In this document: positions 1 through 36,117 of the stretch, piece after piece
Position numbering within the stretch: position 1 is the stretch's first letter
Layout: each line of letters begins with the position of its first letter
Source: Prevotella sp.
GTDB lineage: Bacteria; Bacteroidota; Bacteroidia; Bacteroidales; Bacteroidaceae
Direction: 5' to 3'
NCBI GenBank assembly: GCA_017474485.1
Contig: JAFVHO010000086.1
Location: 1 to 36,117, forward strand
Length of the DNA: 36,117 nucleotides
Made by a program: the position numbers and the translations under genes
Notes under the pieces: generated by a model
What the model was told of the DNA's origin: nothing
The model's database searches: none
Seen by the model: the letters and a program-made list of their open reading frames with translations, nothing else

Positions 1-104
1 CGCTGCCTTTCCTGTTCTTTGGTATTTCCTCCGCATCCAGACAGGAAAATGACGGCAGCGAGCGTCACCACCAGCGTCAAATAGCGAAGTCTGATTGTGT
101 TCAT
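1..104 (-). CDS. Lipoprotein, N-terminal fragment (gene runs off the left edge)
   Basis: Reading leftward from the ATG at 104-102 gives 34 residues beginning MNTIRLRYLTLVV, with a positively charged start, a hydrophobic core and the lipobox L-S-G-C (Cys at residue 24), followed by GGNTKEQERQ. This is a clear signal-peptidase II signal, so the product is a lipid-anchored envelope protein. The rest lies outside the window, so no function can be assigned. A Bacteroidota -7 box (TATCTTTG, complement of 133-140) lies 29 bases upstream of the start and supports it. Confidence 0.7.
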   Translation of the reverse strand, partial: MNTIRLRYLTLVVTLAAVIFLSGCGGNTKEQERQ

Positions 105-132
105 ATATCCATTTTTGGAGATTGTCCGTGTG

Positions 133-140
133 CAAAGATA
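133..140 (-). promoter_or_regulatory. -7 box for the leftward lipoprotein gene
   Basis: The complement reads TATCTTTG, matching the TAnnTTTG -7 element of the Bacteroidota primary sigma factor. It sits 29 bases before the lipoprotein ATG. The AT-rich upstream stretch has ATAATGCAT direct repeats but no clear TTTG at the expected distance. Confidence 0.5.
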
Positions 141-202
141 CAAAATAATACATAATGCATAATGCATAATTCATAATTTTTATGTTTCTTTTGTTCTTTT
201 GT

Positions 203-520
203 CTAAAAAAATAAGTATCTTTGCACCCCTGACTTCGTCGATGCGTCACCCTTATCACCTTTTGTGGTATCCATTTCGAACAATTGCTTGATGGCTTTCT
301 GCTCTTACGTGAGAAACAGCGTTCGCTTTGACACCCCACGCACTCCATCTGTCCTGACATCGATGGTGATGATGGTCTTGGCAATATCCAGGACTTTGTC
401 CACACTCATGGCAATGGCGGCATGTCTGATGACGCGTTTCAGTTCCTTATAAACCTTGTATGCTACGAAGCAGATACAGATGTGTGCTTCTATCCTCCGC
501 TCTGTGAAGTGGAATATTTT
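203..520 (-). pseudogene. Degraded C-terminal fragment of a DDE (IS4/IS1634-like) transposase
   Basis: The complement of about 520-226 translates to a segment with HFTERRIEAHICICFVAYKV, then YKELKRVIR and SVDKVLDIAKTI. This is the typical C-terminal region of IS4/IS1634-type DDE transposases (RIEAHI.ICF.A motif around the catalytic Glu). An in-frame TAA at 307-305 interrupts it; the frame then continues to TAG at 205-203. Upstream there is only an in-frame TGA and unrelated AT-rich sequence, so the N-terminal part with the first catalytic residues is gone. It is a relic and cannot encode an active enzyme. The exact family needs a database search. Confidence 0.75.
216..223 (+). promoter_or_regulatory. 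Orphan -7 box (TATCTTTG)
   Basis: A good TAnnTTTG element followed by CACC, with a possible TTTG at 190-193. It points into the antisense side of the transposase relic, where no real gene follows. It may be the promoter of a gene that was interrupted or lost when the mobile element arrived. Confidence 0.35.
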
Positions 521-954
521 TGGTCAATAATTGATAAAAAGTTTCTTAAAAACTTGGAAGTTTCAGAAACTTTTCCTAATATGTATAACATAACAATACT
601 ATGACTGCTGCGATATACATCATCAGAGCTTAAAGAAATTATAATTTTCTAGAGAACTGCAAAATATTGGCAGAAAAAAGTGAGAAAATCATTCAATTTT
701 CATTTGAAATTCATCGTAAATCAGTATAATATTTAGCAGAAAATCTAAAAACTAGTGACATATGACATAAAATAGATTTATCCTATTAAATTTCAAAATG
801 TTACAAAATTACTTAGTGACATAAAACCGACATAGAACTGACATAAAAGCGACATAATAGTGACATTATTGCATATAATAAGCAAGTAATGGGTGCATAG
901 TAAGCTACCAGATACAAAGATATTGGGTTACTACTTGAAAGACTATGAGTAGTT

Positions 955-976
955 GTTCAATTCTCTAGAGAATTCA
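955..976. repeat. Palindrome copy 1 (AATTCTCTAGAGAATT core)
   Basis: A perfect 16-bp palindrome at 959-974 inside a 22-bp segment that recurs exactly at 1020-1041. It lies between the two mirrored arrays. A dyad of this size is typical of a dimeric DNA-binding protein site. Confidence 0.8.
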
Positions 977-1019
977 AGCGTTAGTAGGCCTATAACGATT
1001 GAGAAGATTAGTGCTAGCA

Positions 1020-1041
1020 GTTCAATTCTCTAGAGAATTCA
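1020..1041. repeat. Palindrome copy 2 (AATTCTCTAGAGAATT core)
   Basis: Exact 22-bp copy of 955-976, 65 bases downstream, with the perfect palindrome at 1024-1039. The sequence between the two copies is not repeated. Confidence 0.8.
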
Positions 1042-1371
1042 TTTACGAGACATAGATTAAGGCAGTGGAAGCACTAATGACGCGATGAGCGAGCATACTA
1101 GTCATCAGTTAGCATCCATAAGAGTGGTTAAAGTGGCGACAAATTCAAGAAAATGCCATATTTATGTCGGATATATGTCACTTCTATGTCACTTTTATGT
1201 CACTAAGTGCCGCACAGAAAAACGTGTAATCATCTGAAAAACAAATAGTAGCAAAAGTATTATGTCACTATGTCATTAAAAATAAAGAAAATGGATTTGT
1301 AGCATACTGAAGTTGACAAAATCTAGATGCCGAAGGAAGTGGTACTTTTTCGAAACTTTTTGTGGAAAAAG

Positions 1372-1403
1372 TTTGGAAGTAATGGAATAAATTTGTAACT
1401 TTG
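1372..1403 (+). promoter_or_regulatory. Promoter of the 1485 gene
   Basis: TTTG (1372-1375), 20 bases, then TAACTTTG (1396-1403): a full match to the Bacteroidota -33/-7 pattern. The predicted start near 1410 leaves a leader of about 75 bases before the ATG at 1485. Confidence 0.75.
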
Positions 1404-1484
1404 CCGCGTTAAAATAGAGCCGCAAGGCTCCAAAAGAGGATTTCAACTTATTGTAACCATTATTAATTAAACAAAAACAAGGAA

Positions 1485-2513
1485 ATGAAAAAAAGTCATT
1501 TGATGATGCAAATGTGCATGGGTATTGCCCTCGCCTTTGCAGTGCAGACGCCCGCCCAAGCTCAGTTTGGCGGACTTGTGAAGAAAGCCAAGAAAGCTGT
1601 TGGCGTTAGCGACAACAACAGCAGTAGTAATGATGACGTAACGGCCAAGGCCCAAGCTGACTACGCTGCCGCTCACCCTGCTGTGCAGGAAAAGAATAAT
1701 GTCGAGAAGGCTGGCGGTATGGACAAATATCTGGGATTGGACCAAACAGAAAACGGCAGAATACTATGGAAATGGGCCAGCGTAGAGGACTACACCAAGA
1801 ATTATAATGTACGCAACGCGTATGAGGCTGCTCGTCAGCTTACCTTCATCCTGCGCTATCTGAAGGGCAACACTGAGGAATTCTCTGCTCATGCCCAGCC
1901 TGCATACGTGCTTGACATGGTGAACAACCAGATTCCTGCAAACATCAAGCGTGCACAGGAGAAGAAAGGTGCAACAAGCGAGCCCATATCGAAGGCTGAT
2001 GCCGATGCCCTGACCTCAGAGTGCGCCCGTATCAAGCAGCTCTACATGAGCCAGACTGGCACTAAGGAGAAGAGTGCCGAAGAGAAACAGGCCGAGGCTA
2101 ATGCTGAGTATATCAAGAGCATTGTGGACAAGAACTATCTGCTGAACGACCTGACCGACAAGAACCGCAATGCCAAGGCTGTGGCTGACTACAAGGCAAA
2201 GATCAACGCCAAGGTGAAGTCGGCACTGGCTCCCACCAAGATTCTCGGCACTTATTCTACATCGTTCGCTTGGCAGGGTCTGCCCGTATTCACCATGCCC
2301 GAATACAAGGATGAGTGGTCATCTATTCAGGAGATGCAGTTTAAGACCTTCTATGAGAAGAACGGCAAGTACTATGTAGTAGAGGGCGCATTCCGTCACG
2401 GTATCAAGAAAGCCGACAATGCTCAGGGTAAGACAACCGATTGGACTAACTACTGGCCAGGCTTGAAGACACCTGTAGAGATTCCGGCAGACAAAATACA
2501 AGGCAAATTCTAA
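1485..2513 (+). CDS. Secreted protein of unknown function
   Basis: 342 residues. A signal peptide (MKKSHLMMQM...PAQAQ, cleavage probably after the AQA near residue 26) is followed by a Lys-rich segment (GLVKKAKKAVGV), a Ser/Asn/Asp linker (about 43-50) and a soluble alpha-rich body with many Lys, Ala and Glu residues. The final third (about 255-342) has mixed strands with aromatic residues (YSTSFAWQGLPVF, YYVVEGAFRHG). I recognise no catalytic motif or named family. It has its own promoter (1372-1403) and ends at a hairpin terminator (2523-2550), so it is probably a single-gene unit or is partly co-transcribed with the outer-membrane gene that follows. Likely periplasmic or surface-exposed. 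Confidence 0.85.
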   Translation: MKKSHLMMQMCMGIALAFAVQTPAQAQFGGLVKKAKKAVGVSDNNSSSNDDVTAKAQADYAAAHPAVQEKNNVEKAGGMDKYLGLDQTENGRILWKWASVEDYTKNYNVRNAYEAARQLTFILRYLKGNTEEFSAHAQPAYVLDMVNNQIPANIKRAQEKKGATSEPISKADADALTSECARIKQLYMSQTGTKEKSAEEKQAEANAEYIKSIVDKNYLLNDLTDKNRNAKAVADYKAKINAKVKSALAPTKILGTYSTSFAWQGLPVFTMPEYKDEWSSIQEMQFKTFYEKNGKYYVVEGAFRHGIKKADNAQGKTTDWTNYWPGLKTPVEIPADKIQGKF

Positions 2514-2522
2514 CATATCATT

Positions 2523-2550
2523 TCAATGGGGGCAGATTTGTCCCCATTGA
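2523..2550 (+). terminator. Hairpin terminator after the 1485 gene
   Basis: TCAATGGGG (2523-2531) pairs perfectly with CCCCATTGA (2542-2550) around a 10-base loop, and is followed by TTTT. It starts 10 bases after the stop codon. The T run is short, so termination may be partial. Confidence 0.6.
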
Positions 2551-2563
2551 TTTTAAACCTTTG

Positions 2564-2597
2564 GTCTTTGTTTACGTCAAAGGAGTAAAACAAAGAC
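2564..2597 (+). promoter_or_regulatory. Leader hairpin presenting the ribosome-binding site of the 2601 gene
   Basis: GTCTTTGTTTAC (2564-2575) pairs with GTAAAACAAAGAC (2585-2597) with one bulged base. The 9-base loop, GTCAAAGGA, contains the only good Shine-Dalgarno sequence before the ATG at 2601. The stem ends three bases before the start codon, so folding could affect ribosome access. Regulation is inferred. Confidence 0.5.
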
Positions 2598-2600
2598 TAA

Positions 2601-5600
2601 ATGAAGCTTCTACGACTCTCCTTTCTGTTTATTATGAGCTGCTTCGGCATACTAAGTATGTCGGCCCAAACACCATCGCTGACAGGACGCGTGATGGACG
2701 GTGACACGAACGAGCCTTTGACGAGGGCTACAGCGCAGTTGTACCGCATTGGCAGGGACACGACATTTGTCGGAGGAACCTTTTCGGACGGGCAAGGTAA
2801 TTTCTCGTTAAACGCCAACAGGACCGGCACCTACCTGCTACGCATCTCGTTCCTTGGTTATAAGACATCTGAGCAGCGCGTCAACCTGACAGTTGGCCAT
2901 ACGCAGACGCTCGGCAAAATAGAGATGACGCCTGACGCCATGCAACTGGACGAGGCTGTGGTGACGGCCAATCTGCCCAAGATGATTATCAAGGACGATA
3001 CGGTGGTGTATAATGCCGATGCCTATCGTGTGCCTGAGGGATCGGTCATCGAGGCGCTGGTAGAGGCTCTGCCTGGTGCCAAGATTGATGATGACGGTAA
3101 AATCAGCATTAACGGAAAGGACGTGAAGCGCTTCAAACTGGACGGACGTGACTTCATGACGGGCAACAACGATGCCGTGATGAAAAACCTGCCCTCGTAT
3201 GTTATTGACCAGGTGAAGGCTTACGACGAGAAGAGCGACCTGAGCCGTCTGACAAACATTGACGACGGTAACGACGACTTCGTGCTGGAGTTTGTGACCA
3301 AGCGTAGTGCCAGAAAAGGATTGCAGGCCAATCCAGACATCGGTTATGGTACAGACCACCGCTATGGCATCCGACTGACAGCCATGAAACCCTTTGGTGA
3401 CGTACGCTATACGTTTATGGGCAATGCCAACAACGTGAACGACCGTAACTTCAGTGGACGAGGGGGACGAGGACGAGGCAACGGGCAGGGACAGCGCGAA
3501 ACGAAGACTGGCGCACTGGACATCAGTTACGAGAAGCAGAACAAGCTGAAACTGAGCGGTCGAGTCACATGGAATCATGGCGATACCGACAACTGGAACC
3601 GCACAGGCTCGGAGAGTTTCGTCAACACGCGTGGTGGCGCCTTCTCGAACAGTATCAGCCAGAGCTACTCACGTAACAACAGTTGGACGGGTAACATGAA
3701 CCTGCAGTGGACCATTAATCCCCTGACAACCCTGTCGTTCCGTCCTGACGTCAGCTTCTCAACCAACGACAGCAGGAGTTTCTCAACCTCGGCCTCATTC
3801 AACAGGAATCCTTTCGACTATGTCACTAATCCTTTGAGTGATGAAGGATTGGCAGCGTTAGACAACGACTCATTAGTTGTCAACAGCCGCCAGAACAAAT
3901 CGCTGAGCTATGGCGAGAACAAGAACATCAATGCACAATTACAACTACATCGCAGATTGGGAAACAACGGTAGGAATATCGCCCTGACCGGCAATTTCAG
4001 ATATAGCGACGGCAACAACAAGAATGCCAGCCTTTCAGCTGTACACCTGTATCAGCAGAAAAACATCTGGGGCGGAGACTCCACCTATCAGACCAACCGC
4101 TATACCCTTTCTGACAACGACAACCTAAGCTACTCGCTGGGAGTCACCTATACGGAACCGCTGCTGACATTCAAGGCGAAAGAACAAGAGACGCCTGCTG
4201 ACGGACAACGGCAACGAGGCCCCTTCGGACGCAACCAGCCGCGTGGATTCGGACAAATGGGCGTGTTCCTGCAACTGAACTATCGCTACGAATACAGTCA
4301 CCAGAAAAACGACCCTGCCACTTACGATTTTCCCAACTATTCGGATGCTGCCTTTGCAGAAGTCTTGCAGGATTATCGCGACTGGACAGCCTTGTTCGGC
4401 TATCTGGACAACCCTTACGAGAGTTACCTCAGCAACGACCTGAGCCGCTATTCAGAGCGCACGGAGTATAACCACAGCATCGAAGTGCAGTTGCGCTACG
4501 TCCGCGAAAAGATCAATATGAATGCAGGTATCACTATCCTACCCCAGCGTTCACACTTCATCCAGCAATACTTGGGACGTCCTGTTGACACCGTGCGAAC
4601 GGTAACCAACATATCGCCAACACTGAACATGCGCTATCGTTTCAACCAACAAACTAACCTGCAGGTACAGTTCCGTGGGCAGACACAGCAGCCAAATATC
4701 ACACAACTGCTTGACATCTACGACGATACGAACCCGCTGAGCATCACAATGGGTAATCCGGGACTGAAGCCTTCCTTCAACTCAAACCTCCGTGTTAATT
4801 TCCAAATGATGCGACAGCCAAAACTCGTCACAGACAGTCTTGGATTCCAAGTACCGAAAAATCAGCGCAACTGGAGTTTCAACTCGAACGCAGGATGGAC
4901 GGTCACCAGCAATAGCATCGGTAATATCGTAACCTATAACGAGACGACTGGTGGACGCATATCACGACCAGAAAACATCAACGGCAACTGGAACGCCAAC
5001 TTCGGCATGGGCTTCACCATCGGACTGGACACGCTGAACAGATGGGACATCACGGGCTCTATCAATGCCACTTACTCGCACCGCGTGGGCTATGTCAACC
5101 TGAACCGTACGGCCACTCCTGACCGTAACGTCACGCATACCTACAATGTAAATCCATCGATATCACTCAGCTTCCGTAACAGGTGGCTCAGCTTCTCGCT
5201 GAACGGACGTACAACTTACGCACGTACAGACAACCGTCTACAGGCATCTAACAACCTGACAACATGGAACTTCCAGTATGGTGGTAATACGAAGATTACG
5301 TTCCCATGGGGTTCGAATCTCTCTACCGATTTCCACATGTACAGTAAACGAGGCTATGCCGATGAAACCCTGAACACCAATGAACTGCTTTGGAATGCAC
5401 AGCTATCGCACAGCTTCCTACGCGGAAAGGTGTTGACGGTGATGTTGCAATGGTACGACATCCTGCATGAGCAAACCAATTTCTCACGTACTGTAAACGC
5501 CAATGGCTGGCGCGATCAAGAGGTCAACGCCATTACCTCATACGCGATGGTGCACGTCAGTTATCGCATGAACTTCTTCGGAGGTCGCAACGGAGGTGGT

Positions 5601-5744
5601 AATAACGGACGCGGTAATCGTCGTGGCTTCGGAGGTAACGGTCCTGGTGGTTTTGGTGAAGGTCCTGGCGGCTTCGGTGGCGGAGGTGGCTTCGGAGGAG
5701 GAGGCGGCTTCGGAGGAGGAGGCTTTGGAGGCGGACGTCCTTAA
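2601..5744 (+). CDS. Outer-membrane beta-barrel protein of the TonB-receptor type, with glycine-rich tail
   Basis: 1047 residues. Signal peptide (1-22, MKLLRLSFLF...SMSAQ). A carboxypeptidase-regulatory-like beta-sandwich follows (about 25-110, LTGRVMDGDTNEPLTRATAQ to FLGYKTSEQRV). Next is a plug-like region (about 118-235: EAVVTANLPKMIIKDDTVVY, VIEALVEALPGAKI, FKLDGRDFMTGN). The rest is a long barrel rich in alternating aromatic and Asn/Thr strands. This is the layout of the 'outer membrane beta-barrel family' of Bacteroidota, related to TonB-dependent receptors. No SusD-like partner is adjacent, so a glycan substrate cannot be inferred. Two Gly/Arg-rich loops (near 284-300 and 535-555) and a C-terminal tail of about 54 residues (from about 994) made of GGFGGGG-type repeats are unusual additions. 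Its 3' end faces the 5765 gene across 20 bases. Confidence 0.85.
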   Translation: MKLLRLSFLFIMSCFGILSMSAQTPSLTGRVMDGDTNEPLTRATAQLYRIGRDTTFVGGTFSDGQGNFSLNANRTGTYLLRISFLGYKTSEQRVNLTVGHTQTLGKIEMTPDAMQLDEAVVTANLPKMIIKDDTVVYNADAYRVPEGSVIEALVEALPGAKIDDDGKISINGKDVKRFKLDGRDFMTGNNDAVMKNLPSYVIDQVKAYDEKSDLSRLTNIDDGNDDFVLEFVTKRSARKGLQANPDIGYGTDHRYGIRLTAMKPFGDVRYTFMGNANNVNDRNFSGRGGRGRGNGQGQRETKTGALDISYEKQNKLKLSGRVTWNHGDTDNWNRTGSESFVNTRGGAFSNSISQSYSRNNSWTGNMNLQWTINPLTTLSFRPDVSFSTNDSRSFSTSASFNRNPFDYVTNPLSDEGLAALDNDSLVVNSRQNKSLSYGENKNINAQLQLHRRLGNNGRNIALTGNFRYSDGNNKNASLSAVHLYQQKNIWGGDSTYQTNRYTLSDNDNLSYSLGVTYTEPLLTFKAKEQETPADGQRQRGPFGRNQPRGFGQMGVFLQLNYRYEYSHQKNDPATYDFPNYSDAAFAEVLQDYRDWTALFGYLDNPYESYLSNDLSRYSERTEYNHSIEVQLRYVREKINMNAGITILPQRSHFIQQYLGRPVDTVRTVTNISPTLNMRYRFNQQTNLQVQFRGQTQQPNITQLLDIYDDTNPLSITMGNPGLKPSFNSNLRVNFQMMRQPKLVTDSLGFQVPKNQRNWSFNSNAGWTVTSNSIGNIVTYNETTGGRISRPENINGNWNANFGMGFTIGLDTLNRWDITGSINATYSHRVGYVNLNRTATPDRNVTHTYNVNPSISLSFRNRWLSFSLNGRTTYARTDNRLQASNNLTTWNFQYGGNTKITFPWGSNLSTDFHMYSKRGYADETLNTNELLWNAQLSHSFLRGKVLTVMLQWYDILHEQTNFSRTVNANGWRDQEVNAITSYAMVHVSYRMNFFGGRNGGGNNGRGNRRGFGGNGPGGFGEGPGGFGGGGGFGGGGGFGGGGFGGGRP

Positions 5745-5764
5745 CGAAACTGACATCAACTGTT

Positions 5765-8005
5765 TTATGGATTCCAAATGGCTTTCAGGTAGTGAAGCAT
5801 AGTTGTGCTCTCACCACAGGAACCAGTATGCTGAATATGAATACCGCCAAAGGCATTGTCCTCAACATTAGCACGAAGATGAACCTCATGAGGAAGCATG
5901 GAATCAATAGGCTGAGGTGTCTTCGTGGTAACATCAGCAGAGAGCAAACCTCCGTTGAAATGGAGAGAAATGGTGCAATTGGTACGATAGCAAGTAGATG
6001 ATATCGGTTCAGTCAACGGAGTAATTTGACCTTGGTCGTAACGAACCAGATAGAAGTCGACTGCCTTGGCATGTTTCGTGGTTCTGATGATGCGAAGGCC
6101 ATAACCCGTCAAAGTCTTGGTATCGAACTTCAAACAAATATCCATATACTGACCTGTAGCAGAGCCAAAGCCCTGACCTGCCGTCTTAGTAGGGTCCACA
6201 TCCAGCGTCAACGACATATTGTTATAGGCACGTTTGGCAGGCGTGTACATCAGACGAGCACCCCGCTGAGCCTGTAAAAGGCCCATTCCAACGGCACCAT
6301 TGAAGCCTTCACCATATTCCCACATAGTTTTTTTAGAGTTGAATGTCCATGGGTATTCAGCGGTATCAGCAGGCTTGAAGCCATCGACCGTCCAAAGACC
6401 TGGGGCAACGACGGGTTGCCAGTCGCAATAGAACTGAGAGAAGTCTGTTTCGAGGCGCTCCTGCTTGGGCGTATGCTTTACTTTTATCTGGAAAGTCATG
6501 GGTTCCCCATAATCGCTACGTTTCTGTTTGGGTTCCAGCACTGCTTTTAAGACATGGCCTTTTTCCGCCTCCTGAAGTGTGTAAACCCTTTCTGGAGCCA
6601 CATGGCTAGTGGCCACAGGAATATCACCGCGATACCAAGTGATACGGGAATCATCATATTCAGCCTTCGTATTTAGGCTATACTCCAGAACGGCCTGATT
6701 CTGACGGATACGGAGACGTGGTTTGATAACGGTTGGCGGAAATAACTGTGACGGTTTAATCAAGACGTGACACGCTGCCTCACGATCGTCCCTTGTTCTG
6801 GCAACGATGCAGAAATCGGCGATTTCATCGGTATAGTTAGCAGGAATAACGGTCACGTTACCGTGGTTGTCAGGCTGAAGTAAAGCATAGCCTTGATAGC
6901 CATGCGTTATAGCATTAGAGGGGGCCCAACGAACGTAATCCGAGTGCTCTGAGCAAGACAGGCGCAAGGTGTCACGACCTGTGAGCAGCGTAGCTTCATG
7001 CTGGCTGATTCCCAGGAAAGGTGCCTCCGTCAGTTCGTCTTTTATCCAGCCTATGTAGTCGGGCTGAAGCGTGTTCTGCGGCTGTCGACTGCCTATAAGA
7101 TAAGGTTCGCCATTCAGCGTGAAGTTGTTCTGGTAACAGCGCAACCAAGGCTGAGGATAAGCCGTCCAACCGATATAGATGCTATCTGAAGGCGCATGAT
7201 AGCGACAATCGATGAGCGTCACAGGACCACCCTGTTTGCAGAAATACATCTCATGGTTGGCTCCTTTGACATAAAAATCGCAATCGATGAATAGCGGACC
7301 TCTTCCAAACGTACTCCAAAAGGGCTTCTGGCCATAGAGGTCGAAAGTGCAATGTTTGTAAAAGGCTGAGCCGTTTAGGGCGTCGTCGGTACATTCGAAA
7401 TGGCAGTCTTCGTAATAGGAGGTCTTAGCTCCATTCAGCGGATTAAGGTTCAGACGACTGATAAAACGAACACGCTTGGCTATCAAACTATCGCCATGTA
7501 CATACCCCACATGTGCCTGTGTAATAGCATCACTGCGCTTTTTCCGATTAAATCGGGGATTTTTTGGGTACACAAGGTCAACATTGCAATAGTTTCCCAT
7601 CGTTAGATTCTCTACCTCCAAATGATTGCACCAGAAGTCGAACATCGTAAAATTGCCAACAGCACCCTGCGTCTGGCCTCGCTGACTGGCCAGCACGACA
7701 TCTTCAGGATGTTCGCCTTTTCCAATAAGATGCAGACGATTGCACTTCACCACCATACCAAACGGCTCTCGTCCGTTCTTACCTACTCTAACCGTAGCAT
7801 CGTCAGGGTCATCAATCCAATAGACACCAGGATTGATATAGACGGTAATGCCGTCACGGAAGTGGGCAACAGCATCTTGGAAGGTGTTATAAACAAAGGG
7901 AGCAGGAACCGTTGCCTCCGCATCAATCATAATGTGAAGCGAATCAAGACTTTGAGCCAAAGCCAATATGGGCATAAAAGCCCACAACAAAAAGAATCGA
8001 CGCAT
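5765..8005 (-). CDS. Secreted right-handed beta-helix (pectin-lyase-fold-like) protein
   Basis: 746 residues. A signal peptide (MRRFFLLWAFMPILALAQ, 1-18) precedes a region resembling the start of pectinesterases and other parallel beta-helix proteins (about 20-320): YNTFQDAVAHFRDGITVYIN, PGVYWI, then repeated short rungs such as NLTMGNYCNVDLVY, YYEDCHFECTDDALNG, FIDCDFYVKG and VTLIDCRYHAPSDS. Ig-like strands follow (about 340-500). The C-terminal 230 residues look like a beta-sandwich of the laminin-G/concanavalin type (MWEYGEGFNGAVG, YMDICLKFDTKTLTGYGLRI). A role in binding or cleaving polysaccharide is likely, but no catalytic triad could be assigned. It starts 11 bases after the N-acyltransferase gene ends, so it may be co-transcribed with it. 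Confidence 0.75.
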   Translation of the reverse strand: MRRFFLLWAFMPILALAQSLDSLHIMIDAEATVPAPFVYNTFQDAVAHFRDGITVYINPGVYWIDDPDDATVRVGKNGREPFGMVVKCNRLHLIGKGEHPEDVVLASQRGQTQGAVGNFTMFDFWCNHLEVENLTMGNYCNVDLVYPKNPRFNRKKRSDAITQAHVGYVHGDSLIAKRVRFISRLNLNPLNGAKTSYYEDCHFECTDDALNGSAFYKHCTFDLYGQKPFWSTFGRGPLFIDCDFYVKGANHEMYFCKQGGPVTLIDCRYHAPSDSIYIGWTAYPQPWLRCYQNNFTLNGEPYLIGSRQPQNTLQPDYIGWIKDELTEAPFLGISQHEATLLTGRDTLRLSCSEHSDYVRWAPSNAITHGYQGYALLQPDNHGNVTVIPANYTDEIADFCIVARTRDDREAACHVLIKPSQLFPPTVIKPRLRIRQNQAVLEYSLNTKAEYDDSRITWYRGDIPVATSHVAPERVYTLQEAEKGHVLKAVLEPKQKRSDYGEPMTFQIKVKHTPKQERLETDFSQFYCDWQPVVAPGLWTVDGFKPADTAEYPWTFNSKKTMWEYGEGFNGAVGMGLLQAQRGARLMYTPAKRAYNNMSLTLDVDPTKTAGQGFGSATGQYMDICLKFDTKTLTGYGLRIIRTTKHAKAVDFYLVRYDQGQITPLTEPISSTCYRTNCTISLHFNGGLLSADVTTKTPQPIDSMLPHEVHLRANVEDNAFGGIHIQHTGSCGESTTMLHYLKAIWNP

Positions 8006-8016
8006 TCGTCAGCAGT

Positions 8017-9009
8017 TTAGCCTTTATATTTGTAAATCAGTTTGTTGGCTCCGGAAGTTATCTCCAATTCATCGCGGTGTTCACGGATGAATGAATCGAT
8101 ATGGCGCTTACGTTTGTCCTCTAAAATCTCGTCAACAGCAATGAGGATTCCCGTCTCCTCTACATCCCCAAAACCATAGTTGATAGCTGTACCAAACAAT
8201 TTCATCGTAGGAGACAAGCCCATGTAGGCATTGACCAGTGGTGGGATATTGTAGCCCATATTACGGATTTCACGATTGAGAACCAGATAGTCTTCCTTGA
8301 AATCCTTACCACAGAACAGAGACGCCAACACCTTGACGTCTGTCTCCAATTCCAACGGTTTCATCGGAATAATAAGGTTCTCTTTGTCATCGAAATGTTT
8401 CTTAAGGAAATAGAGAATCATGTCGCGCCCCTTACGGATGTAAGAGGGATACATGGTCATCTTGCCAAAATAATACTTAATATTAGGACGAATCACCGTC
8501 AAGGCGCCCAGGCCGTCCCAGAGGTTATCAAGTGCAAACAGGCTTTTGGCGCCCATACGTGACGACTGATAAGGCAGACTGACGAAAGAACGGCCCAACT
8601 CTACCGTCCACGGGGCGTAATCTTTCAGGAACTTCTCAGAGAAATGGAACATGTGGCTGGTAGCCAGTATGGGTTGTCCTTTCTCGTCATATTGCCAATC
8701 CGTTCCCAACAGATAACGGTAACCGCCAATAATCTCTTCTTCCTCAGGATTCCATACTATCAGTTGTTTATAACAGTTATCACAGGTATCAAACTCGTCG
8801 ATATCCATTTCCTTACCTGTGCCACCACCAGCTTCGCGGAAGGCAATCTCACGCAATCGTCCGATCTCCCTCATCACGTTAGGCGCATTATGCGCTGTGA
8901 CAACGTAGATTTCGTTGTTGCTCTTGTTGGTCATACGAAGCTGCTTGTCAGATGTCAGCTCGCTTTTAAGCAGTTCTTTACTGATTGGCTGGATGATGGG
9001 TTGTTCCAT
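8017..9009 (-). CDS. glsB: GNAT-like N-acyltransferase, probable glycine N-acyltransferase of glycine-lipid synthesis
   Basis: 330 residues, cytoplasmic, no signal peptide. It matches the hemolysin/OlsB-like acyltransferase group: the core EIGRLREIAFREAGGGTGKE with DIDEFDTCDNCYKQLIVW and EIIGGYRYLLG, then TVELGRSFVSLPYQ and LFALDNLWDGLGA. In Bacteroides thetaiotaomicron a protein of this type, GlsB, transfers a fatty acyl group to the amino group of glycine; GlsA then adds the second acyl chain by O-acylation. The adjacent PlsC-type gene is the expected partner (42-base gap), which supports this reading over an ornithine-lipid role. Amino-acid specificity cannot be read from the sequence. The ATG at 9009 gives the expected family N-terminus. 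Confidence 0.75.
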   Translation of the reverse strand: MEQPIIQPISKELLKSELTSDKQLRMTNKSNNEIYVVTAHNAPNVMREIGRLREIAFREAGGGTGKEMDIDEFDTCDNCYKQLIVWNPEEEEIIGGYRYLLGTDWQYDEKGQPILATSHMFHFSEKFLKDYAPWTVELGRSFVSLPYQSSRMGAKSLFALDNLWDGLGALTVIRPNIKYYFGKMTMYPSYIRKGRDMILYFLKKHFDDKENLIIPMKPLELETDVKVLASLFCGKDFKEDYLVLNREIRNMGYNIPPLVNAYMGLSPTMKLFGTAINYGFGDVEETGILIAVDEILEDKRKRHIDSFIREHRDELEITSGANKLIYKYKG

Positions 9010-9051
9010 GTTGAATTGAGAGTTGAGAGATTAGATTTGAAAGTTATAGAG

Positions 9052-9876
9052 TTATAGGGAGTAGACTTGATCTTGAACAAATTGCGCCCATTCCAACGGA
9101 GTTTTGCTCTTATCGAAGGTCTGCCAGGGAATGGGCTTTCCGATTTTCACTTCGAACGTCTTGCCTACATTCTTGTACATCTCGTCTACCAAGAAGAGCA
9201 TAGCCAGATTGAAAGGCAGGAAACGATCGCTGAAGTTTGCCAGACGATAGAAGAATTTCGAATTCTGTCCACTGAAGTGGATGGGAACAATATCACGCTG
9301 ACACTGGACACTCTTCACGACAAACGTCTTCGACCAGGGAACATCACGTATCACACCATTCTTCTTGCGCGAACAAATGCCAGCAGGATACATCAGCATG
9401 TGGTTGTCGCTTTCGAAGCCAGCCTTTACCATAGCCGGGAAATTACGGCTCTGATGACCCGTTTTGTTGATAGGGATGCAAAGTGGTGCCAAGCCTGGCA
9501 GGTTCATCAGCAGGTCATTCACCAGATAACGAAACCTTGAATTGTAGTGGCGTCCGATAATGGCACCAAGTGCTACACCATCTTCACCACCCAACGGATG
9601 GTTCGACACAAAGGTATAGAGTCTGCCGTCATTAGGATCAGGCAGATTCTCCTTTCCTTTTATCACAAGCGTCATTTGCAAGTAGCGAACACATTCTTCA
9701 AGCCATTCCGTACCTACTTTATCGCGTGACTCCCATAAGAACTTGTTCACCTCATCCTGATGGGCTATACGTTTGAGCCATGAAATAAGGAAGCTTGGAA
9801 CCCACTTAACCTTGGTTCCCATCTTACTCTTCAAGATATTGTCAATATCTATCGTTTTCTCAGTAATTTGCCCCAT
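9052..9876 (-). CDS. glsA: PlsC-family O-acyltransferase, probable second enzyme of glycine-lipid synthesis
   Basis: 274 residues. The lysophospholipid acyltransferase signature is clear: block I is FVSNHPLGGEDG with H93 and D99 (NHx5D variant), then a substrate-binding region (VNDLLMNLPGLAPLCIPINK) and block III (MYPAGICSRKKNG). The family moves an acyl chain from acyl-ACP or acyl-CoA to a hydroxyl on a lipid at the inner membrane face. Next to a GlsB-like gene, the likely job is O-acylation of an N-acylated hydroxy-fatty-acyl glycine to form the di-acyl glycine lipid. A -7 box (9906-9913) 29 bases upstream makes it the first gene of the leftward unit. A phosphatidic-acid synthase (PlsC proper) is the alternative. 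Confidence 0.75.
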   Translation of the reverse strand: MGQITEKTIDIDNILKSKMGTKVKWVPSFLISWLKRIAHQDEVNKFLWESRDKVGTEWLEECVRYLQMTLVIKGKENLPDPNDGRLYTFVSNHPLGGEDGVALGAIIGRHYNSRFRYLVNDLLMNLPGLAPLCIPINKTGHQSRNFPAMVKAGFESDNHMLMYPAGICSRKKNGVIRDVPWSKTFVVKSVQCQRDIVPIHFSGQNSKFFYRLANFSDRFLPFNLAMLFLVDEMYKNVGKTFEVKIGKPIPWQTFDKSKTPLEWAQFVQDQVYSL

Positions 9877-9905
9877 GTTTCACTCAAATATTCCGTAACA
9901 ACGTG

Positions 9906-9913
9906 CAAAGGTA
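9906..9913 (-). promoter_or_regulatory. -7 box of the leftward acyltransferase operon
   Basis: The complement reads TACCTTTG, matching TAnnTTTG, 29 bases before the glsA-like ATG. No clear TTTG is found 19-21 bases further upstream. It diverges from the mraZ promoter in the same 349-base gap (9877-10225). The middle of that gap (about 9960-10145) is AT-rich with nothing else recognisable. Confidence 0.55.
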
Positions 9914-10150
9914 AGCATTTTATTTTGTAATTCTTGCACTTTTTATCATAAAATGTGCAAAAAAAGTAAAACCACCTTTGAAACTGCCTCTAGACGTTGA
10001 AACATCATCAATGAACAATGAATATTCTGAGAGCAAGCAACGCCATTCGGCTGTTATTTTGCCCCACCAATGTAGTAAAAACACAAATAGCTAATTATCA
10101 GATGTTTAACTATTATTTCACAAAATTTAAAGTTTAAGGTATAAAAAAAA

Positions 10151-10180
10151 GTGGAGAAATGTGGGGAATTGTGGGGGAAA
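10151..10180 (+). promoter_or_regulatory. MraZ operator: three 10-bp direct repeats
   Basis: GTGGAGAAAT (10151), GTGGGGAATT (10161) and GTGGGGGAAA (10171) stand head to tail with an exact 10-base period, directly before the -7 box at 10186. MraZ proteins of other bacteria bind tandem TGGG/GTGG repeats of this spacing upstream of their own gene, so this is the expected autoregulatory site. Its overlap with the -33 region implies repression by occlusion of RNA polymerase (inference). Confidence 0.8.
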
Positions 10181-10185
10181 TTGAT

Positions 10186-10193
10186 TACCTTTG
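10186..10193 (+). promoter_or_regulatory. -7 box of the dcw operon
   Basis: TACCTTTG matches TAnnTTTG, followed by CACCC. The -33 position falls inside the GTGG repeats and has no good TTTG. The predicted start near 10200 gives a leader of about 25 bases to the mraZ ATG at 10226. Confidence 0.65.
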
Positions 10194-10225
10194 CACCCAA
10201 AGTTATACTTAATACATAAGTACAC

Positions 10226-10690
10226 ATGCGATTTTTAGGTAATATAGAGGCAAAAACCGACGCAAAAGGGCGCGCTTTTCTTCCTGCTGCTTTTCGAAAA
10301 GTACTGCAGTTGAATAGCGAGGAGCGTCTGGTCATGCGCAAGGATGTTTTCCAGCCTTGCCTAGTACTCTATCCTGAAAGTGTATGGAACGAGCAGATGG
10401 ATCAGATGCGTGCACGACTGAACCGCTGGAACCGTCAGCATCAACAAGTATTCCGTCAGTTTGTGAGCGAGGTTGAACTGCTGACACTTGACGGCAACGG
10501 TCGTTTTCTGATCCCAAAGCGCTACCAACGGATGGCAGATATAGAGCAAGACATCAAATTCGTTGGCTTGGGCGACACCATCGAAATATGGAGCAATAAG
10601 AAAGCCGAGGAGCAACGGATGAAACCCGAAGACTTTGAGGCAGCCCTGGAAGAGCTGATGGGAAGCGAAGAAGCTAAAAGCGAAGAGTGA
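10226..10690 (+). CDS. mraZ: Transcriptional regulator MraZ
   Basis: 154 residues, close to the family's usual length. It contains two SpoVT/AbrB-like half domains, each with the diagnostic motif: D12-A-K-G-R16 (TDAKGRAFLP) and D89-G-N-G-R93 (LDGNGRFLIPKRY). The family forms ring-shaped oligomers that bind tandem GTGG/TGGG repeats upstream of the cluster and control it. Such repeats lie at 10151-10180. It is the first gene of the cluster and is followed by rsmH after 16 bases. The C-terminal 20 residues are Glu/Lys-rich and probably disordered. Confidence 0.95.
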   Translation: MRFLGNIEAKTDAKGRAFLPAAFRKVLQLNSEERLVMRKDVFQPCLVLYPESVWNEQMDQMRARLNRWNRQHQQVFRQFVSEVELLTLDGNGRFLIPKRYQRMADIEQDIKFVGLGDTIEIWSNKKAEEQRMKPEDFEAALEELMGSEEAKSEE

Positions 10691-10706
10691 AAAGTGAGAA
10701 TATAAA

Positions 10707-11618
10707 ATGATCGTCACGGCGGAAACATATCACGTTCCTGTACTCCTGAAGGAGAGTGTCGACGGGCTGGATATCCAGCCCGATGGCATTTACGTTGACG
10801 TTACTTTTGGTGGCGGCGGCCACTCCAGGGAGATCCTGTCTCGCTTGGGAAAGAAAGGCCATCTTTTCAGTTTCGACCAAGATGCTGATGCGGAAAAAAA
10901 TATCGTGGCCGATGATAGATTTACCTTTGTTCGCAGCAACTTTAGGTATATCAGCCAGTGGATGCGTTATTATCAGGTTGAGAAAATCGACGGGCTTCTG
11001 GCCGACTTAGGTGTTTCGAGCCACCACTTCGATGATGAGACACGCGGATTCTCGTTCCGCTTCGACGCGCCACTCGACATGCGTATGAACAAACGTGCTG
11101 GACAGACAGCCGCTGACATATTGAACAACTACAATGAAGAGCAACTGGCTGATGTATTATATCTCTACGGAGAGCTGAAGAATGCACGGCGACTGGCAAA
11201 GGCCATCGTGACATACAGAAGCCAACGTCACATAGAAACAACGGCCCACCTGGCAGAAGCCACCGAACAGTTGATGCGAAACGAACGCGAGAAGAAGGAT
11301 ATGGCCAAGCTGTACCAAGCGCTGCGTATAGAGGTGAATCACGAAATGGACGCCTTACGCGACATGTTAAAAGGTACTACGGAGTTATTGCATGAAGGCG
11401 GTCGGCTGAGTGTCATCACTTATCACTCACTGGAAGACCGTATCGTAAAGAACGTCATGAAGGCAGGCAATGCCGAGGGGAAAATTGAACAAGACTTTTA
11501 CGGTCGCATTTCATCCCCCTACCGAGTGGTTGGCAAAATGACAATGCCCAGTCAAGAGGAACAAGAACGTAACCCACGTAGCCGTAGTGCCAAATTGAGA
11601 ATAGCAGAAAAGATATAA
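10707..11618 (+). CDS. rsmH: 16S rRNA (cytosine-1402 N4) methyltransferase RsmH
   Basis: 303 residues, usual length. It shows the SAM-binding loop VTFGGGGHS (about 32-40), the acidic FSFDQDADA (about 55-63) that contacts SAM, and LADLGVSSHHFDD (98-110). The helical insertion that follows and the closing SRSAKLRIAEKI are also typical. The enzyme methylates N4 of C1402 in 16S rRNA and is cytoplasmic. The old name mraW reflects its constant place after mraZ. The ATG at 10707 gives MIVTAETYHVPVLLKE, the conserved start region. Confidence 0.95.
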   Translation: MIVTAETYHVPVLLKESVDGLDIQPDGIYVDVTFGGGGHSREILSRLGKKGHLFSFDQDADAEKNIVADDRFTFVRSNFRYISQWMRYYQVEKIDGLLADLGVSSHHFDDETRGFSFRFDAPLDMRMNKRAGQTAADILNNYNEEQLADVLYLYGELKNARRLAKAIVTYRSQRHIETTAHLAEATEQLMRNEREKKDMAKLYQALRIEVNHEMDALRDMLKGTTELLHEGGRLSVITYHSLEDRIVKNVMKAGNAEGKIEQDFYGRISSPYRVVGKMTMPSQEEQERNPRSRSAKLRIAEKI

Positions 11619-11625
11619 ATTTAGA

Positions 11626-12144
11626 ATGGATATAAACGACAAGAAAACACCTGCTGACAACGATCAGATTGAGCTGACTATCATCCCAACGGATGAAGAA
11701 GCTGACACTGCTGCAGAACAAGCGACAAAAAGCGAACAAGAAGCAGAGAAAGCAGAAGAGGTCATCAAGGAAACGATCGAGAAAATCAAGCAGACAGCCA
11801 GTGAGGAAGACCCACGTCCGTCGGGTCAACTGAATCTGCGTACTATTCTGGGTGGTGACCTGCTGACCACACAGATGGTACGATCGCAGATTTGGCTGTT
11901 CATCATGATTGTGGCGTTTAGTCTTGTCTACGTGGCCTTCCGCTATCAGTGTCAGCAAGACATGATCAAGATTGACAAGCTGGAAGAGAGATTGCGCGAT
12001 GCCAAGTTCAAGGCTCTCTCTGCAAGCAGCACACTGACCGCCAAGAGTCGTGAGAGTCACGTTCTTGAAATATTGAAACAAAATAAGGACTCTCTGCTTC
12101 ATCAGGCAGACCAGCCCCCATATATTATAGAAGTACCAGAATGA
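11626..12144 (+). CDS. ftsL: FtsL-like divisome membrane protein
   Basis: 172 residues, bitopic. An acidic, Glu/Ala-rich cytoplasmic segment (1-65, coiled-coil prone) is followed by SGQLNLRTILGGDLLTTQMV, one transmembrane helix (about 89-105, IWLFIMIVAFSLVYVAF) and a periplasmic coiled coil (about 112-150, KIDKLEERLRDAKFKALSAS). This topology and the place between rsmH and the PBP2-type gene fit FtsL, which joins FtsQ and FtsB to activate FtsW/FtsI. Sequence similarity to proteobacterial FtsL is low, so the name rests on topology and synteny. The long N-terminal tail is characteristic of Bacteroidota versions. It overlaps ftsI by four bases (ATGA). Confidence 0.8.
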   Translation: MDINDKKTPADNDQIELTIIPTDEEADTAAEQATKSEQEAEKAEEVIKETIEKIKQTASEEDPRPSGQLNLRTILGGDLLTTQMVRSQIWLFIMIVAFSLVYVAFRYQCQQDMIKIDKLEERLRDAKFKALSASSTLTAKSRESHVLEILKQNKDSLLHQADQPPYIIEVPE

Positions 12145-14264
12145 GCAAGTTCAGTAATGACCAGGTAATGCCGCGCTACATGATAATCGCTGTAGTGCTG
12201 ACGCTCATTGGAATTGCCATTATCGGCAAGGCCTTCTATATCATGACTGCCAAGAAGCAGTATTGGACGGAGGTAGCAGACCGCTTGAAGCGCGACTCAG
12301 TAAGCGTGAAACCTACACGAGGCAATATCCTGAGTTGCGATGGACAGTTGATGGCGACCTCCATACCGGAATATAAAATCTTTATGGACTTCCAGGCCGC
12401 TGCTTTTGTTGACGGTGACTCGCTATGGCTCGACAAAGTTGACAGCGTCTGCGACGGATTGAGTAAGATATTCCCCAGCATCACGCCTCATGAGTTTAGA
12501 GTATGGCTGGAAACAGGTAAACGCAAAGTCAACAAAAACGGCTCCATCGGTGCCCGCCACTGGCCCATCTGGACCAAGCGTATCGACTACAACACATATA
12601 CAGAAGTCAGCCAGTTGCCATTCTTCAACATGCCGAAATACAAGAGCGGCTTCCACACAGAGGAATTCAATGCCCGTCGTCGTCCGTTTGGTTCACTGGC
12701 ATTACGTACGGTTGGCGGTATGTTTGGTGCCAAAGATTCGGCCTATTACGGAATCGAACTTTCATACGACAGTCTACTGCGTGGTACACCAGGTATCACA
12801 GGACGTCGCAAAATCCTGAACAAATATATGAACATTCCCGTCACACTTCCTGTTGACGGATGTGATATCGTCACTACGATAGATGTCAATATGCAAGACT
12901 TGGCTGAGCGTTCTCTGCTCGATATGTTGAAGAGTCCGCAGGTCAATGGCGAGATGGGTGTTGCCATTTTGATGGAGGTAGCTACTGGTGACGTAAAAGC
13001 CATTGTCAACATGATACGCACCCAAGACGAACAAGGCAATACACGCTATGTAGAGGCTGTCAACTCTGCCATCAGTTACCGCTGTGAGCCTGGTTCTGTA
13101 TTCAAGGTAGCCTCATTCTTGGTAGCTCTTGATGACGAGGTCGTTGACACTAGCTATGTCATCCATACTGGTTGTGGTATTGAAATGATGCACGGTCGTC
13201 CGATGAAAGACCACAACTGGCGTCGTGGCGGTTATGGCGATATTAATATGGCACGCGCGTTGGAGGTCAGTTCCAACATTGGCGTAAGTCACATTATCGA
13301 CAAATACTATGGCAAAGAGCCTGAGCGCTACGTCAAAGGCCTATATCGAATAGGCATTCACGAGGATTTGAAATTACCATTGGTAGGATATCTGCCACCA
13401 AGTATCCGTATGCCAGAGAGAAACAAGCGCGGACAGTATCTTAACTGGAGCAAGACAGCTCTGCCTTGGATGTCGATAGGCTATGAGACGCAGATTGCGC
13501 CAATCAATACTGTAACATTCTATAATGCCATTGCCAACAACGGTAAGATGATGCGTCCGCGTTTTGTCAAGAAAGTAATGAAAAACGGCGAGACTCTTGC
13601 AGAATATCCGCCACAGGTCATCAAGGAACGTATTGCCAAACCAAAGGCTATCAAAACCATGCAAACGATATTGGAGCATGTTGTTAGTCAGGGCCTCGGC
13701 CGTAAAGCTGGTTCGCCGTTGTTCAAAGTGGCAGGTAAAACTGGTACGGCACAGGTGGCCGACCAATATGGCGGTTACCATTCAGGCACTACCCGCTACT
13801 GGTTGTCGTTTGCGGGCTACTTCCCTGCCGACAATCCTCGCTACACGTGTATCGTATGTATTAAAAAGTCGGGACTGCCCGCTTCCGGTGGTGGTATGAG
13901 TGGTGTCGTATTTCATCATATAGCTGAAGGTGTTATGGCACGTTACCTAAAGTTGAGTGTCGATGATGCTCACGACGAGCACTCTGTCGCCATCCCCGAC
14001 GTCAAAGGCGGCAACGCAGGAGCAGCCAATACGGTGCTTAACAAATTGGGGATCAATAAACGTGAACCACAGACAAAGGATAATTACAATCTGACGGTCG
14101 CTCCCGACGTGACTGGTATGGGTGCCCGTGACGCCGTTTATCAGATGGAAAGACGAGGTCTGAAAGTCAAGGTCCAAGGTCGTGGTAAGGTAAAGCATCA
14201 GAGTTTCCCCGCAGGTAAGACTATTACCGATGGTGCAGAATGCATCCTGACATTGGAGAATTGA
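12141..14264 (+). CDS. ftsI: Septal peptidoglycan transpeptidase FtsI (PBP3/PBP2-type) with PASTA domain
   Basis: 707 residues. Short cytoplasmic N-terminus, one transmembrane helix (about 13-35), a pedestal/dimerisation region (about 50-230, containing KPTRGNIL and YYGIELSYDSLLRG), then the transpeptidase domain with all three penicillin-binding motifs: SVFK (S319, K322), SSN (377-379) and KTG (533-535). A PASTA-type domain follows at the C-terminus (about 625-707, IPDVKGG... and APDVTGMGARDAVYQMERRG). The enzyme cross-links septal peptidoglycan in the periplasm and is the beta-lactam target. A PASTA extension is usual for Bacteroidota FtsI. It is translationally coupled to the preceding ftsL-like gene. 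Confidence 0.95.
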   Translation: MSKFSNDQVMPRYMIIAVVLTLIGIAIIGKAFYIMTAKKQYWTEVADRLKRDSVSVKPTRGNILSCDGQLMATSIPEYKIFMDFQAAAFVDGDSLWLDKVDSVCDGLSKIFPSITPHEFRVWLETGKRKVNKNGSIGARHWPIWTKRIDYNTYTEVSQLPFFNMPKYKSGFHTEEFNARRRPFGSLALRTVGGMFGAKDSAYYGIELSYDSLLRGTPGITGRRKILNKYMNIPVTLPVDGCDIVTTIDVNMQDLAERSLLDMLKSPQVNGEMGVAILMEVATGDVKAIVNMIRTQDEQGNTRYVEAVNSAISYRCEPGSVFKVASFLVALDDEVVDTSYVIHTGCGIEMMHGRPMKDHNWRRGGYGDINMARALEVSSNIGVSHIIDKYYGKEPERYVKGLYRIGIHEDLKLPLVGYLPPSIRMPERNKRGQYLNWSKTALPWMSIGYETQIAPINTVTFYNAIANNGKMMRPRFVKKVMKNGETLAEYPPQVIKERIAKPKAIKTMQTILEHVVSQGLGRKAGSPLFKVAGKTGTAQVADQYGGYHSGTTRYWLSFAGYFPADNPRYTCIVCIKKSGLPASGGGMSGVVFHHIAEGVMARYLKLSVDDAHDEHSVAIPDVKGGNAGAANTVLNKLGINKREPQTKDNYNLTVAPDVTGMGARDAVYQMERRGLKVKVQGRGKVKHQSFPAGKTITDGAECILTLEN

Positions 14265-14295
14265 GAATTGAATATTAATATAAACAATAAGGTAT

Positions 14296-15753
14296 ATGAA
14301 ACTAAGTGAATTGCTCAAGAATGTAGAAGTCCTTAACAGCCTTGGAGATGCTGATGTGGACATCACTGGCGTGAACATTGATTCACGACGCATAGAAAAG
14401 GGGCATCTCTTCGTTGCCATTCCTGGCACACAAACCGATGGTCACAACTTCATTCCCAAAGCCATTGAGCAAGGGGCAGCTGCTGTATTGTGTGAGAATC
14501 TTCCCAACACACGTGTGCCTGGCATTACCTATATTGTCGTAGAATCTACGGAAGATGCCGTGGGCAAGGTCGCCACCGTATTCTATGGCGAGCCTTCTCT
14601 GAAGTTGAAACTGGTTGGTGTCACGGGTACCAATGGCAAAACAACTATCGCTACCTTATTATATAATATGTTCCGCAAGTTCGGGCATAAGTGCGGACTG
14701 CTCTCCACCGTCTGCAACTATATTGAGGGAGAAGCTATCCCCGCTGACCATACCACACCAGACCCTATCGAACTCAATAAGTTATTGCATCAGATGGTAG
14801 AGGCCGGATGCGAATATGCCTTTATGGAATGCTCCAGTCATGCCATAGCTCAAAAGCGCATTGGTGGGCTGAAGTTTGCAGGCGGACTGTTTACAAATCT
14901 GACGCGCGACCATTTGGACTATCATAAAACCTTCGAGAACTATCGCGACGCCAAAAAAGCTTTCTTTGACGGGCTGCCAAAGGATGCATTCGCCATTACC
15001 AATGCCGACGACAAGAACGGTGCTGTCATGGTGCAAAACTGCAAGGCGAAGGTAAAGACGTACTCTACTCGTTCAATGGCCGATTTCCGTGCACGCATTA
15101 TAGAATGTCATTTCGAAGGTATGTACTTGGAGATTGACGGTCGCGAGGTTGGCGTACAATTCATTGGCAAGTTCAATGTCAGCAACCTGCTGGCAGTCTA
15201 TGGCGCTGCTGTCATGTTGGGCAAGAAACCCGAAGACATTCTCTTGGTGCTGAGCACTTTGAAAAGCGTGGCTGGACGTCTGGAGCCTATCCGTTCGGAA
15301 GAGGGCGTTACCGCTATTGTTGACTATGCCCATACTCCCGATGCCTTAGAAAATGTGCTCAATGCCATCCACGAAGTGCTGGACGGCAAGGGCGGACAGG
15401 TCATCACAGTATGTGGTGCCGGCGGCAACCGTGACAAGGGTAAGCGTCCGCTAATGGCTCAAGAGGCTGTCAAGCAGAGCGACCGCGTCATCATTACCTC
15501 CGATAATCCCCGTTTCGAGGAACCTCAGGATATCATCAACGACATGCTGGCTGGTCTCGACCAAAAACAGATGAAGAAGGTGGTGAGCATCGTCGACCGC
15601 AAGGAAGCCATTAAGACGGCTTGCATGTTAGCTCAAAAAGGTGACGTTATCCTTATAGCCGGCAAAGGCCATGAGGACTATCAAGAAATCAAAGGCGTCA
15701 AGCATCATTTTGACGACCGCGAGGTGGTTCGCGAGATTTTTGGTCTCTCGTAA
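14296..15753 (+). CDS. murE: UDP-MurNAc-L-Ala-D-Glu:meso-diaminopimelate ligase MurE
   Basis: 485 residues. Three Mur-ligase domains: the N-terminal UDP-binding part ([19 protein letters not shown]), the ATPase core with the P-loop TGTNGKTT (110-117) and LTRDHLDYH (202-210), and the C-terminal domain with [20 protein letters not shown] and [10 protein letters not shown]. The DNPR motif (403-406) marks meso-diaminopimelate rather than lysine specificity. The enzyme adds the third residue of the stem peptide in the cytoplasm. No murF follows, unlike in E. coli; that gene must be elsewhere. Confidence 0.96.
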
Positions 15754-15797
15754 TAACGACATAACGTTATACCGTAATAACGAAAAAAGAAAAAGAT

Positions 15798-17069
15798 ATG
15801 CTATACTACATCTTCAGATTCTTAGAACAATTTGGTATCCCCGGTGCACATGTCTGGTCGTATATCTCATTCCGTTCACTGTTGGCACTCATCATGTCAC
15901 TGCTCATTTCTGCATGGTTTGGTGAGTATTTCATCAAGTGGATGAAACGTCGCAACATTTCTGAGACTGCTCGTGACGCCAGCATTGATCCCTTTGGTGT
16001 CGAGAAGAAGGGCGTTCCCACCATGGGTGGTATTATCATTATTGTCTCGATACTCGTACCTGTTCTACTGTTAGGTCGTATGCGAAATATCTACCTGTTG
16101 CTGATGATTGGCACAACCGTATGGTTAGGCTTCCTCGGCTTCATGGACGATTATATCAAAATATTCCGCAAGAACAAAGAGGGTCTGAAGGGTCTCTACA
16201 AGATTATTGGTCAAGTGTCAATTGGTTTTATTGTGGGTCTGACGTTGTGGTTAAGCCCAGATGCCGTGGTTCGTGAGAACGTCTCTGAGTCTCATCAGAA
16301 TCAAGAGATTGTTATCAAGCACAAACCAGAGGCTGTCAAGTCGTTACAAACCACCATCCCGTTCATCAAGAACCACAACCTCAATTACTCTAACGTGCTC
16401 TCCTTCCTCGGAAAGTATAAAGTTGCCGCTGGCTGGGCATTGTTCATTATTATGACGATAATCGTTGTAACAGCAGTATCGAATGGAGCCAACTTAAATG
16501 ACGGCATGGACGGTATGTGTGCAGGCAACTCAGCCATCATTGGTATTGCTTTGCTACTATTTGCCTACGTATCGTCGCATATTGTCTATGCGGCCTACTT
16601 CGACATCATGTATATTCCCCACTCTGAGGAGTTGGTAGTATTCCTTTCAGCTTTCATCGGTGCTATGATTGGTTTCCTATGGTACAATGCCTATCCTGCA
16701 CAGGTGTTCATGGGCGATACGGGTTCGTTGGCCATTGGCGGCATCATCGGTGTCTGCGCTGTGATTATCCACAAGGAACTGATGCTGCCCATCCTCTGCG
16801 GCATCTTCTTCATCGAAAGTCTAAGCGTGATTATCCAGACACAGTGGTTTAAGATACAAAAGCGTAAGGGTAAGCGCGTCCGTGTGTTCCGCGCTACACC
16901 TATCCACGACAATTTCCGTCGTCTGGACTCTCAGCTCGATGCCACAAGCACCTATATTTTGAAAGGTTGGCCCAAGCGTCAGTTCCATGAGTCTAAAATT
17001 ACCTTCCGCTTTTGGATTGTGACCATTATATTAGCAGCATTAACAATTATAACCCTAAAGGTTAGATAA
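15798..17069 (+). CDS. mraY: Phospho-MurNAc-pentapeptide translocase MraY
   Basis: 423 residues with about ten transmembrane helices. Family motifs are present: KKGVPTMGG (about 70-78), the Mg-binding GFMDDYIK (D117, D118), NLNDGMDGMCAG, and MGDTGSLAIGG. It joins phospho-MurNAc-pentapeptide to undecaprenyl phosphate, forming lipid I at the inner membrane. A long segment between predicted helices (about 152-195, VRENVSESHQNQEIVIKH...) makes it larger than the roughly 360-residue E. coli protein, which is common in Bacteroidota. The 44-base spacer before it (15754-15797) has repeated TAACG words and an ATAACGTTAT palindrome. Confidence 0.95.
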   Translation: MLYYIFRFLEQFGIPGAHVWSYISFRSLLALIMSLLISAWFGEYFIKWMKRRNISETARDASIDPFGVEKKGVPTMGGIIIIVSILVPVLLLGRMRNIYLLLMIGTTVWLGFLGFMDDYIKIFRKNKEGLKGLYKIIGQVSIGFIVGLTLWLSPDAVVRENVSESHQNQEIVIKHKPEAVKSLQTTIPFIKNHNLNYSNVLSFLGKYKVAAGWALFIIMTIIVVTAVSNGANLNDGMDGMCAGNSAIIGIALLLFAYVSSHIVYAAYFDIMYIPHSEELVVFLSAFIGAMIGFLWYNAYPAQVFMGDTGSLAIGGIIGVCAVIIHKELMLPILCGIFFIESLSVIIQTQWFKIQKRKGKRVRVFRATPIHDNFRRLDSQLDATSTYILKGWPKRQFHESKITFRFWIVTIILAALTIITLKVR

Positions 17070-17092
17070 CTTAGATTTAAAGTTTAAAGAAT

Positions 17093-18424
17093 ATGAGTAA
17101 AATTGCAATATTAGGAGCTGGCGAAAGCGGTGCAGGAGCTGCCGTACTGGCCAAGAAGCAGGGCTTTGAGGTCTTTGTCAGCGACATGTCGAAAATCAAC
17201 GACAAGTATAAGAAACTGATGGACGACAACCAAATTGAGTGGGAGGAAGGACATCATACAGAAGAGAAGATTCTGGATGCCGACGAAATCATTAAGAGTC
17301 CTGGCATTCCCGATACTGCTCCTATGATTGTCAAAATCAAGGAGAAAGGTATCCATATCATCAGTGAGATTGAATTTGCCGGACGCTATACCAATTCGAA
17401 GATGATCTGCATTACTGGTTCTAATGGCAAGACCACGACGACCAGCCTCATCTATCATATCTTCAAGGCTGCTGGCTATGATGCCGGTTTGGCAGGCAAC
17501 ATAGGCAATTCGCTGGCTCTGCAGGTGGCCGAGGATCCACACGAATATTACATCATCGAACTGTCATCATTCCAACTCGACAACATGTATGACTTCCGTG
17601 CCAACATCGCCATTCTGCTGAATATCACCCCAGACCATCTGGATCGCTATGACTTTAAGATGCAGAACTATGTCGACTCGAAGATGCGCATCATCCAGAA
17701 CCAAACACCGCAGGATGCCTTCATCTACTGGAATGACGATCCCGTGGTGAAGAAAGAACTGGCTAAATACAATATCAAAGCCATTCAGTATCCTTTCTCT
17801 GAATTGAAAGAGGTTGGCAGTATCGGTTATATTGAGGAGGGACAGTATAAGATTGAGAAACCCGAGCCATTTAATATGGAACAGGAGGCATTGAGCCTGA
17901 CAGGTAAACATAACATATACAACTCGCTGGCAGCAGGTATCGCCTCTGATGTGGCTGGTATCAAAAAAGATGTGATTCGTAAGTCGTTAAGCGATTTCCC
18001 AGGTGTTGAACATCGTCTTGAAAAGGTATGCACCGTTCGCGGCGTACAATATGTCAACGACTCAAAAGCCACCAATGTCGATGCTTGTTGGTATGCGCTT
18101 GAAAGCATGAAGACTAAAACCATCCTTATTATCGGTGGTAAGGACAAAGGCAACGACTATGCCCCAATCATACCATTAGTAAAAGAAAAATGTGCAGGAC
18201 TGGTCTATCTCGGTGCCGACAACCAAAAGTTGCACGACAACTTCGACACGTTGGGCATTCCCGTTCGCGATACCCACTCTATGAAGGAGTGTATTCAGGC
18301 TTGTTACGAGATGGCCGAGCCTGGCATGACAGTACTGCTCAGCCCCTGTTGTGCATCGTTTGACCTCTTTAAGAATATGGAAGATCGCGGCGAGCAATTT
18401 AAGGAATTAGCAAGGAATTTGTAA
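17093..18424 (+). CDS. murD: UDP-MurNAc-L-Ala:D-Glu ligase MurD
   Basis: 443 residues, normal length. Rossmann-like start (KIAILGAGESG), P-loop ITGSNGKTTTTS (107-118), LNITPDHLDRY, the conserved KHNIYNSLAA and VNDSKATN segments, and the C-terminal LSPCCASFDLFKNMEDRG. It adds D-glutamate to UDP-MurNAc-L-alanine in the cytoplasm. Its stop codon is immediately followed by the ftsW ATG with no gap, implying translational coupling. Confidence 0.95.
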   Translation: MSKIAILGAGESGAGAAVLAKKQGFEVFVSDMSKINDKYKKLMDDNQIEWEEGHHTEEKILDADEIIKSPGIPDTAPMIVKIKEKGIHIISEIEFAGRYTNSKMICITGSNGKTTTTSLIYHIFKAAGYDAGLAGNIGNSLALQVAEDPHEYYIIELSSFQLDNMYDFRANIAILLNITPDHLDRYDFKMQNYVDSKMRIIQNQTPQDAFIYWNDDPVVKKELAKYNIKAIQYPFSELKEVGSIGYIEEGQYKIEKPEPFNMEQEALSLTGKHNIYNSLAAGIASDVAGIKKDVIRKSLSDFPGVEHRLEKVCTVRGVQYVNDSKATNVDACWYALESMKTKTILIIGGKDKGNDYAPIIPLVKEKCAGLVYLGADNQKLHDNFDTLGIPVRDTHSMKECIQACYEMAEPGMTVLLSPCCASFDLFKNMEDRGEQFKELARNL

Positions 18425-19672
18425 ATGAACAAGAAAATAGGCAATATCTTTAAGGGCGACAAGGTCATCTGGATGGTGTTCTTCTTCCTATGCATGATCA
18501 GTATTGTGGAAGTCTTCTCGGCTTCCAGCGGACTAACCTATAAGAGTCAGAACTATGTTGGCCCTATTGCCTACCACACGTTCACCATCATCATCGGCGT
18601 GCTGGCAGCCATTGTCACGCTCAATGTGCCGTGTCGTTACTTCAAGTTGCTCACACCTTTCCTACTATTGCTCAGCGGACTCATGCTATTAGTCGTGATG
18701 CTGGGCGGTGGCGAGAGCACTAACGATGCCTCACGCTGGATTCGTCTGGGCCCATTCACCATTCAGCCTTCTGAGATTGCCAAGGGCACCATTGTGCTTA
18801 CCGTAGCACAGATTCTGGCTGCCATGCAACGCGAGAACGGTGCCGACCGCAAGGCTTTCAAGTATATTCTGTGGTTTACCATCCCTGCCTGTATGGCTAT
18901 TGGTGTTGAGAATCTTTCCACAGCAGCGTTGCTCTTTGCAGTAGTATTCCTGATGATGTTCATCGGCTTGGTACCTATACGACAGTTAGGCAAACTATTT
19001 GCAGTCATTGCCTGCGCTGGCATTTTCGCCATCTCAATGGTTATGATTGTTGGTCACGACCGCAGTAGTGAGGAACAAAGCCAACAGTTGACAAAGACAG
19101 AACTGGTTGAGAAACCTCAGAAGAAGAGCAAACTAGAAAAGATGCTACATCGTGCTGACACATGGAAAGCTCGTATTCTGAACTTCGGCAAGGAAGACCC
19201 CACGCCTAAAGAGTACGACCTTGACAAGGATGCACAAGTGGCCCATGCCAATATTGCCATCGTGTCAAGCGGCATTACTGGCAAAGGCCCTGGCAAGAGT
19301 ACGGAGCGCGATTTCCTGGCACAAGCTTTCAGCGACTTCATCTTTGCCATTGTCATCGAGGAATTAGGCATCATTGGTGCCATAGCTGTCGTGTTCCTAT
19401 ACATTATATTATTGTACCGCTGTGCCCGTATTGCCAGTCGCTGCGAGAACAATTTCCCTGCTTTCTTAGCTATGGGATTGGGATTGCTGTTGGTAATTCA
19501 AGCTACTTTCAACATGATGGTGGCAGTGGGTTTGGCACCAGTTACCGGACAGCCGTTGCCACTCATCTCAAAGGGTGGAACTTCGACCATTATCAACTGT
19601 GCCTATATCGGTGCAATTCTTAGTGTGAGCCGCTCGGCTAAGAAGAAACAAGAAGAAATGAGTAAAAACTAA
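18425..19672 (+). CDS. ftsW: Septal peptidoglycan glycosyltransferase FtsW (SEDS family)
   Basis: 415 residues, polytopic with about ten helices. SEDS hallmarks: SASSGLTY near the N-terminus, GGGESTNDASRWIRLGPFTIQPSEIAK, the region with the catalytic Asp (AQAFSDFIFAIVIEELG) and the end GLAPVTGQPLPLISKGGTS. It polymerises lipid II at the septum with FtsI. A large charged loop (about 215-275, EEQSQQLTKTELVEKPQKKS...) is inserted before the GITGKGPGKS segment. The start codon abuts the murD stop. RodA is a possible paralogue, but the place in the division cluster favours FtsW. Confidence 0.94.
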   Translation: MNKKIGNIFKGDKVIWMVFFFLCMISIVEVFSASSGLTYKSQNYVGPIAYHTFTIIIGVLAAIVTLNVPCRYFKLLTPFLLLLSGLMLLVVMLGGGESTNDASRWIRLGPFTIQPSEIAKGTIVLTVAQILAAMQRENGADRKAFKYILWFTIPACMAIGVENLSTAALLFAVVFLMMFIGLVPIRQLGKLFAVIACAGIFAISMVMIVGHDRSSEEQSQQLTKTELVEKPQKKSKLEKMLHRADTWKARILNFGKEDPTPKEYDLDKDAQVAHANIAIVSSGITGKGPGKSTERDFLAQAFSDFIFAIVIEELGIIGAIAVVFLYIILLYRCARIASRCENNFPAFLAMGLGLLLVIQATFNMMVAVGLAPVTGQPLPLISKGGTSTIINCAYIGAILSVSRSAKKKQEEMSKN

Positions 19673-19676
19673 GAAT

Positions 19677-20786
19677 ATGGAAGAAAAAGAGTTAAGAGTC
19701 ATAATCAGTGGCGGTGGTACAGGAGGCCATATCTTCCCTGCCGTGTCGATAGCCAATGCCATCAAGGCTTTGCGTCCTGACGCAAATATCCTGTTTATTG
19801 GTGCCGAAGGACGCATGGAGATGCAACGCGTTCCTGCCGCAGGTTACGATATCAAGGGACTGCCTATCCGTGGTTTCCTCCGTCCTTTATGGAAACCTGG
19901 CAACATCGGTGTAGCCATCGACTATCTGAAAAGTAAATGGTTAGCCAAGAAGATATTGCGCAACTTCAAGCCGCAGGTTGCAGTCGGTGTTGGTGGTTAT
20001 GCTAGCAGCGCTGCTCTTGGTGCAGCCAACAGCTTAGGCATTCCAACCCTTTTACAGGAACAAAATAGCTATGCAGGATTAGCCAACAAAACACTGGCCA
20101 GCAAAGCCAAGAAGATTTGTGTGGCCTACGAGGGCATGGAGCGCTTCTTCCCTGGTCAGAAAATTATGCTGACTGGTAATCCCGTTCGCCAACAGTTGTT
20201 GGATAGTAGCATCAGTCATGAAGACGCTGTACGTTCACTTGGATTCAACCCAGAGCAAAAGACCGTGCTCATCGTTGGTGGAAGTTTAGGTGCACGTACC
20301 CTCAACGAGAGCGTACTGGCCCATCTCAACGAGATAAAGGAGAGTGGTATACAGTTTGTATGGCAGACTGGCAAATACTATAGCGCCGAAATCAATGAAC
20401 GCATGAAGGGACAAGATATTTCCAACCTGAAGGTGACCGACTTCATCAGTGATATGGCTGCCGCCTATAAGGCTGCCGACCTCGTTGTAAGCCGTGCTGG
20501 CGCTGGCAGCATTTCGGAATTTTGCTTGTTAGGAAAGGCCGTTATACTGGTGCCAAGTCCTAATGTTGCTGAAGACCATCAGACCAAGAATGCCTTAGCA
20601 TTGGTCAACAAGCAGGCAGCCCTTTACGTCAAGGATAGCGAAGCTGCCAAATTGCTCCTGCCTCTGACCATCGATACTGTCAAGGACGATGCCAAGCTCC
20701 AGAGTTTGAGTGCCAACATTCTCAAGATGGCATTACCCGACTCTGCTGAGATCATCGCCAAAGAAGTTATTAAGTTAGCAAATTAA
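19677..20786 (+). CDS. murG: UDP-GlcNAc:lipid I N-acetylglucosamine transferase MurG
   Basis: 369 residues, GT28 family. N-terminal domain with ISGGGTGGHIFPAVSIANAI (about 9-28), VGVGGYASSAALGAANSLGI and LLQEQNSYAGLANK. The C-terminal nucleotide-sugar domain has VGGSLGARTLNE and the UDP-GlcNAc-binding SRAGAGSISEFCLLGKAVILVPSPN. It converts lipid I to lipid II on the cytoplasmic face of the inner membrane. It starts four bases after ftsW ends. Confidence 0.96.
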   Translation: MEEKELRVIISGGGTGGHIFPAVSIANAIKALRPDANILFIGAEGRMEMQRVPAAGYDIKGLPIRGFLRPLWKPGNIGVAIDYLKSKWLAKKILRNFKPQVAVGVGGYASSAALGAANSLGIPTLLQEQNSYAGLANKTLASKAKKICVAYEGMERFFPGQKIMLTGNPVRQQLLDSSISHEDAVRSLGFNPEQKTVLIVGGSLGARTLNESVLAHLNEIKESGIQFVWQTGKYYSAEINERMKGQDISNLKVTDFISDMAAAYKAADLVVSRAGAGSISEFCLLGKAVILVPSPNVAEDHQTKNALALVNKQAALYVKDSEAAKLLLPLTIDTVKDDAKLQSLSANILKMALPDSAEIIAKEVIKLAN

Positions 20787-20801
20787 TCGGTAAATCAATA
20801 A

Positions 20802-22184
20802 ATGAATATTAAGGATATCAAATCAGTCTATTTCGTAGGAGCCGGTGGCATCGGCATGAGTGCCATCGCACGCTACTTCATCAAGAAAGGCCTTGTCGTA
20901 GCTGGTTATGACAAGACACCAAGCACTCTTACCCGTCAGTTGGAGCGTGAGGGCATGCTCATCCACTATGAGGAGAATGTCAACGACATTCCCTTTGTCT
21001 GCAAACAGAAAGAGTCTTGTCTGGTTGTTTATACACCCGCTATCCCTGAGAATCATAAGGAACTGCGTTTCTTCCGTGAGAACGGTTTCGAGATCCAGAA
21101 ACGTGCTCAAGTGCTCGGCACGTTGACACGTCAGCATAAGGGACTCTGCGTGGCTGGTACGCATGGCAAGACAACTACCAGCACCATGTGTGCACATATC
21201 ATGCACCAAAGTCATCTCGACTGCAATGCCTTCCTGGGCGGCATCTCGAAGAACTACGGTACCAACTACATCCTGTCTGATTCTGACTTCGTAGTCATCG
21301 AAGCTGACGAATTCGATCGTTCGTTCCATTGGCTGTCCCCCTATATGTCGGTCATCACCTCAACCGACCCCGATCATCTTGACATTTATGGTACCAAGGA
21401 AGCCTATCTCGAAAGTTTCCGCCATTACACGGAACTCATCCAACCCGAAGGAGCACTGATTATCCATCGCGACCTGGAGATGAAGGAGAACCTGCCTCAA
21501 GGTGTGCGTCGATATGATTATGCCTTGAATGAAGGCGATTTCCATGCTGAGAATATCCGCATTGAGAATGGTGAAATAACGTTTGACTTTGTGTCACCCA
21601 TCGAGTCGGTCACCAATATCGAACTGGGACAGCCTGTTCCCATCAATATCGAAAATGGTATTGCTGCTATGGCTATGGCACAATTGGCTGGCTGTACAGC
21701 CAACGAACTGCGTATTGGCATGAAGACCTACGATGGCGTAGACCGTCGCTTCGACTTCAAGATCAAGACACCCCGTCTGGTGTTCCTCTCCGACTATGCC
21801 CACCATCCCAAGGAGATTCTGCAAAGTGCCCGCAGTATTCGTGAACTGTACAAGGACCGTAAGATTACAGCCATTTTCCAACCTCACCTCTACACCCGCA
21901 CCCGTGACTTTTATCAGGACTTTGCCGATGCACTGAGCCTGCTCGACGAAGTTATCTTGACAGAAATCTATCCTGCTCGTGAACTGCCTATCGACGGTGT
22001 CACCTCTCAGCTCATCTACGACCGTCTGCGTCCTGGCATCGAGAAGCAGATGATTCAGAAGGACGATGTACTGAAACTGGTTAAGAGCCGTCCGTTCGAC
22101 GTACTCATCGTACTAGGTGCTGGCGACCTCGACAATCTGGTCCCACAGATGACATCGATTCTTAATGATAAATTGAGAAAATAA
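20802..22184 (+). CDS. murC: UDP-MurNAc:L-Ala ligase MurC
   Basis: 460 residues, usual length. N-terminal glycine-rich UDP-binding loop (FVGAGGIGMSAIARYF), P-loop VAGTHGKTTTST (117-128), EADEFDRSFHWLSP, TSTDPDHLDIYG, and the C-terminal DYAHHPKEI and FQPHLYTRT. It attaches the first residue, L-alanine, to UDP-MurNAc in the cytoplasm. It sits between murG and ftsQ as in other Bacteroidota. Confidence 0.96.
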   Translation: MNIKDIKSVYFVGAGGIGMSAIARYFIKKGLVVAGYDKTPSTLTRQLEREGMLIHYEENVNDIPFVCKQKESCLVVYTPAIPENHKELRFFRENGFEIQKRAQVLGTLTRQHKGLCVAGTHGKTTTSTMCAHIMHQSHLDCNAFLGGISKNYGTNYILSDSDFVVIEADEFDRSFHWLSPYMSVITSTDPDHLDIYGTKEAYLESFRHYTELIQPEGALIIHRDLEMKENLPQGVRRYDYALNEGDFHAENIRIENGEITFDFVSPIESVTNIELGQPVPINIENGIAAMAMAQLAGCTANELRIGMKTYDGVDRRFDFKIKTPRLVFLSDYAHHPKEILQSARSIRELYKDRKITAIFQPHLYTRTRDFYQDFADALSLLDEVILTEIYPARELPIDGVTSQLIYDRLRPGIEKQMIQKDDVLKLVKSRPFDVLIVLGAGDLDNLVPQMTSILNDKLRK

Positions 22185-22200
22185 GATATTAAGATCATAT

Positions 22201-22953
22201 ATGAGCATGAACTGGAAGAAAATCGGAATACTGACCGCCGACATCATCTTAGGTGTCTATCTGGTATTGGCCATCACGGCGTTCAATCGTCTTGACGACC
22301 AGGATGCCGTATGCCGTGAGGTGAAGATCAACATCACCGACGATGCTGGCAACGGTTTCCTCAATGTCAACGAAGTAAAGATGCAACTCCAGCATGCCAA
22401 GATCTATCCTTTGGGTGATTGCATGAGTGACGTGTGTACGCGCAAGATAGAAGAGACGCTCCTCAAGAGCCCGTTGGTCGACCATGTCGAGTGCTACAAG
22501 ACGCAGTCTGGTCAAGTTTTCATCAATCTCAGCCAGCGAATTGCTGTCATGCGTATCATGGCCAACAATGGTGAGAGTTACTATATCGACAACCTTGGTT
22601 CCATCATTCCCAGCAAGAACAACTCGACGGACTTGGTGGTAGCTACTGGCGATATCAAGCGGAAATATGCACAGACGGCACTCAAACAGTTTGGCCTGTT
22701 ACTGCTCGACGATCCGTTTTGGCACAGTCAGATTGAGCAAATCAATGTGCTGTCCGATGGTTCCGTCGAGATGATTCCCCGTGTGGGTGACCATATTGTC
22801 TATCTAGGACAGCCCACGCATCTGAAAGAGAAGCTGACCCGACTCGAGAAGTTCTATCGCTACGGACTCTCAAAGGCTGGCTGGAACAAGTACTCATATA
22901 TCAATATAGAGTTCAACAATCAAATTATCTGTAAAAAAAGAAAAGGCTGTTAG
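22201..22953 (+). CDS. ftsQ: Divisome protein FtsQ (DivIB-like)
   Basis: 250 residues, bitopic. Cytoplasmic start of only about 8 residues, a transmembrane helix (about 8-26, IGILTADIILGVYLVLAITAF), a POTRA-like region (about 40-110: CREVKINITDDAGNGFLNVN, then PLVDHVECYKTQSGQVFINL) and a beta domain with YYIDNLGSIIPSKN, the conserved FtsQ segment. It links early and late division proteins in the periplasm with FtsL and FtsB. A second in-frame ATG two codons in (22207) could be the true start. The name rests on topology, these segments and synteny. Confidence 0.88.
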   Translation: MSMNWKKIGILTADIILGVYLVLAITAFNRLDDQDAVCREVKINITDDAGNGFLNVNEVKMQLQHAKIYPLGDCMSDVCTRKIEETLLKSPLVDHVECYKTQSGQVFINLSQRIAVMRIMANNGESYYIDNLGSIIPSKNNSTDLVVATGDIKRKYAQTALKQFGLLLLDDPFWHSQIEQINVLSDGSVEMIPRVGDHIVYLGQPTHLKEKLTRLEKFYRYGLSKAGWNKYSYINIEFNNQIICKKRKGC

Positions 22954-22995
22954 CCATTGGCTTTTAGCTGTTAGAATCAAGTAAATACAATATAT

Positions 22996-24444
22996 ATGAC
23001 AAAGGATTTTATCGTAGCAATCGAACTGGGTTCATCCAAGATTACCGGTATTGCAGGACGCAAGAACCTTGACGGCAGCATCCAGGTGCTGGCATGTGTC
23101 AAGGAGAATGCAACGGCATGCATCCGCAAGGGGTATGTCTACAACATCGACAAGACTGCTCAATGTATCACCACTATTGTCAACAAGCTGGAAAACCAGC
23201 TGAAGACCAGTATCATGCAGGTATATGTGGGTGTAAGTGGACAGTCTATACGTTCTATTCGCAACGTCATCGCCAAAGACCTGCCAGGCGAGACAAAGGT
23301 CACGCAGGACATGGTTATCGAACTGATGGATGCCAATCGCAACATGAAGTATCCCGATCAGGAGATTCTCGATGCTGCCGTACAGGAGTATAAAGTTGAC
23401 TCGCAACTGCAGCTCGATCCTGTAGGTGTGCAGTGTAGCCGTATCGAGGGCAACTTCCTCAACATTCTACAGCGCAAGACGTTCTACAAGAACCTGAACA
23501 AGTGCTTCGAGACGGCAGGTATCCAGGTGGCAGAAATGTATCTCGCCCCCTTAGCCTTGGCCGACAGCGTTCTCACCGAGACCGAGCGTCGTTCTGGTTG
23601 TGCGTTGGTTGACCTTGGCGCCGATACGACGACCGTTAACGTCTATACAAAAAACGTTCTGCGCCATCTAGCTGTTATTCCCCTCGGCTTCAACAATATC
23701 TGCAAGGATATTGCCTCGCTGCAAATGGAAGAACAGGACGCCGAGAAGATGCTGAAGAAGTATGGCTCTGCTTACACAGAGAACAACGATATCGACAACA
23801 ATATGAAATACTCTATCGACCTGGATCGTCAGGTAGAAGTACGCAAATTCGTCGAGATTGTTGAGGGCCGTGTCGAGGAAATTATCGCCAACGTCTGGTG
23901 TCAGGTTCCTGAAGAGTACTGCGACAAACTTCTTGGTGGTATCATCCTGACCGGTGGCGGTTCAAACATGAAGAACATCGAGAAAGCTTTCCAAAACTAC
24001 ACTCACATCGACAAGATCCGTATTGCCAAGTTCGTCACCCAGAGCATCACCAGCAATATTAACGACATCAACGACCATAACGGCATGATGAATACCGTGC
24101 TCGGTCTGCTGGCTAAGGGCGACATCAACTGTGCAGGCGGCGAAATCGACCCCAACGGCGACCTCTTTGCCAGTCAGAAGCCTCAACCCGCTGAGACCTA
24201 CGAACAGCGTCGCGCGCGTCAGGCAAGCGAGACGCCTGCTGGTGTAGTACGTACCGCCGAGGAAATTCGCCGTGCCGAAGAGGAGGCTCAGCGTAAGAAG
24301 GAGGCTGAAGAGCGCGCCGAACGCGAGAGGGCCGAAGCCGAGGCTCGCGAGGCAGAGCGTATCCGTAAGGAGAACAGCCCCTGGAGCAAGTTGGGACGTT
24401 GGCTGAAAAAGCAAGCTAACGATATGGTTAAGGAAGAAGAATAA
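22996..24444 (+). CDS. ftsA: Cell-division ATPase FtsA
   Basis: 482 residues, actin-like fold. Phosphate 1 loop IVAIELGSSKITGIAG (7-22), the 1C-type domain (VYVGVSGQSIRSI), phosphate 2 loop CALVDLGADTTTVNVY and adenosine loop GGIILTGGGSNM. It tethers FtsZ filaments to the membrane. The body ends near residue 395. A long Glu/Arg/Ala coiled-coil linker (about 405-460) then leads to a terminal amphipathic helix (SPWSKLGRWLKKQANDMV), the membrane-targeting sequence. The linker makes it longer than E. coli FtsA (420). Confidence 0.95.
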   Translation: MTKDFIVAIELGSSKITGIAGRKNLDGSIQVLACVKENATACIRKGYVYNIDKTAQCITTIVNKLENQLKTSIMQVYVGVSGQSIRSIRNVIAKDLPGETKVTQDMVIELMDANRNMKYPDQEILDAAVQEYKVDSQLQLDPVGVQCSRIEGNFLNILQRKTFYKNLNKCFETAGIQVAEMYLAPLALADSVLTETERRSGCALVDLGADTTTVNVYTKNVLRHLAVIPLGFNNICKDIASLQMEEQDAEKMLKKYGSAYTENNDIDNNMKYSIDLDRQVEVRKFVEIVEGRVEEIIANVWCQVPEEYCDKLLGGIILTGGGSNMKNIEKAFQNYTHIDKIRIAKFVTQSITSNINDINDHNGMMNTVLGLLAKGDINCAGGEIDPNGDLFASQKPQPAETYEQRRARQASETPAGVVRTAEEIRRAEEEAQRKKEAEERAERERAEAEAREAERIRKENSPWSKLGRWLKKQANDMVKEEE

Positions 24445-24516
24445 AAGTCAGTATTCTGAAAAAACGGAATCCCGGTATACCGAAATAACGTAATAACGCA
24501 AAAAAGAAAAGAAACA

Positions 24517-25839
24517 ATGGATAATAATATATTACTTGACTTTGGCGATCCCGCAAAAGAGAATAGCATTATCAAGGTGATTGGTGTTGGTGGCGGAGGC
24601 GGCAATGCCGTCAACCACATGTATCGCGAAGGCATCCACGATGTCACCTTCGTATTGTGTAATACCGACGCTCAGGCGTTGAACGACTCACCCGTTCCCG
24701 TCCACCTGCAACTGGGTAAGGAAGGACTGGGTGCCGGCAACCGTCCCGAAAAGGCGCGCACTGCCGCTGAGGAGAGTCTGGAGGATATCAAGCAAGTGCT
24801 CAGCGACGGCACCCGTATGGCATTCATCACCGCCGGTATGGGTGGTGGTACGGGTACTGGTGCGGCACCTGTCATTGCCCGCATTTCTAAGGAAATGGGC
24901 ATCCTGACGGTAGGTATCGTTACCATCCCCTTCCGTTTCGAGGGTGATCGCAAGATTGACCAGGCGCTGGATGGTGTTGAGGAGATGTCGAAGCACGTCG
25001 ACGCGCTTCTGGTCATCAACAACGAACGCCTGCGCGAAATCTATCCCGAGCTAACCGTGCTCGACGCTTTCGGCAAGGCTGACGACACCCTCAGCGTGGC
25101 AGCCAAGTCTATCGCCGAGATTATAACCGTTCACGGACTCATCAACCTCGACTTCAACGACGTGAAGACCGTACTGAAAGACGGTGGCGTCGCCATCATG
25201 TCGACAGGTTACGGCGAAGGCGAAGGCCGCGTCAAGAAGGCCATCGACGACGCCCTTAACTCTCCCCTGCTCAACGAGAACGACGTCTTCAACTCGAAGA
25301 AGATTCTGCTCTCCATCTCGTTCTCAGGCGGTAAGGACGGCAAGGAATCGCTGATGATGGAAGAGATGAACGACGTCAACGACTTCATGGCAAAGTTCGG
25401 CGACTTCGAGATTAAATGGGGACTGGCCGTTGATCCCGAACTGGGCAAGAAGGTCAAGGTCACCATCCTCGCTACAGGCTTCGGCATCGACCGAGTTGAC
25501 GGCATGAACAGCCATCGTCAGCGTCACAATACACAGGAGGAGGCCACTCGCATCGCTGCCGAACAGGAGGCCGAGGCTCAGCGCCAGGACCGTCGTAACC
25601 GCTACTATGGCGGTGACAGCCAGTCGAAGCGCTACAAGCGTCGTCCGCACATCTACCTGTTCCGCCCCGAGGACCTGGACAACGACGACGTCATCTCTGC
25701 CGTAGAGCAAACGCCGACCTACAAACGTACACGCGAGATACTGGACAGCATCTACAGCCAGGCCAGCGGCGAGGTTCCGCAGCAGGAGAACGATACACCA
25801 CCCTCAGAGCCTATCCAAGGGACGATTTCGTTTGTCTAG
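24517..25839 (+). CDS. ftsZ: Cell-division GTPase FtsZ
   Basis: 440 residues. The tubulin signature GGGTGTGAAP is at 109-118, preceded by KVIGVGGGGGNAVNHM and NTDAQAL, and the T7 catalytic loop NLDFNDVK lies at 210-217. The GTPase and C-terminal domains end near 330. A charged Gln/Arg-rich linker follows (about 330-380), then a conserved-looking segment (HIYLFRPEDLDNDD, QTPTYKRTRE) that probably holds the partner-binding peptide. It is not at the very end: about 35 further residues follow. FtsZ polymerises into the Z ring. Last gene of the cluster; its end faces a leftward gene 9 bases away. Confidence 0.97.
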   Translation: MDNNILLDFGDPAKENSIIKVIGVGGGGGNAVNHMYREGIHDVTFVLCNTDAQALNDSPVPVHLQLGKEGLGAGNRPEKARTAAEESLEDIKQVLSDGTRMAFITAGMGGGTGTGAAPVIARISKEMGILTVGIVTIPFRFEGDRKIDQALDGVEEMSKHVDALLVINNERLREIYPELTVLDAFGKADDTLSVAAKSIAEIITVHGLINLDFNDVKTVLKDGGVAIMSTGYGEGEGRVKKAIDDALNSPLLNENDVFNSKKILLSISFSGGKDGKESLMMEEMNDVNDFMAKFGDFEIKWGLAVDPELGKKVKVTILATGFGIDRVDGMNSHRQRHNTQEEATRIAAEQEAEAQRQDRRNRYYGGDSQSKRYKRRPHIYLFRPEDLDNDDVISAVEQTPTYKRTREILDSIYSQASGEVPQQENDTPPSEPIQGTISFV

Positions 25840-25848
25840 ACAGGTAGG

Positions 25849-26328
25849 TTAAAGGAAATACTGGTCGAGGAATTCGTAGAACTCAGGGGATTCGCCTACG
25901 ACGGTCTTCAGCACCGTGCCATCAGGCCCAACGACGATTTTCGTAGGGAAGCCCTTTATCTTATAACTCTCCAATACGTTTGAGTTTTTTGGCACATAAA
26001 CGTGCTTCCAAGGCAGCTCGTACTTCGCTACGGCTGCCTTCCATTTTTCATCACTGTCGCCGCAGTCCATGCCGATAATCTCGAACTTACCCTTGTATTT
26101 CTCGTAATACTTCTTCATATCGGGAATGCCTCTGATGCACCAGACGCACCACGAGCCCCAGAAGTCAAGCACGACGACCTTGCCGCGCATGGACGACAGC
26201 GAAAGCGACTTCCCGTTGATATCGCTGAGCGTAAAGTCGGGAGCCTTGGCAGGAGCCTGTGCGAAACTACTTATTGCGCCGCAAAGGGTCAGGATGACGG
26301 CGAACATCCGGATTTTAAACTGCTTCAT
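25849..26328 (-). CDS. Secreted TlpA/ResA-type thioredoxin-like protein
   Basis: 159 residues. Signal peptide (about 1-23, ending SSFAQ), then the AhpC-TSA/Redoxin start APDFTLSDINGKSLSLSSMRGK, active-site region DFWGSWCVWCIRGIP with C61 and C64, and the cis-proline loop GFPTKIVVGPDG. It likely exchanges disulfides in the periplasm. The active site is CVWC rather than the usual CxPC, which should alter its redox potential. It follows the M6 protease gene by 8 bases on the same strand, so the two are probably co-transcribed and the protein may assist folding or recycling of exported Cys-containing proteins (inference). Confidence 0.88.
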   Translation of the reverse strand: MKQFKIRMFAVILTLCGAISSFAQAPAKAPDFTLSDINGKSLSLSSMRGKVVVLDFWGSWCVWCIRGIPDMKKYYEKYKGKFEIIGMDCGDSDEKWKAAVAKYELPWKHVYVPKNSNVLESYKIKGFPTKIVVGPDGTVLKTVVGESPEFYEFLDQYFL

Positions 26329-26336
26329 AGTCCTTA

Positions 26337-27941
26337 TTATTTCACGTATATCTTCTTGCCATCAACAATATAAATGCCTGGGGTCAACCGGCCCTGAATC
26401 CTACGTCCCTGCAGGTCGTAGACGCCCTTGCTGCCATCGGCCTTCTGCCATCTGACAGCGTCTATACCTGACGGATCGTCGGCAGCAACGACGAAACTGA
26501 CGGTTCCAGTCTCCGTGTTCTCAGAGATGGTGTTGAGCTGGAAGCCCGTAGCCTTGGCGGTCGAGGCGTTCCAGAAGCAGTAGTTGGGCAACGCCATCTG
26601 GTCGGTAAGCGACGTGACATTCTCGGTGCCAGGGAAAACGGCGGCCTCCAACGTCTTCTTCCATTCGTCATTCGTATACTGCTTATCCTTTCCACGCAGG
26701 TAGCTACTGATGAGAAGCCCGCTCGACGGCACCACCGCCACAGCAGGATGTCCCGGATTGTTGTTAGGTGAATCCGTCATATTGACGCGGCTGTAGGGAT
26801 AATCGACATGATAGACCAGCAAGCCATGGCCGTAAACATACTTGTTGAACCCGCGGTTCTGAACGTTCTCCATCACGATATAGTCACGGTCGTTGTCGGC
26901 GTTCACTACTTTATAAGCCTTGCCGCCCTCGACCAGTGGCAGCAGTTCGGATATCGACTGCGGGCTATCGGCCGTCGGCTTCAGTTCCTCAATCTCCGTC
27001 CATCCCATTACCTCCTGCTCCCATGCATTATAAGTACAAGGGGCAAAACCATTGCGGTTATACAGTCCGTAGTCCATGATGCTGAACGATTCCATGCCTT
27101 GGTTGTTGACGTATCCAGTCTTCTTGGTGGCATAAAGGTCGGGCAAACCCATGCAGTGCGACATCTCGTGGATGAAGACACCCGTGCCGTTGATGTAATC
27201 CGAATATCTTGCATCGGGATGGAACAACTCGGAACAGCAATTAAAGCGCGAAATACGCAGAGCGTCGTTCACCTTAATGTTCTGATAACTGGCCTTGGCC
27301 CAAAGGGTATTGTCACCACCATCCTGGTTCTGTCCGTATCCGGCAAATATGACGCACACCAGCTCGATGCGCCCGTCGTTGTCGTTGTCATAGACGCTCC
27401 AGTCGCTGACCTGGTCTTTGGCCAGCTCCAAGGCATCACGGCAGAAATCATAAAACTTGTCGTCAGAACCGTCCGATGCCGTGCCACCGTAATAATCCAT
27501 GTACTGAGGCAGGGTCACAGGACCCACAATGTCGAACTGCGGCGAGAATTTCTGATGGCTGCTCGTCTCGAAATACTGGCGCACACTCGACATGTTATAA
27601 TGATTATGGTTGCCCAAGTCCACCTGCTGGTCACCGTTCAGATACTGCTCGAAAGCCTTGACGGGTTCGTTCACCGTAAAGCCGACATCCTGAAAGGCGG
27701 CCAGAATGGTCAGTATGCGCGGACTGCCCTTATGCTGCAGATAACTACCTTCGCCTATCAACGCCGGCGCTGCGCAGCAACCTTCCATGGCTAACGGCGC
27801 CATATTGAAACCTGCCGGCATCACCACTGTGCCGTCGGACAACTGCATCGGCATCAGCACACGCAAGGGCGGCGCTGCCAACGTTTCAATGGCAAATGCC
27901 AGACTCAAACAACTTATTGCAAGTAAAAATATTCTCTTCAT
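26337..27941 (-). CDS. Secreted M6-family metalloprotease
   Basis: 534 residues from the ATG at 27941, chosen because it begins a good signal peptide (MKRIFLLAISCLSLAFAIETLA); an upstream ATG at 27980 would put 13 residues in front of it and lies upstream of the -7 box. The zinc-protease motif HEMSHCMGLPD (258-268: H258, E259, H262, D268) is complete and sits in GVFIHEMSHCMGLPDLY, typical of the immune-inhibitor-A/M6 family. Supporting parts are YDNDNDGRIELVCVIFAGYGQ and SIMDYGLYN (Met-turn). The C-terminal 35 residues (VYDLQGRRIQGRLTPGIYIV, then DGKKIYVK) resemble the C-terminal signal domains of Bacteroidota secreted proteins. Probably surface or extracellular, degrading protein. Confidence 0.88.
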   Translation of the reverse strand: MKRIFLLAISCLSLAFAIETLAAPPLRVLMPMQLSDGTVVMPAGFNMAPLAMEGCCAAPALIGEGSYLQHKGSPRILTILAAFQDVGFTVNEPVKAFEQYLNGDQQVDLGNHNHYNMSSVRQYFETSSHQKFSPQFDIVGPVTLPQYMDYYGGTASDGSDDKFYDFCRDALELAKDQVSDWSVYDNDNDGRIELVCVIFAGYGQNQDGGDNTLWAKASYQNIKVNDALRISRFNCCSELFHPDARYSDYINGTGVFIHEMSHCMGLPDLYATKKTGYVNNQGMESFSIMDYGLYNRNGFAPCTYNAWEQEVMGWTEIEELKPTADSPQSISELLPLVEGGKAYKVVNADNDRDYIVMENVQNRGFNKYVYGHGLLVYHVDYPYSRVNMTDSPNNNPGHPAVAVVPSSGLLISSYLRGKDKQYTNDEWKKTLEAAVFPGTENVTSLTDQMALPNYCFWNASTAKATGFQLNTISENTETGTVSFVVAADDPSGIDAVRWQKADGSKGVYDLQGRRIQGRLTPGIYIVDGKKIYVK

Positions 27942-27967
27942 CGTCGTCAGTATATTTGTTTGCGCTG

Positions 27968-27975
27968 CAAAGATA
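27968..27975 (-). promoter_or_regulatory. -7 box of the M6 protease gene
   Basis: The complement reads TATCTTTG, 26 bases before the ATG at 27941. The upstream sequence lacks a clear TTTG at 20 bases. Its position inside the longer reading frame (27980) argues against the longer start. Confidence 0.55.
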
Positions 27976-28008
27976 CACAAAAAGCTTGTAATTACGAAGC
28001 GTTTTCGG

Positions 28009-28042
28009 AAAAAAAACAGTTCCGCACTGAAAAGCGGAACTG
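28009..28042 (-). terminator. Rho-independent terminator after the 28050 gene
   Basis: On the minus strand CAGTTCCGC (28042-28034) pairs perfectly with GCGGAACTG (28025-28017) around an 8-base loop and is followed by a run of eight T (28016-28009). It begins 8 bases after the stop codon and separates this gene from the M6 protease unit. Confidence 0.85.
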
Positions 28043-28049
28043 CTTATTT

Positions 28050-28922
28050 TTAGTCTTCGTCGTCACCACCGCTGGGGGGAGGCATAGGCGTATCGCCACC
28101 ATCGCCGCTTGGGTCAGGCGTCGGATCGGGCGTAGGATCTGGCGTCGGGTCGGGCGTAGGCGTAGGTGTTGGCGTATCACCGCCGTCGTCACTACCACCA
28201 CCGCTACCAGAGCCGCTACCCTTGCCGCTGAGGTAGTACTGGCGGGCGTAGAGCTCGATACCCTTCAGCTGGTTGTAGAGCGTAGTCAGCTCGGCACTCG
28301 GCATCAGCTCCATCATGGCCTCGATGGTTCTGTAGAGCTCGGCAATGGCGGCATCGGTCTGTTTACGGGCATTCTTCATCTCGCCCTTCACAGCCTCACC
28401 CATGGTCAGTGCGCGCTGACCCAGCAGCTGGCGCACCAACTGTGCAGCCTCCACGGCCTTCAGGTAAATGGGCCATGCGCCAATCTGCGTCAGGTGCGTC
28501 ACGTGCGCTGCGAAGTTCTGCTGCATCTGTATGATCTTGTCGCTTTCGGCACCGTAGGCATCGCGCGTCTGGAACTTATAGTCCTTAAACACCTGCTCAC
28601 ACTCCACAGCCTCAGCCTTCGTCGGTTCGCCGTCGGGCAGCGAGGCATGGCCCAGATTGATGTAGCGCGCAGCCGTAACGTAGCCGTCCTGCTGTTTGTC
28701 GGCGGCCTCCAGCTGCTTTACAGTCGGGTCGCGCTGCGACTTCAGCCACACCTCGTCCTCAGCCTGGCGGGCCTGATGCACGGCAGCGGCCTTCTGCTGG
28801 AAACGGGCATTGTCTGTCACGTAAGCCTGCACGAAGTCGTCAATCTGCTGCGTTGTGCCGTCGTGATGCGGGTTGGTCAGCTCGGCCAACCACGCCGTAT
28901 TCAGTTGCAATGTATCTGCCAT
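28050..28922 (-). CDS. Bacteroidales protein of unknown function with acidic Thr-Pro-Asp-Pro repeat tail
   Basis: 290 residues, no signal peptide. The first 230 residues are helical and soluble (LNTAWLAELTNPHHDGTTQQ, FQQKAAAVHQARQAEDEVWL, ARKQTDAAIAELYRTIEAMM) and look like DUF6261-type proteins of Bacteroidales, which have no known activity; that assignment is from memory and uncertain. The last 60 residues are low-complexity: a Gly/Ser linker, several TPDP units, then Gly/Asp-rich acidic residues. The gene lies downstream of the four 42-bp tandem repeats and ends at a strong terminator. No clear promoter lies directly before it, so it may be read from farther upstream. Confidence 0.75.
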   Translation of the reverse strand: MADTLQLNTAWLAELTNPHHDGTTQQIDDFVQAYVTDNARFQQKAAAVHQARQAEDEVWLKSQRDPTVKQLEAADKQQDGYVTAARYINLGHASLPDGEPTKAEAVECEQVFKDYKFQTRDAYGAESDKIIQMQQNFAAHVTHLTQIGAWPIYLKAVEAAQLVRQLLGQRALTMGEAVKGEMKNARKQTDAAIAELYRTIEAMMELMPSAELTTLYNQLKGIELYARQYYLSGKGSGSGSGGGSDDGGDTPTPTPTPDPTPDPTPDPTPDPSGDGGDTPMPPPSGGDDED

Positions 28923-28961
28923 AGAAATATTCTTTTTTTTAGGTTCATACTATTTTTTTCG

Positions 28962-29129
28962 TTGCACCCCTGAAACGGAGTCGTCGGACCGTCAACCAGC
29001 CCATTGCACCCCTGAAACGGGATATCCGGACCGTCAACCAGCCCATTGCACCCCTGAAACAGGGTTTTCGGACCATCAACCAGCCCGTTGCACCCCTGCA
29101 TCAGGGTTTCCGGACCTCCGGCGGAGGCC
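28962..29129. repeat. Four tandem copies of a 42-bp repeat
   Basis: Units begin at 28962, 29004, 29046 and 29088, each starting TTGCACCCCTG and containing a conserved GGACC(A/G)TCAACCAGCCC segment; the last copy diverges in its second half. The period is exactly 42 bases, so every frame repeats every 14 residues. Units 3 and 4 contain CCCTG-AAA-CAGGG and CCCTG-CAT-CAGGG hairpins. Directly after lies a CCTCC-GGC-GGAGG hairpin. The block lies between the 54-residue peptide gene and the 290-residue protein gene, both leftward. Confidence 0.85.
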
Positions 29130-29191
29130 GACCGTCCTTTTTATGGTCAAACGTATTCATATTACAGGTCCTAAACTCAAAATTCGTAAGC

Positions 29192-29356
29192 CTAGTCAAC
29201 CAAGGTCGGGGCACCTGCTGGGGTATCGCTACCACCACCGTATTCCAGATCGTCGTCGTCCAGACCAAAGCTGTCGAGACCACTGACAGTAAGCAGTGGG
29301 CATTCTGTGTCAATAGTCACCACATCAATAGTGGGCTGCATATATTTTTTCTTCAT
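29192..29356 (-). CDS. Small 54-residue peptide of the Bacteroidales KKxYxxPxIxVV type
   Basis: From the ATG at 29356, preceded by an excellent Shine-Dalgarno (AAGGAGGG, 5 bases after the upstream stop codon), the frame reads MKKKYMQPTIDVVTIDTE, CPLLTVSGLDSFG, four Asp residues, LEYGGGSDTPAGAPTLVD and stops at 29192. Short proteins that begin Met-Lys-Lys-x-Tyr-x-x-Pro-x-Ile-x-Val-Val and have a C-x-L-L segment near residue 20 are common in Prevotella and Bacteroides but have no established function. It has no signal peptide or membrane helix. It starts 16 bases after the 330-residue secreted protein gene ends and is probably co-transcribed with it. At this length gene callers easily miss it. 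Confidence 0.75.
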   Translation of the reverse strand: MKKKYMQPTIDVVTIDTECPLLTVSGLDSFGLDDDDLEYGGGSDTPAGAPTLVD

Positions 29357-29372
29357 AGCTGTACCCTCCTTT

Positions 29373-30365
29373 TTATTTGATGATTACTTTGCGGCCATTC
29401 TTCACGTACACGCCCTTCTGCATAGCTATTACCTTGCGGCCCTGCAGGTCGTAGACATCGCTATTCACTTTTTCACTATTCACTAGCGTAGCGTCGATGC
29501 CTGTGGTTTGTTCACCGTCAATATTCAAGTTGAACTCGCGAGCCTCAGCGGCCTCGCTCGTCAGCTGGAAGAAGGCACGGAAAGCTTTGACCGTTATGTC
29601 GGCTGTCGGGTAGTAAAGCGTTTTCGTACCGCTGCCGAGGTACAGCTTGGTCTTGTCGTTAGCCGTCAGCACCGTCGGTGACAGTAAGGGCTGGAAGGTA
29701 ACCACATTGTCGATAACCGTTGGCACGGCAGTCTTGCTTACGATGGCACCGGGGAAGGCGATGGTAGAGAGGTCGAAATCCGACGTCACCTTCACCAAGT
29801 AGGGCTTGCCTGCCTCAATGCTCGCAGCGTCGGCGAAGTTTAGCGTCAGCTTGCCGTTGGCGAACGAGGCGCTGGTCAGCTCCTTCACCGTCACGTCCTT
29901 TGCCAGTTTCAGGCCTGCGAGCGTAGCAGCGTTCACATTGAACGGCACAGCGAAGGTGTTCCACGAGCCTGCGGTCAGCGTTCTCGTCAGCGTAACGTCG
30001 GCCTCGTAGCCGTTCCACTCTGTGAGTTTCGCGCTGTTGTCGTCCGTCTCGTTGAGTGCGAGGGCGGTTTCATACTCCACTTCCAGCTCCACGTCGAACT
30101 CGGGCGTTGCAGCCAGCGTCCACTCGCCGTCGCCAGTCTTCGTCAGTTCAACGCCAGTGGTGTATGCGGCCTCTTCCATGGCGGCCACTTCCTCGTCGGT
30201 GTAGTACGTCACTTCCAGCTCGACATCGTATTCGGGCATCGTTGCGAGCGTCCACTCCGTACCGTCGGCACTGGGCATCAGGTCGATGGGTGTGGGGTCT
30301 TGTGCCCTCGCACCTACGGCAACCATCAGCAGCAGTGCCATGATATATAGAAATCTGTGTTTCAT
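29373..30365 (-). CDS. Secreted repeat protein with C-terminal DLQGRK tail
   Basis: 330 residues. Signal peptide (1-22, MKHRFLYIMALLLMVAVGARAQ). Two near-identical repeats at about 37-58 and 81-100, EWTLATMPEYDVELEVTYYT and EWTLAATPEFDVELEVEYET, 44 residues apart. A beta-rich region follows (WNTFAVPFNVNAATLAGLKL..., typical of the central part of many Prevotella surface proteins). The end (VYDLQGRKVIAMQKGVYVKN, then GRKVIIK) is of the same type as in the M6 protease. It probably lies on the surface or is exported. Function unknown. The 54-residue peptide gene follows directly. Confidence 0.8.
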   Translation of the reverse strand: MKHRFLYIMALLLMVAVGARAQDPTPIDLMPSADGTEWTLATMPEYDVELEVTYYTDEEVAAMEEAAYTTGVELTKTGDGEWTLAATPEFDVELEVEYETALALNETDDNSAKLTEWNGYEADVTLTRTLTAGSWNTFAVPFNVNAATLAGLKLAKDVTVKELTSASFANGKLTLNFADAASIEAGKPYLVKVTSDFDLSTIAFPGAIVSKTAVPTVIDNVVTFQPLLSPTVLTANDKTKLYLGSGTKTLYYPTADITVKAFRAFFQLTSEAAEAREFNLNIDGEQTTGIDATLVNSEKVNSDVYDLQGRKVIAMQKGVYVKNGRKVIIK

Positions 30366-30420
30366 TGTCTTTAATGTTTTTATTGTTTGTAATTCGTTTG
30401 TTTTACTGGGATGATGAGAG

Positions 30421-30514
30421 GGATGCGGGCGGGCCCGGGCCTCTGCATCTGCCTGTCGCGAGGCGGCGGTGTGCGGGGCACGAGTTCAAGCCTCCGGACT
30501 GCGTGCCGCCTGCC
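30421..30514. other. GC-rich intergenic hairpin region
   Basis: This segment between two leftward secreted-protein genes is far richer in G and C than its flanks. It contains AGGCGGC (30461-30467) with complement GCCGCCT (30505-30511) and, inside, GGCACG (30477-30482) with CGTGCC (30502-30507). The two right-hand partners overlap, so the two stems exclude each other. There is no T run, so it is not a classic terminator. Confidence 0.45.
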
Positions 30515-31666
30515 TCACGGCTCGTAAGTGTACGGACTAGTGGTGATATTACCAGTCACTGTGCCGCCGATGGTAATCGTGCCGCAAGTGCCTTCGATGC
30601 CAGCGCCGATGCTGTTGTCGCAATCAACACCCTTCGTGGCCGTCACGCTGGTCACTGAGCTAGTGATGGTGATGTCGCCGCACTTACCATATTGACCGCT
30701 ACCGATGCCGGCACCATGTATACCGCCAGTAGCCTCGACGGTGCCACCGTTGATGGTGATGTCGCCGCACTTACCATATGTACCGCTACCGATGCCGGCA
30801 CCACTGCCAAAGTAGGCACCACTGCCAATGCTAGTGGCATGTACTGTTCCGCCAGAGATAGTGATACCTGCACATACGGATGCACCACCATAACCGCTAC
30901 CGATGCCGGCACCACCGCTACGGCCAGTAGCCGTGACTTCTCCGCCGGAGATGATGATAGTACCACAGCGGGTAACACAATTGCCACCAATACCGGCAGC
31001 ACCATTACCGCCAGTAGCTGCGATGATGCCACCCTGAATCTCGATGTTGCCACAGTGAAGACCATTGTATCCTGCACCAATACCGGCACCATAGAAGTTG
31101 CTGCTGGCGTTGAGTGAGCCCGTGGTGCCCTGAATGGTGAGCGTTTTGCCCACTGGCACATAGATACCTGGATAATTCTCGTAGAATCCCTTCACGGTGT
31201 TCGACGTTCCGTCCTTCAGGATGATGACGGCGTCGCCCTCGCAGGTGATGCCGGCCCACTTGTATTCTTCGCTGTTCTCGCCGTTGATGGTCGCGCCGTC
31301 GAGCGTCACCGTGGCGCCGTCGGCAATCGTAATCTTGTAGTTACCGCCCAGCGTGCTGGTGAGTACGTCGCCGTTCTGCGCCACGTAGTCGGTATTCAGC
31401 GTCGAGAGGTCAACTGTTTTGCCTGCCGGAGCCGCAGGAGCCTTCTTCACGGCCTTGACGCTCTTCACCTTCTTCGTGCCGGCGTAAGTGGCTTTTACCT
31501 CTGTGCCTGCGGCCACGCCCGTGGTCGTTGCCTCGGCTGGCGTGATGGTCCAACTGGAGGCATCCTCGGTGCCTTCCTTCACAGAGACCTTGTACGTGCT
31601 CTGTGCCACTGCGCCCGTGGCTACTGCTACGAGCAGCACGAGCATTGAAAGAATTCTTTTTGTCAT
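30515..31666 (-). CDS. Secreted protein with GAGIG-type beta-helix-like repeats
   Basis: 383 residues. Signal peptide (1-22, MTKRILSMLVLLVAVATGAV...), a beta-sandwich-like N-terminal part (YKVSVKEGTEDASSWTITPA to a Lys/Ala-rich linker near 65-80), then from about 190 six repeats that each begin near (G/A)AGIG (residues 193, 223, 252, 289, 318, 354) with spacing 29-37. The consensus is GAGIGSGYGG..CGDITISGGTVxATGG. Short Gly-turn strands like these suggest a parallel beta-helix, as in several gut Firmicutes and Bacteroidota adhesin-like proteins. It lacks the DLQGR tail of its neighbour. It has its own promoter (31953-31984) with a long leader. Probable surface protein; ligand unknown. Confidence 0.8.
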   Translation of the reverse strand: MTKRILSMLVLLVAVATGAVAQSTYKVSVKEGTEDASSWTITPAEATTTGVAAGTEVKATYAGTKKVKSVKAVKKAPAAPAGKTVDLSTLNTDYVAQNGDVLTSTLGGNYKITIADGATVTLDGATINGENSEEYKWAGITCEGDAVIILKDGTSNTVKGFYENYPGIYVPVGKTLTIQGTTGSLNASSNFYGAGIGAGYNGLHCGNIEIQGGIIAATGGNGAAGIGGNCVTRCGTIIISGGEVTATGRSGGAGIGSGYGGASVCAGITISGGTVHATSIGSGAYFGSGAGIGSGTYGKCGDITINGGTVEATGGIHGAGIGSGQYGKCGDITITSSVTSVTATKGVDCDNSIGAGIEGTCGTITIGGTVTGNITTSPYTYEP

Positions 31667-31739
31667 AATTAAAATGATTTTAAAAAGTTAATAAAATATA
31701 GTTTTAATTGTTATTGCTTTGGTCCATAAGCGCAGCAGA

Positions 31740-31778
31740 GCGACTCTCCCCGTCCCTCATCGGTCCGGGAAGAGCCGC
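31740..31778 (-). other. Strong hairpin in the leader of the 30515-31666 gene
   Basis: The 17-base arms 31740-31756 and 31762-31778 pair at 13 of 17 positions around a 5-base loop. The hairpin lies 74-112 bases upstream of the ATG at 31666, just after the putative 32-codon leader ORF in the direction of transcription. It has no following T run; the downstream leader is AT-rich. Confidence 0.5.
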
Positions 31779-31804
31779 TCCGCGCTCTTTCTTGATGTTT
31801 AAGA

Positions 31805-31903
31805 CTAACTGTCTGTATAAATAATATCGAGACCACCAAAGGTTAAGGCCACTTTCTTCGCGTCCTTAACATACTTTACGATATGTCCCTGTCTCGGTAT
31901 CAT
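31805..31903 (-). CDS. Possible 32-residue leader ORF
   Basis: On the minus strand, within the transcript predicted from the promoter at 31953-31984, an ATG at 31903 opens a 32-codon frame: MIPRQGHIVKYVKDAKKVAL, then TFGGLDIIYTDS and TAG. An in-frame TAA lies a few codons upstream, so this is the first start in its frame. The Shine-Dalgarno is poor (AAGAGA directly before the ATG). It could be a real small protein, a leader peptide for the downstream gene, or chance. It resembles the 54-residue peptide only in its length class and a GLD segment. Confidence 0.3.
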   Translation of the reverse strand: MIPRQGHIVKYVKDAKKVALTFGGLDIIYTDS

Positions 31904-31952
31904 TCTCTTGATTTAATAGTAATCTTCTCGTTCCGTTTTAGTTCAACGTCTG

Positions 31953-31984
31953 CAAAGTTACAACATTTTCTTGTAATCCCCAAA
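31953..31984 (-). promoter_or_regulatory. Promoter of the 30515-31666 gene, with a leader of about 280 bases
   Basis: On the minus strand TTTG (31984-31981), 20 bases, then TAACTTTG (31960-31953): a complete Bacteroidota promoter. Transcription should start near 31946, so the mRNA carries about 280 bases before the ATG at 31666. That leader holds the 32-codon frame and the 31740-31778 hairpin. The rest of the gap (31985-32035) shows nothing recognisable. Confidence 0.7.
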
Positions 31985-32035
31985 CATTCTTTCCCCAAAA
32001 TTGCAAGTGAGAGCAAAAAAGGACGCAGCGCAGCA

Positions 32036-33163
32036 TTATGGAGAGGCGGCGAGGTCGGTGAGCCCGATGATGGTGGCATCAGTAGTCTTGCAGATTTCGG
32101 CGGCGAGGTCGTTGAGGCGGTGGAAGCGCTGGTAGTCGGTGGGAAGTTCGTCGGCGATGCCCCAGGGTGCGAGGATGAGGAGGGTGCCGCGTGCGCAGGC
32201 GTCGAAGCGTCGGCACTCGGGCTTCCAGTAGGGGCCGATGGGTTCTTTCTGGAGGTTGATGACGGGCAGCCCCTTGTCGATGGCAGCGTTGATGACGATG
32301 CGTTCGGGGGTGGAGATGGCGGCAGAGACGAGGACGACGCCCTGTCGGGCTTCTGCGAGCTGTCGGTCGCGGGCGGCGGCGAAGGAGGGGGTCTGTTCGG
32401 TGGGGAGGCCGGTGTGGCGGTCGCGGCGGTGGTAGAAGACGAGCTCCTTCTCGGCGCGCTTCAGCAGGAAGAGGCATCCGAAGGCGGCGTAGTCGCGGCC
32501 AGCGATGCGGAGGTGGAGGCGGCGCTGGAGGAGGGCGGGCAGGGCGCGGCGCATGAGGGCACGGAGCGGGTTGTCGGCCATGTAGCGCTTGATGGTATCG
32601 AGCATGCCGGGGCGCTTGATGATGCGGTCGTGGTAGCCCTGCTCGAAGAGGGGGCGGCGGTTTCCTGGGGCTGACGCCCCAGGCACCACAGCGGAGGATG
32701 ACGCGGCGGTGCCTGCGGCGTCAGCCGTGGGTTGGGGTTGTGAGGCCAGGCGCCACCAGGCGCGGCTGCAGCCGCCCATGAAGGCCCCTATGACATTTCC
32801 CAGCCGTTTATTCGGGGGTAGAGGCTGGCGCACGAAGAGCAGCAGATGCAGATGGTCGGGCATGAGGGCGGCCTGCCACAGCTCCACCTGTGGATAGCAA
32901 GCATGTATCTTCGGCAGCTCTTCGCTAAGGATGGCGCGACCGAGGGCCGAGGGCACTAGATGGGGGAAGGCGTCGGTGCCCCGCTGTGCACGTATGTCGC
33001 CCTCCAAACGTCCGAAGACGGGCTGGCGGTCCTCGGCGCAGAGGGTCACCATATACAGCCCCGTACCCGCGTAGTCGGCCCACACGGCGCGGCGGTGATT
33101 GTTGTGCTTGGTCTCTGCGGGCGTGATGCCCAAGCGTTCCAGGTCTTCCCTCTTGTGGTGCAT
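32036..33163 (-). CDS. REP-associated tyrosine (Y1, HUH) transposase with Rossmann-like C-terminal extension
   Basis: 375 residues. The N-terminal half is a Y1-transposase/RAYT domain: GLYMVTLCAEDRQPVFG, the HUH motif MPDHLHLLLF (H104, H106), PLFEQGYHDRIIKR, and the probable nucleophile Y194 in IKRYMADNP. Such enzymes nick and join single-stranded DNA at REP palindromes. Residues about 146-167, Ala/Ser/Thr-rich, are encoded by a REP-like palindrome inside the gene (32664-32726). From about 228 the protein continues with GVVLVSAAISTPERIVINAA, DKGLPVINLQKEPIG and GTLLILAPW, which look like a Rossmann-type DprA/SLOG-like fold (inference). Typical RAYTs are about 150-200 residues. The gene is much richer in G and C than its neighbours, a sign of transfer or of selection for structure. 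Confidence 0.8.
   Translation of the reverse strand: MHHKREDLERLGITPAETKHNNHRRAVWADYAGTGLYMVTLCAEDRQPVFGRLEGDIRAQRGTDAFPHLVPSALGRAILSEELPKIHACYPQVELWQAALMPDHLHLLLFVRQPLPPNKRLGNVIGAFMGGCSRAWWRLASQPQPTADAAGTAASSSAVVPGASAPGNRRPLFEQGYHDRIIKRPGMLDTIKRYMADNPLRALMRRALPALLQRRLHLRIAGRDYAAFGCLFLLKRAEKELVFYHRRDRHTGLPTEQTPSFAAARDRQLAEARQGVVLVSAAISTPERIVINAAIDKGLPVINLQKEPIGPYWKPECRRFDACARGTLLILAPWGIADELPTDYQRFHRLNDLAAEICKTTDATIIGLTDLAASP
32664..32726. repeat. REP-like palindrome inside the transposase gene
   Basis: A 19-base arm (32669-32687) pairs with 32708-32726 at 18 of 19 positions around a 20-base loop. Within the left part, CCTGGGGC-TGAC-GCCCCAGG (32664-32683) is a second perfect hairpin that uses the same bases. 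GC-rich paired hairpins of this size are what RAYT enzymes recognise. It lies in frame in the coding sequence of this gene. Confidence 0.75.
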
Positions 33164-33209
33164 AGCCTTATTCTATAGTTGATTCAGATACTTTGCTTTG
33201 TTTCGGCGG

Positions 33210-33217
33210 CAAAGATA
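33210..33217 (-). promoter_or_regulatory. -7 box of the transposase gene
   Basis: The complement reads TATCTTTG, 46 bases before the ATG at 33163. No good TTTG lies 20 bases upstream, so the promoter is probably weak. Confidence 0.45.
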
Positions 33218-33261
33218 CACAAATTTTCTTAATTCTTAACTCTTAACTCTTAATTATTTAT

Positions 33262-33269
33262 TACCTTTG
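33262..33269 (+). promoter_or_regulatory. -7 box directly before the papain-like gene
   Basis: TACCTTTG ends only 5 bases before the ATG at 33275, so transcription should start at or within a few bases of the start codon, giving a leaderless or nearly leaderless mRNA. Upstream are tandem TCTTAACT words (33230-33252) where the -33 element should be. Confidence 0.55.
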
Positions 33270-33274
33270 CAGCC

Positions 33275-34069
33275 ATGAAAGCAAAATGGACGTTTTTCAT
33301 TGCTATTGTAATACTGTTTGCGGCATGCAGTCGTAAGCAGCAGCACACTTTTACCGATGAAATCCTGCTACCCATGACTCCCGTGAAGAATCAGGGTAAG
33401 TCGGAGCTCTGCTGGGCATACGCCATGCTGGCTACGATAGAGACGGAACACCTGGTAAGAGGCGACTCCGTCAACCTGTCGCCAGTATACATTGGACGCA
33501 TGATGGATGCTAATAGCCAAGAGCTAAAGGCCAAAGGCCAACGTGCCATGGGTCAAACGCTGCTGAACATGATACAAAAATATGGCATCGTACCGTACGA
33601 CGTATTGCCCGACGATGCTACCGACGAGTTGCCTACGCCGAAATGGGTGTTTCTGTTAGGAGCCCGTTACACACCTTGGGAGTTTGCCCATTCCGTCTGT
33701 GCCCCAGATGAATATCTGTCGCTGACGTGCTTTCCTGATTCGCCCTATAACAAGAAGATTGTAGTGCCCGTGCCCGACAATTGGGAACAGAACCGACTGC
33801 TGAACCTGCCACTCGACACGCTACGCAGCCATGTAGACAGTGCCCTGCGCCACCGCCATCCCGTCTGCTGGGAGAGTCGCGGTCATGCCATGTGCATTGT
33901 AGGAATGGCTCACGACGAGGCTGGCCGTCCCTATTACATCATGAAAAACTCGTGGGGACCCAAAGGCCCCCACAATGGATTGGTGTATATGTCTGTCCGT
34001 AAGATGTGGAAAGACATGATAGCATTGTACTTGACGAAAGAAGCTTTTATTTGTTCAGCTTCCAAGTAA
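33275..34069 (+). CDS. Papain-like (C1 family) cysteine peptidase lipoprotein
   Basis: 264 residues. Lipoprotein signal ([18 protein letters not shown], lipid-attached C18). The mature part carries the C1 peptidase residues: oxyanion Gln Q40 and nucleophile C46 in [20 protein letters not shown], catalytic His H204 in [14 protein letters not shown], and Asn N225 in [10 protein letters not shown]. The layout resembles the C1B/BlmH-like group of Bacteroidota, anchored in the envelope, probably cutting peptides at the cell surface or in the periplasm. No propeptide is evident between the lipid anchor and the catalytic domain. Its 3' end overlaps the convergent cysS gene by 23 bases. Confidence 0.88.
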
Positions 34070-35540
34070 CGCCGTCTTTCGTATCTTTTACTTCAAAACC
34101 TGCAGCAGCCAATTCGTCGCGAATCTTATCAGAAGTGGCCCAGTCTTTATTGGCCTTGGCCTTGGCACGCAGTTCGAGCACCATATCGACGACCTTACCA
34201 AAGGCCTCTTCGCGAGCGTCGTTTGAACCAGCGTTATCAGCCTTGAGTCCGAGGATATCGAAAGCAAAGAGATTCATCACCTCCTTCAGTTCCTTCAGGC
34301 AGTCGGCACAAATGGTGCCCTTGTGGTCTACGAGCTTGTTGATGGTGGTACAAGCCTCAAAGAGGTTGCTAATGACCTGTGGTGTAGCTAGGTCGTCGTT
34401 CATCGCGTCATAGCACTTTTGGCGCAGGTTCTTCGCGACCTTCTCTGTCTCAGCATCGCATTGCGGCGAAACAGCGATGCGCTCTAAATCGTTGATTGCA
34501 TTCATCAGTTTCTCATAACCCTTCTCGGCAGCCTGCAAGGCTTCGTTAGAAAAGTCCACTGTGCCACGATAGTGAGCCGAGAGCACAAAGAAGCGGATGG
34601 TCATGGGCGAGTAGGCCTTCTCCAACAACGGATGATTACCCGTAAAGAACTGTTCCAACGTGATGAAGTTGTTGTACGACTTACCCATCTTCTGACCGTT
34701 GATGGTCAGCATATTGTTGTGCATCCAGTATTTGACAGCAGGATGACCCATTGAAGCCTGAGCCTGAGCTATCTCGCACTCGTGGTGGGGGAACACGAGG
34801 TCCATGCCCCCCCCATGAATGTCGAACTCCTCGCCCAGATACTTACGGCCCATAGCGGTACACTCACAGTGCCAGCCAGGGAAACCGTCGCTCCAAGGGG
34901 AGGGCCAGCGCATGATGTGTTCGGGCTGTGCCTTCTTCCACAGGGCGAAGTCAGCCTGATTGCGCTTTTCACCGACACCGTCAAGATTATCGCGCGAAGC
35001 ATCTTTGATATTCTCAAGGCTTCGACCTGAGAGGATTCCGTATTTGTATTGCTTGTTATATGCCTCTATATCGAAATAGATACTTCCGTTCGACTCGTAG
35101 GCAAAACCGTTATCGAGAATCTGCTGTACCAACTGCTGTTGCTCAATGATATGACCTGTAGCATGAGGTTCAATAGAAGGACGTAACACATTCAGCATAT
35201 CCATATACTGATGGTAGCGGTTGGTGTAATACTGTGCTATCTCCATGGGCTCCAGCTGCTCCAGACGTGCCTTCTTGGCTATCTTGTCCTCACCCTCGTC
35301 GGCATCATGCTCCAGGTGGCCTACATCAGTGATGTTACGCACATAGCGTACTTTATAGCCTAAGTGCTTCAGATAGCGGAACACCAAGTCGAAGGTGATA
35401 GCGGGACGGGCATGTCCCAAATGAGGATCACCATAGACGGTAGGACCACAAACATACATACCCACATTGGGGGCGTGCAACGGCTCGAAACGCTCCTTCT
35501 GCCGTGTCAGCGTATTATAAATAACTAATTTTGATTCCAT
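34047..35540 (-). CDS. cysS: Cysteinyl-tRNA synthetase
   Basis: 497 residues. Class I synthetase with the HLGH form of the HIGH motif (H40-H43, [10 protein letters not shown]), the KMSKS-loop variant KMGKS (284-288), and the zinc/cysteine-binding residues C31, C227 (GWHCECTAM), H252 and E256 (FPHHECE). The C-terminal anticodon-binding region is helical (about 320-497). It charges tRNA-Cys in the cytoplasm. It has its own promoter (35562-35593). The start [16 protein letters not shown] is the usual family start. Confidence 0.97.
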
Positions 35541-35561
35541 AACTTTCTATAAATATGGCTG

Positions 35562-35593
35562 CAAAGGTAGTGCAAATCGAGTAAAACGCCAAA
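35562..35593 (-). promoter_or_regulatory. cysS promoter
   Basis: On the minus strand TTTG (35593-35590), 20 bases, then TACCTTTG (35569-35562), 21 bases before the cysS ATG. Good match to the Bacteroidota pattern. Confidence 0.7.
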
Positions 35594-35609
35594 TATATAC
35601 TCTATTTTT

Positions 35610-36117
35610 TTATCTATACCAAGTGGTATCCGTCGTCTGACTATCAGCGGCCATACGTTGCCGCATGTCAGCCAATTTCTCAGCCAGTTCCTGATTGCGT
35701 TTAGTCAGACGAGTATTTACCTCGCGGAATTTTGCCAATTGTTCAACAAGATGATTCTTTTCCGGGTCGACATATTGGTCCTTATAGCGACGGAAAGCTC
35801 TGACAGCAAGCCATACAATAAAGCCGATAACCAACAGGCTGAAGAGTTGGATAATGAATAGTACGGTACGGCTTTCTATAATACCCTCCTGAATATCCAT
35901 CAATAACACTGACACATCCTCCATGGGCACGTCGGCATAGAATACACCGACCGTCATGCCAGAGCGATCTTGAATAGCCATCACATAGGTACACATGATA
36001 ATGTGGGTACCGCCTTGGTCAAGGTAGGGTTGCGTCCACATACTCTGGCTGTTTTCAATCGTTTTACCATACCACTCCCGGGTGGTATAGTCGAAAGGCA
36101 ACAAGGTAGCTGTCAAC
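35610..36117 (-). CDS. Membrane sensor-like protein, C-terminal part (5' end beyond the right edge)
   Basis: The visible 168 codons reach the window edge with no start codon that fits a family; the frame is open, so the gene continues to the right. Visible order: part of an extracytoplasmic dCache/PDC-like sensor domain (REWYGKTIENSQSMWTQPYL, MCTYVMAIQDRSGMTVGVFYADVPMEDV), one transmembrane helix (about 85-105, TVLFIIQLFSLLVIGFIVWL), then a cytoplasmic coiled coil (EQLAKFREVNTRLTKRNQEL) and a stop. Proteins with this sensor usually continue into a kinase, phosphatase or methyl-accepting domain; here the chain ends after about 60 cytoplasmic residues. It may signal through a partner. It lies upstream of cysS on the same strand. 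Confidence 0.7.
   Translation of the reverse strand, partial: LTATLLPFDYTTREWYGKTIENSQSMWTQPYLDQGGTHIIMCTYVMAIQDRSGMTVGVFYADVPMEDVSVLLMDIQEGIIESRTVLFIIQLFSLLVIGFIVWLAVRAFRRYKDQYVDPEKNHLVEQLAKFREVNTRLTKRNQELAEKLADMRQRMAADSQTTDTTWYR

Follow-up and report, generated by a model that had tools for sequence, protein, structure and literature searches.

Iteron plasmid origins carry helically phased direct repeats and an IHF/HU bend site beside the initiator gene. The mirrored element described here was found in the window, i.e. the whole stretch of 36,117 nucleotides of Prevotella sp. DNA that was analysed, and it resembles such origins in its phased direct repeats and bend site beside a putative initiator gene. 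It differs in being chromosomal, in having two mirrored arms, in being associated with a ring-helicase-type rather than a RepA-type protein, and in occurring also as solo copies.

The origins of SaPI and PICI elements have two iteron sets around a central region, beside the gene of a self-loading helicase, according to two papers (PMC6092414; PMC7581432). Two iteron sets also flank a centre here, both in the 45 copies of the element and in 58 of 91 helicase upstream regions, and the helicase domain of the linked protein matches the VapE-like chain 7pds (E 9.6e-12), a chain named as similar to D. nodosus vapE; sequence comparison brought up no other solved structure. The PICI/SaPI origin has an AT-rich centre and lies immediately 3′ of the rep gene. 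Here, however, mean GC is 0.40 in the centre, 0.33 in the arrays and 0.24 in the outer spacers, and the site is upstream of the gene in all 16 linked copies. Because of these differences in centre and position, the element is not classed as a PICI origin. It also departs from the islands in its inverted arrays with an exact 11-bp step, its palindromes in the centre and its scattered solo copies, and island genes, which in PICIs and SaPIs include those for integrase and phage interference, were not seen in the neighbour clusters, most of the recurrent ones in helicase loci being unannotated.

The BT4734-like family of archaeo-eukaryotic primases is fused to VirE/VapE-type helicases, and the linked proteins match both PF08800 and PF05272. 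The literature searched, which lay mostly outside subscription journals, yielded no report of a cis site for the family.

Organization of the mirrored element

In the window, five GACAT units on the left start at 818, 829, 840, 851 and 862, and four TATGTC units on the right start at 1163, 1174, 1185 and 1196, in both cases at exact 11-bp steps. The outer doublets begin at 757/764 on the left and at 1261/1269 on the right. The inner arms (811–857 and 1162–1208) match at 87% over 47 bases, in agreement with the 41 of 47 positions reported by the first-pass annotation, and a longer arm pair of 57 nt is complementary at 82%. No open reading frame of at least 80 amino acids is present inside the element stretch in the window. 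A motif-free detector of mirrored 11-bp arrays was positive in one of 79 windows slid along the 36-kb sequence and in none of 200 dinucleotide shuffles, and it gave no signal for the element at other periods among 7–16. The mirrored GACATA arrays, the outer pairs and the gene-free character that the annotation had described are thus real.

The 16-bp palindrome AATTCTCTAGAGAATT occurs twice in the centre (Table 1). Conserved sequence continues to the left of the arrays, beginning at about position 592; this extension is common to several solo copies and is lacking in the linked copy. Outside 592–1290 the proportion of invariant columns drops to 6–8%. In locus L036, TTCTCTAGAGAA lies just 5′ of an HU-like gene. 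Elsewhere in the window, an open frame on the minus strand of positions 1–520 runs off the left edge and resembles the end of a transposase by eye, and positions 1–405 gave no Pfam match. A short AT-rich repeat at 130–190 has many matches in related genomes and is similar to a dispersed promoter-region repeat.

Table 1. Positions in the window of the solo element and its parts.
Feature	Position	Strand	Remark
Whole solo element	592–1290	.	aligns at 80–84% with the G238 C21 and C16 copies; also with the G000 copies
Left extension, which includes a single diverged TTCTCTAGAGAA-like palindrome (643–656)	643–750	.	corresponds to the HU-side flank in helicase-linked copies
Left outer doublet GACATAtGACATA	756–769	+	all 16 columns invariant across six copies
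Left AT-rich spacer	771–814	.	IHF/HU-like bend site in 63 of 88 arms over the copies
Left array, five GACATA units of 11 bp	815–866	+	
Central palindrome 1, AATTCTCTAGAGAATT	959–974	.	
Central palindrome 2	1024–1039	.	65 bp from palindrome 1
Right array, four inverted units	1163–1201	-	
Right AT-rich spacer	1209–1258	.	
Right outer doublet	1261–1274	-	

After collapsing duplicates, 96 element matches gave 45 distinct mirrored copies. These share a plan of outer doublet, AT-rich spacer, 3–8 iterons and, usually, central palindromes, followed by the mirror image, with the arms pointing inwards. Of 90 arms, 82 have a recognisable doublet, and the distance from its second unit to the first iteron is 54–56 bp (32 arms), 65–67 bp (48 arms) or 77–78 bp (two arms), which is approximately 5, 6 or 7 steps of 11 bp. 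The spacer has an IHF/HU-like bend site in 63 of 88 arms, compared with 19.7 expected from shuffles that preserved base content only; the call allows at most one mismatch to the IHF consensus WATCAANNNNTTR. The TWTCA core of the bend site is mostly at two positions 11 bp apart. Palindromes of the AATTCTCTAGAGAATT type number two per centre in 26 copies, one in 11 and three in one, and are absent from seven; 27 of 28 pairs are 65 bp apart. Other palindromes recur in centres that lack this type, e.g. three ATTCCCACGTTGGGAAT-like words about 22 bp apart by eye. In one copy (L033:5285–5426, G000:C134) the central 65-bp unit is tandemly duplicated, which gives three palindromes at an exact 65-bp step.

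The linked helicase gene and the repeat word

The first-pass annotation had proposed a search for a shared neighbouring gene, and neighbour clustering reveals one. A single gene family adjoins 16 of the 45 copies and is transcribed away from the copy in every case, whereas any other neighbour family is found beside three copies at most. The linked gene starts 109–257 bp from the array; at L092 it is in two pieces. The Pfam domains of the protein are BT4734-like_N, VapE-like_dom and DUF3874. PF08800 (E 4e-33 or better) and PF05272 are above gathering score in the three linked proteins tested, as well as in one Bacteroides relative, and DUF3874 is slightly below cut-off in two of the three. Searches of PHROGs with relatives returned helicases, primases and a weak clamp-loader match, and NCBIfam has no model for the gene. 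The family is matched in 273 of 398 same-genus genomes and is annotated only as BT4734/BF3469 or VapE-like. Matches in phage and plasmid collections are all below 60% identity, and a scan of viral contigs with the helicase protein confirmed no relative. In view of the wide occurrence in the genus and the low identity of the phage and plasmid matches, the site is unlikely to be left over from a single phage or plasmid that was lost. In the genome of the window, the helicase genes sit at contig starts and their upstream regions are therefore unreadable.

Motif I of the AEP superfamily has two acidic residues, according to PMC5862659. The primase-like domain of the linked family differs, as its motif I segment reads VVIEVN or similar (E-V-N) and has no acidic pair; with the motif placed by eye, the second acid is N or S in every row printed of a 96-protein alignment. 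Since the acidic pair is seemingly replaced, priming may be lost in this family.

An HU-like (HU-HIG) gene is present within 33 of 98 helicase stretches, a rough count based on one query protein and varied upstream lengths, with one place present twice among the positives (L036, L204). On a Bacteroides plasmid, too, an HU-HIG gene lies a short distance upstream of a gene of the BT4734 family. Together with the phased bend-like sites, the HU-like gene suggests that DNA is bent in a complex of helicase and HU-like protein.

The plan is found upstream of divergent helicase genes with different repeat words. Genes approximately 65–73% identical have upstream doublets, 11-bp arrays and paired palindromes with words of the CTACAT, CTACAC or CTACT type. 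The 58 positive upstream regions among 91 derive from 93 stretches, 60 of them positive, in which two places are present twice; none of 60 shuffled stretches was positive. With period 11 the detector was positive in 53 of 85 stretches and with the double period of 22 in 21 of 85, and periods 7–10, 12–16 and 21 gave at most two of 85. Of the 68 distinct genes that are at least 58% identical, 55 were positive, compared with three of 23 below 58%; in some of these 23 the plan can be made out by eye but has fewer units (L314, L326). No signal was obtained from five Bacteroides or faecal-phage relatives.

The word type follows the helicase protein tree, with three changes on 56 leaves (shuffled mean 24.6, minimum 18), the word labels having been drawn from words chosen after inspection. 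The tree has 90 leaves, of which 32 have no word and two have rare words; when the latter two are included there are five changes on 58 leaves (shuffled minimum 19). The strict GACATA array is present in 14 of 17 genomes with a helicase match of at least 78%, compared with six of 381 others (p 1.1e-18), and at a 77% cut the figures are 15 of 20 and five of 378. Of the three exceptions, G193 and G296 do have GACATA arrays upstream on inspection (L206, L215). G018 and G366 have mirrored arrays, yet their best listed helicases are only 68% and 66% identical. Within the protein, the DUF3874 segment has the highest ratio of between-type to within-type divergence (0.62), followed by residues 301–420 (0.56), and the helicase core is nearly invariant (0.04 between, 0.12 within). 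In SaPI Rep it is the C-terminal domain that recognises the origin, according to PMC7581432.

Solo copies and their distribution

When flanks of at least 800 bp are required, the 45 copies comprise 16 helicase-linked, 25 solo (the window copy included) and four unassignable copies. In the genome of the window, further copies of the mirrored element, compared over 631 bp, are found on contig C165 (85%) and on C134 near 57 kb (83–85%) and near 64 kb (diverged). Matches occur in six of 100 relatives' genomes searched, with the own genome counted. The units thus recur in relatives, as the first-pass annotation had proposed to check: the array pattern is present in 20 of 398 same-genus genomes, compared with one of 398 for a reversed control pattern, although G020, G231 and G412 matched on one strand only, probably by chance. 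Among the named-genome matches listed, many are Prevotella records with both arms, and a large part are from rumen or from sheep or deer gut, judging from their titles. Also among the matches listed are Cloacimonetes-group genomes (L080, L084, L085, L101, L119, L127 and others) with many 11-bp GACATA arrays, which are unmirrored within the stretch examined.

CTACAT-type arrays are present in 37 of 398 genomes. Six such loci comprise four full mirrored elements (L336, L345, L355, L362), a half element (L334) and another arrangement (L337), and the helicase gene is absent from all six 3-kb stretches. The complete genome G024 (L334, L389, L390) has at least ten half elements scattered over one chromosome; these consist of three CTACAT units and a distant doublet or single unit, with one arm only in those inspected.

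The motifs of the solo copies appear to be retained. Across five solos from G000 and G238, invariant columns make up 85 of 89 within motifs and 371 of 549 elsewhere (p 1.7e-9); the motif mask was taken from the window copy, a choice that leans slightly towards conservation. Solo copies are 84–88% identical to each other and 85–87% identical to the linked copy.

No target duplication and no clean empty site were found among five solos tried, whose counterpart flanks are rearranged, replaced or at contig ends. In G123 the counterpart of the right flank of the window matches only from position 1354 and is without the element, and the left flank is unmatched. Next to the G123 counterpart of the gene on the right in the window, the place where the element would lie holds a small inverted repeat that is hairpin-like and unrelated (reverse complement of L254 at approximately 3500–3620, G123:C30). 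The flanks of the C165 and C134 copies are on different contigs in relatives, and recombination between copies may therefore have moved them. At the G123 counterpart of the G000 C165 solo site (L255 at approximately 3785–4160, G123:C28) there is another kind of mirrored element, whose words are of the ACCCTACACT type and whose long inverted ends are nearly perfect, and its left-end sequence is also found beside the G000 solo (L032 at approximately 3390–3412). This place may be an insertion hot spot, or one element may have been replaced by another. Neither an integrase-type gene nor an excised form was observed, and when neighbours were clustered in 21 helicase loci no integrase-like cluster recurred, most of the recurrent clusters being unannotated.

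Possible functions of the element

From these sequence comparisons, the arrays are very probably the cognate cis site of the chromosomal VapE-type helicase. As the repeat word shifts from one helicase lineage to another within a constant plan, the site is probably where the helicase is loaded or where replication starts. That the element is the cognate site of the BT4734-like/VapE-type helicase with a loading or origin-like role, the window holding a solo copy without the gene, is proposed with moderate confidence; the status of a working origin is reached by reasoning, and the whole statement is accordingly held less firmly than its cis-site part. Helicase subunits would occupy the iterons along a single face of the helix, with the C-terminal DUF3874 domain perhaps making the contacts, and the phased iterons fit the cooperative protein binding suggested in the first-pass annotation. 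The HU-like protein would bend the AT-rich spacer and so bring the outer doublet into the complex, and the two opposed arrays could load two helicase rings and lead to DNA opening, as has been proposed for satellite-phage origins. Solo copies would be bound in trans by a helicase encoded elsewhere in the genome, which would keep their motifs under selection. As to the replication or partition site also suggested at first, the replication type is plausible, but a partition gene is absent among the recurrent neighbours. Against a cognate helicase site with an origin-like role count the few positives below 58% identity, the lack of any among the Bacteroides and faecal-phage relatives, the centre that is not AT-rich, the seeming replacement of primase motif I, the G018 and G366 arrays without a close helicase, the lack of an integrase-type gene or excised form and the unreadable upstream regions of the helicase genes in the genome of the window.

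Perhaps the helicase or its HU-like partner acts on the arrays as on an operator or chromosome-organising site, where it would regulate the helicase and HU promoters, which are divergent, and would act at solo copies on nearby genes or on the folding of the chromosome, without a start of replication. Linked copies do lie between helicase and HU-like genes in several loci, and the GC content of the centre and the apparent loss of motif I are as this explanation would have it. The genes adjoining ten solo or other copies tested are unrelated housekeeping or surface genes, and thus show no mobile cargo, which is in its favour, but also no common regulated function; no neighbour function is common to the solo copies. 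Moreover, a two-armed design of 500 bp with doublets, bend sites and phased palindromes exceeds the needs of an operator, and we consider this explanation unlikely. Still less probable is that the arrays are the ends of a MITE-like non-autonomous element moved by a transposase or recombinase that reads the iterons, with the helicase link secondary. Copies are dispersed at different places in related genomes, the terminal structure is mirrored, and the palindromes could serve as recombination sites. On the other hand, no target duplication was found, nor a common terminal repeat at solo ends for which two copies could be compared, the repeat word tracks the helicase tree and, unlike the situation with insertion sequences and MITEs, no transposase family recurs beside the copies in the neighbour clusters. 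The early view that this is not a simple transposon end is supported. A large structured RNA, also mentioned at first, is very improbable indeed. Predicted folding is strong (z -7.9), but the opposite strand folds equally (z -8.1), as expected of any inverted repeat. Arm–arm pairs show three compensatory and 23 broken cells of 360, the two arms of a copy differ in unit number in 29 of 44 cases, and Rfam gave no match at gathering threshold in the window.

The reading of the element as a helicase-loading or origin-like site can be extended, although we regard the extension as doubtful: a VapE-type helicase encoded in the genome, together with its HU-like partner, would load or fire at several scattered mirrored-iteron sites, the solo copies would be new non-autonomous elements that owe their spread to an initiator helicase and not to a transposase, and several systems with different words would coexist in a genome like compatibility groups.

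The element supplies a likely DNA target for a helicase family that is widespread in the chromosomes of this genus. The words that switch with protein lineage provide a natural series by which a recognition code can be directly tested. If the solo copies are active, these chromosomes would carry extra sites of helicase loading or replication start.
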